The position numbers and the translations under genes are program-made. A DNA stretch of 64,000 bases from Peribacillus simplex (lineage in GTDB: Bacteria; Bacillota; Bacilli; Bacillales; DSM-1321). How positions within the stretch are numbered: the stretch's first letter is position 1; each line of letters starts with the position of its first letter. The notes below the pieces were generated by a model. That model saw only the letters and a list, made by a program, of their open reading frames with translations. It had not been told where the DNA came from and did no database searches. Below are positions 1 through 64,000 of the stretch, piece after piece. The stretch is taken from the NCBI RefSeq assembly GCF_001542915.1, contig NZ_LNNH01000040.1:1-64000 (forward strand), given 5' to 3'.

Positions 1-31
1 GCGGAAAGCGAGTGCCTGGAGTGGAAATCAA
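1..31. repeat. End of a probable extragenic repeat element
   Basis: The first bases contain GCGAGTGCCTGGAG followed by GGAAATCAAC. Diverged versions of this string recur at about 2650-2680, 4807-4836 and 18640-18668. All four sites are outside genes. I infer a dispersed extragenic repeat family; the rest of this copy is cut off by the window edge. Confidence 0.4.
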
Positions 32-51
32 CGTCTAAATTGTACAGGCCA

Positions 52-88
52 TAAAAATAGACAAACTCGATTTTCATCGAGTTTGTCT
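52..88 (-). terminator. Terminator of the M3 peptidase gene
   Basis: A 12-bp stem (AGACAAACTCGA and its complement) closes a 6-base loop. On the minus strand it is followed by ATTTTTAT. It lies about 70 bases after the peptidase stop codon. Confidence 0.8.
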
Positions 89-97
89 ACAGTCTGA

Positions 98-129
98 GCG
101 GATGTCCTAAACCGGACATCCGCCTTTTT
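98..129 (+). terminator. Rho-independent terminator, plus strand
   Basis: A perfect 10-bp stem GCGGATGTCC/GGACATCCGC with a 6-base loop is followed by CTTTTTG. It would stop a plus-strand transcript entering from the left of the window. Confidence 0.7.
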
Positions 130-154
130 GTTCCTATTCACCCTGAAAGCTCCC

Positions 155-1945
155 CTATGCTTTTTTGACAAGCGGATCGGTCAGGTTCATGAATTCCTCG
201 ACATCGTCCATGCAGGCAAGAACCGCTTCTTCCCAGAAATCACGTGTCGTCAAGTCGACACCCAAATGCTTCTTCGCCAAATCCTCGACTTTCATCGAAC
301 CGGTATCCTTTAATAAAGCGATATATTTTTCTTCGAATCCTGCAGGTTCCTTCAGGGCATTCGCATAGATCCCCAAGGAGAACAAGTATCCGAATGTGTA
401 CGGGAAATTATAAAATGGTACACCCGTAATATAGAAATGAAGCTTTGAAGCCCAGAACGTTGGATGATAATCACTTAAGGCGTCCCCATAGGCGTCTTTT
501 TGGGCGTCAAGCATCAGTTCATTCAATCGTTCAGCACTGACATAGCCCTGTTTCCTCTCCTCATAAAATTTGGTCTCGAATAAAAAGCGGGCATGAATAT
601 TCATTAACAATGCCACCGAACGCTGAATTTTATCTTCTAATTGAACCAGCTTTTCTTCCTCACTGCCCGCTTCCTTCACAGCAGCATCGGAAACGACCAT
701 TTCAGCAAAGGTAGAGGCTGTTTCAGCCACGTTCATCGCATATGATCGATTCAACGGATGGATATCCCTCATGGCATAAGAATGGAACGCATGCCCCAAT
801 TCATGGGCCAATGTCGATACATTCGAGGGTGTACCTGAATATGTCATGAATATCCTGGACTGCTTGCTTAATGGGAACCCCGTACAAAACCCGCCAGGCC
901 TCTTACCAGGCCTGTCCTCCGCTTCAATCCAGCTGTCATCGAAGGCTTTTTGAGTGAAGCTAGCTAACTCCGTGCCGAATTTAGAGAATTGCTGCACGAT
1001 GAAATCCGCGCCTTCTTGATAATCCATCACTTTGGACTCCGCGGTCACCGCGAGCGGCGCATCCAGATCGGCCCAACTCAATTTATCCATATCCAGTAAC
1101 TCCGCTTTCCTTTGTAAAAACCTCACCAACGGCTCCTTATGATCGGCAATGACATCCCACATGCTCTCGAGGGTTTCTTTTTTCATCCTCCCGATTTCAA
1201 GCGGCTCTTTCAAAATATCATCCCAGCCCCTTTTTTCATTCACACTGAGACGAAATCCAGCAAGATGGTTCAACGTCCGGGCAAAAAGATCACTTTTTTC
1301 TTCCCAAGCCTGTTCCCATGCAGCTAACAATTCTTTTCTCGCCTCTTGATCTGGCTCGGAAAATTTATTCGCCGCTTGTCCTACCGACAGCTTGTCCCCT
1401 TTATACGGAATGGTCATGGAACCGACGATCGTATCATACATTTGGCTCCAGCCTTCGAATCCGTCCAAGGACAATTGCGTAATCAATGCCTCTTCCTTCA
1501 CCGAGAGCCTTTCCTTAGCCCTCTCGCGACGTTCATTCAACACGAATTTCACTTCATCCAACGGTTCTTTGCCGAGCATGCTTTGAAAAAACGAATCATC
1601 AAGCTGGATCAGCTTTTCATCAAGCTTGCTGATAGCCATTTTGAGCGATGCAACGATTTTCATTTGTTTGATCCGCAGCTGCCCTGCCTTTTTATCCTGC
1701 GAGTTTTGAGCTTCCAGGCATCCGATGAAGGCGCCTGCCTGCGTGGACTTCATATTGGTGTTTTTCAATAGGTCGAATGCCTCGATCAATGGGCCTTCAT
1801 CATTTTCTTCTGGTTTGATAGTACTTATAAGCAAGTCGAGCTCCTGCACCTCATCCTTGATTTCATCCAAAAAATTCAGGAACTCTATGGAAGAGCTTCC
1901 TCCTTTAAAAAAAATGTCCAAATCCCATGTTAAAGAATATCCCAT
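155..1945 (-). CDS. M3 family oligoendopeptidase (PepF-like)
   Basis: This is a cytoplasmic zinc metallopeptidase of the thimet/oligopeptidase M3 family, which cleaves short peptides. The 596-residue protein carries the zinc motif HELGH at about residue 380, and the third ligand lies in NVAETASTFAEM about 25 residues later. The length and the sequence GGFCTGFPLSKQSRIFM upstream of the zinc site fit the pepF/M3 subfamily. The start has a good ribosome site (AAAGGGGG). It is a single gene with its own terminator. The physiological substrate cannot be read from sequence. Confidence 0.93.
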   Translation of the reverse strand: MGYSLTWDLDIFFKGGSSSIEFLNFLDEIKDEVQELDLLISTIKPEENDEGPLIEAFDLLKNTNMKSTQAGAFIGCLEAQNSQDKKAGQLRIKQMKIVASLKMAISKLDEKLIQLDDSFFQSMLGKEPLDEVKFVLNERRERAKERLSVKEEALITQLSLDGFEGWSQMYDTIVGSMTIPYKGDKLSVGQAANKFSEPDQEARKELLAAWEQAWEEKSDLFARTLNHLAGFRLSVNEKRGWDDILKEPLEIGRMKKETLESMWDVIADHKEPLVRFLQRKAELLDMDKLSWADLDAPLAVTAESKVMDYQEGADFIVQQFSKFGTELASFTQKAFDDSWIEAEDRPGKRPGGFCTGFPLSKQSRIFMTYSGTPSNVSTLAHELGHAFHSYAMRDIHPLNRSYAMNVAETASTFAEMVVSDAAVKEAGSEEEKLVQLEDKIQRSVALLMNIHARFLFETKFYEERKQGYVSAERLNELMLDAQKDAYGDALSDYHPTFWASKLHFYITGVPFYNFPYTFGYLFSLGIYANALKEPAGFEEKYIALLKDTGSMKVEDLAKKHLGVDLTTRDFWEEAVLACMDDVEEFMNLTDPLVKKA

Positions 1946-2101
1946 TTTGCATGCCCCCTTTTATCAATAAGTTCATTATAGGGGTTTAGCCTGCATTTTT
2001 CTAACTAAAACGAATTTTCAGTATTTTTTAAAACATTTTTCTATATCTAAGATTAAAATAGTGTTATGATGAATATATTCTTCAAGAAAGGGGTGGTTCA
2101 T

Positions 2102-2404
2102 ATGAAATTCATCATCCAGCTGTCTGCCATCATACTCCTTTTATGGACCGTGCCCGCGCAGTTCCATCAGCATGCACAACAGCTAGCCCTTGAAGAACAT
2201 ACCGATGTTCACCATTGGGATAAGGCCGATAAAAAAGTGCCTCTCATGCCTGCCTTAAGTTCGTTGCAGGCGATCATCATAATTCTGTTAGTTGAATTTT
2301 CGATTTTAAGTTTTCTTTATTTCCATACAAATCTGCGACAAAGGTATCTCAGTCCCGTGTTTTTCCAGGCGAATAACGTAGCCGCCCACTCCGACATTTT
2401 ATAA
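2102..2404 (+). CDS. Small membrane protein, unknown function
   Basis: The 100-residue product has two hydrophobic stretches. One is an N-terminal signal-like helix (residues 3-20) and the other lies at about 58-75 (IIIILLVEFSILSFLYF). Between them is a polar, His-rich segment (HQHAQQ, HTDVHHWD). I chose the ATG at 2102 because AAAGGGGTGG lies about 8 bases upstream; an in-frame ATG at 2066 has no such site. It precedes a 38-codon gene and a shared terminator, so the two are probably co-transcribed. I do not recognise the family. Confidence 0.65.
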   Translation: MKFIIQLSAIILLLWTVPAQFHQHAQQLALEEHTDVHHWDKADKKVPLMPALSSLQAIIIILLVEFSILSFLYFHTNLRQRYLSPVFFQANNVAAHSDIL

Positions 2405-2429
2405 AAAATAAAATCGAGGAGTGATTCAT

Positions 2430-2546
2430 ATGTTGTTTCGTTTTATTATGATAGGGATCTTTTCTTTAACCGCATCACGTCTGTTCCTATTTCAGGGAAT
2501 CGAGATTTATCATGCATTCGCTGATATGATCAGAAGTAAATACTAA
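2430..2546 (+). CDS. 38-residue hydrophobic mini-protein
   Basis: A short ORF starts MLFRFIMIGIFSL and ends with DMIRSKY. It has a clear ribosome site (CGAGGAGTG, about 8 bases before ATG). It begins 25 bases after the preceding membrane-protein gene and ends directly before a strong terminator, so it is the last gene of a two-gene unit. The product is one amphipathic or membrane-inserting helix with a basic tail. No family recognised. Confidence 0.55.
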   Translation: MLFRFIMIGIFSLTASRLFLFQGIEIYHAFADMIRSKY

Positions 2547-2550
2547 AGCA

Positions 2551-2587
2551 AAAAGAGTGCCGGGAAATGTGCCGGCACTCTTTTTTT
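2551..2587 (+). terminator. Terminator of the two-gene membrane-protein unit
   Basis: The stem AGAGTGCCGG/CCGGCACTCT (10 bp, 8-base loop) is followed by seven T residues on the plus strand, immediately after the 38-codon ORF. Confidence 0.88.
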
Positions 2588-2639
2588 ACGTTGGTTCTTT
2601 TCGTAAAGATTGATATTTTTTAAAGCGGAGTTGCGGACT

Positions 2640-2690
2640 CACCGCCCGCCCAAGCGAAGCGAGCATCGCGGGGAATCCACCCAAACCGCA
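2640..2690. repeat. Possible diverged extragenic repeat
   Basis: The stretch AAGCGAAGCGAGCATCG followed by GGGGAATCCACC resembles the string at 1-31. It is GC-richer than its surroundings and lies between the terminator and sigK. Homology to the other copies is a visual judgement only. Confidence 0.25.
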
Positions 2691-2713
2691 TTATGCGGAA
2701 ATAGCCTTTGCGT

Positions 2714-3436
2714 TTAACCTTTAGCCTTCTTTTCCTTCTCTTTTTCCGCCCTGTAAAATTCATGGAACATCTTCATTAACGCGCGTTTCTCGATCCTTGA
2801 TACATAACTGCGGGAAATCCCTAGCTCTTTGGCGATTTCCCGTTGGGTTTTTTCCTTTTTCAAGTCCAGCCCGAACCTGCCTACAATGACCTCCTTTTCC
2901 CGTTCATCCAATATATCAATATATTTTTTCACCTTTTCAATTTCCATATTAAGCTGGATCGTATCGATGACATCTTCAGATTCCGATTTCAGTACATCGA
3001 TTAAACTGATTTCATTTCCCTCTTTATCCTGGCCAATTGGATCATGCAAGGAAATATCCTTTTTCGTTTTCTTTGTGGCGCGTAAATGCATCAGGATTTC
3101 ATTCTCGATACATCTCGCCGCATACGTAGCGAGCTTTGTACCTTTCCCATCCGAATAACTTTCAATCGCTTTTATCAGACCAATCGTCCCGATCGAAATC
3201 AAATCCTCCGTATCTTCGCCCGTGTTCTCGAATTTCTTGACAATATGGGCAACAAGCCTGAGGTTATGCTCGATTAAGATGTTACGGGCATCCCCATCCC
3301 CCTCACTCATGAGCTTCAGATATTTCTTTTCATCCTGAGATGATAAAGGCTGGGGAAAAGCATTGTTTTTTACATAGGAAACAAATAAGTAAAATTCTTT
3401 GATGATATATCCGACAACTGTAAGTATTCCGGGCAT
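2714..3436 (-). CDS. sigK: RNA polymerase sporulation sigma factor, pro-sigma-K
   Basis: This is the late mother-cell sigma factor. The sequence is near-identical to B. subtilis SigK through region 2 ([18 protein letters not shown]) and region 4 ([20 protein letters not shown]). I start at the third in-frame ATG ([15 protein letters not shown]): it has GGGGG nine bases upstream and yields the hydrophobic pro-sequence expected before YVKNNAFPQ, which SpoIVFB removes in the known system. The 240-residue gene is continuous, so no skin-type prophage interrupts it here. An upstream ATG at 3469 would add 11 residues but lacks a ribosome site. Confidence 0.97.
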
Positions 3437-3627
3437 TGGTTTCATCCCCCGTTTCTTTGGTCCCCTCATTCATACCTATGCAGGAGTGGGCTTGTTCGTG
3501 TCTGTCCCGATAAAAGAAATCATGAAAGGATGAAATGTTTGTATCGCCAATGGATGAATTCCCAATCGGACAAAACCATTCAATCATATAATACAAGTGA
3601 ATTTTTAAGGAAAGGGGGTGTCTTGGA

Positions 3628-3810
3628 ATGGGATATAACTATGGACCATACGGTTGCGGCAACTATGGGTATCCGGCTCCGCCGCCAAATTATGGCGGCG
3701 GTTACGGATACGGTTATGGCCTGTTTATAGTGCTGTTGATTGTATTGCTTATCTTCGGGTTCTGCTGGTTCCCGGGATATGGATATGGCGGACAAAGTTC
3801 GTGCTGCTAA
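3628..3810 (+). CDS. YjcZ-family small Gly/Tyr-rich sporulation protein
   Basis: The 60-residue product has a Gly-Tyr-Pro-Asn-rich N-terminal half (YNYGPYGCGNYGY) and then a single hydrophobic helix (LFIVLLIVLLIFGFCWF). This is the layout of the YjcZ/tiny transmembrane Bacillus family, several members of which are expressed during sporulation. The ribosome site AAAGGGGGTG is 9 bases upstream. It has its own terminator and sits between sigK and other mini-genes. The family call is from composition and motif; the cellular role is not known. Confidence 0.85.
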   Translation: MGYNYGPYGCGNYGYPAPPPNYGGGYGYGYGLFIVLLIVLLIFGFCWFPGYGYGGQSSCC

Positions 3811-3812
3811 AA

Positions 3813-3848
3813 GGAAAAAACTCGGCATTTGGCCGAGTTTTTTCCTTT
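3813..3848 (+). terminator. Terminator after the YjcZ-type gene
   Basis: GGAAAAAACTCGGC pairs with GCCGAGTTTTTTCC around a 5-base loop. The U-run is on the plus strand, but the A/T-rich arms also make it plausible in the opposite direction. Confidence 0.85.
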
Positions 3849-3894
3849 TCACCTGAGCGATTTTCCGACTGGGATCCGTTATGGGCAAAGTCCG

Positions 3895-3960
3895 TTAGCC
3901 GGTATCCTTCTCCTGCCACCAGCAACGCTTTGCTCCCTTTACATAGACTAAGTTCATCAT
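3895..3960 (-). CDS. Possible 21-residue peptide
   Basis: A very short ORF (MMNLVYVKGAKRCWWQ...) is preceded by a strong ribosome site, AAAGGTGGAGG, 8 bases from the ATG. The site is far better than chance spacing would give, which is the only real evidence. It would be transcribed together with the upstream yrzI-like gene. No family recognised; it could be non-coding. Confidence 0.3.
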   Translation of the reverse strand: MMNLVYVKGAKRCWWQEKDTG

Positions 3961-4010
3961 ATTAACCTCCACCTTTCATTGAATTTTTGGGAAACCAAAC
4001 CTCATCTGTC

Positions 4011-4151
4011 TTAGAAAAAAGGACGATGCTTCATCGCTTTGTCTAAATGTTCTTCACGAATTTTATTGATTCTCTCCTGCTGCATGCATTCCTCGGCAGT
4101 CATTTTTTTCATTTTGATCGTAATTGTGAAAAAAAGCATATTCAGTGTCAT
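4011..4151 (-). CDS. yrzI: YrzI family small protein
   Basis: The 46-residue product MTLNMLFFTITIKMKK...KHRPFF matches the YrzI family layout: an MTLN(M/I)xFFTITI hydrophobic start, then a basic, Glu/Gln-rich helix. The ribosome site AAAGGAGGTGA is optimal. The function of the family is unknown. In the known Bacillus arrangement yrzI also lies near sigK and yrhC, which supports the call. Two hairpin terminators separate it from the 33-codon ORF upstream. Confidence 0.8.
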   Translation of the reverse strand: MTLNMLFFTITIKMKKMTAEECMQQERINKIREEHLDKAMKHRPFF

Positions 4152-4193
4152 AAGTATCACCTCCTTTTAGGGTGCGGCCCCGCAAAAAGGCAT

Positions 4194-4227
4194 AAAAAGG
4201 CCGCAGAAAGTTATGTCCTCCTGCAGC
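4194..4227 (-). terminator. Second of two tandem terminator-like hairpins
   Basis: GCTGCAG pairs with CTGCGGC (one G-U pair) on the minus strand and is followed by CTTTTTATG. It shares the string ATAAAAAGGCCGCAG with the hairpin at 4236-4281, so the two look like a duplicated terminator. Confidence 0.45.
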
Positions 4228-4235
4228 TTTTTCAA

Positions 4236-4281
4236 AAAAAATATAAAAAGGCCGCAGGATAAAAGACTTCTCCCTGCGGCC
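4236..4281 (-). terminator. Terminator after the 33-codon ORF
   Basis: GGCCGCAGG pairs with CCTGCGGCC, and on the minus strand CTTTTTATATTTTTTT follows. It lies 35 bases after the stop codon at 4316. Confidence 0.78.
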
Positions 4282-4315
4282 GCTATGTTTGAATGATTAA
4301 TAAAGCCCATTTGCT

Positions 4316-4417
4316 TTAGAAATATTCCGCGTGGCACAGGTCGAATGGTATTTGATTGTCAATTGAATAAGTCAAGCCAATTTGATTAGTGACGACTCCA
4401 TATAGATACAAATTCAT
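4316..4417 (-). CDS. Possible 33-residue peptide
   Basis: The ORF reads MNLYLYGVVTNQIGLT...LCHAEYF. It has a strong ribosome site (AAGGGAGGTCGAAGAAA before ATG) and is closed by a good terminator, so it behaves as a transcription unit. The product is not obviously hydrophobic or charged. No family recognised. The ribosome site and terminator make it more likely real than not. Confidence 0.5.
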   Translation of the reverse strand: MNLYLYGVVTNQIGLTYSIDNQIPFDLCHAEYF

Positions 4418-5102
4418 TTTCTTCGACCTCCCTTGGAATATTTTTTATTACTTGGTAAGTATATCCACAATTTCGAAATTTGTAAACGGCTTTTGCCTAT
4501 TTTTTTAAAAATTCTTTCTTTTTACCCATTTTCAAACAGAATTTATAGAAAGTGAAGGCAATAGGAATGACAAATCCCCATGCTGTTGATTTCGAAATTA
4601 AACAGCCCCACCTTGACCGCTCAAAAATTCAGCCCGTGCAGGTCAATGAAACGGCCCAAGTCCCAATACTATCGGCAAGGAGGGTGCTCATATAGGCTTC
4701 AGGCACACTGGAATGGAAGGTGTGTGTGGCCTTCCGCTTAGGAAATACGCGGCTAAGGGAGGCCCCGCAGGCGCGTGCGCCAAAGAGGCTAACGGATCCC
4801 TCTGGATAGGGAGTGCCTGCAGAGCAATGAAACGGGCTAAGGTACAAGCTACTCGCGGGTTTGAAGGAGTTTACATCGAATTTGAGGTGAATTCTCATAA
4901 AAATTGCCCTTTTCACAGGCAATGGGAGCCGTTTCTCGTCAATTTCATGGGTTACTCTCGAATCCGGTCAGGATTCTCCGTATAGTTACCGCTATCTTTC
5001 ACCATTTCGGCGCGTTACTCGCCCCCCAGTCCAAATCCTCCGATACGACGGGCTCAGAAACTAACTTCGTGTTCATGCAGGGTCAGGGAAAAATATTCAA
5101 GA
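4418..5102. other. Intergenic region with a degenerate extragenic repeat
   Basis: No gene is supported here. Positions about 4713-4853 (TTCCGCTTAGGAAATACGCG through GGAGTGCCTGCAGAGCAA) are GC-rich and contain GAGTGCCTG as in the repeat end at 1-31. I read this as a decayed copy of the same extragenic element. Short open frames on both strands in this stretch have no ribosome sites. Positions 4860-5100 hold nothing I recognise. Confidence 0.4.
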
Positions 5103-5153
5103 AACAAAAAAGCTGCAGGCAAACTCCCATTACGCCCGAGTTTGCCTGCAGCC
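5103..5153 (-). terminator. Terminator of the yrrT-yrhC operon
   Basis: A perfect 15-bp stem (GCTGCAGGCAAACTC) closes an 11-base loop and is followed on the minus strand by TTTTTTG. It lies 13 bases beyond the yrhC stop. Confidence 0.92.
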
Positions 5154-5165
5154 TGTATCCTGATT

Positions 5166-5432
5166 CTATTGTTGTAAAGTATCCTGGTCATCCATTTCTG
5201 CCAAGATCTTTTTGTATTTATTGGATAAACGGAAAAATAATATGGATACGCCAAGGAACATGATCGTCGCTCCCATATAGGCATATGTGTCAATCATCGT
5301 TTTGCCGCCAGAGGGAAGGATGGTTCCTAAATAGAAAAACGAACCCACACATAGCAAAGTGATTCCAAATTGTTTAAAATCGGCCATTTTCGAATTAAGC
5401 ATTGCCGCCGTTTGGTTTGTACGTTTTTTCAT
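5166..5432 (-). CDS. yrhC: YrhC family membrane protein
   Basis: The 88-residue product has two transmembrane helices (about residues 22-39 and 49-67) and a charged C-terminus. It matches the YrhC-like family in length and topology. It is the last gene of the methionine-to-cysteine operon (yrrT, mtnN, mccA, mccB, yrhC), which is its position in B. subtilis too. Its biochemical role is unknown. The ribosome site GAAGGTGG precedes the ATG, and a strong terminator follows. Expression with the rest of the operon is expected to be under CymR, by analogy. Confidence 0.88.
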   Translation of the reverse strand: MKKRTNQTAAMLNSKMADFKQFGITLLCVGSFFYLGTILPSGGKTMIDTYAYMGATIMFLGVSILFFRLSNKYKKILAEMDDQDTLQQ

Positions 5433-5547
5433 GCCATTCCACCTTCTTTCAAGCTGTTAAGTTATCGATATCTCATTCTACCATATTTATTCCAAATGAC
5501 AGAAAGTAAATAATGGCAGTCAGCTTAAAATGCGGAATGGTCCCCTT

Positions 5548-7609
<2,062 letters not shown>

Positions 7610-7702
7610 ATTCGTACATCCTTTCATAGTTTCCCTACCAATTTAGTGAGTAATGAAACCAAAGAGTAATCAGCGGAGAATCTCACGCTGATCACTGCTC
7701 AT

Positions 7703-8398
7703 TCATTTCATTTTCTCAACCATTTTCACGATCAGATCAGCTGAATGAAGCGCCGCCGTTTCCAGGAATTTATCAAAGGAAATATTGGACTCCTTACCTG
7801 CGATGTCCGAAAGGGAACGTATGATGACAAATGGTGTTTGGAATTGGTAGGCCACCTGTGCAATCGCTGCCGCTTCCATTTCCACGGCATATAGATCCGA
7901 GAATTTGCCTCTGACGAATTCAACCCTGACAGGATCATTCATGAACGAATCCCCCGTTACGATCAATCCTTTCGCCACTTGTATATCCTGGATTTCCTTT
8001 GCCGCTTCTTCTGCAAGGGCAAAAAGCTTCTCATCCGGAATGAAGGCAGCCGGCAGCTGAGGAACCTGGCCATACTCATATCCAAAAACAGTTACATCGA
8101 CATCATGGTGGCGAACTTCGGTAGAAATGACAACATCCCCTACGTTAAGTGCGGGATGATATCCGCCGGCAGAACCCGTATTGATGATCGCATCCGGTTT
8201 GAATTTTTCCAAGAGCACCGCCGTTGACATAGCGGCATTCACTTTACCGATGCCGGATTTAAGCAATATGACCTCGACACCGTCCAGTTTTCCTGTATTG
8301 AATTCGGAACCGGCAATGGTCACCTGCTCCAAACCTTCCAATTTATCACGTAAAATCGTAACTTCTTCTTCCATTGCTCCGATTATGGCTACTTTCAT
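7703..8398 (-). CDS. mtnN: 5'-methylthioadenosine/S-adenosylhomocysteine nucleosidase
   Basis: The enzyme hydrolyses SAH to S-ribosylhomocysteine plus adenine and MTA to methylthioribose plus adenine. It thereby feeds homocysteine recovery for the downstream mccA/mccB. The start IGAMEEEV carries the catalytic Glu, [12 protein letters not shown] is the ribose-binding segment, and RSLSD holds the catalytic Asp. The length of 231 residues is standard. It lies 17 bases after yrrT, in the same operon as mccA, mccB and yrhC. Confidence 0.96.
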
Positions 8399-8415
8399 TA
8401 GTAAAAAACCTCTTC

Positions 8416-9054
8416 CTATAATTTTTCCGCCTCCATAATCCAGACAAATTGATTGCAGCGCTCGAAGTTCACAGAATACCCATGCTCTTCAAGAACACTT
8501 TCCAAAAAAGGAATGGTTGTATAATATTCCGTTTGCAAATCGTTCGCCAAATTATGAAAGCCTGCCTGCTTTGCATCGGAAATCGCTTTTTCATGCGCTT
8601 CCTTTGATTGATACATCGTATCCGCAAACACTATTTTACCACCAGTATTCAGTAACTTTCCATAGCTGGCTATCGCTTTTTCTTTTTCTTCATCCGTTAA
8701 ATGATGAAATGCATACGTACTGACGATTGAATCCACACTTTCCGGCTCCGGGAAATCCATGAAATCGCCATCGGCTATATGCGTTACATTGCCAAGCTTC
8801 CCGATCGCAATTTCCCTCATTGCAGGTGAAGGCTCGATTCCCGTAACCTTAAGGCCTTTTTTCAATAACCTCTCCGTTAAATTCCCGGTGCCCACTCCGA
8901 ACTCCAAAACATGGCCATGAGCCCGATTCGTCACGCTATCCAAGATCCTATCATAGTGTTTAAATACCTCTTGATATTCAATATCGTGTCCACCGACAGT
9001 ATCATCATACGATTTCGACCATTCCTCAAATAAATCCAAAAATTCTCTGCCCAT
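8416..9054 (-). CDS. yrrT: Class I SAM-dependent methyltransferase YrrT
   Basis: This is the first gene of the sulfur-recycling operon. The SAM-binding motif I is [15 protein letters not shown] at about residues 46-60, motif post-I is TGIEPSP, and motif II lies around ADGDFMDFP. Its methyl acceptor is unknown; the operon context suggests a link to SAM/SAH turnover. The ribosome site AAAAGGTG stands before ATGGGC. The upstream region carries a tandem duplication (9068-9283) with repeated AT-rich promoter-like sequence, the expected place for a CymR site. Confidence 0.9.
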
Positions 9055-9067
9055 TTTTTATCACCTT

Positions 9068-9283
9068 TTTATTATAATATAATAAAGCCTATAAGTATAA
9101 TATGAATTAAACACAAAACAGTGCTGTTTATTTAGGCAAATTCACCATGCAGCAAAGATTTGCCTAAGCACTCTTTTATTATAATACAATAAAACCTATA
9201 AGTATAATATGAAATAATATGAAAAACCGTGCCGTTTTTTTAGGCAAACCCTCATTCCGTTTTAGATTCGGCTAAAATGGTGT
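9068..9283 (-). repeat. Tandem duplication of the yrrT operon promoter region
   Basis: Two copies of a unit with a period of about 107 bases lie between yrrT and yrzA. Each starts with ATTATAATA(T/C)AATAAA, continues CCTATAAGTATAATATGAA and then TTTAGGCAAA. In the first copy TTAGGCAAA pairs with TTTGCCTAA further on; in the second this pairing has decayed. On the minus strand each unit contains TATACT/TATAAT-like hexamers, so the duplication probably doubles promoter or operator sequence for yrrT. Confidence 0.75.
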
Positions 9284-9323
9284 GTTAAACTAGCATTATC
9301 TACTATGTTGGAGGGAAGTCTTA

Positions 9324-9536
9324 ATGAATTTTCAGCTCGACTTAAATTTATTCGAAGATAAAATAGAGTTTTTCGAGGCAGAAAGCATCAAGAATCTCGA
9401 AGAAAAAATCCAGGCGCAAATCGAAATCAATAAAGCGATCATGCTCCAGGTTCATTCGGTCTCACATCAAATGTATGTAAGCGAGGAAGGCAGACGTTTT
9501 TATAGTGCTGTCGTTCATTTCAAGGCAAAAAAATGA
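9324..9536 (+). CDS. yrzA: YrzA family protein (DUF2536)
   Basis: The 70-residue cytoplasmic protein MNFQLDLNLFEDKIEFFEA... ends in VHFKAKK and matches the DUF2536/YrzA family over its whole length. It is transcribed divergently from yrrT and converges on yrrS, the same neighbourhood as in B. subtilis. The ribosome site GGAGGGAAG is about nine bases upstream. Function unknown. Confidence 0.88.
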   Translation: MNFQLDLNLFEDKIEFFEAESIKNLEEKIQAQIEINKAIMLQVHSVSHQMYVSEEGRRFYSAVVHFKAKK

Positions 9537-9542
9537 CCAAGC

Positions 9543-9579
9543 AAAAAGCCCCCGGGAGGAGTGTTCCTTCCGGGGGCTT
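9543..9579 (-). terminator. Terminator between yrrS and yrzA
   Basis: AAGCCCCCGG pairs with CCGGGGGCTT. The U-run (CTTTTTGC) is on the minus strand, so it mainly serves the yrrS transcript; the stem may also slow the convergent yrzA transcript. Confidence 0.85.
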
Positions 9580-9591
9580 ACTAGTTTGGGA

Positions 9592-10260
9592 CTATTTGCG
9601 TTTATCATTAACCTTCAATTCTTCGACTTTTACAGGTTTCCATCCAGAGCCGTCGACCCATTCAATATGGACCCGATAGGTTTTTGGATTATCCCCTTCA
9701 GATACGGTACCGATGGCCGTGTTGGGCGAACCGCCGTTTTGAAGCCACCATAGCCTCATGCCGCCTTGATCGATCCCAGCTCCGAGCGCAATGGCTTTAC
9801 TCATTTCATTCCAGTCGACAGAGCCCTTTTGAAAGCTTGTCGTATGCTCACCGGATTGCTCGGTCCCGACTGGTTTCCAGCCCTCACTCTTATAGGTGGC
9901 CGCAACATTGCCATCTCCGCTTCCTTCCACTTCCACAAGCTCGGCATCTCCCGCTTTATCCGAAGCTTCTTCATCCTCTGTTGCCTTTTCTTCCTCTTCC
10001 TCCGTTGCATTAAGATCTTCGTCCGCTTCCTTCTCTGAATCTTTTTCTTCCACTTTCCCAGCAGGCTTGTCCACTTTGCCCTTATCTTTATCGGTAATTT
10101 GCTTCGGTTCCGTCGTGGTTGGATTAGCTTCTGTACCCCCATCACTTAAGAAAATGGTGATGGCGACAATGACGATTAAAATGGAAACGATGGTTATTGC
10201 GATATTGTATATTTTATTTACTTTTCTTTTTTGATCTCGCTGATTGAATCGTGAGCCCAA
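9592..10260 (-). CDS. yrrS: YrrS family membrane protein (DUF1510)
   Basis: The protein has a short basic N-terminus (GSRFNQRDQKRK), one transmembrane helix (about residues 18-38), a long acidic Lys/Glu linker (about 50-110) and a folded C-terminal domain. This is the DUF1510 layout. I choose the TTG at 10260 because AAGGGAGG lies eight bases upstream and the resulting N-terminus matches B. subtilis YrrS; the ATG at 10281 has no ribosome site. It follows pbpI, with which it is co-expressed in B. subtilis mother cells. Biochemical role unknown. Confidence 0.88.
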   Translation of the reverse strand: MGSRFNQRDQKRKVNKIYNIAITIVSILIVIVAITIFLSDGGTEANPTTTEPKQITDKDKGKVDKPAGKVEEKDSEKEADEDLNATEEEEEKATEDEEASDKAGDAELVEVEGSGDGNVAATYKSEGWKPVGTEQSGEHTTSFQKGSVDWNEMSKAIALGAGIDQGGMRLWWLQNGGSPNTAIGTVSEGDNPKTYRVHIEWVDGSGWKPVKVEELKVNDKRK

Positions 10261-10361
10261 GGTCCATTCCTCCCTTACCATTTCATTACTGCCCCCATTT
10301 TAACATGATTCAGCGACAGATAGAAGGGAAGGGTTTCCTACACTTTTCGTCATATCTCGTA

Positions 10362-12101
10362 TCAGTCCTGGTCCTTGGCGTATATAACTTTTACAATATC
10401 TGAAAAAAGCGGCGTCATGCTGGAGCTATTCTCCTTCGTTTCAAAATTCACGGCAACGAGCGCATATTCGGGATTTTTATAAGGGAAGTAGCCAGCAAAC
10501 CATTTATTGAGCTCCCCTTTTTCTATATTCGTCTGAGCTGTTCCTGATTTACCCGCAACCTCCACAGGCAAATCTCTCAAGGAAGCACCGGTCCCTTTTT
10601 CTTCGGTCACAACCTTCCTTAGGAGCTGCTGCATCTTCATCGACGTATACGGAGAAAGTGTCTCCCCTCCCATGCTTTGATTCTTAAAGTCGACCACAGT
10701 CGTACTATTGTTGAATTCAACCTTGGAAACGGCTTTGACTTGTTCCTTCTTGCCGCCGCGGGCGATCGTGGCCATCATGTTCGCTATCGCCAGGGGTGTC
10801 GTTTGGACGTCTTGCTGGCCGATGGCGGTTTTGGCAATCATCTTGGGATCTTTCTTTAAATCATCGTCGTGCCAGACCTTTCCGGTTTGTTCATGGTACA
10901 ACTGAGTGACTTTCGTATGATATACATCACCTTTCCAGCCCGTTTCACCTATCAACCCTAACTTCTTCGCATAGTTTTCCAGAAAGTCAGGATCCTTCTC
11001 GGCAATTTCCTGTGACAATTCGGCGAATGTCCTGTTACAGCTTTGGGCAAAGCTGCTTTCAAAATTCAGCATCCCCAATTCCCTCTGCTTATCCGTCCTT
11101 CCATCAATCGTCAAGTTACAATTGAATGTCCTGGAGGGACTCGCCGCCTTATGATCGATGGCGGCTGCGGCCGTGACCGTTTTAAAGACGGACCCTGGCG
11201 TTTTTTGAGTCAGCATCATATTGACTGCTCCTGCTCCATTCGGGTCTTTAATATTTAGGGCCGGACGCGATACCATCGCGACGATTTCACTTTTTTTAAT
11301 ATCGATCAGCACGAGTCCGCCTTTTTTTATGCCGCGTTCATCAACCAGCTTTTCCGCCTTTTCCTGTATTTGTTTATCGATCGTCGTCACGACCTTCACA
11401 GGATACAAGGGGTTGGCCGGTTCCACGTATTTAACATCGACACCAAACATCGGGCCGCCGCTTGCGTCCACATGAAAAACGAGCTTCGATTCCCCTGCCG
11501 AAAGCAAAAACTCATCAAAGGTCCTTTGCAGTCCTGTATTGCCGATTTTCGTTTCGGGGGACAAATTCAAGTCCGGATAACGTTTTTTCTTCTCAGCATC
11601 CGATATATTCGTCGTGCCGATCAATTGCGCTGCGGGTGTTTGATTGTGATACAGCTTTTCGTTCACGGCAAAGACGCCGGGTATCTTCAATTGATTGATC
11701 GCCTTCGATTGGCTCGCCGTCAACTCGATCGGGTCATCCCCGCCGAATATGAATGGTTCATCCGCTTGTTCGATTGCCCGTTTCAGCTCACTTTCCGATC
11801 TGCCGATAATCGAAGCAATCTCATCTATAGGCCATGTCATTTTTTTCAGAAATGGAAACAGCACGAGCGTGGGGATTTCTTCATGAGCAAGCGGCTCCCC
11901 ATTCCTGTCATAAAACTTTCCGCGTCCATCATCAATCTTCAATATTTGGGAACGCTGCTCCACGCTTGCTTCTATCAGGTTCACATCATGCTTTGAAAAA
12001 GATTCTGTCGATACAAGCTGAATGTAAACAAGCCTGCCTATGAGTATCAGCATGCAAGTGGTCAAAAAAATAGCCAGCAACCTCAATCGTTTCTTTTTCA
12101 T
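10362..12101 (-). CDS. pbpI: Class B penicillin-binding protein PbpI (YrrR)
   Basis: This is a membrane-anchored peptidoglycan transpeptidase. An N-terminal transmembrane helix (residues 5-25) is followed by the PBP dimer domain and the transpeptidase domain. The catalytic Ser304 and Lys307 lie in TPGSVFKT, the second motif is SCN at 354-356, and the third is KSGT at 518-521. I start at the ATG at 12101 (MKKKRLRLLA), which has ACGAGGTG upstream; the longer frame lacks one. In B. subtilis this PBP4b is mother-cell specific and sigma-E dependent; regulation here is inferred only. Confidence 0.94.
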   Translation of the reverse strand: MKKKRLRLLAIFLTTCMLILIGRLVYIQLVSTESFSKHDVNLIEASVEQRSQILKIDDGRGKFYDRNGEPLAHEEIPTLVLFPFLKKMTWPIDEIASIIGRSESELKRAIEQADEPFIFGGDDPIELTASQSKAINQLKIPGVFAVNEKLYHNQTPAAQLIGTTNISDAEKKKRYPDLNLSPETKIGNTGLQRTFDEFLLSAGESKLVFHVDASGGPMFGVDVKYVEPANPLYPVKVVTTIDKQIQEKAEKLVDERGIKKGGLVLIDIKKSEIVAMVSRPALNIKDPNGAGAVNMMLTQKTPGSVFKTVTAAAAIDHKAASPSRTFNCNLTIDGRTDKQRELGMLNFESSFAQSCNRTFAELSQEIAEKDPDFLENYAKKLGLIGETGWKGDVYHTKVTQLYHEQTGKVWHDDDLKKDPKMIAKTAIGQQDVQTTPLAIANMMATIARGGKKEQVKAVSKVEFNNSTTVVDFKNQSMGGETLSPYTSMKMQQLLRKVVTEEKGTGASLRDLPVEVAGKSGTAQTNIEKGELNKWFAGYFPYKNPEYALVAVNFETKENSSSMTPLFSDIVKVIYAKDQD

Positions 12102-12183
12102 AAAATACACCTCGTAAACATTGTTGACGAGGTGCGAATTTTTAAACAATTATGAACAACTTTGCCGCAACATTTTTTCCCGC

Positions 12184-12215
12184 AAAAAAGAGGAGGCCCA
12201 TATGGACATCCTCTT
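12184..12215 (-). terminator. Terminator of greA
   Basis: AGAGGATGTCC pairs with GGCCTCCTCT-type sequence on the minus strand (small internal mismatch) and is followed by TTTTTTG, 15 bases after the greA stop. Confidence 0.85.
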
Positions 12216-12230
12216 TAATCTGTAAGTGGA

Positions 12231-12707
12231 TCAGCTGATGGATACGATTTTGACGCTCATTTCGCCGCCAGGTGTCATGATCGATACCTTGTCACCGACT
12301 CTTTTGCCCATTAGGCTTTTCGCGATCGGGGAATCATTGGAGATCTTTCCTTCGAATGGATCCGCTTCAACGCTACCAACGATGGAATAGGTCTCTTCGT
12401 CACCATTAGGAAGTTCAACGAATGTTACCGTCTTCCCAAGTGAAACGGTATCTGTATTCGAATCATCGCCTTCGATGATTTTCGCATTGCGGATCATGTT
12501 TTCAATCGTTGTGATACGGCCTTCAACGAAAGCTTGCTCCTCTTTTGCCGAATCGTACTCGGAGTTCTCGGAAAGGTCACCAAAACTGCGGGCGATCTTG
12601 ATTCTCTCCACTACTTCTTTCCGTTTAACCGTTTTTAATTGTTCCAGTTCTTGTTCAAGTTTTAACTTACCTTCTTTAGTCATTGGATATTCTTTTTCAA
12701 TTGCCAA
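12231..12707 (-). CDS. greA: Transcription elongation factor GreA
   Basis: GreA enters the RNA polymerase secondary channel and stimulates cleavage of backtracked RNA. The N-terminal coiled coil has the acidic tip in [17 protein letters not shown] (about residues 43-59), and the C-terminal FKBP-like domain follows ([20 protein letters not shown]). It has 158 residues, as expected. The start codon is TTG ([13 protein letters not shown]), with GGAG nine bases upstream. It lies between udk and pbpI as in B. subtilis. Confidence 0.97.
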
Positions 12708-12794
12708 AACCCTTCACTCCTTCAAATTCTTTATGCCAAGTTTATGTACTATACAGGACTTAACTCTAAAATCTCGAGTCAAACTATATTAGTG

Positions 12795-12880
12795 CGCGAC
12801 TTAAAAAGCACGCACAACCGATACTAAGAAACAACCGTTCTTTAGTATATGAACCGACTGCAGTTAGCAGCCGGTTCATT
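12795..12880. other. Three adjacent inverted repeats between greA and udk
   Basis: Imperfect stems follow one another: GTGCGCGAC.../GCACGCAC (about 12792-12815), ATACTAAGAA/TTCTTTAGTAT (12821-12848) and ATGAACCG/CGGTTCAT with an extended GC arm (12848-12879). None carries a long U-run; the first has CTTTTTAAG on the minus strand. They may form a weak terminator for udk or a structured greA leader. Confidence 0.4.
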
Positions 12881-12997
12881 CTGTATCAAGAATAGAGTAT
12901 TGCGTTTTCCAACATTTGTCCAGTATTTCCCCCTAAATAAATGGGATTCTTTCAAAAACGGAGGAAAATGGCACCTATCATTATTTATGCTATGTTA

Positions 12998-13636
12998 TTA
13001 CAAAAAAGACTTTTGTTCAAGGATTGTTTGAATTTTAGTCACCATCAAGTCAATCGCAACATGGTTCTGTCCGCCTTCAGGAATGATGATGTCGGCATAG
13101 CGTTTCGTCGGTTCGATGAACTGGTTGTGCATCGGGCGGACGACACTGATATATTGATCGATGACCGATTCTATGGAACGGCCGCGTTCTTTAATGTCAC
13201 GGGTCATCCTCCGGAGGATTCGCAGGTCCGCATCCGTGTCCACATATAGCTTCATGTCCATCAAATCACGGAGACGTTCATCCTCCAGCACCAAAATCCC
13301 CTCAAGGATGATGACATCCTGCGGTTCAACGGCGATGACCTCCTCGGAACGAGTATGGATCGAATAATCATAAACGGGTTTCTCTATCGTTTCATAGCGC
13401 AGCAACGCGTTAATGTGATCGATAAGCAAATCATTATCAAATGCCAGCGGATGATCATAATTCGTTTTCAACCGCTCTTCAAACGGCAGATGGCTTTGAT
13501 CTTTATAGTAATAATCTTGTTCGAGCATCAAGATCGAGTGTCCTTGAAAGAATTCAAAAATGGAACGGGTAACACTTGTTTTACCTGATCCCGACCCTCC
13601 TGTAACTCCGATGACCACTGGTTTTTTTCTTGTCAT
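12998..13636 (-). CDS. udk: Uridine kinase
   Basis: This pyrimidine-salvage enzyme phosphorylates uridine and cytidine. The P-loop [11 protein letters not shown] is at residues 10-20; LEQDYYYKD and YDHPLAFD are the nucleoside-binding segments, and [13 protein letters not shown] is the lid. It has 212 residues, a normal length. The ribosome site GGAAGGAG precedes the ATG, and the gene begins one base after the trhP2 stop, so it is cotranscribed with the tRNA-modification genes upstream. Confidence 0.97.
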
Positions 13637-13637
13637 G

Positions 13638-14909
13638 TCAATTCTCCTTCCGCATCATATTGTTCACATATACTCGATCATCTACCTGAATGCGGACAAT
13701 TTGAAGCGGATGGCGAGCTGCCTCCAGCTCGTTGCCTGACTCATCCCAGATCGTTCCGATTTTTTGCGTGAAGTTTTCGATTTCCGGCCCAAAAAACTCG
13801 ACTTCATCTCCAGGCTTGAAGAAATTACGCTGCTGCATGGTCGCGATTTTCGTTTCCTCGTCGTAATCGAGCACCAATCCAGCGAAGTCGAAGCGAGTCT
13901 TTACGGTATGATTCCCGAACATTTGCTGTTTATACCCAGGAATTTCCCCTTCCATGAAGGATGATGCCGTCTCACGATTCGCACACTTATCAAGCTCTTC
14001 CAGCCATTCCTGCTTGATCGTGAAATGATCGGGATCGGCACAATAAGCATCAATGACCTTTCGATAGACGCTGATTACAGTCGCAATATAATGAATCGAT
14101 TTCATTCTTCCTTCGACTTTTAGGCTATCAATGCCGATTTCGATCATGCCTGGCAAGGATTCAATCAGCTTTAGGTCTTTCGGGCTCATGGCGAATGGAG
14201 CATCTTCTTTTTCGAATAAAGGCTTTTCCCCGTCTTGATCCAGCTCATATAAATCGTAATCCCAACGGCATGACTGGCAACAGCCGCCGCGGTTTGAATC
14301 GCGAGCCGTCATATGATTCGAAAGCGTGCAGCGTCCTGAATAAGCAATGCACATCGCACCATGAACGAAGGCTTCGATTTCAATATCGACCTTTTCCTTC
14401 ATTTCACGGATCTCTGCGGCACTTGTCTCACGGGCCAGCACGACACGCTCCAAGCCCTCTTCTTTCCAATACTGGACAGCCTTCCAGTTCGAAAGGGATT
14501 GCTGTGTGCTCAAATGGATTTCCACTTTCGGGGCGACTCTTTTGCACGTCTCGATGATCAGGGGATCGGCGACGATGATTCCATGAACGCCAGCCTCCTG
14601 AAGGCCTTCCAAGTATTCTTCAAGACCATCGATATTTTCATTATGCGCGAAGATATTAGTCGTTACATATACTTTCGCACCATACTTCTTCGCGAACTCG
14701 ACGCCTTCGGTCATTTCCTCAAACGTAAAATTTCCGGCATTGGAACGAAGGCCATATTCCTGTCCGCCAATGAAAACGGCATCTGCGCCATAATGGACCG
14801 CTATTTTTAGTTTTTCCAAGTTGCCAGCCGGGGCCAGCAATTCAGGTTTTTTTACAATGACTCTTTTTCCATCCACGATCCTGGAAATTTTATCAGCAAT
14901 AGCATTCAA
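13638..14909 (-). CDS. trhP2: tRNA uridine-34 hydroxylation protein TrhP2 (U32 family, YrrO)
   Basis: This U32 'peptidase' family member acts in prephenate-dependent formation of 5-hydroxyuridine at the tRNA wobble position, with TrhP1. It carries the U32 signature [14 protein letters not shown] (about residues 181-194) and a Cys-rich motif GGCCQSCRW. Cys187, 194, 210/211 and 214 are likely iron-sulfur ligands. The start is TTG with AGGAGG upstream. It follows trhP1 by 31 bases and precedes udk by one base. The older name 'collagenase-like protease' is misleading. Confidence 0.92.
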
Positions 14910-14940
14910 GGCTATTCCTCCTCTTTCTCGTACCCTTTTC

Positions 14941-15870
14941 TTAATAAACCGACTCTTTGAAGAAGAATCCTGTATCCAACTCCCGGCTAACCGGCTGGAT
15001 CGCTTTGACTTTTTCGTAAAGATCCATTTTCAACTCTTCATACCGGTCGGGCTCCTCTGCACATAAGTCTATCGCTTCCCGGTATAACTTTGTCATTTCC
15101 GTAATATATTCAGGGGTTTGCAGCAATCCTTCGATTTTTAATGAATCGATTTCCGCCTCAATCAATTCCTGCAGTTCATCAATCATGCACATATCGTTCG
15201 GGCTCATGATATGTGTACCATTTTCATCTTCATAAATCGGATATTTGTTTTCTCGTTCCTTATCATGCAAGAACATATTTCTGCTTTCCTGACGGTTTTC
15301 CACTGCCAATTCCTTGCCTTGGTATTCAAAGTAATTTCCGAGAAGCGTACGCTTGGACTGGAATATGCAAGTCATGCCGTGTACCTGCACTTCAAGTTCT
15401 ACCTCGGCATTTTCCTTCATTTCGATTATCTCGTCCAAGCTTATTTCACGGGCAGCGAGAGCACGGACTGCACCGCGTTTCCCCCAATAATTACAGGTGT
15501 ACCAGTTCGTCACCGTCATCTCCGTATTCCAGTGCAACGGCATATCGGGGGCAACGGCACGGACTGCCATCAAGACTGCCGGATCACCGAACACGATCCG
15601 GTCTGCACCGGCTTCTTTAAGGAAGGTGACGTAGTCTTCAAGCTCGTCCACCTTTTCATTATGAAAGATGGCGTTCATGGACACATACACCTTCTTGCCT
15701 GCAGCATGGGCCATCTCTATCGCTTTCTTGACATCCTCAACTGTGAATTCCCCTGCCAGCCTAAGAGCGTAACGCTGCTCGCCAATGACGAATGCGTCAG
15801 CGCCAGCTTCAATAAGCTCCGCGATGTGATTGACACTTGTCGGGGTCACGAGTAATTCAGGCTTTTTCAT
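14941..15870 (-). CDS. trhP1: tRNA uridine-34 hydroxylation partner TrhP1 (U32 family, YrrN)
   Basis: This U32-family paralogue of the next gene is about 309 residues and lacks its C-terminal extension. The signature is altered to VQVHGMTCIFQSKRT, and the GGCCQSCRW cluster is replaced by NRQESRNMF, so the putative Fe-S ligands are absent and it is probably a non-catalytic partner. I start at the ATG at 15870 (MKKPELLVTP) because GAGGTG lies six bases upstream; GTG at 15879 is possible. It overlaps the trmR end by 14 bases. Confidence 0.9.
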   Translation of the reverse strand: MKKPELLVTPTSVNHIAELIEAGADAFVIGEQRYALRLAGEFTVEDVKKAIEMAHAAGKKVYVSMNAIFHNEKVDELEDYVTFLKEAGADRIVFGDPAVLMAVRAVAPDMPLHWNTEMTVTNWYTCNYWGKRGAVRALAAREISLDEIIEMKENAEVELEVQVHGMTCIFQSKRTLLGNYFEYQGKELAVENRQESRNMFLHDKERENKYPIYEDENGTHIMSPNDMCMIDELQELIEAEIDSLKIEGLLQTPEYITEMTKLYREAIDLCAEEPDRYEELKMDLYEKVKAIQPVSRELDTGFFFKESVY

Positions 15871-16522
15871 TTTTGTCACCTCTATGTTTACTTATGGCTA
15901 CACCATCGCCAATCGGCAATATTACGGTATCGAAATGAGGATGGTCATGCAACCACATGTTAAAGTCCCTGATTTTTTTGATGAGAGCTCGCTTACGTCT
16001 CGTCATTTCCATGTCTTCGATGTTTTCTGCGACCAAGCCTTTAAATAATACATTATCAGTAATGATTACTCCAGCTTCGGCAAGGAATGGTTCAAACAGT
16101 TCAAAGAATCGCTTATACTGCCCCTTGGCGGCATCAACGAAGATGATATCGAATGGTCCGTGTTCGGCTACTTTCGGCCCTGCCTCAAGCGCATCCCCTT
16201 CAATGAGGGCGATTCTATTATTCAGTCCAGCTTTCTCGATGTTGGCCCTTGCCTGCCCAATACGAGCTTCATTGCGTTCAAGCGTCACGATTTTGGCTCC
16301 TGGCAGCGTTTCGGCCATCCTTATGGCGGAATAGCCGATTGCCGATCCGACCTCCAATATTGCCTGCGGCTGATGGAGCCTTAATATCTGAAGCAGTACC
16401 TCAATGCCTTCCGGCTCCATGATCGGCACATTATTTTCCAATGCGAAATCTTCCATCTCCTTGATCAGCCCCGTACGCTCCGGAATCAAGGAATGAAGAT
16501 ATTGTTCTATTTTTCCGTTCAA
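15857..16522 (-). CDS. trmR: tRNA 5-hydroxyuridine-34 methyltransferase TrmR (YrrM)
   Basis: This class I SAM methyltransferase of the O-methyltransferase 3 type converts ho5U34 to mo5U34, completing the pathway of TrhP1/TrhP2 encoded next to it. Motif I is ILEVGSAIGYSAIRMAE; DIIFVDAAKGQY contains the metal/catalytic Asp, and ITDNVLFKG is the conserved third region. The start is TTG at 16522 with TTGGAGG seven bases upstream, and this fits the known N-terminus; the ATG at 16600 would add 26 unrelated residues. Confidence 0.92.
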   Translation of the reverse strand: MNGKIEQYLHSLIPERTGLIKEMEDFALENNVPIMEPEGIEVLLQILRLHQPQAILEVGSAIGYSAIRMAETLPGAKIVTLERNEARIGQARANIEKAGLNNRIALIEGDALEAGPKVAEHGPFDIIFVDAAKGQYKRFFELFEPFLAEAGVIITDNVLFKGLVAENIEDMEMTRRKRALIKKIRDFNMWLHDHPHFDTVILPIGDGVAISKHRGDKNEKA

Positions 16523-16656
16523 GATGTTTCCTCCAATGATAAGAAAAACGAAAGCACTTAGCCAGTCCATGCCGTACAAGCCAGGTTCGAATGCCTGCAA
16601 GTTATCACCATGGGCTGAAGCAAATATGCTTGATGAGCTGCATTTCCTTATCTTTC

Positions 16657-16681
16657 AAAATAAAACCCGGCATTCGCCGAG
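16657..16681 (-). terminator. Terminator-like hairpin between mltG and trmR
   Basis: CTCGGC/GCCGGG stem with a GAAT loop, followed on the minus strand by TTTTATTTT. Together with the hairpin at 16733-16767 it separates mltG from the trmR operon. Confidence 0.6.
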
Positions 16682-16732
16682 TCACTGATCACCGCTAAAA
16701 CCGGTCCGAAAATTCACTTGTACTATTCTATC

Positions 16733-16767
16733 ATAAAAACAAGGGGAAAGTAATATCTCTCCCCCTT
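16733..16767 (-). terminator. Terminator of mltG
   Basis: AAGGGGGAGAG pairs with CTTTCCCCTT and is followed by GTTTTTAT on the minus strand, 14 bases after the mltG stop codon. Confidence 0.7.
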
Positions 16768-16780
16768 CGTTGCTGTGCTT

Positions 16781-17917
16781 TTATTTATTGGAAATATGCT
16801 CTGCCTTTTTAAGATTATGGTCCTCCAGGTTTTTGGAGTATAGGACTTCTCCTTCCGGTGTGGCCAAGAAGTATAGGAAATCCGTTTTTTCGGGTTTCAA
16901 TGCCGCTTCGATCGATGTCGTTCCAGCATTGGCAATCGGTCCTGGCGGCAGCCCTTTATTCTTATACGTATTATATGGGGACTTCACATCCAGGTCTTTA
17001 TAATACACCCGGCTTTTATGGGACCCCTTTGCATACAGCACGGTGGGATCCGTTTGAAGCGGCATATCCTCCTTGATACGGTTGTAGAAGACGGAGGCAA
17101 TTTTTCCCCGATCGACTTGCGCCGTCGCTTCTTCTTCCACAAGCGAAGCGAAGGTCAGCATCTCGTGCACGGAATAATCATCTTTTTCCATCTGCGGTTT
17201 ATATGCCTGAAGCGTTTCATCGGTTTTTTTCAGCATCTCGACAACGATCGATTCCAAGTTTGGTTTTTCCTCATAGAAATCATAGGTTGCCGGGAAAAGA
17301 TACCCTTCGAGCGGATATAAAACCTTTTCATTTTCGATTTCCGAAGTCAATAGCTCCGGGAATTGTTCCTGCATGGACTTAACGAATTTCTTATCATTCA
17401 ATTCCTTAAAGACTTTTTTTGGTTCTTGTCCCGTCTTTACGGCAATGATATCGGCAATTTGGACGAGCTGCTTCCCTTCGGGGATCGTAATCTTCAATGC
17501 CGCTTCTTTCATCAGTTTCCCGGTTTTGATGCTTGTGACGATATCTTCAATCGGCATGGAAGGTGATAATTTATACTCACCTGCCTGGAATCCGGATTCA
17601 TTGCGGAATTTAATATAGTATTTGAATACGCGTGCGTCCTTGATGATTCCCTGCTCTTCAAGCAATGTAGAAATTCCGTTCACGGAAGAACCGATCGGGA
17701 TTTTCACTTTCTTGATGGTATCATCGTCAGGGTCGACGGGTTTCATGGCCGAATTAATATATAAGAAGCCCACGAGACCGACAATCCCGATTAGTAAAAT
17801 AAGCGAAGCTATCGTAATCATGATGATCTTACGAACAAGCCTGGCTTCTCCTTGCCGTTCCAACAATTTCATTTGAATATGTTCCTTTTTAGATAAATTA
17901 TGATCTTTTTCATCCAT
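16781..17917 (-). CDS. mltG: Endolytic murein transglycosylase MltG (YrrL)
   Basis: This membrane-anchored enzyme cuts nascent glycan strands and is thought to set strand length during wall synthesis. It has a cytoplasmic basic N-terminus, one transmembrane helix (about residues 30-55), a LysM-like region and the YceG domain. The catalytic Glu204 lies in YPLEGYLFPATYDF, and LASLVEEEA is the second conserved motif. I prefer the ATG at 17917 (MDEKDHNLSK), seven bases from GGGGG, over the one six bases upstream of it. Confidence 0.94.
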   Translation of the reverse strand: MDEKDHNLSKKEHIQMKLLERQGEARLVRKIIMITIASLILLIGIVGLVGFLYINSAMKPVDPDDDTIKKVKIPIGSSVNGISTLLEEQGIIKDARVFKYYIKFRNESGFQAGEYKLSPSMPIEDIVTSIKTGKLMKEAALKITIPEGKQLVQIADIIAVKTGQEPKKVFKELNDKKFVKSMQEQFPELLTSEIENEKVLYPLEGYLFPATYDFYEEKPNLESIVVEMLKKTDETLQAYKPQMEKDDYSVHEMLTFASLVEEEATAQVDRGKIASVFYNRIKEDMPLQTDPTVLYAKGSHKSRVYYKDLDVKSPYNTYKNKGLPPGPIANAGTTSIEAALKPEKTDFLYFLATPEGEVLYSKNLEDHNLKKAEHISNK

Positions 17918-18248
17918 TTTCATTCCCCCTGCAAACTCACACCAACTACAGAATGGCTTCTAGATGATGCTTTCTCTAATTAGACTTTGCTTCGAACATT
18001 ATACTAAAACCAACAAAAAATTACATGTTTTTTGTGAAACTACCTTCATAATTCATCTATTTATGGCAAAATCGCACTAGTTTTGTCAATCCCGGGAGTT
18101 TTTAACCAGGAAAATAGTGATATGATTTCAGCTCCATTTGAATGAGGGTTATACGAATTTCCACTTTTATGGTAGACATATCATCCCCGAAACGGAATAA
18201 TCTTAGTTAGGATCATATTTAAATGAAAGGGAAGGCGGTGTAAAGGAA
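17918..18248. other. Intergenic region, no gene seen
   Basis: AT-rich spacer between mltG and an oppositely transcribed mini-gene. It should hold both promoters. I see no convincing ORF, repeat or RNA structure. Confidence 0.5.
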
Positions 18249-18404
18249 TTGGATAATTCTTATTTTGTCGGGTGGGGGACGTTGGCACTCATAAATGCAG
18301 GACTCGCTCAAGGTAAAAATAGAACGGCGTTGAATTGGTTCTTGCTCTCTTTATTTTTAGGTCCTTTAGCGACTTTTATCCTTTTGTTCGCTGAGAAAAG
18401 ATAA
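18249..18404 (+). CDS. 51-residue membrane mini-protein
   Basis: A TTG-start ORF follows AAGGCGGTG by eight bases. The product DNSYFVGWGTLALINAGLAQ then GKNRTALNWFLLSLFLGPLA has two short hydrophobic segments separated by a polar GKNR turn. The K(G/N)R-x-W-F-L-L-x-L-x-L-G-P-L pattern is common in small phage/bacterial membrane proteins of unknown function. It lies alone on the plus strand between mltG and the yrzB operon. No specific family assigned. Confidence 0.6.
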   Translation: MDNSYFVGWGTLALINAGLAQGKNRTALNWFLLSLFLGPLATFILLFAEKR

Positions 18405-18668
18405 GCTTCTCATTGGTACATAAATGAAAAAGCATTAAAACCAATATGATTGTGTTGCCAATTTGGCGAGTCCAGCACCAAACTCGCGGGTCAAGTGCAT
18501 AACCTCTAAGAAAACAGCTGCCTATTTGCCCATGAAGCATCCGATAAGTTACTTTATATACTGGCATGACATCTGTGAATACGCGAAATAATGATACTAT
18601 CACCCGTTTTATCAAGGAAAAACTCTTGCCGAGGGGCTCAGCGCCAAGGCCTGGAGGGGTAGAAAACC
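18405..18668. repeat. Non-coding stretch ending in a possible extragenic repeat
   Basis: The 105-codon open frame on the minus strand here has no ribosome site and an implausible composition, so I do not call it. The right end (GCGCCAAGGCCTGGAGGGG then AGAAAACC) resembles the repeat end at 1-31 (GTGCCTGGAG, GGAAATCAAC). I therefore suspect a diverged copy of the same element. Confidence 0.3.
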
Positions 18669-18670
18669 GC

Positions 18671-18705
18671 AAAAAAAAGATGCCGCCTAACATACAGGCA
18701 GCATC
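18671..18705 (-). terminator. Terminator of the alaS-yrzL-ruvX-yrzB group
   Basis: GATGCTGCCT pairs with AGGCGGCATC around a 7-base loop and is followed by eight T residues on the minus strand. A second long hairpin (CCTGGTTTTA/TAAAAACCAGG, about 18717-18771) lies between it and the yrzB stop. Confidence 0.88.
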
Positions 18706-18780
18706 TCCTTCAGGTCCTGGTTTTATTTAAAGGTCCTTTACAAAGGATACATTAAAAACCAGGTCAGTTTTTTCGTTTGT

Positions 18781-19080
18781 TTATTCTTCTTCTTCGGCTT
18801 CTTCCTGGTCAAGGAATGTATTTAACATTTCTTCGACTAGATCCCACTCTTCTTCGGTTTCGATCGGAGTAAGCTCACCATCTTTATTATCTTCGCTCGG
18901 TACGAATGAAGAAGCGTGGATTTCAATCTCTTCCTCTTCATCTTCTGCAGACATCGGATAGTAAAGGACATAAGATTTGTTGAATTTATCTGAATCGAAT
19001 GTGAAAAGGATTTCGCAAAGCTGCTCGTTTCCGTTTTCATCTACTACTGTAATGTTGTTTTCGCCGTGTTCCATTTGCAT
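18781..19080 (-). CDS. yrzB: DUF1292 family protein YrzB
   Basis: The 99-residue, strongly acidic protein starts [20 protein letters not shown] and has the DUF1292 core [16 protein letters not shown]. It ends in an acidic tail. It is the third gene of the conserved Firmicutes trio yrzL-ruvX-yrzB. The ribosome site TGAGGTG stands before the start. Function unknown; an ATG two codons in is an alternative start. Confidence 0.9.
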
Positions 19081-19085
19081 TCACC

Positions 19086-19511
19086 TCATATTGAATTTGT
19101 TTGTCTGTCCAAGAAACCTTGCAGGATCATGACAGCAGCCATTTTATCAATGACTTTCTTACGTTTGCTTCGGCTCACGTCCGCCTCAAGAAGGACACGT
19201 TCAGCCGCCATAGTTGTCAACCGTTCATCCCAGAGAAACACCGGCAGCTTGAATTTTCTTTCTAATCGCTTAGCGAAATCTTGGCTGATTTCGCCTCGCG
19301 GTCCTACAGTCCCGTTCATATTTTTAGGTAAACCTAGGACGATTTTAGAAACTTCATGCTCTTTTATAATTTCATTGAGACGTTTAAAGCCGAAGTCATT
19401 TCCAGCTTCGTTAATTTTGATCGTTTCCAAACCTTGTGCAGTCCAGCCCATCGCGTCGCTTACGGCGACGCCGATGGTTTTTGAACCTAAGTCAAGCCCC
19501 ATTGTGCGCAT
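19086..19511 (-). CDS. ruvX: Putative Holliday junction resolvase RuvX (YqgF family)
   Basis: This RNase H-fold protein is annotated as a Holliday junction resolvase; homologues are also implicated in rRNA maturation. The conserved acidic residues are Asp7 in [15 protein letters not shown], Glu/Asp in [14 protein letters not shown], and the late Asp in [12 protein letters not shown]. It has 141 residues. Its ATG overlaps the yrzL stop (TAATG), which implies coupled translation, and yrzB follows after five bases. Confidence 0.93.
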
Positions 19512-19780
19512 TAGTATTCCTCTCGATGTTTCTTAAGATACGACTTGACCAATTCTTCGATGATTTCGTCGCGTTCAAGCTTACGGATGATGTTTCGAGC
19601 ATCCATATGGCGCGGGATGTAAGCCGGGTCACCAGATAATAGATAACCGACGATTTGGTTGATCGGATTATACCCTTTTTCCTGAAGTGCAACATACACT
19701 TGAGACAATACTTCTTGTACATCTCTTTCGAATGGTTCTTCGGGAAAATTAAATTTCATCGTTTTATCAAACGAACTCAT
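19511..19780 (-). CDS. yrzL: IreB family regulatory phosphoprotein (YrzL, UPF0297)
   Basis: The small conserved protein [15 protein letters not shown]... contains [20 protein letters not shown], the hallmark of the IreB family. In Enterococcus IreB is phosphorylated on Thr by the PASTA kinase IreK and affects cephalosporin resistance; the role in bacilli is not established. I choose the ATG at 19780 (nine bases after GAGG), which gives 89 residues; ATG at 19786 is possible. It lies between alaS and ruvX. Confidence 0.93.
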
Positions 19781-19846
19781 TGACATGCACCTCTCCTCAG
19801 CGTCCAGAATCCACTATTACCTACATTGTACAACACTTTTCATGGA

Positions 19847-22483
19847 TTATGAAATCGTTAAGACCCATTCTTCAACAAAATTAAGTGCTGCATCCAATTT
19901 TCCCGGGTCTTTTCCGCCGGCTTGGGCCATATCCGGACGTCCGCCGCCGCCGCCGCCGCAGCGGGAAGCCACTTCTTTGATCAATTTGCCTGCATGGAAA
20001 CCGCGATCGATATAATCTTTCGTGACACCTGCTATCAAATTGACTTTATCACCTTGGGCCGATCCCAATACGATAATGACAGAATCAAGCTTTTGTTTCA
20101 AATCATCCGCCATGGCCCGCAGGTTATTCATGTCCGTAGCTTGAACCTTGGCCACCAATACTTGTACCCCATTGATTTCTTTCACGTTAGAAACGAGGCT
20201 TCCTGCTTCAATATTGCTTAATTTGGCAGTCAAGCTTTCATTTTCACGTTGAAGGTCCTTCACCTCAGCCAAGACCGTTTCAATTCTTGAAGGGACATCC
20301 TTCAAATTCGTTTTCAATTTAGCTGATGCCTCTTTCAAGATGCCGATTTGATCTGTCATCAATTGGTACGCACCGGCACCCGTAACCGCTTCGATCCGGC
20401 GCGTGCCTGCACCGATTCCGCTTTCGGAAACGATTTTGAACAGCCCGATCACCGCGGTATTCGGGACATGTACACCCCCGCATAGCTCAAGGCTATAATC
20501 GCCGATTTGAACGACACGGACAATCTTGCCGTATTTTTCGCCAAACAAGGCCATCGCGCCCATCGCTTTTGCTTCTTCAATATTTTTGTAGTCGGTATTC
20601 ACCTGCAGGCTTTGCCAGATTTTTTCATTTACGATCGTTTCGATGCGCTCTATTTCTTCGGCCGTTATCTGTCCGAAATGAGAGAAGTCGAAGCGAAGGC
20701 GCTCAGCTTGTACGAGTGAACCAGCCTGATTGACATGTGTACCGAGAACGTCTTTTAACGCCTGATGCAACAGATGTGTCGCTGTATGGTTTTTAGTGAT
20801 ATGGATGCGGTTTTCTTGATTGACCGCAGCTACGATATCGGAATCTGTCAGTAAAGTGCCGGCAACGACCGTTACCCGGTGCAGGTTTTGACCATTTGGC
20901 GCCTTTTGAACATCATGGACTTCCATTTTCACGGATTCACTTGCCATCGTGCCTTTATCCGCTATTTGTCCGCCGCTTTCCGCGTAGAAAGGAGTTTTGT
21001 CCAGAATGACCTGCACGTCCTCACCTTCCTGTACCTCTGTTACAAGTTCGCCATTTTTTATGATGGCCGCAACCTTGGCATCGACCGCAACTTGATCATA
21101 ACCGACAAATTCACTTTCGACCTTAATATCTCCCAACACTCCGCCTTGGATTTGCATCGAATCCACATCTTGGCGTGCTGACCGTGCACGTTCACGCTGG
21201 GCATCCATTTCTTTTTCGAATCCAGCTTGATCGACCGTCATGCCCTCTTCCTCGGCATATTCTTCCGTTAACTCGATCGGGAAGCCATATGTGTCATATA
21301 GACGGAAAGCATCACTGCCAGGAATGGTCGAGTTCCCCTTTTCCTTTTCCTTTTTAATGACCTCGGAAAGGATGGCCAATCCATCATGAAGGGTTTCATG
21401 GAAGCGTTCCTCTTCATTCTTGATTACTTTTGCAATGAAATCCTTATTATTGAGGACCTCAGGGTAGAAGTCTTTCATGATTTCACCAACGACAGTCACC
21501 AGCTCGAACATGAATGGACGATTGATGTTGATTTGCTTCGCATATCGAACCGCCCTGCGGAGCAAGCGGCGCAATACATATCCACGGCCTTCGTTGGATG
21601 GAAGAGCTCCGTCACCAACTGCGAATGCCACCGTACGGATATGATCGGCGATGACCTTGAAGGCAACATCCTTTTCTGTGTCGACACCATATTTCACATC
21701 GGCGATTTCTTCCACAGCGCGGATGATTGGCATGAATAGATCGGTATCATAGTTCGTGGCCACATCTTGAACGACGGAAGCCATACGCTCGAGACCCATG
21801 CCCGTATCGATGTTTTTCTTCGGAAGCGGTGTATAAGAACCGTCCGGATTATGGTTGAATTGAGAAAACACAAGATTCCAGACTTCTAGATGACGTTCGT
21901 TTTCCCCGCCAGGATATAATTCCGGATCATTCGGATCATCCCCGTATGCAGGTCCGCGATCGTAGAAAATCTCTGTGTTGGGACCGCTTGGACCTTCACC
22001 GATATCCCAGAAGTTTTCTTCAAGGCGAATGATCCTTTCAGCAGGAACACCGATTTTTTTATTCCAAAGTTCAAATGCTTCATCATCTTCAGGATGGATG
22101 GTCACGGCTAATTTATCTTTGTCGAACCCAATCCATTTTTCATCAGTCAAAAACTCCCATGCCCATGTGATGGCTTCTTCTTTGAAGTATTCGCCAATCG
22201 AGAAGTTGCCCAGCATTTCGAAAAACGTATGGTGACGTGCCGTCTTCCCGACGTTTTCAATATCGTTTGTACGAATCGCCTTTTGTGCATTCGTGATCCG
22301 CGGATTTTCGGGAATCACCCGTCCATCGAAATATTTCTTTAACGTCGCCACCCCGGAGTTGATCCAAAGCAATGATGGATCTTCATGAGGAACCAAAGAC
22401 GCACTCGGTTCGATGTTATGGCCTTTTTCACTAAAAAAATCTAAATACATTTGGCGGATTTGAGCACCAGTTAAATACTTCAT
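19847..22483 (-). CDS. alaS: Alanyl-tRNA synthetase
   Basis: This class II synthetase charges tRNA-Ala. The 878 residues cover the catalytic domain ([20 protein letters not shown]), the tRNA-binding domain, and the editing domain with its zinc/active-site motifs [11 protein letters not shown] and CGGVHVPNT. The C-terminal C-Ala domain has the glycine-rich [17 protein letters not shown]. The length is normal for Bacillus. Its leader contains a complete T-box (22523-22790), so transcription should respond to uncharged tRNA-Ala. The conserved downstream trio yrzL-ruvX-yrzB follows. Confidence 0.98.
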
Positions 22484-22522
22484 ATATATATCCTCCTTTA
22501 AAAATGATTATGTAATTTTTGA

Positions 22523-22790
22523 GCACACAAAAAACCCCCATCCCAAAAACAGGGACGAGAGTCAACTCGCGGTACCACCCTGATTACGGACGCAGGAAAA
22601 TCCTATGCCCATCACCTTCATAAAAGCCTTAACGCGGCATGACGGCAGGTATTAGCTGCTCTCGGGACTAGCTTTCTGCCGCTCTTCACCTGGCAATCCC
22701 TCTCAGCCTAGGGGACCCCTCTCTTCTTGGTGGACTTCAGCATACTTCATCCTTCAACGAATTATCTTATGTAATGGATTATATTCACAA
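22523..22790 (-). promoter_or_regulatory. T-box riboswitch leader of alaS
   Basis: On the minus strand the canonical T-box sequence AGGGTGGTACCGCG is at 22581-22568. It is followed by a terminator hairpin (CTCGTCCC.../GGGATGGGG) and a TTTTTT run near 22530. Upstream lies a long Stem I region including AGTATGCTGAAG and AGAGAGGGG. The gene order makes the specifier an Ala codon, but I could not assign the exact codon by eye. Confidence 0.95.
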
Positions 22791-22795
22791 GACTT

Positions 22796-23872
22796 TTATT
22801 TGTCAATAAGCGGCGGCTTCTTTCTAAAGTGAACGCGCGCGTGCAATACAAAAACTTTCAGCACAGCCAGAATCGGAATGGACAGGACCATCCCCGTGAT
22901 GCCGCCGATTTCGCCACCGGCCAATAATGCCAGCATGATGAAAAGCGGATGCATATGCAGACTTTTTCCGACAATTAGCGGGGACAGGACATTTCCCTCG
23001 AGAAATTGAAGGACGAGTACGATGACCGCAATGATCACCACCATTTTCACCGATATCGTCGCAGCGATGATCACGGCGGGAATGGCGCCGATGATCGGGC
23101 CGAAGTACGGTATGACGTTCGTTATCCCGATGATTGCGCCCAATAGCAGCGGATAATCCATTCCGACGATCCAAAAAAGCAGCGAGGATAACAAGCCGAT
23201 CACGGCACAGACGATGATTTGCCCTCGAATGTAACTGCCAAGCGATGCATCGACATCACGGACGAAGGCCCGCCCCTGCTTGCGCCATTTTTTCGGGGTC
23301 ATATACCAGGCCATTTTTTTCAAGGCGGTGAAATCCTTCAGGATATAAAAGGCGATGAATGGAATCAAGGCAATCAGGACGATGAAGTCGATCATTTTCA
23401 CGGCATAACCCATCGCTTTTTCAGGCATACGCTTCAACCAGCCCTCGAATAGAAGGATGCCTTCTTCCACCCTTTCATGAATTCCGAACGGCCAGGCTGC
23501 GGTTTGATGATTGAGCTTGTCGATCCGGCTCCGGTATTGTTCGACCAATTCCGGCACGCTTTCCGAAAGCTCCCGTACCTGACTGACAATCACCGGTATT
23601 CCTTTATACACGGCAAAGCCGATTCCCCCGAAAAATACTAAATAGATGATCGTAATCGAAAGCCAGCGGCGCATCCCTTTCTCATTTAAATATTCGACTA
23701 CCGGATGCAGCAAGTAACTGATGAACGCACCGATCAAAAAAGGGATCAGGACTGTCACGCATACAGTGACAACCGGTCCCCACAAGGGTTGGAGTTTCAT
23801 GAAGATATATATGACGAAGAATAAGAGCAATAAAAACCCGAGGCGATAAAACCATTTTACACGAATACTCAC
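22796..23872 (-). CDS. yrrI: AI-2E family transporter YrrI
   Basis: This polytopic membrane protein has 358 residues and about eight helices, with the family signature GTxxYxGPxIGAIPAVIIA seen here as NVIPYFGPIIGAIPAV. Family members include exporters such as TqsA and Na+/H+ antiporter-like proteins; the substrate here is unknown. It ends just before the alaS T-box leader and follows a terminator, so it is probably transcribed alone. Confidence 0.9.
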   Translation of the reverse strand: MSIRVKWFYRLGFLLLLFFVIYIFMKLQPLWGPVVTVCVTVLIPFLIGAFISYLLHPVVEYLNEKGMRRWLSITIIYLVFFGGIGFAVYKGIPVIVSQVRELSESVPELVEQYRSRIDKLNHQTAAWPFGIHERVEEGILLFEGWLKRMPEKAMGYAVKMIDFIVLIALIPFIAFYILKDFTALKKMAWYMTPKKWRKQGRAFVRDVDASLGSYIRGQIIVCAVIGLLSSLLFWIVGMDYPLLLGAIIGITNVIPYFGPIIGAIPAVIIAATISVKMVVIIAVIVLVLQFLEGNVLSPLIVGKSLHMHPLFIMLALLAGGEIGGITGMVLSIPILAVLKVFVLHARVHFRKKPPLIDK

Positions 23873-23925
23873 TTCCGAACACCTCCCGCTCGTTTATTCT
23901 TCGAAAGGCAGCCGGTTTTCATACA

Positions 23926-23954
23926 TAAAAAAGAGTGTCCTGTGAAAAGGACAC
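23926..23954 (-). terminator. Terminator of the yrrD-linked mini-gene group
   Basis: AGTGTCCT pairs with AGGACAC(C) around a short loop, and TTTTTTATG follows on the minus strand. It is 13 bases after the 37-codon ORF. Confidence 0.8.
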
Positions 23955-23966
23955 CAAAGCCACACG

Positions 23967-24080
23967 TTATAATATTGACTTTAATCTTTTACGGATTTTC
24001 TTCATGCTCCGTTTGAGCCTCTTTGAATTCAACATGTCCGAACCGAAGTTCATAACACTATTGCGTGAACGTCTAGCCAT
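23967..24080 (-). CDS. 37-residue very basic protein (YrzQ/DUF3918-like)
   Basis: The ORF MARRSRNSVMNFGSDMLNSK... ends KKIRKRLKSIL. Its ribosome site is GAAGAGGTG. The MARRSRNS start and a basic RxMRKxI-type end are the pattern of the small DUF3918/YrzQ proteins found beside yrrD in bacilli, but the middle helix is shorter and more polar than usual. It is the last gene of the unit with yrrD and the zinc-ribbon gene, closed by a terminator. Function unknown. Confidence 0.55.
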   Translation of the reverse strand: MARRSRNSVMNFGSDMLNSKRLKRSMKKIRKRLKSIL

Positions 24081-24101
24081 TTCAAACACCTCTTCCGATT
24101 A

Positions 24102-24296
24102 TCACATACTGAAGCGGCGGTCATTTTCTTCAAACAAATCGTCCAATGAGCTTAAACTTCCATCTTCCTCGACCTGGTGCGTATTAATGATCCCTTCGGA
24201 TAAGGTCATCTCAATAAAACAATTCCAACAATAATATTGGTTTACGCCTATTTTCCCTACATCTTTACTGCGGCAATTCGGGCATTTAATTTCCAA
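24102..24296 (-). CDS. Small zinc-ribbon protein next to yrrD
   Basis: The 64-residue protein has two CxxC knuckles, CPNC and CWNC, separated by 14 residues, then an acidic tail (VEEDGSLSSLDDLFEEND). I choose the TTG at 24296 because GTGAGGTG lies six to eight bases upstream and it avoids overlap with yrrD; an ATG 51 bases upstream runs into yrrD. It sits between yrrD and the basic mini-protein, as yrzR does in B. subtilis, but I am not certain of the orthology. Confidence 0.75.
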   Translation of the reverse strand: MEIKCPNCRSKDVGKIGVNQYYCWNCFIEMTLSEGIINTHQVEEDGSLSSLDDLFEENDRRFSM

Positions 24297-24306
24297 AATG
24301 GACACC

Positions 24307-24765
24307 TCACTGTTCATTAACTGAAACAATGATGGTATCCTTCCCAAACGTAGGCGGCTGTTTTGATTGGATCACTGTCGACTCCGAGAAAAACCCATCC
24401 GTTGTTTCATACGCTATAATCGTGCCCATTTGTTCCTTGAAATATACATCCTGCAGTAAACCAAGCTCCTCACCCATTTCCGAAAAAAGCATCCGCCCCA
24501 ATAGTTCGTCCTTTGTCAGGCAAATGGAATCCGCAGGCATTTTCCTCGTGGTTGTATCGTTGAGCTTGATGACGATCCCGTCTTGTCCATAAGATGATAT
24601 ATCGGCCAATTGCAAGTGGAAGGCCCTCTTGAACAATGCTTGCTGATGAATGACCATGCCGGTTACCTGACCCGATTCTGAAATCGTTAAATCATGGACG
24701 GTGCCGATACGTTCTCCTCTAAGCGTAAAAACCGGCATCCCTTTCAATAAAGAAAACGTCCGCAA
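24307..24765 (-). CDS. yrrD: PRC-barrel domain protein YrrD
   Basis: The protein contains two PRC-barrel-like modules: RTFSLLKGMPVFTLRGERIGTV and, later, LGRMLFSEMGEELGLLQDVYF. PRC barrels occur in RNA-processing and photosynthetic proteins; the role of YrrD is not known. I choose the TTG at 24765 because GGAAAGGCGGG is suitably placed and the product then begins RTFSLLKG as in homologues; ATG at 24771 is an alternative, and the far-upstream ATG at 24921 runs into a terminator. Confidence 0.82.
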   Translation of the reverse strand: MRTFSLLKGMPVFTLRGERIGTVHDLTISESGQVTGMVIHQQALFKRAFHLQLADISSYGQDGIVIKLNDTTTRKMPADSICLTKDELLGRMLFSEMGEELGLLQDVYFKEQMGTIIAYETTDGFFSESTVIQSKQPPTFGKDTIIVSVNEQ

Positions 24766-24872
24766 GGTCATCCCGCCTTTCCGAACATTTTTATTATTTC
24801 TTTCATCATGAAAATAGATGTGCTGAAAGGTTTTCCATTGTCGATTGTTACACATACCGTTGATGCCACGGC

Positions 24873-24904
24873 ATAAAAAAAAGCACCCCAAATTGTTCGG
24901 GGTG
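24873..24904 (-). terminator. Terminator of the lemA-TPM operon
   Basis: CACCCC pairs with GGGGTG around a loop (CACCCCGAACAATTTGGGGTG) and is followed by eight T residues on the minus strand, 24 bases after the TPM gene. Confidence 0.9.
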
Positions 24905-24927
24905 TCGCTAGGCCCGGTCATTTCATT

Positions 24928-25698
24928 TTACCACCCTCTGCTCGAGCCTCCGCCACCGGAACTCCCTCCGCCTCCTCCGCGTGGGCCGCCGCCGCGGCCT
25001 CCTCCGCCACCGCCTCCGCGGCTGATGAATATCAAGAGGATATTAAGGAGCGTTTGAAGGAAAAATCCTTTAAAAAATTTGGCATCGAGGATGAAAACGA
25101 TGATGATGACGATGATAAAGAGAACTATCTGTAAACCGGATGGCTGAAAGGTATCTGGCTCCGGCTGGACGGAAAGATCTTGATGAAACTCTTCGCCCAA
25201 TTGATATTCTTTCGTGACATCGTTATAGACGGCCTTATACGTTTCAGTCAGTGCAGCATCATAATTCCCTTTTTTCAGCTCCGGAATGGCAACATTATCC
25301 AAAATCTGTCCCGTTCTTATATCGGTTATGGCCCCTTCCAGACCGTACCCCACTTCGATGCGGATTTTCTGTTCTTCCTTGGCAAGCACGATGAGGACGC
25401 CGTTGTTCAGCTCGGCATCGCCAAGCTTGAATGATCTAAATGCGTCGACCGAGTACTCATCGATTTCGGATCCTTCCATCGAATCCACGGTCAATACGGC
25501 AATCTGTGCTTTCGTAGCGTCATCCAAGCGTTTCCCAAGTTCGATCAGTTCCGATTTTTCCTGATCATCCAGCACTCCGGCAAAATCCTGGACATAGATA
25601 TCCCCAACTGGTTTCGGGATGTTCGGTTGTGCTGCGACTACGTTTGCAAATTGTAATGTGAAAATGAAGAATAGCGCAAACACAGCGAGTCTTTTCAT
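24928..25698 (-). CDS. TPM domain membrane protein (YgcG family)
   Basis: The 256-residue protein has a signal peptide (residues 1-23), an extracytoplasmic TPM domain (about 30-160; VGDIYVQDFAGVLDDQEK), a membrane helix (about 190-210) and an almost pure Gly/Arg/Ser tail (SRGGGGGGGRGGG...SSRGW). The TPM domain is found with LemA proteins in many bacteria and may bind Ca2+ or act in membrane-protein quality control. It is coupled to lemA by a TAATG overlap. The glycine tail is typical of the family. Confidence 0.88.
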   Translation of the reverse strand: MKRLAVFALFFIFTLQFANVVAAQPNIPKPVGDIYVQDFAGVLDDQEKSELIELGKRLDDATKAQIAVLTVDSMEGSEIDEYSVDAFRSFKLGDAELNNGVLIVLAKEEQKIRIEVGYGLEGAITDIRTGQILDNVAIPELKKGNYDAALTETYKAVYNDVTKEYQLGEEFHQDLSVQPEPDTFQPSGLQIVLFIIVIIIVFILDAKFFKGFFLQTLLNILLIFISRGGGGGGGRGGGPRGGGGGSSGGGGSSRGW

Positions 25699-26264
25699 TA
25701 TTTATCGCTCCCGAAATCAACCTTTGGCGTTTCTTTTTCTTGATCGGTCACTTCAAAATACGGCTTTGTCTCGAAACCGAACGCGCCCGCCATCAAATTC
25801 TTCGGAAAGCGTTTAATCGTCTTATTATAAGTGGTGACTTCATCATTATAGTCTTTACGGGCCACCGTCAGACGATTCTCCGTCCCCTCCAGGCTGTCCA
25901 TGAGTCCCTTGAAGTTCTCATTGGCCTTTAAATCCGGATAATTCTCGACGACAACTAAAAGGCGGCTTAAAGCCCCGCTCAGCTCTTGATCGGCTTGGAT
26001 CGCACCTTCCTTGGAATTGGCACCTGCCAGCTTGGAGCGGGCATCACTCACCGCTTTAATGGCTTCCGTTTCGTGCTTCGCATATCCCTTTACCGTTTCG
26101 ACGAGGTTCGGAATCAAATCCGCTCTCCGCTTCAATTGATTATCCACCTGTGACCACTTATTGTCGACGTCTTCATTGGCACTGACAAGGCCGTTGTATG
26201 AGGTTGCCCCATATATCACTAGTAAAACGACAACGACTATCCCTATTATCCATCCTTTTTTCAA
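25698..26264 (-). CDS. lemA: LemA family protein
   Basis: This membrane-anchored helical protein has one N-terminal transmembrane segment (about residues 3-22) and then the LemA domain with NKWSQVDNQLKRRADLIPNL, the family signature. It ends in FGFETKPYFEV. The start is TTG at 26264, preceded by AGGGGGGATCAGA; the ATG at 26339 gives an implausible leader. It is paired with the TPM gene downstream; such pairs are widespread, but the function is not settled. Confidence 0.9.
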   Translation of the reverse strand: MKKGWIIGIVVVVLLVIYGATSYNGLVSANEDVDNKWSQVDNQLKRRADLIPNLVETVKGYAKHETEAIKAVSDARSKLAGANSKEGAIQADQELSGALSRLLVVVENYPDLKANENFKGLMDSLEGTENRLTVARKDYNDEVTTYNKTIKRFPKNLMAGAFGFETKPYFEVTDQEKETPKVDFGSDK

Positions 26265-26367
26265 TCTGATCCCCCCCTGCTCTTTCATATACAAGTTATA
26301 TTTTATAGTCATTCCACCAAAACTATGATCATAAAACAAAATTCAGCAATTTGATGAACAAAACATG

Positions 26368-28776
26368 TTACATAAAATCATAAGGAGTAACATTCTCCAT
26401 CCCCATCATCGGGTCGGCATGCCTGAGGATATCCAGATAGCTTGCCTCCTGCTCACGCACCATGCCCTTTTCAACCGGAGCATCCTCTTCGCTCAAAACC
26501 TCGCGCAGCTTTTCACGCAGTGTCGTTTTCCGGCGCATTTCATCATTCCGTTCGATCCCGAGACGGAATGCTTCTTCTTCCCCGCAAAGAATCAGGAAAT
26601 TCTTGCTGCGGGTGATCGCGGTATACAATAAATTGCGTCGGAGCATCCGATAATAGCTTTTCACCACTGGCAAAATGACGATGGGAAACTCACTTCCCTG
26701 CGACTTGTGGATGGAGCAGCAATACGCATGTGTAATCTGATTCAGATCCTGCTTCGTGTAGGTCACTTCGATCCCCTCGAACGATATGATGACTTTATCG
26801 ACATGATCGGTATTTTCCTTAGCGAACAATATCGATACGATTTCTCCCATATCACCGTTAAAGACCCCTTCCTCAGGCTGGTTCACCAGCTGCAGCACCT
26901 TATCTCCCGTCCTGTAAATCACATCGCCAAATTTGATTTCCCGCCGCTTTTCATCGATATTGCCATTGAACACTTCCTGAAGCATTTTATTCAAGGCATC
27001 GATGCCGGCAGGTCCTCTGTACATGGGTGCCAACACCTGTATATCCTTGGCCGTGAAGCCCTTCGTCCGGGCATTTGCGACCACCTTCTCGATAACCTGG
27101 GCGATTTGGCCCGTCTGGCAGCGAATGAACGAGCGATCTTCTTGCTGCTTCGTCACATCATCTGGCAGCCTTCCTTTTTTGATATCATGGGCCAATTCAA
27201 TGATTGAAGAACCATCCGCTTGACGATAAATATGCTCAAGACTGACAGTAGGTACACAATTCGATGCAAGCAAGTCCTTCAGAACCTGTCCAGGACCGAC
27301 CGATGGCAGTTGATCTTCATCGCCAACCAATATCACCTGGACATTTTCCGGCAGAGCTTTGAATAATTGATGGGCGAGCCACGTATCCACCATGGATACC
27401 TCATCGATGATCACGATCCGCCCGTCCAGCTGATTATCCTCATCATGCGAAAAGCCTTCACTCCCATTCCATCCCAGCAAACGGTGAATCGTGACGGCGG
27501 GAAGACCGGTCGATTCAGCCATACGCTTCGCCGCACGCCCAGTGGGAGCCGCAAGGACGAATGGGAATGGATCGCTTCCTTCTTTTTTATAATCATTCAA
27601 GTCCATTGATACCCCATGCAGCTCGGCATAAAGCTCGACGATTCCCTTGATGACCGTCGTCTTACCGGTACCCGGCCCCCCCGTCAAGATTAACATGGGT
27701 GATTGCAGGGCTGTCTGAATCGCTTCCTTTTGGGCTGAAGCATAGGAGACACCAAGCCGCTCCTCCAGCTCGCCAAGCGCAAGCAAAAATTCCGATTCCG
27801 GAAATTGGTCTTCATACTCGGTTTGGTCGAGAAGCCGCTTGATGTTCATCACGATTCCCTTTTCGGAATAAAATAAGGATGGCGGATAAATCCGTTGATC
27901 TTCGACAACGATTTTTCCGTCTTCCGTCAATTCGATTATTTCCGAGGAAATGTTCGTGAACTCGATCCGATCCCGCTTATTTTCCTCCAGCAGCTTTTTT
28001 ACCGCTTCCAATAGCTGCTCGGCTTCGATGTAGATATTTCCGTCCTGAAGGCACTGGGATTCCAGCGTATACAAGCAAGCAGCCTTGATCCGATCGGGGT
28101 GGCTGCCGGAAATGCCAAGCTGATGCCCAAGTTCATCCGCCCGACCAAAACCAATCCCTTCAATATCCTCCACAAGCTTATACGGATTGCCCTGGACCAT
28201 GGAAATCGTATCCTGCTTATACATTTGATAAATCTTCATCGAGAGCTGCGGACCGAAGCCATATTGATTAAGGGCAATCATCACCTGCTCCAGGCCTTGA
28301 TGCTCAACTAACGTATCATAGAGGCCTTTCGCTTTTTCACCAGATAGCTTCGGAATATCATCAAGTAACGATGGCTGAGCCAGAATCTTGGAAATTGCCT
28401 TTTCCCCTAGCGTATCAACAATGCTTTCGGCTGTTTTTTTCCCAATCCCTTTAAACAGGTCACCGGACAAATAACTGACGATGCCTTCCTTGGATTGAGG
28501 CAAATCCTTGCGAAAATGCTCAACATGAAATTGAAGGCCAAAACGCGGATGTTCCTTCAAGGCCCCATAAAAAATATAAATCTCATCCTCATGCATCCTT
28601 GGAAAATAACCGGTTACGACTGCTTCCTTCTCTTCATAACTCAGATTCGTTTCATGCACGCGAATTCTTACAACCGAGTACATATTTTCTTCATTATGAA
28701 AGATCGTCACCAAATGGCTACCCTTCATGAACATTTTCTCTTCTGCAAACAAATCCAACGAATCTTGCTGGCTCAA
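26368..28776 (-). CDS. recD2: ATP-dependent DNA helicase RecD2 (YrrC)
   Basis: This superfamily 1B 5'-3' helicase acts in DNA repair and replication-fork maintenance. The N-terminal domain (1-150) has an OB-like part and helix-hairpin-helix GIGKKTAESIV and GIGFGRADELG motifs. Walker A is LTGGPGTGKTTVIKG (about 364-378), Walker B is IVIIDEVSMVD, and the C-terminal motif VI region is HAYCCSIHKSQGSEFP. It has 802 residues, the usual length. It lies between the TPR gene yrrB and lemA. Confidence 0.96.
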   Translation of the reverse strand: MSQQDSLDLFAEEKMFMKGSHLVTIFHNEENMYSVVRIRVHETNLSYEEKEAVVTGYFPRMHEDEIYIFYGALKEHPRFGLQFHVEHFRKDLPQSKEGIVSYLSGDLFKGIGKKTAESIVDTLGEKAISKILAQPSLLDDIPKLSGEKAKGLYDTLVEHQGLEQVMIALNQYGFGPQLSMKIYQMYKQDTISMVQGNPYKLVEDIEGIGFGRADELGHQLGISGSHPDRIKAACLYTLESQCLQDGNIYIEAEQLLEAVKKLLEENKRDRIEFTNISSEIIELTEDGKIVVEDQRIYPPSLFYSEKGIVMNIKRLLDQTEYEDQFPESEFLLALGELEERLGVSYASAQKEAIQTALQSPMLILTGGPGTGKTTVIKGIVELYAELHGVSMDLNDYKKEGSDPFPFVLAAPTGRAAKRMAESTGLPAVTIHRLLGWNGSEGFSHDEDNQLDGRIVIIDEVSMVDTWLAHQLFKALPENVQVILVGDEDQLPSVGPGQVLKDLLASNCVPTVSLEHIYRQADGSSIIELAHDIKKGRLPDDVTKQQEDRSFIRCQTGQIAQVIEKVVANARTKGFTAKDIQVLAPMYRGPAGIDALNKMLQEVFNGNIDEKRREIKFGDVIYRTGDKVLQLVNQPEEGVFNGDMGEIVSILFAKENTDHVDKVIISFEGIEVTYTKQDLNQITHAYCCSIHKSQGSEFPIVILPVVKSYYRMLRRNLLYTAITRSKNFLILCGEEEAFRLGIERNDEMRRKTTLREKLREVLSEEDAPVEKGMVREQEASYLDILRHADPMMGMENVTPYDFM

Positions 28777-28813
28777 CGCTACTCCCCACCTTTTCCATGC
28801 ATATGCCTTCTAT

Positions 28814-29485
28814 TTACTCGGCATTCATTTCTTCCATCAGTTTTTTACCGTGCCCTGCCAGCATATGGTCAGGCTGTGCTTCCAGCGCCTTATCAAAGTA
28901 AGCGATCGCCGCCTGCGCATCTTCCTTATATCCGGCAAACGCGACACCCAAATTATAATACGCATCGGCATGGCCTGGATCCTGTTCCACTACTATATTC
29001 AGCTGATTGATCAACTCATCATACAGTTCAGCATTCGCAAGGCATAGCGCATATTGGAATCTCGCATCAACATCCTCCGGGCTCAGCTCCACCGTTCTCT
29101 GTAAATAAGGCATGGCCAATTTAGGCTGTTCCAATGCCATCAAAGTCAATCCAAGCATGAAGTATGCATCACTGTTATCCAATCCCAATCGAATTGCTTT
29201 CTCAAACATGTCCTTCGCCTCAACTAATTTAGAATCGGTTTCATAATATAAGTTTCCTAATGAATAATATGCTGCAGCTGCGTTTTCATCCAGCTCTATC
29301 GCCTTTTTGTAAAACTTGACCGCTTTATCCGTTTCACCCACTGCAGTCAGTACATTTCCAAAGTTTATATAGGCAACAGGCTCATTCGGATTTTCCTCGA
29401 TGGCCTCATTGAAGACCTTCGCCGCTTCCTCGTATTTTCCTTGTTGCATAAATTCGATGCCTTGTTGATTTTTATCCATATTCAT
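28814..29485 (-). CDS. yrrB: TPR repeat protein YrrB
   Basis: The 223 residues form about six tetratricopeptide repeats, each with the G-x-x-Y/A-x-x-P pattern (GKYEEAAKVFNEAIEENPNE, GETDKAVKFYKKAIELDENA). TPR solenoids bind partner proteins; the partner of YrrB is not known. The position between mnmA and recD2 is conserved. GGAG lies five to six bases before the first ATG; an ATG two codons in is an alternative. Confidence 0.9.
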   Translation of the reverse strand: MNMDKNQQGIEFMQQGKYEEAAKVFNEAIEENPNEPVAYINFGNVLTAVGETDKAVKFYKKAIELDENAAAAYYSLGNLYYETDSKLVEAKDMFEKAIRLGLDNSDAYFMLGLTLMALEQPKLAMPYLQRTVELSPEDVDARFQYALCLANAELYDELINQLNIVVEQDPGHADAYYNLGVAFAGYKEDAQAAIAYFDKALEAQPDHMLAGHGKKLMEEMNAE

Positions 29486-29559
29486 TCACACTCCATTTTC
29501 ATAATAAAAAGTATAGCATAAGCCAGCGGTCCATTTCAGGCGGGCCACCCCCGCAATCC

Positions 29560-29594
29560 AAAAGAAGTCCCCAACCGCAAACACAGCTGGGGAC
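29560..29594 (-). terminator. Terminator of mnmA
   Basis: GTCCCC...GGGGAC with an internal AGCTG.../CGGTT region forms a hairpin on the minus strand and is followed by TTCTTTTGG, shortly after the mnmA stop. Confidence 0.65.
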
Positions 29595-29603
29595 ATGCTT
29601 ATT

Positions 29604-30737
<1,134 letters not shown>

Positions 30738-30749
30738 TTAAAGGAAGGA

Positions 30750-31895
30750 TTACCTTCCCACTAATCTGTTAATGATTTTCACGGTCGTTTCGGCCGCAGA
30801 CCTGACAACATCTTCCGTGTTGTGCAAACCGAAGCTGAAGCGAATCGAATTTTTCGTCCGCTCTGAATCCTTGCCGAACATTGCGACAAGTACATGCGAG
30901 GGCTCGATGGACCCTGCCGTACAAGCGGAACCGCTTGACACCGCAACACCTGCCAAGTCCAGGTTGACGAGCATCGATTCAACATTCGTGCCGGGAAAAC
31001 TTACATTCAGCACATGCGGCAGCGAATGTTCGCTAGATCCGTTAATTTCATATTGTACATCCGCCCCATCGAAGACGGCAAGCAATACGTCTTTAAAGCG
31101 CCTGTATTCCGCAGACTTACGTTCCATCGTATTTTGTGCGATCAACACGGCTTCTGAAAAACCAGCAATGGCCGGCACACTCTCCGTGCCCGCCCGGCGT
31201 TTGCGTTCTTGCTCCCCGCCATAAAGATGCGGACTCAGCTTCAACCCTTCACGGATATATAGAAAGCCGATTCCCTTCGGACCGTTAATCTTATGAGCTG
31301 ATACACTCAGTAAATCCACGCCCAACTCATGAACGTCAATGGACATCAAACCATATGCTTGAACCGCATCCGTATGATAAATGGCCGGATGTCCTTTAAG
31401 CAGCTGCCCAATTTCGGCAATCGGCTGGACCGACCCGACCTCATTGTTGCCAAACATGATCGAAACCAAAATCGTATCCTCGCGCAAAGCCGCCTTTAAA
31501 TCGGCAACGGAAATAAGCCCCGCTTCATTCACAGGCAAATAAGTGAGTTCAAAGCCAGACTTCTCAAGATATTGGCAAGTATGCAAAACCGCATGATGCT
31601 CAATTTCCGTCGTGATGATGTGCTTCCCTTTTTCTTTATAGGCGTTCGCAACCCCAAGGATGGCCGTATTATCCGCCTCTGTTCCACCGCTCGTGAAAAT
31701 GATTTCATTCCGTCCGGCACCGATGCTTTTGGCAATGCTTGAACGTGCCTCATCCAAAACATGACGCGCCTCCCGACCGAAAGCATGAATGCTCGAAGGA
31801 TTACCAAAGTCATGGCTCATGACGGTCATCATCCTATCGATTACATTTGGATGCATCGGTGAAGTCGCCGCATGATCTAAATATATTCTCTCCAC
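30750..31895 (-). CDS. yrvO: Cysteine desulfurase (YrvO type), sulfur donor for MnmA
   Basis: This PLP enzyme takes sulfur from cysteine as a persulfide. The PLP lysine is Lys202 (SVSAHKINGPKG) and the catalytic cysteine is Cys325 (SSGSACTAGSIEPSHVL), the group I NifS/IscS pattern. The start is GTG at 31895 with ATGGAGGGG upstream, giving VERIYLDHAATSP; the ATG at 31946 adds 17 residues with no support. It lies between cymR and mnmA, the arrangement expected for the dedicated tRNA-thiolation desulfurase. Confidence 0.95.
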   Translation of the reverse strand: MERIYLDHAATSPMHPNVIDRMMTVMSHDFGNPSSIHAFGREARHVLDEARSSIAKSIGAGRNEIIFTSGGTEADNTAILGVANAYKEKGKHIITTEIEHHAVLHTCQYLEKSGFELTYLPVNEAGLISVADLKAALREDTILVSIMFGNNEVGSVQPIAEIGQLLKGHPAIYHTDAVQAYGLMSIDVHELGVDLLSVSAHKINGPKGIGFLYIREGLKLSPHLYGGEQERKRRAGTESVPAIAGFSEAVLIAQNTMERKSAEYRRFKDVLLAVFDGADVQYEINGSSEHSLPHVLNVSFPGTNVESMLVNLDLAGVAVSSGSACTAGSIEPSHVLVAMFGKDSERTKNSIRFSFGLHNTEDVVRSAAETTVKIINRLVGR

Positions 31896-31956
31896 TTTCT
31901 TGTCCCCTCCATTAAAAAAACGCAAGCGCCTACAAAATAGGCGCATCGCTGATCAC

Positions 31957-32376
31957 TTAAATATAGTACATATAAGAATCGATTTCACCCGTATCCTTGT
32001 AATTCGCCAAATCCATCAGCGTCGTATTATCCAATACATCCTTCACGGCATCCCTGATGCGAATCCAAAGCTGGCGCTTCACCGGCTCTTCCTCCTCGAT
32101 TCCTTCAACCGGAGTGATCGGCCCTTCCAATACGCGTATAACATCACCCGAAGTAATCTCCTGAGGATCCTTAGACAAGACATACCCGCCATAAGCACCA
32201 CGCACACTCTTCACCAACCCCGCATTACGAAGCGGCGCAATCAGCTGCTCCAAGTAATGCTCGGACAAATTATGCGTCTGCGCAATCGATTTCAAACTCT
32301 TCGGACCTTCTCCATAATGTTTCGCAAGCTCGATCATGATCGTTAAACCATAACGACCTTTTGTAGATATCTTCAT
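31957..32376 (-). CDS. cymR: Cysteine metabolism repressor CymR
   Basis: This Rrf2-family winged-helix regulator, in complex with CysK, represses cysteine biosynthesis and sulfur-uptake genes in B. subtilis. The sequence MKISTKGRYGLTIMIELAKH and the recognition region LSEHYLEQLIAPLRNAGLVKS are nearly identical to CymR. There is no cysteine in the protein, so it carries no Fe-S cluster. The ATG at 32376 follows GAGGTG by a normal distance. Its likely target, the yrrT-mccAB operon, is at 5.1-9.1 kb in this window. Confidence 0.96.
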   Translation of the reverse strand: MKISTKGRYGLTIMIELAKHYGEGPKSLKSIAQTHNLSEHYLEQLIAPLRNAGLVKSVRGAYGGYVLSKDPQEITSGDVIRVLEGPITPVEGIEEEEPVKRQLWIRIRDAVKDVLDNTTLMDLANYKDTGEIDSYMYYI

Positions 32377-32518
32377 ATAATACACCTCAAATTATTTATC
32401 CGTTTCTAAATTCTTATGAAATTATAGCATATTCCCGCCAGAAATGCATTCAACCACCTCCAATTTTACAAATTATCCTAATTGGAAAGGTCGGAAAAGA
32501 GAAAGGACCAATTATCAC

Positions 32519-32580
32519 GACAGACGAATTTCCCGCTCGCTGGGTCGGTTTTTCCCTTGAACGGACGGATTAAAGGGAAG
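32519..32580. repeat. Flanking repeat, left of the NERD gene
   Basis: GACGAATT, then CTGGGTCGGTTTTTCCC and TTGAACGGACGGATTAAA, resemble the sequence at 33690-33752 on the other side of the NERD gene with the same order and orientation. The match is imperfect. The rest of 32377-32672 shows only AT-rich promoter-like sequence. Confidence 0.45.
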
Positions 32581-32672
32581 TTTGATTTTATGATTCATTT
32601 ATTTCTCCAGATTACAGGAAACTCATTTATTAATGGAGAATACTTTACTTAAATCTAAAAGGAGTGATTACA

Positions 32673-33641
32673 ATGATCATTAAAGATTGCAAAATGCCTT
32701 TAAAGATCAACATGCTAGAATCCCTGATGAGGCGTTTACCTCCTGGGCATGAAAGGCAGCCAGCAATAAACGAAGACATCAAAAAAATCCGGGCAGGCTA
32801 CAAAGGCGAATACAGAGTCTTCAATTTACTCAAAGCCCTTCCTCAAAAAGGCTATTTACTCTTTCATGACCTCCGACTAAGCGGTTCACCTTTTCCGTTC
32901 CAAATGGACATCCTCATCCTCACACCCTTCTTCCTCTTGATCGTTGAAGTTAAAAACATCGCTGGTGAAATGTTTTTTGACAACACATTCAATCAACTTA
33001 TCCGTATAAATCCAGATGGAACAACCGAAGCTTTTGACGATCCAATATTGCAGGTGAGCATGCAGCGCAAGCACCTGTTAGACTGGTTAAAAACAAGAAA
33101 GATCAATAACCTTCCAGTTGAAACCCTCGTAGTCAGTGCCAATTCTTCAACTATCATTCGTGCGGCCAATAAAGAGATTAGTGGAAAAGTAATACGCAAG
33201 GATCGTATTCTTCAGCAAATTGCGGAATTAAATAATAAGCATACCGAAGAGATCCTTTCAAGAAGAGCTATAAAACGTTTATCGAATGTATGGCTTGATG
33301 GGCATACTGCTTTTATTCCTAAACCTTTAGAAACGTATGGAATACCAAGCTCCGCCCTTCAAACTGGTGTCTTCTGTCAAAAGTGTCAGGCATATTCCAT
33401 GGAGCGGCATGGAAAGTGGATTTGCCGTACATGTCTGGATACTTCCCATGATGCTCATATTTCCGCACTTTTAGATTATGTATATCTCGTAAAACCTTCC
33501 ATTACCAACAGCGAATTGCGAAACTTCCTTCAACTCCATTCTCCATCAAGCGCAAAAAATTTACTAACTTCATTGAAACTGAAACATTCCGGGCATACCA
33601 AAGGCAGAGTTTATCTATTACATTCTCTTATAGAAAGCTAG
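32673..33641 (+). CDS. NERD domain protein with C-terminal zinc ribbon
   Basis: The 322-residue protein has a nuclease-related (NERD) domain at about residues 35-150, with PFQMDILILTPFFLLIVEVKNI holding the acidic residues and Glu-x-Lys of the restriction-endonuclease-like core. A CxxC-x12-CxxC zinc ribbon follows near residue 235 (FCQKC...WICRTC), then a helical tail. NERD proteins are thought to act in DNA processing, but no activity is proven here. AAAAGGAG precedes the ATG at 32673. It is the only plus-strand gene between cymR and rarA and is flanked by repeats. Confidence 0.85.
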   Translation: MIIKDCKMPLKINMLESLMRRLPPGHERQPAINEDIKKIRAGYKGEYRVFNLLKALPQKGYLLFHDLRLSGSPFPFQMDILILTPFFLLIVEVKNIAGEMFFDNTFNQLIRINPDGTTEAFDDPILQVSMQRKHLLDWLKTRKINNLPVETLVVSANSSTIIRAANKEISGKVIRKDRILQQIAELNNKHTEEILSRRAIKRLSNVWLDGHTAFIPKPLETYGIPSSALQTGVFCQKCQAYSMERHGKWICRTCLDTSHDAHISALLDYVYLVKPSITNSELRNFLQLHSPSSAKNLLTSLKLKHSGHTKGRVYLLHSLIES

Positions 33642-33689
33642 GACAAATTAAGTTTTTCTGGAAGGCCGTTTTATTTCTGGCAAGGACGA

Positions 33690-33752
33690 ATTAGCGCGCT
33701 GGATGGTCGATTTTTTCCTACTTGGGACGAATCAGCCTTCGTAATGGGAGGA
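33690..33752. repeat. Flanking repeat, right of the NERD gene
   Basis: GACGAATT, then CTGGATGGTCGATTTTTTCC and TTGGGACGAAT, match 32519-32580 imperfectly but in the same order. The two copies bracket the NERD gene as direct repeats about 1.17 kb apart. Confidence 0.45.
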
Positions 33753-33841
33753 TTAAATATGATTTTTACTGTCACGAACAGCATAATCAGCGCATTTCAC
33801 CCATGACTTGTGATACCTTATATAAAAAGGAGAGGTGCGCA

Positions 33842-35113
33842 ATGAATATTAAACCGTTGGCTTACAGGATGCGGCCTCGATCGATTGATGAGATCATCGG
33901 GCAGGAGCATCTGGTTGGTGAAGGGAAAATAATCGCGAGAATGGTTAAAGCCAAGCAGCTTTCCTCGATGATCCTGTATGGTCCTCCGGGAATTGGGAAG
34001 ACATCGATTGCAAGCGCGATTGCCGGGAGTACGAAGTTTGCCTTCCGGACGCTTAATGCCGTGACCAATAACAAGAAAGATATGGAGATTGTCGTAGCCG
34101 AGGCAAAAATGTCCGGCAAGGTGATCCTGCTGCTGGATGAGGTTCATCGGCTCGATAAGGCGAAACAGGATTTCCTTTTGCCTTATCTGGAAAACGGCAT
34201 GATCACCTTGATTGGTGCAACGACGAGCAACCCTTATCATGCCATCAATCCGGCAATCCGCAGCCGGTGTCAGATTTTCGAATTAAAATCGTTGGAGACC
34301 GTTGATTTAATCAAAGCCTTGGAACGGGCACTTCATGATGAGGAGCGCGGGCTCGGTGCATATAATACGGAAGTCGGCCTTGAAGCCCTTACCCATTTCG
34401 CAACTGCTTCGAACGGAGATGTGCGAAGTGCGCTAAATGCTCTGGAGCTTGCCGTCATTTCCACCGAACCTGATGAATCCGGTACGATCAAGATAGATGT
34501 ACATATTGCCGAGGAGTGCATGCAGAAAAAAAGCTTCTCACATGATAAGGATGGAGATGCTCATTATGACGTCCTGTCAGCTTTCCAAAAATCGATTCGC
34601 GGCAGTGATGTGAATGCAGCTCTACATTATTTGGGGCGCTTGGTCGAAGCCGGCGATCTTGTCAGCATTGCCCGCCGAATGGTTGTCATAGCCTACGAAG
34701 ACATCGGTCTTGCCAATCCTCAGGCTGGTCCCAGGGCCCTCGCGGCAGTCGAAGCCGCAGAACGGCTCGGGTTTCCTGAAGCCCGTATTCCGCTTGCCAA
34801 CTCGGTGATCGAGCTATGCCTTTCACCCAAATCGAACACGGCCATCACCGCGATCGATTCGGCTCTTTCCGACATCCGCAGCGGTCATAGCGGAGATGTA
34901 CCTGATCACCTTAAGGATGCCCATTACAAAGGGGCCGCTGAGCTCGGTCGCGGCATCGGTTACCTTTATCCGCATGACTACGAAAATGGCTGGGTGAAGC
35001 AGCAATACTTGCCAAACAAACTGCGCAGCAAGAAATATTACAAGCCGAAAAAGAGCGGGAAATTCGAACAAGCCCTTGCCTCCGTCTATGAAAATATCGA
35101 GAAAAAGAAATGA
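33842..35113 (+). CDS. rarA: Replication-associated recombination protein RarA (MgsA/YrvN)
   Basis: This AAA+ ATPase of the clamp-loader-like MgsA family acts at stalled replication forks. Walker A is GPPGIGKT (residues 47-54), Walker B ILLLDEVHR, and the C-terminal MgsA tetramerisation domain contains RRMVVIAYEDIGLANPQA. It has 423 residues from the ATG at 33842, which follows AAAAGGAGAGG; the frame is open 40 codons further upstream but without homology. In B. subtilis cymR and rarA are neighbours too; here the NERD gene separates them. Confidence 0.96.
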   Translation: MNIKPLAYRMRPRSIDEIIGQEHLVGEGKIIARMVKAKQLSSMILYGPPGIGKTSIASAIAGSTKFAFRTLNAVTNNKKDMEIVVAEAKMSGKVILLLDEVHRLDKAKQDFLLPYLENGMITLIGATTSNPYHAINPAIRSRCQIFELKSLETVDLIKALERALHDEERGLGAYNTEVGLEALTHFATASNGDVRSALNALELAVISTEPDESGTIKIDVHIAEECMQKKSFSHDKDGDAHYDVLSAFQKSIRGSDVNAALHYLGRLVEAGDLVSIARRMVVIAYEDIGLANPQAGPRALAAVEAAERLGFPEARIPLANSVIELCLSPKSNTAITAIDSALSDIRSGHSGDVPDHLKDAHYKGAAELGRGIGYLYPHDYENGWVKQQYLPNKLRSKKYYKPKKSGKFEQALASVYENIEKKK

Positions 35114-35145
35114 CTCCGGATCAGTCTTAGACCCGGAGTTCTTTC
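35112..35145 (+). terminator. Terminator of rarA
   Basis: GACTCCGG pairs with CCGGAGTT around a 13-base loop and is followed by CTTTC. The U-run is weak, but the position directly after the stop is right. Confidence 0.55.
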
Positions 35146-35173
35146 ATTGGAAAGTGAAAGCCATATACATACC

Positions 35174-35320
35174 TCATATCGACAAAAACGCCTCCCCCTC
35201 GGCCGCCATCATTTCAATGAGCTTACCTTTGACCGCCCTTGAAAATCCAATATGTTTCGGATGGAGCCACAAGCCTGCCGCCACCGTTTGATTGGAAATC
35301 TTTTTCACCTTTTCCCCCAA
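35174..35320 (-). pseudogene. Protein-like fragment, origin unknown
   Basis: A 48-codon frame reads ...KKISNQTVAAGLWLHPKH...AVKGKLIEMMAAEGEAFLS. Its composition looks like a real protein end, but there is no ribosome site at its TTG and an in-frame stop lies just upstream. I read it as a leftover C-terminus or a short gene of unknown family. Low confidence. Confidence 0.3.
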
Positions 35321-35445
35321 TGTGCGATCTCAATATTTATAAGCAGAATGGTCATTACAAACCGAAACCACTTCATAGCTCCTTCAGGATGAACATCGTT
35401 TTACAAACAGATGAGTAACAGATGAGATAGTTGTTCATCAATCCC

Positions 35446-35589
35446 ATGAAGCCACAAACCATATTTTTTGAGCAGTATTTCAACAAGCATCCCTTTCGCC
35501 TAGAGCTTTCCTGTATGCAGGATGATGAAGTCCGAGCTCGTTTCCAGAAAATCAAACAACTCAAAAAAGAGCGTGTCCAATTGCAATAA
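35446..35589 (+). CDS. Possible 47-residue charged peptide
   Basis: The ORF MKPQTIFFEQYFNKHPFRLE... ends KKERVQLQ. It has plausible coding composition (charged helix at the end) and is followed by a hairpin, but I find no ribosome site before the ATG, so it may be a gene remnant. Family unknown. Confidence 0.35.
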   Translation: MKPQTIFFEQYFNKHPFRLELSCMQDDEVRARFQKIKQLKKERVQLQ

Positions 35590-35624
35590 GAAGGCACAAC
35601 AACTCCATTTGGTTGCTGTGCCTG
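35590..35624. terminator. Convergent terminator-like hairpin after cotB
   Basis: AGGCACAACAAC pairs with GTTGCTGTGCCT around a short loop. Neither side has a long U-run (CTGTTTGG on plus, TCTTATTG on minus). It stands between the 47-codon ORF and the end of cotB. Confidence 0.5.
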
Positions 35625-35638
35625 TTTGGTCTTCCCTT

Positions 35639-36622
35639 TTACTTGGTGTTTTGATTAGCTGCTTTAATCAAATTCTCAAGCCATATTTGCTTGAATGCAT
35701 TTGAGCGGACACGTCTCTGACCTCTGCCTGAGCTCTCATTGGATGAGCTGCTGGATGAGCTCTCTTCTGACGAACTGCTGGATGAACTTTCATCTGATGA
35801 GCTGCTGGATGAGCTCTCAAAAACGATACTGCTTGATGAGCTTTCACAAGATGAGCTGCTTGATGAGCTTTCACATGATGAGCTGCTGGATGAGCTCTCA
35901 CATGATGAGCTGCTTGATGAGCTCTCACAAGAAGAACTGCTTGAGCTTTCACAACATGTTTCAACTATCCTAACCGATAAAGCGATGAATTGGATATGTT
36001 CCGTTGTCACATAAAATAATTCTTCATTATGCACAACAACGATGTACGCTTCAGCCACTTCAATCAGGATTCCCTCAACCCGCTCAGGGCCGCCTGCACT
36101 TACGGATACCCAGTTGTGGATCAATCTTGAAAGAATGCCATTAAGTGAATCGATACCGTCATATAGGTCTTGAGATGGGATCTCACGGCACGCAAATTCC
36201 ACGACCGTCACACTTTTGATATGGGAAATCGGGAATAAAACCAACCCTTCTTTCTCCGTGGATAGAACCAAGAATTCTTCTTTCACATCGACAACCCGGC
36301 CAACTTTTGAAGTCGGACCGCCGCCATTCACTTGGATGCAGCTATCCCTTAATGTTTCCAGTGCCCCTAAAAAAGTTCCCGGATATACAATTTCCCCATC
36401 ATTGATCGGACATAAATCAAGCGCCTTCTTCGCATTTTCGACGACGATCTTCAAATGCTCGATGGCGTAATATACGAGTTGATTTTCTTCCGTATGAAGA
36501 ACGATGTAATCACTCCGGACTTCTACAAGCCTGCCTTCTCTAGATTCTGGGCCGCCTTTATATACCCTCACAAATTTTCCCTTTAAAGCTTCAAGGTACG
36601 GTAAACTAACAGTCTCTGCCAT
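35639..36622 (-). CDS. cotB: CotB-like outer spore coat protein with serine-rich repeats
   Basis: The N-terminal 200 residues contain three copies of the CotB repeat, each with a GGP(E/T)S-x(K/R)xGR core: VRVYKGGPESREGRLVEV, IQVNGGGPTSKVGRVVDV and VSVSAGGPERVEGILIEV. The last roughly 100 residues are X-Glu-(Ser)7 repeats (X = Cys, Asp, Glu or Asn) and a basic end (RGQRRVRSN). In B. subtilis the serine region of CotB is phosphorylated by the kinase CotH; here it is acidic and cysteine-containing rather than Lys/Arg-rich. I start at the ATG at 36622. Confidence 0.85.
   Translation of the reverse strand: MAETVSLPYLEALKGKFVRVYKGGPESREGRLVEVRSDYIVLHTEENQLVYYAIEHLKIVVENAKKALDLCPINDGEIVYPGTFLGALETLRDSCIQVNGGGPTSKVGRVVDVKEEFLVLSTEKEGLVLFPISHIKSVTVVEFACREIPSQDLYDGIDSLNGILSRLIHNWVSVSAGGPERVEGILIEVAEAYIVVVHNEELFYVTTEHIQFIALSVRIVETCCESSSSSSCESSSSSSSCESSSSSSSCESSSSSSSCESSSSSIVFESSSSSSSDESSSSSSSEESSSSSSSNESSGRGQRRVRSNAFKQIWLENLIKAANQNTK
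35735..35955 (-). repeat. 27-bp tandem repeat encoding Glu-(Ser)7 units
   Basis: Eight or so in-frame units such as GATGAGCTGCTGGATGAGCT (plus-strand view) recur with a 27-base period inside cotB. Each encodes X-E-S7; one unit is disrupted to S5-IVF. Such arrays are prone to length change. Confidence 0.9.
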
Positions 36623-36987
36623 TTTTCCTTTAGCCTCCAATAGTTATTTATACTTTAGTGATATCCGTACTGCATATATATGCGCCTTGTTTCTATTACG
36701 GACTCTTCCAATCACCCATTTTGCAGTAAATCGTCGAACGCCCAGAAATATCATATGAAGCATCCCTTTTTCCAGTCTATTCATCATTCTAAAAAGCGCC
36801 CTTCTTTTTACGGAAAAACTCCGGGATTTTTCTCCCGGAGTCCTGTGTATGGATATAAGCGCCATTTCTTGCTTATACAAAATCCCTATCATCCATCATA
36901 GGCGAAATCGTTTTTTAAGCTGAATGGAAAACAACGGACTAAGTCCAAACCATGAAAATCTCAGTATTTCATCCATCATTCATTGAA
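36623..36987. other. Intergenic region between cotB and the secreted repeat protein
   Basis: It contains the terminator at 36814-36842 and, towards cotB, the space for a promoter. An 82-codon minus-strand frame (MIGILYKQEMAL...) spans the terminator and has no ribosome site, so I leave it out. Confidence 0.5.
36814..36842 (-). terminator. Terminator of the secreted repeat-protein gene
   Basis: ACTCCGGGA pairs with TCCCGGAGT around a short A/T loop, and on the minus strand TTTTTCCG follows. It is about 145 bases after the stop codon at 36988, so the 3' untranslated part would be long. Confidence 0.7.
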
Positions 36988-38286
36988 TCATTTTTCCTTA
37001 CCGAACGTTATTGTCACACGGGCGCTTTCCCTTTGCCGATGCTTGGTCACCGACACAGACAGCTTGCCTGCTTTTTTCCCAAGCTGCTTCATCGACACAT
37101 TCGCCCGTTTCCCTTTGGAGGTGGTCTTAGCCAAAACGGCTCCATTGACACTGTAAATCTTGATGACATCCCCTTTAGACAGGCTGCCCACTTTAACGAG
37201 GTCGGCTTTTCCTTTACCATTCGTTACCTTCACCTGGCTTTTTTTCAAGGAAGGCGAGATTTCACCTTGATAGGATCGAGCGACAAGGTCGCTTTCCCTC
37301 AATGGCGGCTGTGTGGCCGAAACGTAGACATTCCCCGCTTTCTTCCCAAGCTGCTTCACCTTTACCTTCAATGACGCTTCCGTTGCTGTCGCCTTCACTA
37401 ATACTTTCCCTCTGCTCTTCACGTCATACACTTTGATGATGGTTCCCTTTTTCAGTCCGCTCAGCTTCATAACATCCGTCTTTCCCGCTTCATTGGACAC
37501 TCCGATAAGGGCTGACCTTAATGAAGGCGAGGTATCAGAAATCGCGAACGCGTATGGAACATCGATCGTTTCTTCAGCGTTGTCCATGATTAAGGAATAG
37601 CTGCCCTTTTTCAAGTAAGAGGTGACGGCCTGCTTTTCGCTCGTATATATCTCACCCACCTTCTTACCTGATCGATCCTGAATCACACCGTGCCAATTCG
37701 TCCCCGCTCTTTTTTTAACTGACATTACCACATTGCCGCTTTGCGGAACGGTGAACTTGAATGCATCATGATCATCGGATGTACTGATCACCCCTTTGTA
37801 TGTCTCATTCAGGTGAATGCCATTGGCTGCGGCTACCGTATCATTCGCCTCTTTTTCAAAATGGTGATCCTTCGTGTACTTTACCGAAAATTGAAACGGA
37901 ACCCTGGAAGCCCCCCCATTATCACCAATCGTGATATAATACGTCCCTTTCGGAAGCCCGACTTGCACCTCCTCGAAATCCGAACTGCCATTTTGACTGC
38001 TCGTATACATGTATGTATAGTTGAATCCTTTACCGTTTTGGATGATACCTTCCCAGGAAGCCTTGGCATTACGCTTAATCGATAACGTCACAACTCCAGC
38101 CTCCGGCAATGCAGCCTTATAGACCTTCTTGTCCTTACTGCTGGCTAATGCTCCTTTGTTGATTGCATTTACTTTAATAGTTGCGCCTTCATTCAAGGTA
38201 GAGCCTTGAACCTCAGCACCGACACCCCATGTCAGGAGAAGAATGAACACCCCAAATCCAATTACACCTTTTCTCAGCTCTCTCAT
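36988..38286 (-). CDS. Secreted protein with pre-peptidase-like and C-terminal tandem repeats
   Basis: The protein has a signal peptide (residues 1-29; VIGFGVFILLLTWGVGAEVQ) and two beta-rich modules resembling bacterial pre-peptidase C-terminal domains (DFEEVQVGLPKGTYYITIGD; DAFKFTVPQSGNVVMSV). Two basic tandem repeats follow (SGLKKGTIIKVYDV...LGKKAGNVYVSAT and GSLSKGDVIKIYSV...LGKKAGKLSVSVT). No protease or other enzymatic domain is present, so it is probably a binding or matrix protein of the cell surface. The ATG at 38286 has AAGGTG upstream. It stands alone with its own terminator. Confidence 0.75.
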   Translation of the reverse strand: MRELRKGVIGFGVFILLLTWGVGAEVQGSTLNEGATIKVNAINKGALASSKDKKVYKAALPEAGVVTLSIKRNAKASWEGIIQNGKGFNYTYMYTSSQNGSSDFEEVQVGLPKGTYYITIGDNGGASRVPFQFSVKYTKDHHFEKEANDTVAAANGIHLNETYKGVISTSDDHDAFKFTVPQSGNVVMSVKKRAGTNWHGVIQDRSGKKVGEIYTSEKQAVTSYLKKGSYSLIMDNAEETIDVPYAFAISDTSPSLRSALIGVSNEAGKTDVMKLSGLKKGTIIKVYDVKSRGKVLVKATATEASLKVKVKQLGKKAGNVYVSATQPPLRESDLVARSYQGEISPSLKKSQVKVTNGKGKADLVKVGSLSKGDVIKIYSVNGAVLAKTTSKGKRANVSMKQLGKKAGKLSVSVTKHRQRESARVTITFGKEK

Positions 38287-38670
38287 TCGCACACCTTACC
38301 CCTTCATTTTAAAAACGATAGTATAATATCACTAGTTATATATTCCTACACACCATTCACCTCATCAAGCTTTTTTTGTTTCAACATGAAAAAACTCCAA
38401 ATCACTGCAGTGCATGAAAATCAATAGACCGACCTGCCGTTTTAGAAGAAACATTGGAAACAGCGTCGATATTCCCACCAACCACTCCTTTTGGACTAAA
38501 CCTTTAAACAATTTCACATTCCACCTTCTTCACTACCGTTCTATTCATCTCGCACACCGATACACCAAAAAATGGAAAAGCTATGATAAAATAGTAAATT
38601 ATACTATTATTTTCGCGAAAAATTAAATATAATAGAGAATGTGGCAACAAAAAGAGGAAGGAAGTAATCT
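38287..38670. other. Divergent promoter region, no gene seen
   Basis: AT-rich spacer between two divergently transcribed genes for surface-related proteins. The TATAAT-like string AAATATAATAGAG at about 38625 fits a -10 element for the LCP gene. No ORF with a ribosome site is present. Confidence 0.5.
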
Positions 38671-39600
38671 ATGAGACACGAAAAAAAGAAAAAAAAGAAA
38701 CGGACTTGGCTGAAGGTAGTCGGGATAATTGTCCTACTTTTCATATTAGCAGGAGGCGCTTTTGCCTACTCCGTCTGGAATTCCCTAAATAAAACCGTTG
38801 ATTCGATGCATACGCCCATAGACCGCAATACGGACAAACGAACGAAGGACCTTGCCCTATCCGATCGGGAGCCTTTCTCGATGCTCATGCTTGGGGTCGA
38901 TGAACGTGATGGCGACAAAGGCCGCTCGGATACGATGATCGTTTTGACCGTCAATCCTCAGAAAAAATCCGTTAAAATGCTAAGCATCCCCCGTGATACA
39001 CGGACCGAGATCGTCGGCCATGGAACACAGGATAAAATCAATCACGCCTTTGCATTCGGCGGCGCAAAAATGTCGATGGATACCGTCGAGAACTTCCTCG
39101 ACATCCCGATCGACTATTATATGAAGATCAATATGGAAGGCTTCAAGGATATCGTTGATGCCGTCGGCGGCGTAACGGTACAAAACGACTTGGACTTCAC
39201 ATACGAGGGCGTCCATTTCGCGAAGGGAAGCATCAACCTTAATGGAAAAGAAGCGCTGGCCTATGCACGAATGAGACATGACGATCCGAATGGCGACTAT
39301 GGCCGTCAATCGAGACAACGTGCCATCATCGAAGCCGTCATTAAAGAAGGCGCAAGCGTCTCATCTTTGACAAAATATGATGATGTCTTCGATGCCCTAA
39401 GCAAAAACATCCAGACGAATTTGACGTTCGATGACATGATGGATATCCAGAAGCACTACCGGGACGCAAGCAAAAGCATTACCCAATCAACCATTCCTGG
39501 CGATGGTAAGAAAATCGACGGAATCTACTATAATATCGTGTCGGATGAAGAAAAAGAAATGGTCCGATCTGAATTAAAAGAACAATTGGACATCAAATAA
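38671..39600 (+). CDS. LytR-CpsA-Psr (LCP) family glycopolymer transferase, TagU-like
   Basis: LCP enzymes attach wall teichoic acid or capsular polymers from a lipid carrier to peptidoglycan. The 309-residue protein has a Lys-rich start (KKKKKKR), one transmembrane helix (about 13-34) and the LCP domain, with MLGVDERDGDKGRSDTM and DKINHAFAFGG plus YARMRHDDPNGDYGRQSRQR carrying the conserved Asp/Arg residues. The ribosome site GAGGAAGGAAG is clear. Lying 3-4 kb from two polysaccharide loci, it may anchor one of their products; that is inference. Confidence 0.93.
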   Translation: MRHEKKKKKKRTWLKVVGIIVLLFILAGGAFAYSVWNSLNKTVDSMHTPIDRNTDKRTKDLALSDREPFSMLMLGVDERDGDKGRSDTMIVLTVNPQKKSVKMLSIPRDTRTEIVGHGTQDKINHAFAFGGAKMSMDTVENFLDIPIDYYMKINMEGFKDIVDAVGGVTVQNDLDFTYEGVHFAKGSINLNGKEALAYARMRHDDPNGDYGRQSRQRAIIEAVIKEGASVSSLTKYDDVFDALSKNIQTNLTFDDMMDIQKHYRDASKSITQSTIPGDGKKIDGIYYNIVSDEEKEMVRSELKEQLDIK

Positions 39601-39602
39601 GC

Positions 39603-39650
39603 AAAAAGAAAGAGCTGCCGGAACCCGCATTCTGACAGCTTTTTCTTTTT
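39603..39650 (+). terminator. Terminator of the LCP gene
   Basis: AAAAAGAAAGAGCTG pairs with CAGCTTTTTCTTTTT. The U-rich side is on the plus strand, directly after the stop codon. Confidence 0.85.
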
Positions 39651-39877
39651 GCCTGTCCAATATTCTGACAAAAAATGGACGTCAATTGTAGAGATTTGTT
39701 GGAATTTTTGTTGTTTATTAGACGGTAAAAGACGGTATAATCTAGTATGAGCCAATAAAAAACCAACTTCCCCCTGCCCCTTTCACCAAACGACTCTATT
39801 AATCTCTGGACCCGGAACCCATCAACCGCCATTCATCGCCTATGATAAATGATTCCAAACAAAAGGAGTGTAATGTT

Positions 39878-39979
39878 ATGAAAATCAAAGCAGGCAGCTG
39901 GGCTATGCTAAGCAAACAGGACAAAATGTTCATTCTGAAAGCCATCAGTGATCGCTCGAGAATGAAATATGTCTCATGA
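39878..39979 (+). CDS. Possible 33-residue basic peptide
   Basis: The ORF MKIKAGSWAMLSKQDKMFI... ends RSRMKYVS. It has a near-ideal ribosome site (AAAAGGAGTG, eight bases from ATG) and basic, helical composition. It lies alone between the LCP and VanZ genes. No family recognised. Confidence 0.5.
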   Translation: MKIKAGSWAMLSKQDKMFILKAISDRSRMKYVS

Positions 39980-40107
39980 GGAATGAATCCCCTTCCTTCC
40001 CCATAGGCATCCCCTCTCTTTTTTCAATGAACATGCTCTGATGCCCGAAAAAGGAGAGGAATCCCATTCAAACCGCAAACGCCATTCGCCATTTTCAGCT
40101 ACATGAC

Positions 40108-40138
40108 AAAAAAAGAAGCATGTTGTTGGACATGCTCC
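40108..40138 (-). terminator. Terminator of the vanZ-like gene
   Basis: AGCATGT pairs with ACATGCT around a short loop, followed on the minus strand by TCTTTTTTTG, about 35 bases after the stop codon. Confidence 0.8.
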
Positions 40139-40171
40139 TTCCCTATATGTATCGGTATCAGACATATTTCT

Positions 40172-40660
40172 TCACGTTCGACGCCTTCTCCAACGGTTAA
40201 ACATTAGAAAGCAAAAAATGCCCAGCAAACCGCCAAACGTATCAAGCACCACATCCTGCAGTAAGGGAGTCCGCCCGCCAGTAAGCATTTGATGCAGCTC
40301 ATCGGCACTCGCATAAAGCAGGACACAAACCAAAGCCCCTGCAAACGCCAGAACAGCATGCTTTACAAAACTGCGCCAAACACCCAACGTCAACAACCCA
40401 AACACGAAAAAGATAAAAAGATGGGCCCCCTTCCGAATGAAAAACTCCAGAAACCCATTAACCCCCGCCGTATGGGCACTCACCTCAACCCCGCCATACA
40501 TGAATGATAGGCCCTCCAACCGATCATACCAATACGGCGTATTGAACTGCGCCAAAAAAGGCGTAATGCTCTGCTCCTCATACGTCTGCGACGAAAAAAA
40601 GAAAATCACCATCGCCCAAAGCACGAACAGGATGGGGAATAGGTATTTTTGGATTATCAA
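40172..40660 (-). CDS. VanZ family membrane protein
   Basis: The 162-residue protein has four to five hydrophobic helices and the VanZ-family pattern: FFFSSQTYEEQS after helix 1, RKGAHLFIFFVFGLL in the middle, and YASADELHQMLTGGRTPLLQDVVLDTFGG near the end. VanZ homologues are linked to glycopeptide resistance or sugar-coat processes, but most are uncharacterised. The start is TTG at 40660. Its TTGA overlaps the stop of a 42-codon ORF, so the two are translationally coupled. Confidence 0.88.
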   Translation of the reverse strand: MIIQKYLFPILFVLWAMVIFFFSSQTYEEQSITPFLAQFNTPYWYDRLEGLSFMYGGVEVSAHTAGVNGFLEFFIRKGAHLFIFFVFGLLTLGVWRSFVKHAVLAFAGALVCVLLYASADELHQMLTGGRTPLLQDVVLDTFGGLLGIFCFLMFNRWRRRRT

Positions 40661-40785
40661 CGATCAGAATCCTCGATGATTGCACTTAATTTTCCCTTAA
40701 GCTCCTCCACCAGCTCCGTTATGGTAATATCCTCGCCAAACTCCCCTTTTGCGTATGTATCCTTTAAGATTTCTAAAAATTCCAT
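40657..40785 (-). CDS. 42-residue acidic mini-protein coupled to vanZ
   Basis: The ORF MEFLEILKDTYAKGEFGEDI... ends KLSAIIEDSDR. The ribosome site GGGAGTGGGAG is six to seven bases from the ATG, and its TGA overlaps the TTG start of the VanZ gene. The frame stays open 41 codons upstream (to 40908) with protein-like composition (ELYSLYFNNRNGETVGDGG) but without a usable start. It may therefore be the surviving end of a longer gene. Family unknown. Confidence 0.55.
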   Translation of the reverse strand: MEFLEILKDTYAKGEFGEDITITELVEELKGKLSAIIEDSDR

Positions 40786-41000
40786 TCCAAACTCCCACTC
40801 CCATATAGTCGAGCCGCCGTCTCCTACTGTTTCCCCATTCCTATTATTGAAATATAAGGAATATAGCTCATTTATTTGATAATCACATATTTGGTGGGTT
40901 ATGGCAAGTTAAATTACTGTAAATATTCCATTATTAACTATTTCCTCTAGTATATTCAAAACAAAAAAAGGACCGATTCCTCAGCCCCAACATTCCCCAA

Positions 41001-41138
41001 TTATGATTGACCTAGAAAATAAGTCATGACTGAAATTAAAACCAACATAATAGCAACATAAGACCCGATAAACAGCTTCTTTCTTCTCTGTTTCTTTTCA
41101 TAAACTTCCTCGAACGTAATGAATTTGTTTTTTGTCAT
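41001..41138 (-). CDS. 45-residue single-helix membrane mini-protein
   Basis: The ORF MTKNKFITFEEVYEKKQRRK continues into a hydrophobic helix (LFIGSYVAIMLVLISVMTYF) and ends GQS. The ribosome site AAAGGAG is nine bases before the ATG. The charged N-terminus with KKQRRKK predicts N-in topology. It lies just downstream of the sinI-like gene on the same strand but beyond a terminator. Family unknown. Confidence 0.65.
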   Translation of the reverse strand: MTKNKFITFEEVYEKKQRRKKLFIGSYVAIMLVLISVMTYFLGQS

Positions 41139-41346
41139 CAAATAATCTCCTTTAATTTTGATGGCAGCTAACTGACATCGCCCTCCGCGAAGTCCCTTTG
41201 CTTAATCTATATATATAGTATCGGCACACGGCGAAAAAATTTTAAGGTATTATTACCTATTTTTTTTGGATAAGTAGTTTCGCTTACATTCGCAGCCGAT
41301 TACTTCGAATGAAATCTCCCGTCAAGTATCCCAAAAATCGGAACCT

Positions 41347-41371
41347 AAAAAAAAAAGACTGCATAACAGTC
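41347..41371 (-). terminator. Terminator of the sinI-like gene
   Basis: GACTG/CAGTC stem with a 5-base loop is followed by ten T residues on the minus strand. It is 14 bases after the sinI-like stop, so that gene is a single-gene transcript. Confidence 0.88.
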
Positions 41372-41384
41372 CTCCCCAAAATTG

Positions 41385-41519
41385 CTATACCATTATATAC
41401 TGTTTTTCTCTCGTTCCGTTTTCCATAATAAAAACTTGCACATCTTCAATGGATAATCCAGCATTTCTCGCTTCTATCATTAAACTGACCCATTCTTCTA
41501 CTTCATTGCTTGCCTTCAT
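41385..41519 (-). CDS. sinI: SinI-like anti-repressor (44 residues)
   Basis: The core EEWVSLMIEARNAGLSIEDV then QVFI aligns without gaps with SinI of B. subtilis (QEWVELMVEAKEANISPEEI then RKYL), the helix-hook-helix that binds SinR. SinI sequesters the biofilm repressor SinR, so this peptide should derepress matrix genes. The ribosome site is GGGCGGGA, seven to eight bases before the ATG, immediately after a c-di-GMP-I riboswitch. There is no sinR beside it. It is a lone gene with its own terminator, 1.4 kb from and divergent to a polysaccharide operon. Confidence 0.85.
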   Translation of the reverse strand: MKASNEVEEWVSLMIEARNAGLSIEDVQVFIMENGTREKQYIMV

Positions 41520-41540
41520 GACAATTCCCGCCCAACTTGT

Positions 41541-41612
41541 GGCAACACAGCCATCTTAGCATTAGCCTTAGATCTGTAGTTTTGCGTCCCTACCTTTCAA
41601 TAGGTTTGCTTT
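41541..41612 (-). promoter_or_regulatory. c-di-GMP-I (GEMM) riboswitch upstream of the sinI-like gene
   Basis: Read on the minus strand the element has the GEMM-I landmarks in order: AAAGCAAACC, then TATTGAAAGGTA (GNRA-capped P2 hairpin), GGGACGCAAA, a P3 arm CTACAG...ATCT/AGAT...GGCTGTG, and the closing GTTGCC, which pairs with the opening GCAAACC side. It ends 21 bases before the ATG, and the ribosome site GGGCGGGA follows at once. No terminator lies between, so control is probably at translation initiation. Confidence 0.93.
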
Positions 41613-41922
41613 TCTCAAAATTTTATGAATCTCCTTATACTATTGGTAATGCATTACGCTTTTATAAACCTTTAATTACTTAACACTATTGTAATGTTAA
41701 TTATACTTTAAAATATAATAATCGTTCATAATACTATTCGTTTTTTTTCGTCATTTTTCATCAAATAGTGACATTCGGATGCGAAACCCTGATAAAATAA
41801 GCTTTCTTTATATACGAAATAGAAAGGTACTTGCTTTAATTTGCTCATTTTACTATTTCAAAAAAATATTTTTCACACTAATTAATTTTACTTATTATCT
41901 AGTAATTCAATAATCCCACCTA
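41613..41922. other. Promoter region of the sinI-like gene, AT-rich spacer
   Basis: It contains the inverted repeat TTAACA-N9-TGTTAA at 41680-41700, a candidate operator, and several TATAAT-like strings on the minus strand. No ORF is supported. Confidence 0.4.
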
Positions 41923-41975
41923 AAAAAAGCCAGTATCACAAACCATTTTTATGGCTGTGCCCTGACTTTCTTTCA
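41923..41975 (-). terminator. Terminator of the former ABC-transporter gene
   Basis: An imperfect stem, AGTCAGGGCACAGCCAT against ATGGTTTGTG...CTGGCT, ends in TTTTTTT on the minus strand, 22 bases after the remnant stop codon at 41997. Confidence 0.6.
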
Positions 41976-41996
41976 TTTTATATATGTTTTTAAACC

Positions 41997-42128
41997 TTAT
42001 ACACTGGATTCCATTTGAATGCCTAATAAATGGCTGAACATTCCTCTCTTTTCCTTCGCTAACTGGTTATATTCACCCACCTGTATTATTTCTCCCTGAT
42101 CCATAACAAGCACTTGATCTACTATCTT
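41997..42128 (-). pseudogene. C-terminal remnant of an ABC exporter ATPase
   Basis: The frame reads IVDQVLVMDQGEIIQVGEYN then QLAKEKRGMFSHLLGIQ before a stop. This is the typical end of an ABCB-type ATPase: the H-loop-distal segment with (V/I)xDxILVMxxGxIxExGxxxxL. The Walker motifs, signature and membrane part are missing, so only about 42 codons survive. A terminator follows. It marks a deleted export gene at the edge of the polysaccharide region. Confidence 0.75.
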
Positions 42129-42175
42129 AATTAAAAGATATTAAACTAAGATCTAAGGGGGATTATCACTATGTA

Positions 42176-42301
42176 TCACTTTAACTTTCTACGGCGTTTA
42201 TTAAACACTTTCATAAAAATGCTTCCATCATCTGTTTTATAAAACTTTACTCCAACTAATTTTAAAGGTGTCCATACTTCTCTCATTTGGTATAAAGGCA
42301 T
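42176..42301 (-). CDS. 41-residue basic mini-protein
   Basis: The ORF MPLYQMREVWTPLKLVGVKF continues with YKTDDGSIFMKVFNKRRRKLK. The ribosome site GAAAGGATG is about nine bases upstream, and AT-rich promoter-like sequence lies beyond, including TTGACT at 42414-42409 and an AAGAAC/GTTCTT palindrome. It precedes the ABC remnant on the same strand, which raises the possibility that it was an exported peptide or belonged to that transporter's locus. Family unknown. Confidence 0.5.
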   Translation of the reverse strand: MPLYQMREVWTPLKLVGVKFYKTDDGSIFMKVFNKRRRKLK

Positions 42302-42430
42302 AAAAATTCATCCTTTCTTTTCTAAATCATTAATCGAGTTTTCTTGTTTTGAATATGGATAAAAATACAAACGGATATTTACCTTTTTCACAGCTATATT
42401 TTTATAGAGTCAATTTATCTTTTTTTGTTT

Positions 42431-42448
42431 AAGAACGGTTTGTTCTTT
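42431..42448. promoter_or_regulatory. SinR-box-like palindrome
   Basis: AAGAAC-GGTTT-GTTCTTT is an inverted pair of the SinR half-site GTTCTTT/GTTCTCT. It lies upstream of the 41-codon minus-strand ORF and about 400 bases before the polysaccharide operon. Confidence 0.45.
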
Positions 42449-42570
42449 ATAACGAATCAATAAAAAAAACTTATCACTATTACATTACGATGTCAATTGG
42501 TTCCATTATCTTTGCTCGTTACCGCCTTATTTATTCGTGAACTTTCCTCAGCCATTAGGACTATTTCTTT

Positions 42571-42744
42571 TTATAAAATTTTCCCTTCACCTAACTTTTT
42601 CATGACCCGGCTTGCATATCCACAGTCCAGCACCTCTTTGATCGGTCGGTGTTCTAGGTATATTGGAACAAAAAAAAATTCTGTTTTATTTCCAACATTC
42701 TTTCGATTATTAGGAATTAAAGTTGGTATTTTATTAACAGGAAG
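42571..42744 (-). pseudogene. Unidentified C-terminal gene fragment
   Basis: A 57-codon frame bounded by an in-frame TAG reads ...NKTEFFFVPIYLEHRPIKEV then LDCGYASRVMKKLGEGKIL and stop. It has no start or ribosome site but a strongly protein-like composition. I cannot name the family. With the ABC remnant it suggests decay in this 0.8-kb stretch. Confidence 0.45.
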
Positions 42745-42797
42745 CTAATGCAAAAGAAAAGATATTATAAATAGATTTATGTTTTTTTTGTCTAATT

Positions 42798-42836
42798 TTG
42801 TCTGTTTTAAAGAACTAACTATACTTTATTGAGAAC
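42798..42836 (+). promoter_or_regulatory. Promoter of the polysaccharide operon with two SinR-type boxes
   Basis: TTGTCT (42798-42803) and TATACT (42820-42825) with a 16-base spacer form a sigma-A-like promoter. AAAGAAC (42809-42815, a perfect reverse complement of GTTCTTT) lies in the spacer, and TGAGAAC (42830-42836, reverse GTTCTCA) lies at the expected transcription start. SinR bound there would block polymerase. Confidence 0.6.
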
Positions 42837-42877
42837 AAATGCTATATTATAAAAAAACGGTTCGTATGGAGGAGGAT

Positions 42878-44053
42878 ATGACTAGTAGATATGAGGAATT
42901 CGACTCATTAAGAGGTTTAGCCGCACTCATGGTGTTAATTGGACATTATTTGATGGTTTACCCATCTTATGCAAATTATCAATATGATGAAAACAGTCCA
43001 TACATGGTTTACTTTTTCAAGGAAACTCCTCTTCGCCTTATTTTCAGCAGTGGAAATGAGTCTGTCATTCTATTTTTTGTATTGAGTGGTTTTGTTTTGT
43101 ATTTATCAATTAATAGTGCAAAATTTGACTATTCTACATACGTAATAAAACGGGTGTTTCGAATTTATTTACCATATCTATTTGCAATAAGCATGGCTAT
43201 ATCGGCAAAAATGCTCTTAAGCGATACTGGATTGCCTTTTGTAAGCACATGGTTTGATAAATCATGGAAAACACTGGATTCTCCTACTTTATTAATACAA
43301 CATTTTTTATTTATTGGACAATATAATACAGATGCCTATAACAATGTAATCTGGTCACTTGTTCACGAAATGAGAATTTCCATTATATTTCCTGTTCTAA
43401 TCTTTTTATTTATAAGAAAAAAGCTCATATACTCATTATTTTTGCTTTTTGGTTTAAGTGCATTAACTACTTTAATTCTATATGTGTTTGGTTCTGGTTT
43501 AAGTATTACCAGCGTTCTTCTTAGCTTTCATTACTGTACTCTTTTTTTAATGGGAGCTATATTAGCAAAATACCGACTTGAACTTTTTGCCTATGCTTCG
43601 AATATGAAAAAAAAGATAAAAATGGTATGGTTAATTGTCGCAATTATCTGTTTTATGTACGAAGGGATTATTGGTGAAATGGATTTTTTGAACAATTATA
43701 TTTTTAGGGATTATGTGGTCTCATGTGGTGTTTGTATTTTTATCACCATAAGTGTATCTTCCCAAAAAGTTTCCAGGCTATTAAGATCTAGTCCACTTAC
43801 TTTTCTAGGTAAAATTTCATATAGCTTATATTTATATCATCTCGTTTCCTTATTCTCATTCATGTACCTATTTTACAGTAAGTTGCCTATCATTTTACTA
43901 TTGGTATGTTCGTTCATCTTTTCTATTTTACTCTCTTCAGCGGCTTATCTATTCATAGAAAAACCATCCATGAAGCTCGGTTCTTATTTTACGAAGACGA
44001 AACGAATAGACTCTATTGAAAAAACAATAGAGTTAAAGCGCAAAGTCGGGTAA
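42878..44053 (+). CDS. Acyltransferase 3 family membrane protein (OafA-like)
   Basis: This integral membrane acyltransferase probably acetylates (or otherwise acylates) the polysaccharide. The N-terminal motif EFDSLRGLAALMVLIGHYLM contains the conserved Arg and His, and about ten hydrophobic helices follow (391 residues). I choose the ATG at 42878 because GGAGGAGG lies just before it; an ATG at 42839 would put the ribosome site inside the gene. It is the first gene of the plus-strand operon and directly follows the SinR-box promoter. Confidence 0.88.
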   Translation: MTSRYEEFDSLRGLAALMVLIGHYLMVYPSYANYQYDENSPYMVYFFKETPLRLIFSSGNESVILFFVLSGFVLYLSINSAKFDYSTYVIKRVFRIYLPYLFAISMAISAKMLLSDTGLPFVSTWFDKSWKTLDSPTLLIQHFLFIGQYNTDAYNNVIWSLVHEMRISIIFPVLIFLFIRKKLIYSLFLLFGLSALTTLILYVFGSGLSITSVLLSFHYCTLFLMGAILAKYRLELFAYASNMKKKIKMVWLIVAIICFMYEGIIGEMDFLNNYIFRDYVVSCGVCIFITISVSSQKVSRLLRSSPLTFLGKISYSLYLYHLVSLFSFMYLFYSKLPIILLLVCSFIFSILLSSAAYLFIEKPSMKLGSYFTKTKRIDSIEKTIELKRKVG

Positions 44054-44151
44054 CAACTTAACGCTTTCCAACTACCAATATTTACAGAAAACATTTGTTC
44101 AATCTTTAAACTTATGGATTTTCTGACTATTTCTAAAAAGTGGTGAACTCA

Positions 44152-44895
44152 ATGAATGAAAAATTGAAAATTAAAGATTTTATGCGAATTATAAAAAAAC
44201 GACTGCTGATCATTATACTCACTGCAATTTGTATCACTGGCTTCATTATTTTTTCATCCCTGTATATTATGAAACCAACTTATCAATACTCAACGCAAGT
44301 GCTGGCAGGATCATTAAGCATGGATGAAAAGGAAACTTCCATTAATAAAGTTCAAGAGAATAGACAACTTGCCCTTTCATATATGGATATTATTAAAAGT
44401 CCGCAAATCATGATAGGCGTAAAAAAAGAATTGGCGCTTAAGGCTTCCAGCTATGATTTACTTAAACAAATATCCATTACTAATCGTGATAATTCACAAA
44501 TCATTACGATCTCCGTCAAGGATTCGGACCCGGAAACGGCTAAAGCGATTGCTCAAACAGTCGCGATGCAATCCATCTCCAAATTCAAGGACATTACACG
44601 TGTAAAGCAAATCAGTATTCTCAATGATAATGAAATGGGACAAGCAGAGCTTCTTTTCCCAAAACCGAAATTCATTATCGCCATTTCTATCGTAATAGGT
44701 ATTTTTGCTGGAATGGGATTGGCCCTTCTTAGAGAACACTTCGATGACTCTACCTACACTGATAGGGAACTTGAGCGACTTGGTATTCCCATATTAGGAA
44801 GGTTAAATTTAAATGATAAAAAGACTAACCGAAAACGTAAATCATCCTATAAAACTTTACCTTCCGCGAAAAGAGGTGAATTTGGTGAGTATTAA
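44152..44895 (+). CDS. Wzz/YveK-like chain-length regulator, BY-kinase modulator
   Basis: This 247-residue membrane protein has two transmembrane helices (about 20-42 and 176-196) flanking an extracytoplasmic domain, the Wzz_N/CapA layout. The short C-terminal tail REHFDDSTYTDRELERL is the segment that in firmicutes contacts and activates the separate kinase subunit. The next gene, overlapping by 11 bases, encodes that kinase homologue. The ATG at 44152 is preceded by AGTGGTG, a weak ribosome site. B. subtilis EpsA is the functional analogue. Confidence 0.88.
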   Translation: MNEKLKIKDFMRIIKKRLLIIILTAICITGFIIFSSLYIMKPTYQYSTQVLAGSLSMDEKETSINKVQENRQLALSYMDIIKSPQIMIGVKKELALKASSYDLLKQISITNRDNSQIITISVKDSDPETAKAIAQTVAMQSISKFKDITRVKQISILNDNEMGQAELLFPKPKFIIAISIVIGIFAGMGLALLREHFDDSTYTDRELERLGIPILGRLNLNDKKTNRKRKSSYKTLPSAKRGEFGEY

Positions 44896-45508
44896 GTTCA
44901 CAAGAAAACAATCCTTTTATCTAAATGATGTAATCAATAAAGACCAATTTTATTCTATATGCAATAATATTCAGTCCAAACTTCAAAAAGATAATTCCGT
45001 ATTGATGATTACTTCTATCTCACAATCACAAAATATAGCAAATGCTACTGCATACTTGGCACTCGCCTTTTCTGAACAGCGAAAACGAGTGCTGGTAGTT
45101 GACGCTAATCTGCGCCAACCTTCGCTGCATCAAGTGTTTAATATCGATAATTCGTTTGGTTTCACCAACTTGCTTTTAAATGAAGCACCACATAATAACC
45201 AGGCTATACATATAAAAGGAACTTTATTTTGTCTTCCGACAAGTGATGTCCTTTATGAGCCAACAGCCTTATTAACATTGGAAACCCTCCCATCTTTGAT
45301 AGCGGAATGGAAGGAAAATTTTGATATCATTTTATTTCACACATCAGATAATTTAGATAAACCTGATGCAAATATCGTAGCTAAATATTGTGATGGCATC
45401 ATTTTAGCGATACAAGAAGGAAGAGATAAATTAGAAAAAATTGCAGGTGTGAAAATGCAATTTGAGAGGGCACATCTTGAACTTTCAGGATCAATGATCA
45501 TTTCATAA
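44885..45508 (+). CDS. Degenerate BY-kinase (CpsD/EpsB-like), probably inactive
   Basis: The 207-residue protein has the fold signature of bacterial tyrosine kinases: QFYSICNNIQSKL, then VLMITSISQSQNIANATAYL, then RVLVVDANLRQPSLHQVF. The Walker A loop, normally SxxPGEGKST, is SISQSQNIAN with no Gly-Lys-Ser/Thr. Walker B, normally (V/I)IDTPP, is ILFHTSD. Walker A' (VVDANLR) survives. There is no tyrosine cluster at the C-terminus. It therefore should not bind ATP normally. The start is GTG at 44885 with AAAAGAGGTG upstream, overlapping the Wzz-like gene. Confidence 0.82.
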   Translation: MSIKFTRKQSFYLNDVINKDQFYSICNNIQSKLQKDNSVLMITSISQSQNIANATAYLALAFSEQRKRVLVVDANLRQPSLHQVFNIDNSFGFTNLLLNEAPHNNQAIHIKGTLFCLPTSDVLYEPTALLTLETLPSLIAEWKENFDIILFHTSDNLDKPDANIVAKYCDGIILAIQEGRDKLEKIAGVKMQFERAHLELSGSMIIS

Positions 45509-45525
45509 ATCAAGGAGGATAACCA

Positions 45526-46164
45526 TTGGATTCCAAAGTAAGAGTCGATAGACAAGAAGAAATTCTACTGAAGCCACTATCGACATCATCATATTTTCAT
45601 ATAAAGCGCGCCATGGATTTTATCATCTCGTTTTTGATGTTGCTGCTTTTGACACCTGTTTTAGCTTTATTTTGCATTCTCATCCCTCTTGATTCGACTG
45701 GCTCGCCTTTTTTTTATCAGCAGCGGCTTGGGCTTGATGGGAAGCCTTTCAATATCATTAAATTACGTTCCATGGGCATCGACGCCGAAAAAAATGGCCC
45801 TACATGGGCAAGTCAAAACGATCCTCGAGTTACGAGAATAGGAGCATTTATACGAAAGACCCGGATTGATGAGATTCCTCAGTTAATTAATGTTTTAAAA
45901 GGAGATATGTCACTCATCGGACCAAGGCCTGAAAGAGAATACTTTTATAGAGAATTCGAAACGTTTTTGCCTGGCTTTAAGAGCCGTTTATATGTGAAGC
46001 CTGGCATAACAGGATGGGCGCAGGTGAATGGGGGGTACGATTTAACCCCGAAAGAGAAGCTGAATTTCGACCTGTATTATATCCAACATCGCTCATTTAC
46101 TATGGAGATCAAGATTTTTTTACGAACACTGACTATCGTCTTTACGGGTAATGGAGCTAGATAA
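45526..46164 (+). CDS. Polyprenyl-phosphate sugar-1-phosphate transferase (priming enzyme)
   Basis: This is the small, single-helix form of the bacterial sugar transferase family. The 212 residues include a membrane re-entrant helix (about 29-52), the basic loop FFYQQRLGLDGKPFNIIKLR, the catalytic region DPRVTRIGAFIRKTRIDEIP, and SLIGPRPEREYF. It transfers the first sugar phosphate to undecaprenyl phosphate and so starts the repeat unit. The start is TTG with AAGGAGG upstream. It is the only priming transferase in the window. Confidence 0.93.
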   Translation: MDSKVRVDRQEEILLKPLSTSSYFHIKRAMDFIISFLMLLLLTPVLALFCILIPLDSTGSPFFYQQRLGLDGKPFNIIKLRSMGIDAEKNGPTWASQNDPRVTRIGAFIRKTRIDEIPQLINVLKGDMSLIGPRPEREYFYREFETFLPGFKSRLYVKPGITGWAQVNGGYDLTPKEKLNFDLYYIQHRSFTMEIKIFLRTLTIVFTGNGAR

Positions 46165-46186
46165 TCTATTAAAAGGGGCAATGAAA

Positions 46187-47179
46187 ATGAATAAGGTACT
46201 AGTAACCGGGGGCTTTGGGTTTATCGGCTCTCATATTGTCGATGCATTAATGCGTAAAAATTATGAAGTGGCTGTATATGACAATCTATCCACCGGTTCC
46301 ATCGGGAATGTACAATCCAAGGTCACTCCCTTCTTTGGAAATGTTGAAGATGAAGTCTCCCTTGAAAATGCGATGGATACTTTCAGGCCTGACTTTGTCA
46401 TCCACCAAGCTGCCCAGGTTAGTGTACAAAAATCCATATCGGATATTACGAATGATGCACGGATCAATATCATGGGAACGATTAACATAGCTAAACTATC
46501 CCACAAGTATTCCGTAAAAAAGGTCGTGTTTGCTTCATCCGCGGCCGTATATGGAAATTCCGATGTTATGCCAATCACTTTATCACATCTTACTTCTCCA
46601 TTATCTCCTTATGGCGCTTCAAAAAAAACGGCAGAGGATTACCTAAAGCTTGCTAAGGAGCTTTATGATGTAAACTATGTGAATCTTCGGTACAGTAATG
46701 TGTATGGTCCAAGACAGACAGCCACTGGAGAAGGCGGCGTCATATCAATCTTCACTAATTTAGTGATTAATAATGAACGGCCTTATATATATGGGGATGG
46801 CAATCAAACGAGGGATTTCATCTATGTAAAAGATGTAGCTGATGCCAATGTGAAAGCGTTGGAATCTGAAGGAAGCGGAACCTTCAATATCTCATCAACC
46901 ACCAGTACAAGCATCAATCAATTATTTTCCATCATTCAATCATTTGGCAGTCATCCTATATCTCCAATTTATAAACCAGCGAAAAATGGAGATATCAAAG
47001 AAAGCTTACTTTGCAATAAAATGACGATCCAGAAATTAGGTTGGGAGCCCGTTCATTCGCTTGAAACAGGCCTTGCCAGCACATATGAATTTTACCTAAA
47101 TCAGAAACAGCATTCTTTACCTACAACCATACTTGATTCACCTTCACATTTACTCAAGCCAAAGACTTTATCGTCGTGA
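46187..47179 (+). CDS. NAD-dependent epimerase/dehydratase (UDP-sugar 4-epimerase type)
   Basis: This extended short-chain dehydrogenase has the NAD motif GGFGFIG (residues 8-14), the catalytic pair Tyr142/Lys146 (SPYGASKKTAEDY) and VVFASSAAVYG with the active-site Ser. The closest functional type is UDP-glucose 4-epimerase, but specificity (Glc, GlcNAc or other) cannot be read. I start at the ATG at 46187, eight bases after AAGGGG; the frame is open to 46151. It ends inside the leader of the flippase gene. Confidence 0.88.
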   Translation: MNKVLVTGGFGFIGSHIVDALMRKNYEVAVYDNLSTGSIGNVQSKVTPFFGNVEDEVSLENAMDTFRPDFVIHQAAQVSVQKSISDITNDARINIMGTINIAKLSHKYSVKKVVFASSAAVYGNSDVMPITLSHLTSPLSPYGASKKTAEDYLKLAKELYDVNYVNLRYSNVYGPRQTATGEGGVISIFTNLVINNERPYIYGDGNQTRDFIYVKDVADANVKALESEGSGTFNISSTTSTSINQLFSIIQSFGSHPISPIYKPAKNGDIKESLLCNKMTIQKLGWEPVHSLETGLASTYEFYLNQKQHSLPTTILDSPSHLLKPKTLSS

Positions 47180-47195
47180 ATGGGGAGCGAAACAA

Positions 47196-48662
47196 GTGAA
47201 TACAAAGAAAAACTCCATATTCATCAATATTGTCCATTTATTTTACAGCACCATTCTTTCAAATGTATTAAATGCTGCGACTCTCATTTTATTAGCCAAT
47301 TATTTTAACTCAAAGAACTATGGAATTTTTAGTGTGGCTTTAGCTCTTGCCATGGTCATGAACTTTTTTACAGATCTCGGAGTAAGTAATACATTTCTGC
47401 GTGAAGGAACGAAGCTGGAAAACTTAGGAAGAACATTTTCTTCCTATATGAAAATTCGGATTGTCTGCTTACTCTTAACCTTTATTGTGTTCTCCTTCGG
47501 AATCGGAATTCTCTATCAAGAACAAGACGTTTTGTATATGATTTACAGCTTGATGATTCCGATGGTCATTGGCTTGGCCATGCAAAGTATCGGAATTACC
47601 TATTTCCAATTGATTGAGAGGATGCAATTCATAGCATCCATTAAAATCTTCTCGTCCGTCGCTTTGATCATTTCAACAGCAGTTAGTATGGGCTTACAGG
47701 TGGATGTCCATACAGCAGCCTTTTTATATGGATTTTCTTATTTATCCGGTGGACTTTACAGCCTGTATTTACTGCTGAAGAAAGCGGAAATGAATTGGAG
47801 AACTTCTTTTGAAAGACAATTATTAACGAACCTTAGTCCGTTTTTAATCAGTGGATTATTCATTATGCTAATCCCGCAATTGGGTCCGTTGGTGTTGGAA
47901 AAGACCTTGCCTTTAACGCTTGTTGGTCTATTTGCAGTAGCCTATCGGATTCCATCCGCTTTATACCAAATACCAGGGGTCATTGCAGGCGCTTTCTTTC
48001 CGCTTTTGTTTAAACAATACAATCGTGGGGAACTGGGCGAACACACAAGATTAAATATCCTGCAAATGAAAATCATGTCATACATCGGCATGTGCATGAC
48101 GATTTCCTTATTCTACTTGGCTGCGTATCTCGTCACCCTTTTATTTGGTGCCGAGTGGGGCTCTGCGGTTCAGCCTTTAAAAATATTGGCCTTCATCATC
48201 GTTCTGCAAGGCTTTAACATCGCCATCGCTGACGGTCTCACTACAAGAGGCCTACAAAACAGACGTACGATTGTTCAGTTTTTTACCATTACGATCGGGT
48301 TGCTTTCCTTCTATTATATGAGCATCAACTATGCGGTCGCCGGTGCAGCCTTTGCCGTTTTAACAATGGAGATTGTCTCGTTCATTGGCTATGTCATTGC
48401 TTATCCAGAGAAGAAAACGGTCATCGCCAAGGTCATCCTGCCATATGGTTCCTTCTTTACGATTAGCTTTAGCCTGATGCACTACTCATTATCAAAGCAT
48501 CCTTTTATAGCCATGATTTCCACCATCATGATGGTAACAGCCGCCATTTTGCTGCTTGATAAACAGATCAAGCATTTAATCACAGGCTTCATAAAAAAGA
48601 AACACAATTCCAAACATGTACAAGATGGGAGACAAAAAGAGAATGGAAAGATTGCTAATTAA
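47196..48662 (+). CDS. Polysaccharide repeat-unit flippase (Wzx)
   Basis: This MOP-superfamily lipid-linked oligosaccharide translocase has 488 residues and about twelve to fourteen helices. The N-terminal helix pair with NAATLILLANYFNSKNYGIF and FTDLGVSNTFLREG is the family hallmark. The start is GTG at 47196 with TGGGGAG upstream. It overlaps the following polymerase gene slightly, as expected for a tight operon. Confidence 0.88.
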   Translation: MNTKKNSIFINIVHLFYSTILSNVLNAATLILLANYFNSKNYGIFSVALALAMVMNFFTDLGVSNTFLREGTKLENLGRTFSSYMKIRIVCLLLTFIVFSFGIGILYQEQDVLYMIYSLMIPMVIGLAMQSIGITYFQLIERMQFIASIKIFSSVALIISTAVSMGLQVDVHTAAFLYGFSYLSGGLYSLYLLLKKAEMNWRTSFERQLLTNLSPFLISGLFIMLIPQLGPLVLEKTLPLTLVGLFAVAYRIPSALYQIPGVIAGAFFPLLFKQYNRGELGEHTRLNILQMKIMSYIGMCMTISLFYLAAYLVTLLFGAEWGSAVQPLKILAFIIVLQGFNIAIADGLTTRGLQNRRTIVQFFTITIGLLSFYYMSINYAVAGAAFAVLTMEIVSFIGYVIAYPEKKTVIAKVILPYGSFFTISFSLMHYSLSKHPFIAMISTIMMVTAAILLLDKQIKHLITGFIKKKHNSKHVQDGRQKENGKIAN

Positions 48663-49863
48663 TAAAAACACCTCCATGTGGTCAGTCTTTCTCTTGTTAT
48701 TTTTTATTACGCTAAGTAAATACAATATCTCCATCGGTTTTTCATTAAAGATTTACATGATTTTTTTAGCGATTTTTTTCTGCATTCATTTTCGGGATTT
48801 TTATTTCCATACCCTATATCATTATGAAATCCTGTTGCTATTATTTTATTTCACCTATTGCCTGAGCGGCGCTTTTTCGCAGTATCCTGAATCTAGCATT
48901 CGCGTCATCTTGGGAGTGATACTTGTTATCGGCTGTTATTTCATCATGAGGTATGTACTGGAGTTAACATCGATAAGTGCCATTGAAAGCTCCATTTCAA
49001 ATGTAGGAATCATCTTCAACATCATCAGCCTATTATTATATATCATCGGAATACAAGTGACAGGAAGGTTCCCGACGGGTGTTGAGATTACATCCTATGG
49101 TTTATTATTGGACCGGGATTATCCAAGATTAATTGGTTTGCTTGATGATCCAAACATCTACATTTTTTTCAACACTCTATTTTTCTCCTTTTATTTGACT
49201 CATTTAAAGGGATTCAAGCATTCAGTCGGATTCATCCTATGCATGGTCACTTCCCTCCTGACTTTTTCAAGAGGCGGTATTTTAGCTCTTGTCCTTGTGG
49301 TGTTTTTGTACATGATGTTAGCTAATTTGTCAAAAAAGATCAAAATGATAGTTTTTTCCTTTATATGTATATCCGTGATGTATATCGCTGCATCATTGAT
49401 ACACATAGATGTTAATGACATCATCACGAGTCGTGTTGATGACTTTTCAACCGATGGAGGAAGCGGCCGATTTGAGTTATGGGAGCAGGCACTTACCTAC
49501 TTCATGTCAAATCCCCTTTTCGGTATTGGTGCTTTTAACTTTTCCGATTATTACGCCTTCGAGCATAATGAAAAGCTTTATGTCCACAACACATATCTCG
49601 AAGTTTTAGTAGAATCCGGAATCATCGGTTTTCTTTTTTACCTGTCTTTTTTATTGATGCTCATCATCACCTTATTCAAGACTAAACTACATAAAGAAAA
49701 ACCGTTCATTGTGCTTACCCTGTTTGCCTTCTTGATACAGATGATGTCCCTTTCACTTATGATCAATGAAGCATTTTTTTTCTTTTTAGCACTAACATTA
49801 AAATATATTTCCGTAAATGAGAGAAAAGAGGTGGATTATAATGATTTTCAATACAAAGGATGA
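48643..49863 (+). CDS. O-antigen ligase/polymerase-like protein (Wzy)
   Basis: This polytopic membrane protein (about 406 residues, ten or more helices) has a large external loop between late helices that carries FELWEQALTYFMSNPLFGIG, followed by HNTYLEVLVESGIIGFLFYL. This is the RGxR-free but typical Wzy_C/O-antigen ligase pattern, with H-N-x-(Y/F)-L-E. It should polymerise the flipped repeat units. The exact start is uncertain: ATG at 48643 has GGGAG 11 bases upstream, and ATG at 48616 is also possible. Both overlap wzx. Confidence 0.85.
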   Translation: MERLLINKNTSMWSVFLLLFFITLSKYNISIGFSLKIYMIFLAIFFCIHFRDFYFHTLYHYEILLLLFYFTYCLSGAFSQYPESSIRVILGVILVIGCYFIMRYVLELTSISAIESSISNVGIIFNIISLLLYIIGIQVTGRFPTGVEITSYGLLLDRDYPRLIGLLDDPNIYIFFNTLFFSFYLTHLKGFKHSVGFILCMVTSLLTFSRGGILALVLVVFLYMMLANLSKKIKMIVFSFICISVMYIAASLIHIDVNDIITSRVDDFSTDGGSGRFELWEQALTYFMSNPLFGIGAFNFSDYYAFEHNEKLYVHNTYLEVLVESGIIGFLFYLSFLLMLIITLFKTKLHKEKPFIVLTLFAFLIQMMSLSLMINEAFFFFLALTLKYISVNERKEVDYNDFQYKG

Positions 49864-50644
49864 CAGTCCTTTAGTTTCCGTGATAACACCCTCGTATAAC
49901 TGCTCGGCCTATATCAAGGAAACCATCGAAACCGTCCTGGATCAAACCTACCCTAACTGGGAAATGATCATCGTGGATGACCACTCACAGGATGATTCGG
50001 TTCAGGTCATTAAATCCTATGAGGCTATGGATTCACGGATCAGACTTATCCCTCTGGCTAATAATGTCGGTGCGGCCCGTGCTAGAAATATAGCCATTAA
50101 AGAAGCACAAGGAGCTTATATTGCCTTTCTCGATAGTGATGATTTATGGCTCCCTACTAAATTGGACGAACAAGTCGAATTCATGAAAAGCGGCAATCTT
50201 GCTTTTTCCTTCACCTCTTATTCTTTAATAGATGAACGAGGACATTCACTTGCTATCGAAGTAAAGGCACCGATTACGGTGGATTATAAACATCTGATTG
50301 GAAATACGACGATTGGTTGTTTAACCGTTATGTTGGATAGAAGGCAAATCAAGCAGATTGAAATGCCGGATATCCAGCCTGAGGATACTGCTTTATGGCT
50401 GTTGCTGCTGCGAAATGGATATCAAGCGCATGGCTTACCAAGAATTCTATCCAGATATCGGATCGTGAGTAACTCGACTTCAAGAAATAAATGGAAGGCC
50501 GCCTATCGATATTGGAAACTGTTAAGGGTCCAGGAAAAATTGAATATAATAGAAGCAAACTTTTATTTCACCAAATATGCCTATAACGCCTATAACAAAA
50601 GCAGAGGGTTACAGCCTGTCTCTATACAAAATGGGGGAAAATGA
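49841..50644 (+). CDS. Family 2 glycosyltransferase
   Basis: This cytoplasmic GT-A fold enzyme begins PLVSVITPSYNCSAYIKETI, then DQTYPNWEMIIVDDHSQDDS, and has the metal-binding motif AFLDSDDLW. It has 267 residues from the ATG at 49841, which follows AAGAGGTGG and lies inside the end of the polymerase gene. The sugar donor and linkage are unknown. Confidence 0.92.
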   Translation: MIFNTKDDSPLVSVITPSYNCSAYIKETIETVLDQTYPNWEMIIVDDHSQDDSVQVIKSYEAMDSRIRLIPLANNVGAARARNIAIKEAQGAYIAFLDSDDLWLPTKLDEQVEFMKSGNLAFSFTSYSLIDERGHSLAIEVKAPITVDYKHLIGNTTIGCLTVMLDRRQIKQIEMPDIQPEDTALWLLLLRNGYQAHGLPRILSRYRIVSNSTSRNKWKAAYRYWKLLRVQEKLNIIEANFYFTKYAYNAYNKSRGLQPVSIQNGGK

Positions 50645-50646
50645 AT

Positions 50647-51693
50647 ATGAACAATGTCCTGTTACTTACCGATAAACTCATAACAGGCGGAGCTGAGATG
50701 TATTTTTGCAAATTGGAAAACCATCTCCAAGATAAAAACATGACATTTTACTCTGCTGCCGCCACTGGTGAATTGTACAAGCACATCCAGCACAAACAAC
50801 ACTTCATTCCGTTAAGCTTAAAGAATCATGTCGCCAATCTTACCCTATTAAGGAAACAAGTTAGCCAAAAACAAATTGATGTCATTCATGCCAATAGTTT
50901 GCGCATGCTGCTTTACTCCATTGCCATCAAGAAATTGACCAGAAGAAATATCAAACTTGTGTATACCAAGCATAATGTAACCATCCTGGAAAAAAAGATG
51001 CCTTCACTCTTTAAAAACGTGCTAAATCAGCATGTTGAGCAAATTATCGCCATTAGTCATTTTGAAAAAGAAAACTTGCTTCGTTTAGGTGTAAATAAAG
51101 ATCTTATTCGAACGATTTATAACGGAGTGGATGTTGAACACTTTTCATTCAAACAGATTCAGCCTAAAAAAACGTTCAATGTCGGAATTCTAGCCCGCTT
51201 ATCAAAAGAGAAGAATCATGAGCTTTTCTTAAAAATCGTAAATGAGTTAAAAGAGGTACCTAACGTGATGTTTTATATCGCTGGAGATGGACCTGAACGA
51301 GAATTTGTGGAAAAGCTGATTAAAGACTTAAAGCTACACCACAAAGTGATGCTCCTAGGCAATGCCTCCAATCCGTATGAATTTATATGCAAGATGGACT
51401 TACTTCTTTTAACTTCGATCAGAGAAGTCTTCCCAATGGTCGTGCTGGAGGCAATGGCGGCAGGAACGCCGATGATGTCAGTGGATGTAGGCGGGATTAA
51501 AGAAGCGATCGTGGACCATGAAACCGGAATTCTCATTCCACATCATTCAGAACGGGAATTTGCTAAACAGATCCAATCTCTTCAGGGTGATGAGGACTTA
51601 AGACAACGCTTGGGAAGCAAAGCACGAGAAAAGGTCGAGGAATCCTTCTCCCTCTCGAATATGATTCATTCTACACTTAAAACGTATCAATGA
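50647..51693 (+). CDS. Family 4 glycosyltransferase
   Basis: This GT-B fold enzyme has the N-terminal LLLTDKLITGGAEMYFCKLE, the C-terminal donor-site motif REVFPMVVLEAMAAGTPMMS (E-x7-E type, here with Glu in VVLEAMAAG) and FNVGILARLSKEKNHELFLK at the linker. It has 348 residues. The ATG at 50647 has GGGGG eight bases upstream; ATG at 50641 overlaps the previous stop and is the alternative. It is the last gene of the operon, closed by a terminator. Confidence 0.92.
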   Translation: MNNVLLLTDKLITGGAEMYFCKLENHLQDKNMTFYSAAATGELYKHIQHKQHFIPLSLKNHVANLTLLRKQVSQKQIDVIHANSLRMLLYSIAIKKLTRRNIKLVYTKHNVTILEKKMPSLFKNVLNQHVEQIIAISHFEKENLLRLGVNKDLIRTIYNGVDVEHFSFKQIQPKKTFNVGILARLSKEKNHELFLKIVNELKEVPNVMFYIAGDGPEREFVEKLIKDLKLHHKVMLLGNASNPYEFICKMDLLLLTSIREVFPMVVLEAMAAGTPMMSVDVGGIKEAIVDHETGILIPHHSEREFAKQIQSLQGDEDLRQRLGSKAREKVEESFSLSNMIHSTLKTYQ

Positions 51694-51730
51694 TAAAAAA
51701 CAAACGATGCTCTCGTTTGTTTTTGTTTTT
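51694..51730 (+). terminator. Terminator of the first polysaccharide operon
   Basis: AAAAACAAACGA pairs with TCGTTTGTTTTT around a short loop, followed by TGTTTTTTATAC, right after the last glycosyltransferase stop. Confidence 0.9.
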
Positions 51731-51796
51731 TATACCTATACATCCTTTTTGGACAAACATATACTATATAACATTACCATATAAGGAGTGTTATAC

Positions 51797-53338
51797 ATGG
51801 CAGACCCACTCAACCTCTCTGAAGATTGCCAAAACAGGAATGTTGCCAATATTGATTGTTTTGGCGCCAATCCTGATCTAGCGGACAATTCAGCCGCCAT
51901 TCAAGCAGCGATTGACTATTGTGTAGATAATCATTATTCAAAAGTTGTCATTACAGGGACGAAGCAATATACCTTAGCCTCTCCCATTGTCATCAAGTCG
52001 AATGTACACCTTGAATTGGATCCTACCATAACATTACGTGTAAAAGGTAATTTCCAGGTTTTTGAACTCCAAAAGGATGCAGCCATCTCAGGCGGGACAA
52101 TTGAAGTGGTGGATAAGAGTTTTAATTCATCCGTCATTTTTTTATCGGGAGAGCAACAAATCGAAATCCATAATCATACAGCCATTTCCAACATCAATTT
52201 GATAAACCGAACAGCAACGTACCAAGGTATAGCCATCCATTTATCCTGTAAAAAAGCATGGGATTTCATCAGCTTCTTTAAGGTAAGCTCCCTCCAAATC
52301 ACTAACTTCCAAACAGCTATCTATCTAAAAACCGAAAAACTGTCAAATGTAGATACCCCTTGCTGGATTAATGCCAACTCCTTCCAGTCGATTTTTATAG
52401 ATGGCTGCCAGTACGGGATCGAGATTGTAGGAAGCAGCGATTTACCATACGAAATTTCGGGAAACACCTTTACTGATATTCAAGTCCAATGCCGAAAACA
52501 AACAAAAAAAGTCATTCGATGCTCAGGCGCTTATAATCTATTTGAAGGCGTCATCTGGGATACGTATCGTATGGAAGATCCTCCTATCGTCATTGAATTC
52601 TCCGCCGACTCCCATCACAATTACCTCGATTCCAATCAGGTAGCGACATCGATTCTTGACCGCGGCCAATACAATCGTTGCACATCTCCTCATGAAGAAT
52701 CCCTCCAAATATCCCCGCCTCTTGCGCTCGGTAAAGCCCATCTGGTCGGGAATCAGGACGATATTTTAGTTCAGGCAAACGTTCGTCACGCTGTCCGCCA
52801 GCTTTCTGGAAAAGCCCCTTACGGAGGAAATATCAACAATTGTTTCAATTTATTCGATGAACAAAGTGTCAATTACCTGGATGTTCCCAGTTCCCAGCCG
52901 GTTGTGATAGAGTTGGATTTTTCGAAACAGCCCATTAACATGCTAAATTGCTTTGGGATTTATTTTGGGTGGAATGAAAGTCCCAGCCGCGTATTGATCG
53001 AATATCAACAAAGCTTGAATGGACCATGGACCGTTGCCAAAAACCTCCCATTCAATGCCGGTAACACCGTTATTTCAGAAACAAGAGCAGAAACGCTCTA
53101 TAAAATCAAACTGACCTTAAGCGGGTATACACAAGAGCACAAACGATTCCGGATTAACCGGATCTTCGCAAGATCATCGCTTCAGCAGGGTGCAGCATGG
53201 CTGCCGACTTCAGGCGGCACATTATATGGAGATCTGGAACTGCAAAAAGGGAAAGCCGTGACGATGACTTCACCAAACGGAACGAAGTGGAAAGTGACTA
53301 TTAATGATCAAGGCCAAATCATCACCTCAAAGCTATGA
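51797..53338 (+). CDS. Beta-helix protein without signal peptide (pectate-lyase-like fold)
   Basis: The 513-residue protein starts with a glycosyl-hydrolase-28/pectate-lyase-like entry (NVANIDCFGANPDLADNSAA then IQAAIDYC), followed by right-handed beta-helix rungs (FQVFELQKDAAISGGTIEV; NTFTDIQVQCRKQTKK). A carbohydrate-binding-like region follows, and the end LYGDLELQKGKAVTMTSPNG resembles phage tail-fibre ends. No signal peptide or anchor is present, which is odd for a polysaccharide-acting protein. It has a good ribosome site (AAGGAG) and lies just after the operon terminator. The N-terminal half is paralogous to the gene at 53487. Confidence 0.78.
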   Translation: MADPLNLSEDCQNRNVANIDCFGANPDLADNSAAIQAAIDYCVDNHYSKVVITGTKQYTLASPIVIKSNVHLELDPTITLRVKGNFQVFELQKDAAISGGTIEVVDKSFNSSVIFLSGEQQIEIHNHTAISNINLINRTATYQGIAIHLSCKKAWDFISFFKVSSLQITNFQTAIYLKTEKLSNVDTPCWINANSFQSIFIDGCQYGIEIVGSSDLPYEISGNTFTDIQVQCRKQTKKVIRCSGAYNLFEGVIWDTYRMEDPPIVIEFSADSHHNYLDSNQVATSILDRGQYNRCTSPHEESLQISPPLALGKAHLVGNQDDILVQANVRHAVRQLSGKAPYGGNINNCFNLFDEQSVNYLDVPSSQPVVIELDFSKQPINMLNCFGIYFGWNESPSRVLIEYQQSLNGPWTVAKNLPFNAGNTVISETRAETLYKIKLTLSGYTQEHKRFRINRIFARSSLQQGAAWLPTSGGTLYGDLELQKGKAVTMTSPNGTKWKVTINDQGQIITSKL

Positions 53339-53486
53339 CTAATAAAAATAAAAAACTGGCATATATACTCGTCATCCAATGAGGAAGTTCATCCCATAGA
53401 TAAGGAGCAATAAGACCAGTTCATTCTCCAACTGAAAGTACGGGGTGTGTGCCTATCTTTTTAGCCAATCACCCTTTTTACGTTCA
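53339..53486. other. Convergent intergenic spacer
   Basis: It separates the two facing beta-helix genes. ACTGGC...GACCAGT gives a weak, interrupted pairing; I see no clear terminator. Confidence 0.3.
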
Positions 53487-54410
53487 TTATTGATTCAACA
53501 TATTGGCCTGACCTTTGTCAGTAATCCTGTCCAGAGGCAGTGACGGCATATCAAAGCTAGTGTTCATGCTATTAGCTGTAAGTTCCATGACTTCGTTTTG
53601 CATCGTGATTTTGTCCAAATCCCAAATCATTCCTTCAAACTTATTGTATTGCCCACTTACCTTCAAAATACGCTTCGTTTTGCCTGAAGGCTGTATCTGT
53701 AAGTTCGTAAATTGGTTACCACTGACCTCATTCGGGACGGTAGAGCTACTAATAATGTCAATCATATTGACACAATCCTCTAACGATAGATTCACAAACC
53801 GATTGGCATTCACCCAGGCCTTACCGGAAGATGGTGCTTCTGCCATTAGCTTTACTCCGGTCTTCATCCCTGTAACCTTGACATCTTCAAAATTCACGAA
53901 TGAAATCTCATGTTCCTTACCACCAGCATATAAAGATAGCCCAGTACCCTGATGACTCTCGGACCAATTAATGATAGTGACATCCTTCACTTCTGTTTTG
54001 TTCCACGTATTATAGTACTTATATTTCCCATCTAAATAAATGACCTCAGAATTAAAGTCAGCATCGTTGATCACTACATAAGCACCCTCTATGGAAGCAT
54101 TCTGCTCAAGCTCAAGCACCCTGAAGTTCCCCTCAACAATCCACTTCGTGCCGTATCCGAAAAGCAGCTTAACGCCTTTCCTAACTTTGATCGGTGATGA
54201 AATCGTATACTCCCGATCATCCAGCATGACCGTCTTTAGCTTATTTTTATGCGCATGATCAAGGGCAGCCTGAATCTTAGAGGAATCAGTAGCCCCGTTA
54301 AAATCTTCAACGTAGATCTTTTCTTTGTGGTTCGATGGAGAATGTTTCTGCTGAAAAATGAAGAAAACGAGTAACAACAAACAGAAGGCAAAAACGATGA
54401 TTTTTTTCAT
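53487..54410 (-). CDS. Membrane-anchored beta-helix protein, paralogue of the gene at 51797
   Basis: The 307-residue protein starts with a hydrophobic signal/anchor (KKIIVFAFCLLLLVFFIFQQ) and then aligns along its length with the protein at 51797. FRVLELEQNASIEGAYVVI, AWVNANRFVNLSLEDC and VSGQYNKFEGMIWDLDKI correspond to FQVFELQKDAAISGGTIEV, CWINANSFQSIFIDGC and CSGAYNLFEGVIWDTYRM. It lacks the C-terminal 200 residues of its partner. I choose the ATG at 54410, with AAGGGATG upstream. A polysaccharide lyase or binding role is plausible but unproven. Confidence 0.78.
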   Translation of the reverse strand: MKKIIVFAFCLLLLVFFIFQQKHSPSNHKEKIYVEDFNGATDSSKIQAALDHAHKNKLKTVMLDDREYTISSPIKVRKGVKLLFGYGTKWIVEGNFRVLELEQNASIEGAYVVINDADFNSEVIYLDGKYKYYNTWNKTEVKDVTIINWSESHQGTGLSLYAGGKEHEISFVNFEDVKVTGMKTGVKLMAEAPSSGKAWVNANRFVNLSLEDCVNMIDIISSSTVPNEVSGNQFTNLQIQPSGKTKRILKVSGQYNKFEGMIWDLDKITMQNEVMELTANSMNTSFDMPSLPLDRITDKGQANMLNQ

Positions 54411-54610
54411 GAAACACATCCCTTTTTTTATTGTTCGAATACTTATTAAAGGTACTGTCAAGAATACTCTTATGGAGATTAGATTCTTCTCATCAATATT
54501 GTGCATAATACTTGTAACATTTCTAATTATGACTGAAGACATCTAAAGAAGAATGTGTGTTAAACATGAGGTATATATAATAGAAGAAACACGACTCATC
54601 CGAGTTAACA

Positions 54611-54645
54611 AAAAGACAAAGAGGTTTCAAAAACTCTTTGTCTTG
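54611..54645 (-). terminator. Terminator of the second polysaccharide operon
   Basis: AAGACAAAGAG pairs with CTCTTTGTCTT around a 10-base loop. On the minus strand TTTTTGTTAAC follows, about 70 bases after the epimerase stop. Confidence 0.82.
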
Positions 54646-54710
54646 ATTAATTTTCAGCGATATCATGCTGTACAAAAATAATACTCATCACGATTTTTTT
54701 TTATCGGTTG

Positions 54711-55745
54711 TTACTTTTTAAGGTAATAGTCCACATACCAATCAACGAACTTTTGCAATCCCTCTTCTATCGAAGTTTCCGGCTTAAATCCAACAGCCTT
54801 CTGCAGCAAATCAGTGGAAGCATATGTCGCAGGTACGTCTCCCGGTTTGATCGGTTCGAAGACCTTATCAAATTCTACCTCTTTACCTAGAGCATTACTT
54901 AAACATTTCTCCAAAGCTCCAATGAAAGCCATCAACTTTTCAGGATTGTTGTTGCCAATATTAAATACTTTGTGAGGAACAGCTTTTTCTTCAACTGATG
55001 GATTGGAAAGAAGCCGCTCAATTCCCTCAACAATATCATCAATGAAGGTAAAGTCTCTATATAAATCATTTTCAAAATCACCATTATTAAAGATCTTAAT
55101 GGGTTCACCAGCAAAATACTTATCAGTAAATCCAAAATAAGCCATATCCGGTCGTCCCATTGGGCCATAAACCGTAAAGAAACGGAGGCCTGTCGCAGGA
55201 ATATTATATAGATGACTATATGTATGGGCCATCAATTCATTTGATTTCTTAGTTGATGCATAAAGCGATACCGGATTATCGACAAAATCCGTTTCTTCAA
55301 ATGGAACCTTTTTATTAGCGCCATAAACAGAACTCGATGATGCATAGACAAGATGATCCACAGGATAGTGCCTGCAGGCTTCAAGGATATTGTAAAACCC
55401 AATGATATTACTTTGAATGTAAACATCCGGATTTTCAATCGAGTATCGGACTCCCGCTTGGGCAGCCAGATTAACGACAATATTTGGTTTATACTCTTCG
55501 AAAATATTAGTGATGGTTGCTTTGTCAGAAATATCACCCTTAATGAAGGTAAACGTTTCATAAGGTTTTAGCTGCTCCAATCGAGCATATTTAAGCTTCA
55601 CATCATAGTAATCATTGATATTATCAACACCAATCACATTACAGCCTTGTTCCAATAGTTTCCTTGATAAGAAAAAACCGATGAAACCAGCCGCTCCAGT
55701 GATTAGATATGTTTTACTAGGATCTAGGGATTTGTAATTCAACAT
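54711..55745 (-). CDS. UDP-glucuronate 4-epimerase (CapI-like)
   Basis: This extended SDR enzyme has GAAGFIG at residues 17-23 and Tyr162/Lys166 in SLYASTKKSNELMAH. The segment NINDYYDVKLKYARLEQL is typical of UDP-GlcA 4-epimerases that make UDP-GalA. The gene directly upstream encodes UDP-glucose dehydrogenase, which makes its substrate, and the two overlap by 29 bases. The ribosome site AAAGGAGG is strong. The product sugar in this locus is therefore probably galacturonic acid. Confidence 0.92.
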   Translation of the reverse strand: MLNYKSLDPSKTYLITGAAGFIGFFLSRKLLEQGCNVIGVDNINDYYDVKLKYARLEQLKPYETFTFIKGDISDKATITNIFEEYKPNIVVNLAAQAGVRYSIENPDVYIQSNIIGFYNILEACRHYPVDHLVYASSSSVYGANKKVPFEETDFVDNPVSLYASTKKSNELMAHTYSHLYNIPATGLRFFTVYGPMGRPDMAYFGFTDKYFAGEPIKIFNNGDFENDLYRDFTFIDDIVEGIERLLSNPSVEEKAVPHKVFNIGNNNPEKLMAFIGALEKCLSNALGKEVEFDKVFEPIKPGDVPATYASTDLLQKAVGFKPETSIEEGLQKFVDWYVDYYLKK

Positions 55746-57093
55746 GTTTCGCCTCCTTTATAGCTTCTCTTCTTGCAGGCTTTCTTCCAATGGAGTGATA
55801 CTCTATCCCTGATTCCTGCATTTCTTCAACATTATAGATATTTCTTCCATCATATACTAATGGAGTCCTCATCGTCTTTTTATATGTTTCTGGCGTTAAT
55901 GCTCTCACTTCTCCCCATTCAGTAAAAATAAAGCAAACATTCGCTCCTTCTAAGGCATGTTCAATATTAGCAACATAGGTAATACTGCCTTTGCCATTCT
56001 TGCCTTCTGGATACACTCTAGCAAAATTCTCTGCCCCAACAGGATCAAAAGCATAAATATCGGCACCTTGCTCCAATAATAATGGCACGTTCTCCAGAGA
56101 TGCAGCTTCTCTTAAATCATCCGTACCAGGCTTAAAAGTCAATCCTAGCACGGCTACCTTAAGACCATTAAAGGTAATCAGTCTTTTCCTAGCTTTTTTA
56201 TATAGCATCGTCTTTTGGTCCTTGTTCACATCGATGGCAGCTTTGACCGTTTTGAGCTCATAACCGTTTTGTCTTGCCAGGTACTCCAATGCTTTTGTAT
56301 CCTTAGGAAAACATGAACCGCCATAACCAATACCCGCATTTAAAAACTTGCTTCCGATACGATTATCGAAGCTCATCCCTCTAGCTACATCCTGAATATC
56401 CGCACCAACAAGTTCACAAAGATTGGCGATATCATTCATATATGAAATTTTAAGGGCAAGAAAATCATTCGAGGCATACTTGATCATTTCGGCCGATCTT
56501 CTATTGACGGAAACAACAGGTAAATGAAATGGCTCATAAATATTCTGCATCAGCTCTTCTGCCCATTTACTTTCCGTACCGATGATGATCCGTTCGGCAT
56601 GAAGTGTATCATGCACAGCAGAACCTTGAGCCAAGAATTCCGGGTTCGATACGACTTCAACTTTTACATCATGAACTAAAAAGTCTTGAATAAACTGCTC
56701 GACTTTATCATTCGTTCCCACTGGTACCGTTGATTTCACAACGACTAAGCAGTCCTTTACCACCGATTCAGCAATCTGCCTCGCAACAGTTGCAATATAA
56801 GAAAGATTGGCAGAACCATCAGGCTGCTCTGGCGTACCAACACCGATAAAGATCGCATCAGCTTCCTTATAGGCTGATGTATAATCAGTTGTATAATCAA
56901 TCCTGCCAGCCGCATAATTCTTCTGCATCAATTCTTCCAAATCCGCTTCATAAATAGGAGAAACCCCAGACTTCATGACGTTCACTTTATTTTCATCTAT
57001 ATCCACACAGGTCACTTGATGCCCCACTTCGGCAAAACACACACCTGCCACTAAACCGACATAGCCGGTTCCTGCTACTGCTATTTTGTACAT
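55717..57093 (-). CDS. UDP-glucose 6-dehydrogenase (TuaD/Ugd)
   Basis: The enzyme oxidises UDP-glucose to UDP-glucuronate with NAD. The dinucleotide motif GTGYVGLV is at residues 8-15, the catalytic Cys261 is in GYGGSCFPKDTKAL, and the C-terminal domain has VLGLTFKPGTDDLREA. The 458-residue length is normal. The ribosome site AGAAGGAAGG precedes the ATG. With the epimerase that overlaps its end it supplies UDP-GlcA/GalA, as in teichuronic acid or acidic capsule loci. Confidence 0.95.
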   Translation of the reverse strand: MYKIAVAGTGYVGLVAGVCFAEVGHQVTCVDIDENKVNVMKSGVSPIYEADLEELMQKNYAAGRIDYTTDYTSAYKEADAIFIGVGTPEQPDGSANLSYIATVARQIAESVVKDCLVVVKSTVPVGTNDKVEQFIQDFLVHDVKVEVVSNPEFLAQGSAVHDTLHAERIIIGTESKWAEELMQNIYEPFHLPVVSVNRRSAEMIKYASNDFLALKISYMNDIANLCELVGADIQDVARGMSFDNRIGSKFLNAGIGYGGSCFPKDTKALEYLARQNGYELKTVKAAIDVNKDQKTMLYKKARKRLITFNGLKVAVLGLTFKPGTDDLREAASLENVPLLLEQGADIYAFDPVGAENFARVYPEGKNGKGSITYVANIEHALEGANVCFIFTEWGEVRALTPETYKKTMRTPLVYDGRNIYNVEEMQESGIEYHSIGRKPARREAIKEAKHVELQIPRS

Positions 57094-57126
57094 GGTGACG
57101 CCTTCCTTCTAAGTAGTTTTTATTAA

Positions 57127-57160
57127 AAAAATAAACTTTTTATCTTAAAAGTTTTCATAA
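57127..57160 (-). terminator. Terminator-like hairpin after the second flippase gene
   Basis: AACTTTTAAG pairs imperfectly with TAAAAAGTT and is followed by TATTTTTTT on the minus strand. If active it would separate the flippase-polymerase group from ugd and the epimerase. Confidence 0.5.
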
Positions 57161-57197
57161 AAAATTTATTTCAACTTTTAAAGTTCAACAATACCCT

Positions 57198-58670
57198 TTA
57201 TTTCTTTATCACTACTCTATTAGGTAATAATTTCTTTCCTATTCCAATCATTTCTTTTCGTATATATGGAAAAAGAGATAATAACCCAAAATAAAATAAT
57301 ATACATATCATGATAGAGCATAGTTCCCATAGTATTCCTTCATTTAATTTTTGTAATGTGTAACCAGTTACTCCCATGATTATTGCTGAAACAGCAGTAG
57401 GGAATATATTTCTAAAAATATTTAATAACGGGAACCCAATTACAAACTTCATTATAACAAAATGAACTAAAATAAACTCCATTCGTATCCACGATCGAGC
57501 ATATACTAACACCCAAAACCCATATTTAGAACTAATAATACAAACCGGAATCAAAACTACTAAATGTAAAACTTGTGCTAAAAATGATAATTTAGGTCTC
57601 CCTTTTGCTCGATACACTTCACTACAAAAATTCCCAAATACTATCATTAATGAACTTGTTAATGCCCATATGCCAATTACATCACTTGCTTCATTCCACT
57701 GATTACCTAAAAGTATTTGAGTTGCCAGATCACTATAAAGGTAAACACCGATACCTAAAGGAAAAACAATTATTGATACAACCCTCTGAATCTTTAAAAA
57801 CACTCTATTAAACTCTTCAGAATCATTTTGTAATCGAGATAAAGCTGAAAATAAAACTGGAACTGTTGATGCTGTTACTAGGGCCATAAGTGCATTAACC
57901 ATTGTGGTGGATGTTTTATATATTCCTAAGAAATATTCACTAAGTAAACTTGCAATAATAAATGCATCGACCCATGTTGTTAACCATATTGAAAATGCTT
58001 CAATCATTGACCATATGCTAAAAGACAACATATTTTTTAATATTCGCACATCAAAGAACCACTTTGGCTTCCATTTTGACTTAATAGTAAGTATAACAGC
58101 ATTTGATATTTGCATAAAAATGGTACCTATAATTAGTGACCAATAGCTTACTCCTAAAAAAGCTAACGGTATTGTTACAAAAACCGGTATAAATAGAGAA
58201 ATCATTCGAACCAAAAATAGAGTTTTAAAGTCAAAATCACGCCTATATAAAGCCATCTGTATACTCGAAAAAGCTGTAATTGGTAGTTGGACACAGGCAA
58301 CAGCAATAACAATCCCTAATCCTGGATTACCTACTAAGACAGCTATATGTTCACTAAAAATAATAATGATACCCCATATTAATATTGATAAGACAAAATT
58401 TGTTAAGAATGCTACGTTTGCATATCTATGTTTTTCACGTTCGCCTTTAAACTCACGTTGTACCAAATATTTTTGAAAGCCAGCGTCAGTAAACATATCT
58501 GCGAAGCTCGTAATCATGGTTACAGTAGCTACAACACCAAAAGCTTCAGGAGCAATAAGCCTAGCTAAAACCATATTGGTAAGAGGCATAACTAATTTGG
58601 CAGCTATTTCTGTTATCGATGACCATTTTGCAGCATTAAGAATCTTATTATTTATTGGATTTTCTTTCAA
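57198..58670 (-). CDS. Second flippase (MOP superfamily, TuaB/Wzx-like)
   Basis: The 490-residue membrane protein has about fourteen helices and the start KILNAAKWSSITEIAAKLV followed by NMVLARLIAPEAFGVVATV and FADMFTDAGFQKYLVQ, the pattern of TuaB/WzxC-type translocases. The start is TTG at 58670 with AGGAG nine bases upstream. It is distinct from the flippase at 47196, so the window encodes two separate export routes. Confidence 0.88.
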   Translation of the reverse strand: MKENPINNKILNAAKWSSITEIAAKLVMPLTNMVLARLIAPEAFGVVATVTMITSFADMFTDAGFQKYLVQREFKGEREKHRYANVAFLTNFVLSILIWGIIIIFSEHIAVLVGNPGLGIVIAVACVQLPITAFSSIQMALYRRDFDFKTLFLVRMISLFIPVFVTIPLAFLGVSYWSLIIGTIFMQISNAVILTIKSKWKPKWFFDVRILKNMLSFSIWSMIEAFSIWLTTWVDAFIIASLLSEYFLGIYKTSTTMVNALMALVTASTVPVLFSALSRLQNDSEEFNRVFLKIQRVVSIIVFPLGIGVYLYSDLATQILLGNQWNEASDVIGIWALTSSLMIVFGNFCSEVYRAKGRPKLSFLAQVLHLVVLIPVCIISSKYGFWVLVYARSWIRMEFILVHFVIMKFVIGFPLLNIFRNIFPTAVSAIIMGVTGYTLQKLNEGILWELCSIMICILFYFGLLSLFPYIRKEMIGIGKKLLPNRVVIKK

Positions 58671-58748
58671 AATATATTACTCCTCATATAATGGTGTCAA
58701 TATTAACGTGTCCCCAACTACATCTTAATTCAGTTTCTTTTAATATAA

Positions 58749-59675
58749 TTAATTGGATTCTAGGTCAGGTAATTGTAACCAGTTACCCATTTCTTCTTCA
58801 AATTCTACAGGTCTAATTTCCCCCATACCACTTTGATGAAAAAATGTTATCTCACCAAATATTACTTCTTCATTAATATAATAAAAGTCAACTCTAGCAT
58901 GAGGAAAACTGGAAGAAAGTTTTTTACTTAAATAAATCATTTCATTTAATTTGTTAGGTTTTTCTACTTTAATTGTAAGTTCCTTTGGATATGATATTTC
59001 TTGTTTCATCAAATTCCATTCTAAATCATATAGATTTCTTCTTGTTTTTTCCTTGTCAGTAATACTAAAATCTACAGTAATAAATTTTGGTTCCCCATTA
59101 AAACAAAAGAAACGATAATCTCGTAGTTCGGCTTCTTCTCCTTGTGTAATATATTTTTCACATATAATTCTGGGTTTTATATCTTTATAAACCCATTCGC
59201 GATTCTGCAGATAATAATTGGTTTTCAACCATCTTTTCATCTTTTTATATTCTTTATTCCAATTCATCTTAGACTTATCTTTACAAACAATATTAAATCC
59301 CGAACCATGTGTTCCTTTTAATACAAATGAATTTGGCAAGTTATCTATATTAATTTCATCTACAGATTCAAACACCCCATAAAGTTCATTCAGATAAGAT
59401 TCTCCAACTCTTTCCGTCACAAACTCTCGAACTTCATATTTATCAGCACAAATCGTAGCTAAAGGATTATTCCAATTAAACTTTAACCATTGTAATTTAT
59501 CATTGTATTTATTAGGGTTTTTAAGTTCAACTTCTCTACCTACTCTTTCTCTAAATTTTTTCTTAATTAAATCAGTATCTGTAATAAAGAATTTATAATA
59601 TAACCCCTTTATTTTAGTATTTATATTAATAGCAAATTCATTTTTTTTAATAAAACTTTTTAGAAAAGCATCCAT
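58749..59675 (-). CDS. TupA-like ATP-grasp protein
   Basis: This is an ATP-grasp ligase of the teichuronopeptide (TupA) type. Landmarks are KLQWLKFNWNNPLATICADK then YEVREFV, LKGTHGSGFNIVCKDKSKM, and RIICEKYI followed by DYRFFCFNGEPKFITVD. TupA homologues are thought to link amino acids or peptides to uronic-acid polymers, which fits the uronic-acid pathway next door. It has 308 residues from the ATG at 59675, preceded by GAAAGGG. Confidence 0.85.
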   Translation of the reverse strand: MDAFLKSFIKKNEFAININTKIKGLYYKFFITDTDLIKKKFRERVGREVELKNPNKYNDKLQWLKFNWNNPLATICADKYEVREFVTERVGESYLNELYGVFESVDEINIDNLPNSFVLKGTHGSGFNIVCKDKSKMNWNKEYKKMKRWLKTNYYLQNREWVYKDIKPRIICEKYITQGEEAELRDYRFFCFNGEPKFITVDFSITDKEKTRRNLYDLEWNLMKQEISYPKELTIKVEKPNKLNEMIYLSKKLSSSFPHARVDFYYINEEVIFGEITFFHQSGMGEIRPVEFEEEMGNWLQLPDLESN

Positions 59676-59763
59676 TTTATTTCCCTTTCTCAAATGAATT
59701 TTCGTATTGGTAGATATACCAGGTAATCCGCTGTAAATTATTTTTAGACTCCATAAAACCTAA

Positions 59764-61260
59764 CTATCTCCTATAGCTATATTTAAAACTTCTATATAAT
59801 AAAACTAATAAATATATAATTACAGTGGTATAAAACCAACTCTTTAAAGTTCCTTGTATTGTATTCCTAACGATAGAAATGCACACAGATGCAGTCGTGA
59901 CTGCAAAAAATATCCTTAAAGGATCTTCCTTAAAATTAACAGTTTCCACATAAATAGCGGAAGTAATAATATAACCTAAAAGTAATAAAATTAATGGTGC
60001 TACAAAGGGGCCAAAATTGAGCAGTGCTTCTGCAATAATTGAAAAGCCAGCACCATATGAAATTCCCAAATACGTTTGCGAAAACCAACTGGAAAGTGTT
60101 ATATAAGGGATATCGAAAATAGAAATCACTCTTTCTGATATTATTCCTAGCAAAGCAAAGACATAAGTGTTCCCATAAGGGAAAATATCCCATCCACCTT
60201 TCACTAATACCAGTGTTGGTCTCATTGAGTGTCCCATTTCAAATACTGTTGAAATTAAAAAATTATTCTCTGATGACAAACTTTCTATAAATCCATCAAA
60301 AGTTATACCTGTATTTCTTAGTGATACAATAGCAGAAATCAAATAAAGAAAAACAATACCCAATATTAAATATTTAATTATATATTTAAATGTCAATTTT
60401 CGATTAATAGTATGACTCATCCAAACCAATATAAGTAATTTATATATCCACTCTCCGCGATCGCCTGTTATTATTCCAATCAATACATACATTCCAAAAA
60501 TAAAGTATACTGTATTTTTCACATTTTTTTTGTAATTACTTCCTAATAGAAGACCTACCAAACATGGGAAAAACATCATACTAATTAAAATAAAAAGGGA
60601 AATTCCATTATTAGCATAATCGCCATAATAGAGTGAGCTATAACCATAACGCAAAGCTACACTTAAATTTTGAAAAGAGTTATAAAAGGTTATTGGTATT
60701 ACCAATATACTTAGAATTAAACAAACATCATATATGGAATTCAAACTTCTATTCCTGTTTTGAATATTAATATCTGACAAAGATTCCTTTATTGTTGATT
60801 TGGGTTTAATGCAGAATACAGCCCCACAATGAAATGTTAGAATTCCAATAAGAACAATCATTTGAGTTTTAACGATATCAGCTGAACTTGGCAATCCAAA
60901 TGCAAAAAGAGTTGTCTGGCCTATTTCACCATCCTGATGAATTCCTAAAGCCCACATCAAACTGTGCCCATAATTAAACAAAAATAAAAATAACATAAAA
61001 ATTGTATATAATGAAAAAAGCTTATTAGTTAATCGATACCATGAAGTGATCACAAATCCTCCTAGCACAATACCTAATACGCTAAGGATATACTGAAATT
61101 TGTGATAATCAACTCCTGGATTTATATCAATATATTGAAATGAAACAATATATAATAAGAAAAATAAAACTGTAACAAAAACTGTTAACAGTTTTACATT
61201 CATTTCTCTAAGGCTGTAATGTTGAATTCCGTACTGCAAAATCAGGCACATTCCTTTCAC
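59764..61260 (-). CDS. Oligosaccharide repeat-unit polymerase (Wzy-like)
   Basis: This very hydrophobic protein (498 residues, about twelve helices) has a periplasmic-side loop TVFEMGHSMRPTLVLVKGGW and a late QTYLGISYGAGFSIIAEALL. These patterns are seen in O-antigen polymerases of the Wzy/EpsG-like type. Sequence identity in this class is low, so the call rests on topology and context. The start is not certain: GTG at 61260 has AAAGG 11 bases upstream; ATG at 61203 lacks a good site. Confidence 0.75.
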   Translation of the reverse strand: MKGMCLILQYGIQHYSLREMNVKLLTVFVTVLFFLLYIVSFQYIDINPGVDYHKFQYILSVLGIVLGGFVITSWYRLTNKLFSLYTIFMLFLFLFNYGHSLMWALGIHQDGEIGQTTLFAFGLPSSADIVKTQMIVLIGILTFHCGAVFCIKPKSTIKESLSDINIQNRNRSLNSIYDVCLILSILVIPITFYNSFQNLSVALRYGYSSLYYGDYANNGISLFILISMMFFPCLVGLLLGSNYKKNVKNTVYFIFGMYVLIGIITGDRGEWIYKLLILVWMSHTINRKLTFKYIIKYLILGIVFLYLISAIVSLRNTGITFDGFIESLSSENNFLISTVFEMGHSMRPTLVLVKGGWDIFPYGNTYVFALLGIISERVISIFDIPYITLSSWFSQTYLGISYGAGFSIIAEALLNFGPFVAPLILLLLGYIITSAIYVETVNFKEDPLRIFFAVTTASVCISIVRNTIQGTLKSWFYTTVIIYLLVLLYRSFKYSYRR

Positions 61261-61560
61261 AATATAATTAACCTTTAAACATTGACCTATAGAATCTCTA
61301 ATCCTTTCTCTACAGGAACTTTTTATGTGTTTTGTTTTATTGTTTTAGTAGCTTTAACATTTTTTGAAGCTTCTAGCATTAGCTATACTTCTATTATATT
61401 ATTAAATAATCGTTGATAAAGCCGAAATTTGAGGGAACCTTATATGACTTTAATAATGAATAATACATGAGAATGTTAATCGTATTTTTGAGTTACAACA
61501 ATCGTTCACAAATCTTCCTTACTTAAATAACTATTCATAAAAAAACCTCTAAATAAATAC
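61261..61560. other. AT-rich spacer inside the second polysaccharide locus
   Basis: No ORF or stable hairpin is evident. It probably holds a promoter for the downstream genes (TATAAT-like strings near 61390 on the minus strand). Confidence 0.35.
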
Positions 61561-62769
61561 TCAATCATTTATTAACTCTAACCATTTGTTTATAATATTT
61601 TTAATATGAAAATCTAAAACTCTAACATTTGACTTACTTTTGTAGTTTTCGTATAACTCCCTATTTCCCATTAAATTAATGATTGCTTTAGACAAATAAA
61701 GTTCTTCTACAGAAAGTTCCTCTTTAGCATCAAAGCACTCTGCTTTAAAAACAGGAAATAACACTCCATACTCAGCATACTCAACCGCACTTACTAAGGA
61801 ATTGATTTCTGTCTCTGGAGCAAGAATTTCTCTTGGACCAGATTTACAATCTGTTGAGATAACAGGTAAGCCACAAATCATTGCCTCAGCTAAAGCATTG
61901 GGAAAACCTTCGTAATATGACGAAAGAACATATATATTTGACTGTTTTATAAATTTGTGTGGATTACTTTGAAAACCTAGGAATAGTACATCGTCTGAGA
62001 TTTCTAAATCTTTGGTGAGCTGGATTAACCTACTTCTATATTGCCCCTCACCCAAAATAACCAATTTAGCGTTAGGGATATGCTTTTTTACCGTAGCAAA
62101 TGAACGAATTAAATGACAATGTCCTTTCGCAAAGCTTAAGTTTCCCATCGTAATAATTGTAGTCCCGTTAAACCAATTATTATATTCTTCATCTACAACC
62201 TCCAACATGGTTTTAGATAATTTCTCAATTTCATATGGATTATAAATTAATTTCAATTTTTTTTGTGGAACGTTATAGTTATCTTCCATATCTTTTGCAA
62301 TTATTTGTGTTGGGCAAACTACTGCAGCTGCTTTACGATATAATAATCTGAAACTAGTTTTCCAAAAAACACCTTTTTTATTTTTCCATTTTTCGGACAT
62401 AAAGTTACGTACTGAGACTACCTTTTTTACTTTTACGGGAGTTAACATATTTAATAGATTCGGATATTCCATAAAACTAATTACGCAGTCAATTTCGTTA
62501 GACTCCACATATTCTTTAATTTTAGAACAATAATAGGGGATCTCTGTAATTCTATTACGTTTTTCATTATCACCAAGTGATACAACCTTACCTTTTAAAG
62601 GATAATCATTCTTTGTCTGGTCATATAGTAAAAGCGTATGTACTTCCACTTCACTAGTCAGAGCGTTTACAAGGTTTGAAATAACTCTTTCTGCCCCACC
62701 CAGAGACATCTTAGCCGATAAAAAAGCAACTTTGGTTTTTTTTATATTAAATTTATTTTCATACAACAA
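61561..62769 (-). CDS. Family 4 glycosyltransferase
   Basis: This GT-B glycosyltransferase has KVAFLSAKMSLGGAERVISN at the N-terminus, TTIITMGNLSFAKGHCHLIR at the interdomain linker, and the donor motif SSYYEGFPNALAEAMICGLP followed by GPREIL. It has 402 residues. The start appears to be TTG at 62769 with a poor ribosome site (GAGAGATGG), so it may lie a few codons inside. Donor and acceptor are unknown; the context suggests assembly of a uronic-acid-containing repeat. Confidence 0.88.
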   Translation of the reverse strand: MLYENKFNIKKTKVAFLSAKMSLGGAERVISNLVNALTSEVEVHTLLLYDQTKNDYPLKGKVVSLGDNEKRNRITEIPYYCSKIKEYVESNEIDCVISFMEYPNLLNMLTPVKVKKVVSVRNFMSEKWKNKKGVFWKTSFRLLYRKAAAVVCPTQIIAKDMEDNYNVPQKKLKLIYNPYEIEKLSKTMLEVVDEEYNNWFNGTTIITMGNLSFAKGHCHLIRSFATVKKHIPNAKLVILGEGQYRSRLIQLTKDLEISDDVLFLGFQSNPHKFIKQSNIYVLSSYYEGFPNALAEAMICGLPVISTDCKSGPREILAPETEINSLVSAVEYAEYGVLFPVFKAECFDAKEELSVEELYLSKAIINLMGNRELYENYKSKSNVRVLDFHIKNIINKWLELIND

Positions 62770-62833
62770 TAACCATCTCTCTCTTAATCATTATAGTAAT
62801 AATTTTTTTAACAAATAACAGCAGGATTACATA

Positions 62834-63988
62834 TTAAATATTCTTCATTAACTCAAAAAACAATGATTCTCGTCGCTTCTGTATTAATTCTTTGTTGTAT
62901 TGTTTTGACTCCGAAAAGTTTCTTTTTGCCTGTTCTTTCATTTTTTCTGTACTATAGTTCTTAAGTATTTTACAAATTTCATCTATGTTTTTTCGTCCCT
63001 TACTAAAAACATATTCTTCTTCAAGAAGTTCCGGTATGCCACCGGAGCTCGCCCCTATTGCAGGACACCCCCTATTCATTGCTTCAATGAGTGCCCTAGG
63101 TAACCCTTCTTGCTTACTTGGCTGAGCATATATATCAATTTTATCAATCCAAGAAAAAACTTGTTCATGAGGTAGTGTTCCAATAAATTTAACCTGATCT
63201 ACAACCCCGAATTCCTCTGCTTTTTCTCTAAGATACGAAGAATCCCCCCAACCCACCAACTGGTATTCACAATGAATCCCTTCATTCTTTAGCTTGGAAA
63301 TTGCTTCAATTATATATTGTTGTCCTTTATATCGTACATTTAAAGCAGCCGCTGTCCCAATAACTATTTTTTCTTTAGGCTTATGTATTTTATTTAAACG
63401 TTTTTCCAAAATTGCATTATCCGTTTGGGGTAACTCAACGTTGGAACAATTTACGGACTTTCCTTTTGTAGGGTATCTATTTTGCAAAAATGAATTAGTT
63501 ACATAGACTACATACTTTGCCTTCTTTATATTTGATTTCGTTGCACTCCACATATATGGAGCAATTATTTTCCCTTTAATACTATGATTCCATAACGAAT
63601 CCCACGGACACCCAACCATTTCAATAAGATAAGGTTTATTTAGTTTTTCAGCTAATTTAACAGCAACATTTCCTATAAAGCTTGGTAATCGAATAAAAAT
63701 TATATCTGCATTTTTCATACTGCTTTCCAGAATCTGATTAGCTTCTTTTCTGTTAATTAGCCCTTTAATAGAAGCAATATTAGGTACGTTTATAATATTA
63801 ATATTTTCTAATGTAATCTGTGATGTTTTATTATTTTGCGGCGTACCATTTTCAACTCTTATAGCGATGTCAAGTGAATCAACAATAGCAAAATATCTTC
63901 TAAAGACTTGATTATTCAAAACAGTTCCAAAATAGTTACCATGTTCATCACAACTAATTGGACCGTCATAACAAAATAACCCTTTCAT
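62834..63988 (-). CDS. Family 4 glycosyltransferase
   Basis: This 384-residue GT-B enzyme has EKIVIGTAAALNVRYKGQQY at the linker and the donor-site motif QPSKQEGLPRALIEAMNRGC with SSGGIPELLEE. The ATG at 63988 is preceded by GGGGAT, so the gene is complete although only 12 bases from the window edge. It is the first visible gene of the minus-strand group; more genes of the locus probably lie to the right. Confidence 0.9.
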   Translation of the reverse strand: MKGLFCYDGPISCDEHGNYFGTVLNNQVFRRYFAIVDSLDIAIRVENGTPQNNKTSQITLENINIINVPNIASIKGLINRKEANQILESSMKNADIIFIRLPSFIGNVAVKLAEKLNKPYLIEMVGCPWDSLWNHSIKGKIIAPYMWSATKSNIKKAKYVVYVTNSFLQNRYPTKGKSVNCSNVELPQTDNAILEKRLNKIHKPKEKIVIGTAAALNVRYKGQQYIIEAISKLKNEGIHCEYQLVGWGDSSYLREKAEEFGVVDQVKFIGTLPHEQVFSWIDKIDIYAQPSKQEGLPRALIEAMNRGCPAIGASSGGIPELLEEEYVFSKGRKNIDEICKILKNYSTEKMKEQAKRNFSESKQYNKELIQKRRESLFFELMKNI

Positions 63989-64000
63989 CAATTTATCCCC

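Follow-up and report, generated by a model that had tools for sequence, protein, structure and literature searches.

A c-di-GMP-I riboswitch aptamer upstream of SinI-domain peptide genes in Peribacillus simplex and related genera

Does c-di-GMP control a SinI-type anti-repressor through a riboswitch in Peribacillus simplex? To our knowledge, how c-di-GMP feeds into the matrix decision of Bacillus relatives has not been settled. The question is raised by a short minus-strand segment within a 64,000-nucleotide (nt) stretch of contig NZ_LNNH01000040.1 (assembly GCF_001542915.1; this whole stretch is called the window below), where the original prediction had placed a c-di-GMP-I (GEMM-I) riboswitch directly in front of a SinI-like open reading frame (ORF). 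The features of the locus are the following.

41538 to 41620, minus strand: c-di-GMP-I (GEMM-I) riboswitch aptamer (full-length match to RF01051, 73.7 bits)
41528 to 41545, minus strand: candidate platform hairpin TTGCC (aptamer 3' strand)/GGCGG (Shine-Dalgarno-like) with loop ACAAGTTG (pairing alignment, 20 units)
41385 to 41519, minus strand: 44-amino-acid (aa) SinI-domain peptide with ATG start (PF08671, 33.2 bits; dN/dS)
41427 to 41498, minus strand: SinI domain (PF08671 positions 3 to 26)
41351 to 41377, minus strand: intrinsic terminator-like site 3' of the ORF (terminator scan, 2 found versus 0.8 expected)
41747 to 41753, minus strand: TGACGAA, Spo0A-box-like, 133 nt upstream of the aptamer
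42431 to 42447, no strand assigned: putative SinR operator, the palindrome AAGAAC-N5-GTTCTT, separating the sinI unit from the exopolysaccharide genes
42839 to 46164, plus strand: start of the exopolysaccharide gene run (ORFs and Pfam)

A cmscan of the window returned RF01051 as its sole Rfam match at gathering scores (41620-41538, minus strand; score, 73.7 bits; gathering score, 35; E = 1.4e-12), aligned to model positions 1 to 87 of 87, and a whole-genome covariance search returned the identical match. The GEMM-I landmarks named in the original prediction (GCAAACC, the GAAA-capped P2, GGGACGCAAA, and GTTGCC) all lie within this minus-strand alignment, so that the covariance model bears out the assignment. 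The bases G20, A47, and C92 in Vc2 numbering, which we take to be the conserved ligand-pocket positions, are present: the G belongs to GCAAACC, the A to CGCAAA, and the C is the first one in GCC. The predicted ligand of this RNA is c-di-GMP.

As had been described, 21 bases separate GTTGCC from the ATG of the 44-aa ORF (41519-41385, minus strand). Residues 8 to 31 of the peptide match PF08671 at 33.2 bits (cut-off, 31.4), and the gapless alignment of the core to SinI was reproduced with residues 8 to 34, which align without gaps to 1b0n_B (E = 0.003) and 5tmx_A (E = 0.0035), both SinI and the only two matches of a phmmer search against PDB sequences with E values up to 10. The Pfam matches of this short peptide were SinI and a subthreshold DUF2673, with no DNA-binding helix-turn-helix (HTH) domain among them. 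With the NCBIfam equivalog for SinI of Bacillus (NF046031), the peptide scored 22.6 bits, far under the cut-off of 80, and its top NCBIfam match was the SlrR C-terminal domain (25.4 bits); we therefore refer to it as a SinI-domain peptide and not as an equivalent of B. subtilis SinI. Binding of the peptide to SinR is a prediction. The terminator scan of the region found no site between aptamer and ORF, which led us to reject a transcription terminator as the expression platform; together with the terminator-like site behind the ORF, this suggests that the transcript is probably short. The anatomy of the unit, an aptamer adjacent to a SinI-domain gene, is secure.

The genome carries three RF01051 matches, two of them before SinI genes, and five SinI-domain matches over the cut-off. 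Contig C12 has a second SinI gene, convergent with sinR (encoding HTH and SinI domains according to Pfam) and immediately preceded by a second aptamer, so GEMM-I precedes SinI twice in this genome. On contig C40, a SinR-like gene, also with HTH and SinI domains, is located 32 kb from the window unit. The presence of a c-di-GMP-I riboswitch before a SinI-domain gene thus stands as originally predicted, but it is not peculiar to the window locus, since it recurs beside sinR and in other genera. Four GGDEF domains and one EAL domain over the cut-off indicate that c-di-GMP can probably be made and removed in this host. Flanking the third riboswitch of the genome (L001:1255-1868) are two small ORFs that contain cysteines and resemble each other on visual inspection.

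For the genus, 36 genomes were searched, and both RF01051 and SinI were matched in all 36. A unit was defined as RF01051 and SinI matches on a common strand with SinI within 400 nt. At least 52 such units were found in at least 32 of the 36 genomes, with 36 to 62 nt between both matches; genomes G003, G012, G015, and G025 had none among the matches listed. Also among the matches listed, short SinI-domain ORFs were paired with an aptamer in 52 of 100 cases and long ones in 0 of 50. At least 31 units lie beside an opposite-strand SinI-domain ORF of ≥100 aa, which we read as sinR, and at least 21, distributed over 21 genomes and including that of the window, have no such neighbor (window-type units).

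A SinR search of named genomes gave 225 loci, and the best 80, which span several genera (among them Peribacillus, Cytobacillus, Mesobacillus, Rossellomorea, and Robertmurraya), formed a wider set; it overlaps the genus set, some Peribacillus loci being from identical genomes. A match to RF01051 or its sister family RF03167, on the opposite strand and convergent with sinR, was present at 74 of these 80 best loci (19, 19, 18, and 18 in cmscan batches of 20) and absent from L107, L128, L144, L145, L162, and L170. A profile built from the 52 genus units detected SinI behind all 74 of these aptamers, at a distance of no more than 400 nt; at L159, the distance between the unit and sinR is about 2 kb greater. 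At seven loci (L126, L130, L140, L152, L155, L156, and L173), the SinI-linked aptamer matches measure 139 to 164 nt versus about 87 nt, pointing to long insertions. The GEMM-I/SinI link recurs across genera. Chance adjacency is not a likely reading given at least 52 units in at least 32 of 36 genomes and SinI behind 74 of 74 aptamers, and it was rejected. In the reading that we prefer, the widespread form is the copy linked to sinR, and the window copy is a diverged extra unit near exopolysaccharide genes.

In the sinR-linked units, the final CC of the aptamer starts a 10-bp hairpin, CCTGAAATAC-loop-GTATTTTAGG, the end of which is part of the Shine-Dalgarno sequence. When the linkers were folded alone, the second C was paired in 69 of 70 distinct linkers, the exception being L135, and in L151 its partner sits ahead of the Shine-Dalgarno sequence. 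In an alignment of 64 distinct rows, from which L123 and L169 were dropped because the 3' ends of their aptamers could not be located, 97.2% of the cells were paired, compared to at most 55% in slid controls; on this contrast, and on a stem that stays conserved while its loop varies, we regard the predicted hairpin as clear in this type. The pairing percentage was reached by 31 of 500 shuffles, and no pair had changed on both sides; with zero compensatory double changes, the alignment documents conservation and not covariation, and the latter was rejected as proof of the hairpin. Withholding the CC during folding, as a stand-in for the ligand, raised the predicted accessibility of the Shine-Dalgarno sequence by a mean of 0.26 over 31 sinR-type units, 25 of which gained more than 0.1, versus a mean of 0.07 with shuffled linkers. 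Since the competing hairpin is formed by the CC of the aptamer itself with the Shine-Dalgarno sequence, it predicts a translational ON switch. In part of the genus, the sinR-linked aptamer has an A-to-G change before CGCAAA; we dropped this as a change of ligand specificity, since by Vc2 numbering the base is presumably not a ligand contact.

A search for the sinR-type hairpin pattern without the aptamer covered 397 genomes of the order; 88 of them, representing 23 of 135 genera, had the pattern, while the exact pattern was missing in the other 309; the reversed pattern had no match among the matches listed for the same 397 genomes. Of 398 genomes sampled across the class, 13 contained the pattern, all 13 of them from the order, and none of the 360 genomes outside it did. 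SinI was located downstream in all 36 of the pattern loci taken, some of which belong to species already used in making the pattern. A cmscan of 20 of these 36 loci gave a clan match in 18 (displaced in L209, at 46.2 bits) and none in L192 and L194, and a rough regular expression based on GEMM landmarks matched 25 of the 36. In five loci of genus g44 (L192 to L196), hairpin and SinI are kept, and a similar leader occupies the expected place of the aptamer; cmscan of L192, L194, and L196 found no Rfam family up to an E value of 0.1. This leader may be a decayed GEMM-I or another sensor.

The window copy has a hairpin of another kind. Over 20 units not beside sinR, 95 of 99 cells (96%) were paired (slid controls, at most 60%), mostly as TTACC/GGTGG in the other units versus TTGCC/GGCGG in the window. 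One pair showed two compensatory and three broken cells, and the covariation score was equalled by 126 of 500 shuffles. A G-C pair that we placed in P1 is missing in 6 of the 20 window-type units, including that of the window, and a P1 extension placed in this type (CUUG/CAAG) is 90% paired, with covariation within that of the shuffles. The unit of genome G002 was left out of this 20-row alignment because it has a sinR-type platform; it was also absent from the first folding run, in which the predicted Shine-Dalgarno accessibility of the window's own leader rose from 0.04 to 0.47 upon withholding CC, but was included in the folding comparison of 21 window-type units. In that comparison, the gain exceeded 0.1 in 10 of the 21, and its mean (0.15) was the same as that with shuffled linkers (0.15), a weak control for this type because it retains both pairing segments. 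Three of the 21 units have no ATG at the expected place: G014 has TTG, and G016 and G018 have only a GTG, 12 nt higher. The platform of the window copy is different from, and weaker than, the sinR type; as a platform it is plausible, the folding predictions giving no support beyond that of the shuffles. For the peptide core (24 codons), dN/dS was about 0.08 against G014, about 0.09 against G030, 0.19 against G028, and 0.42 against G023; the values refer to these pairs, the median over all window-type pairs being undefined.

The exopolysaccharide run on the other side of the palindrome comprises an acyltransferase gene (42839), a Wzz gene (44140), an ORF with no Pfam match (44813), and a sugar transferase gene (45526), as assigned by Pfam; further plus-strand ORFs extend up to 53338, the Pfam scan having taken in the part from 42839 to 46164. 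We compared 6 kb on each side of the unit with the 20 other loci not beside sinR. On the left, the LCP gene of the window was present in 15 of the 20. Three small minus-strand ORFs, none with a Pfam match over the cut-off, had matches in 17 (41001-41141), 17 (40657-40785), and 13 (42176-42301) of the loci, the first two being those left of the window unit. On the right, the Wzz gene, the 44813 ORF, and the sugar transferase gene were each found in 6 of the 20 and the acyltransferase gene in 7. The G002 locus had none of the neighbor genes tested. At least 10 of the 21 window-type units share their contig with a SinI-domain ORF of 105 to 113 aa at a distance of 24 to 38 kb, and the one such ORF tested, that of the window genome, encodes HTH and SinI domains. 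In G018, rated as the same species, LCP, VanZ, and the two small ORFs are 100% identical to those of the window (L054 versus 38600-42800), whereas the riboswitch-SinI unit differs strongly and the right flank differs too; the exopolysaccharide side may have been exchanged. Farther to the left, an ORF at 35639-36640 (minus strand) contains repeated serine-run blocks (CESSSSSSS and similar) toward its C terminus.

Motif sites upstream of the units were read with a Spo0A-box consensus and a SinR half-site consensus that we take to be valid here. Spo0A-box-like sites occur upstream of 23 of the 31 sinR-linked units (1.4 expected) and 7 of the 21 others (1.2 expected), counts that are generous because the pattern was widened to TGTCGGA after one locus had been seen and because the genomes are related. 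The AAGAAC-N5-GTTCTT palindrome is the single match in the window (0.02 expected), for a pattern chosen after the site had been seen by eye, and the GTTCTYT half-site alone was not enriched there (16 found versus 19.5 expected). A genome-wide scan allowing one mismatch gave a weak excess (10 found versus 7 with the reversed control), with the sole perfect match (C12:90056) near the sinR-linked unit. Of the 31 sinR loci, 22 have similar palindromes 411 to 568 nt ahead of the aptamer, and 5 of the 21 other loci have them anywhere, with 0.55 matches expected across all loci. Upstream of one sinR-linked unit, palindromes resembling a SinR operator (L003:1992-2104) precede a 65-aa ORF (L003:1741-1938, minus strand) that looks zinc ribbon-like by eye. 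The Spo0A-like boxes suggest that the riboswitch adds to Spo0A control. The original prediction had set Spo0A control of B. subtilis sinI against c-di-GMP control; activation of sinI by Spo0A is stated in the part of PMC8876208 cited here, and the either/or is probably not correct, given such sites upstream of many units.

Starting from the observed aptamer, SinI domain, recurrent adjacency, and conserved sinR-type hairpin, we infer ligand, direction, partner, and output as follows. The 5' leader of a short mRNA would be a c-di-GMP-I riboswitch governing translation of a SinI-type peptide. Without the ligand, the CC at the aptamer 3' end would pair with the Shine-Dalgarno region; with c-di-GMP, the CC would be held in the aptamer, freeing the Shine-Dalgarno sequence and switching SinI on. 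SinI would then tie up a SinR-type repressor, either the SinR whose gene adjoins the second unit or the SinR-like protein encoded across the exopolysaccharide genes, and matrix genes would open. We consider this ON-switch reading, in which the leader controls translation of the anti-repressor, fairly probable, and the c-di-GMP signal would probably feed straight into the biofilm decision via SinI. More tentatively, and with somewhat less than even confidence, we propose that SinI/SinR is a two-input gate in many genera of one order, combining Spo0A at the promoter with a dedicated translational riboswitch for c-di-GMP, and that the extra Peribacillus unit supplies the exopolysaccharide genes with a separate SinI under c-di-GMP control, a SinR-like partner being encoded at the opposite end of the gene cluster.

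The window unit itself might instead be a decaying or specialized duplicate that binds the ligand weakly or not at all and does not switch SinI, leaving the real work to the sinR-linked unit. The weak hairpin with a folding gain no better than that of shuffles, the P1 pair lost in 6 of 20 units, the ATG missing in 3 of 21 (with only GTG nearby in two of these), and the strong divergence of the G018 unit next to 100% identical left-hand genes are all consistent with such decay. Yet the window aptamer still scores 73.7 bits, the peptide core has a low dN/dS against G014 and G030, and a unit of this type has been retained in 21 genomes, and on balance we think this unlikely. An effect of opposite sign, in which the ligand lowers SinI and c-di-GMP favors SinR activity, appears very improbable to us: the direction is deduced from predicted pairing only, and the cited part of PMC7793685 names B. 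thuringiensis riboswitches that respond to c-di-GMP with either sign, but the competing sinR-type hairpin joins the aptamer CC with the Shine-Dalgarno sequence, which predicts ON, and the terminator scan had no site between aptamer and ORF.

Somewhat doubtful, too, is an action of the peptide on another partner, an SlrR-type or second SinR-like protein, with an output other than the classical matrix regulon. The best NCBIfam match to the SlrR C-terminal domain (25.4 bits) rather than to SinI points that way, as do the 105- to 113-aa SinI-domain ORFs 24 to 38 kb away in at least 10 of 21 cases, with HTH and SinI together in the one tested; the SinR-operator-like palindrome between the unit and the exopolysaccharide genes argues against it, although either SinR-type protein could use that site. 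Under the preferred ON-switch reading, and provided that the units behave as expected, RNA alone would let the second messenger act directly on the anti-repressor. The conserved hairpin also offers a sequence signature for spotting the circuit in new genomes; the parts are short, and testing the prediction should be simple.

Like the B. subtilis SinI/SinR system, the one described here combines a SinI-domain peptide with a SinR-type protein containing HTH and SinI domains. Unlike in B. subtilis, where we take the sinI-sinR order to be tandem, Peribacillus sinI converges on sinR and has a GEMM-I leader; a set of 14 control genomes, B. subtilis among them, had no RF01051 match. We found no treatment of SinI/SinR in Peribacillus in the open-licence literature. 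In B. thuringiensis, as here, c-di-GMP riboswitches have biofilm- and motility-related targets (cbpA, "on," and mcpA, "off"); according to the cited part of the same article, these encode a collagen adhesion protein and a chemotaxis protein, whereas here the target is a matrix anti-repressor (PMC7793685). Overproduction of the cyclase CdgF in B. thuringiensis raised both sinI and spo0A in deposited, unpublished array data mentioned there (PMC7793685). A c-di-GMP riboswitch before sinI is not wholly new: in the open-licence literature, as represented by the sections cited here, it is placed there only by the B. methanolicus paper, Table 4 of which (PMC4342826, 2015) lists one in the 5' untranslated region of sinI (BMMGA3_08510) in B. 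methanolicus MGA3, predicted from RNA-seq and Rfam and annotated with control of biofilm formation. That precedent is one table row, given in the cited part of PMC4342826 without test, mechanism, or conservation, whereas the units described here occur twice in the genome of the window, recur across genera, share a hairpin on the sinR side, and include an extra copy near exopolysaccharide genes.
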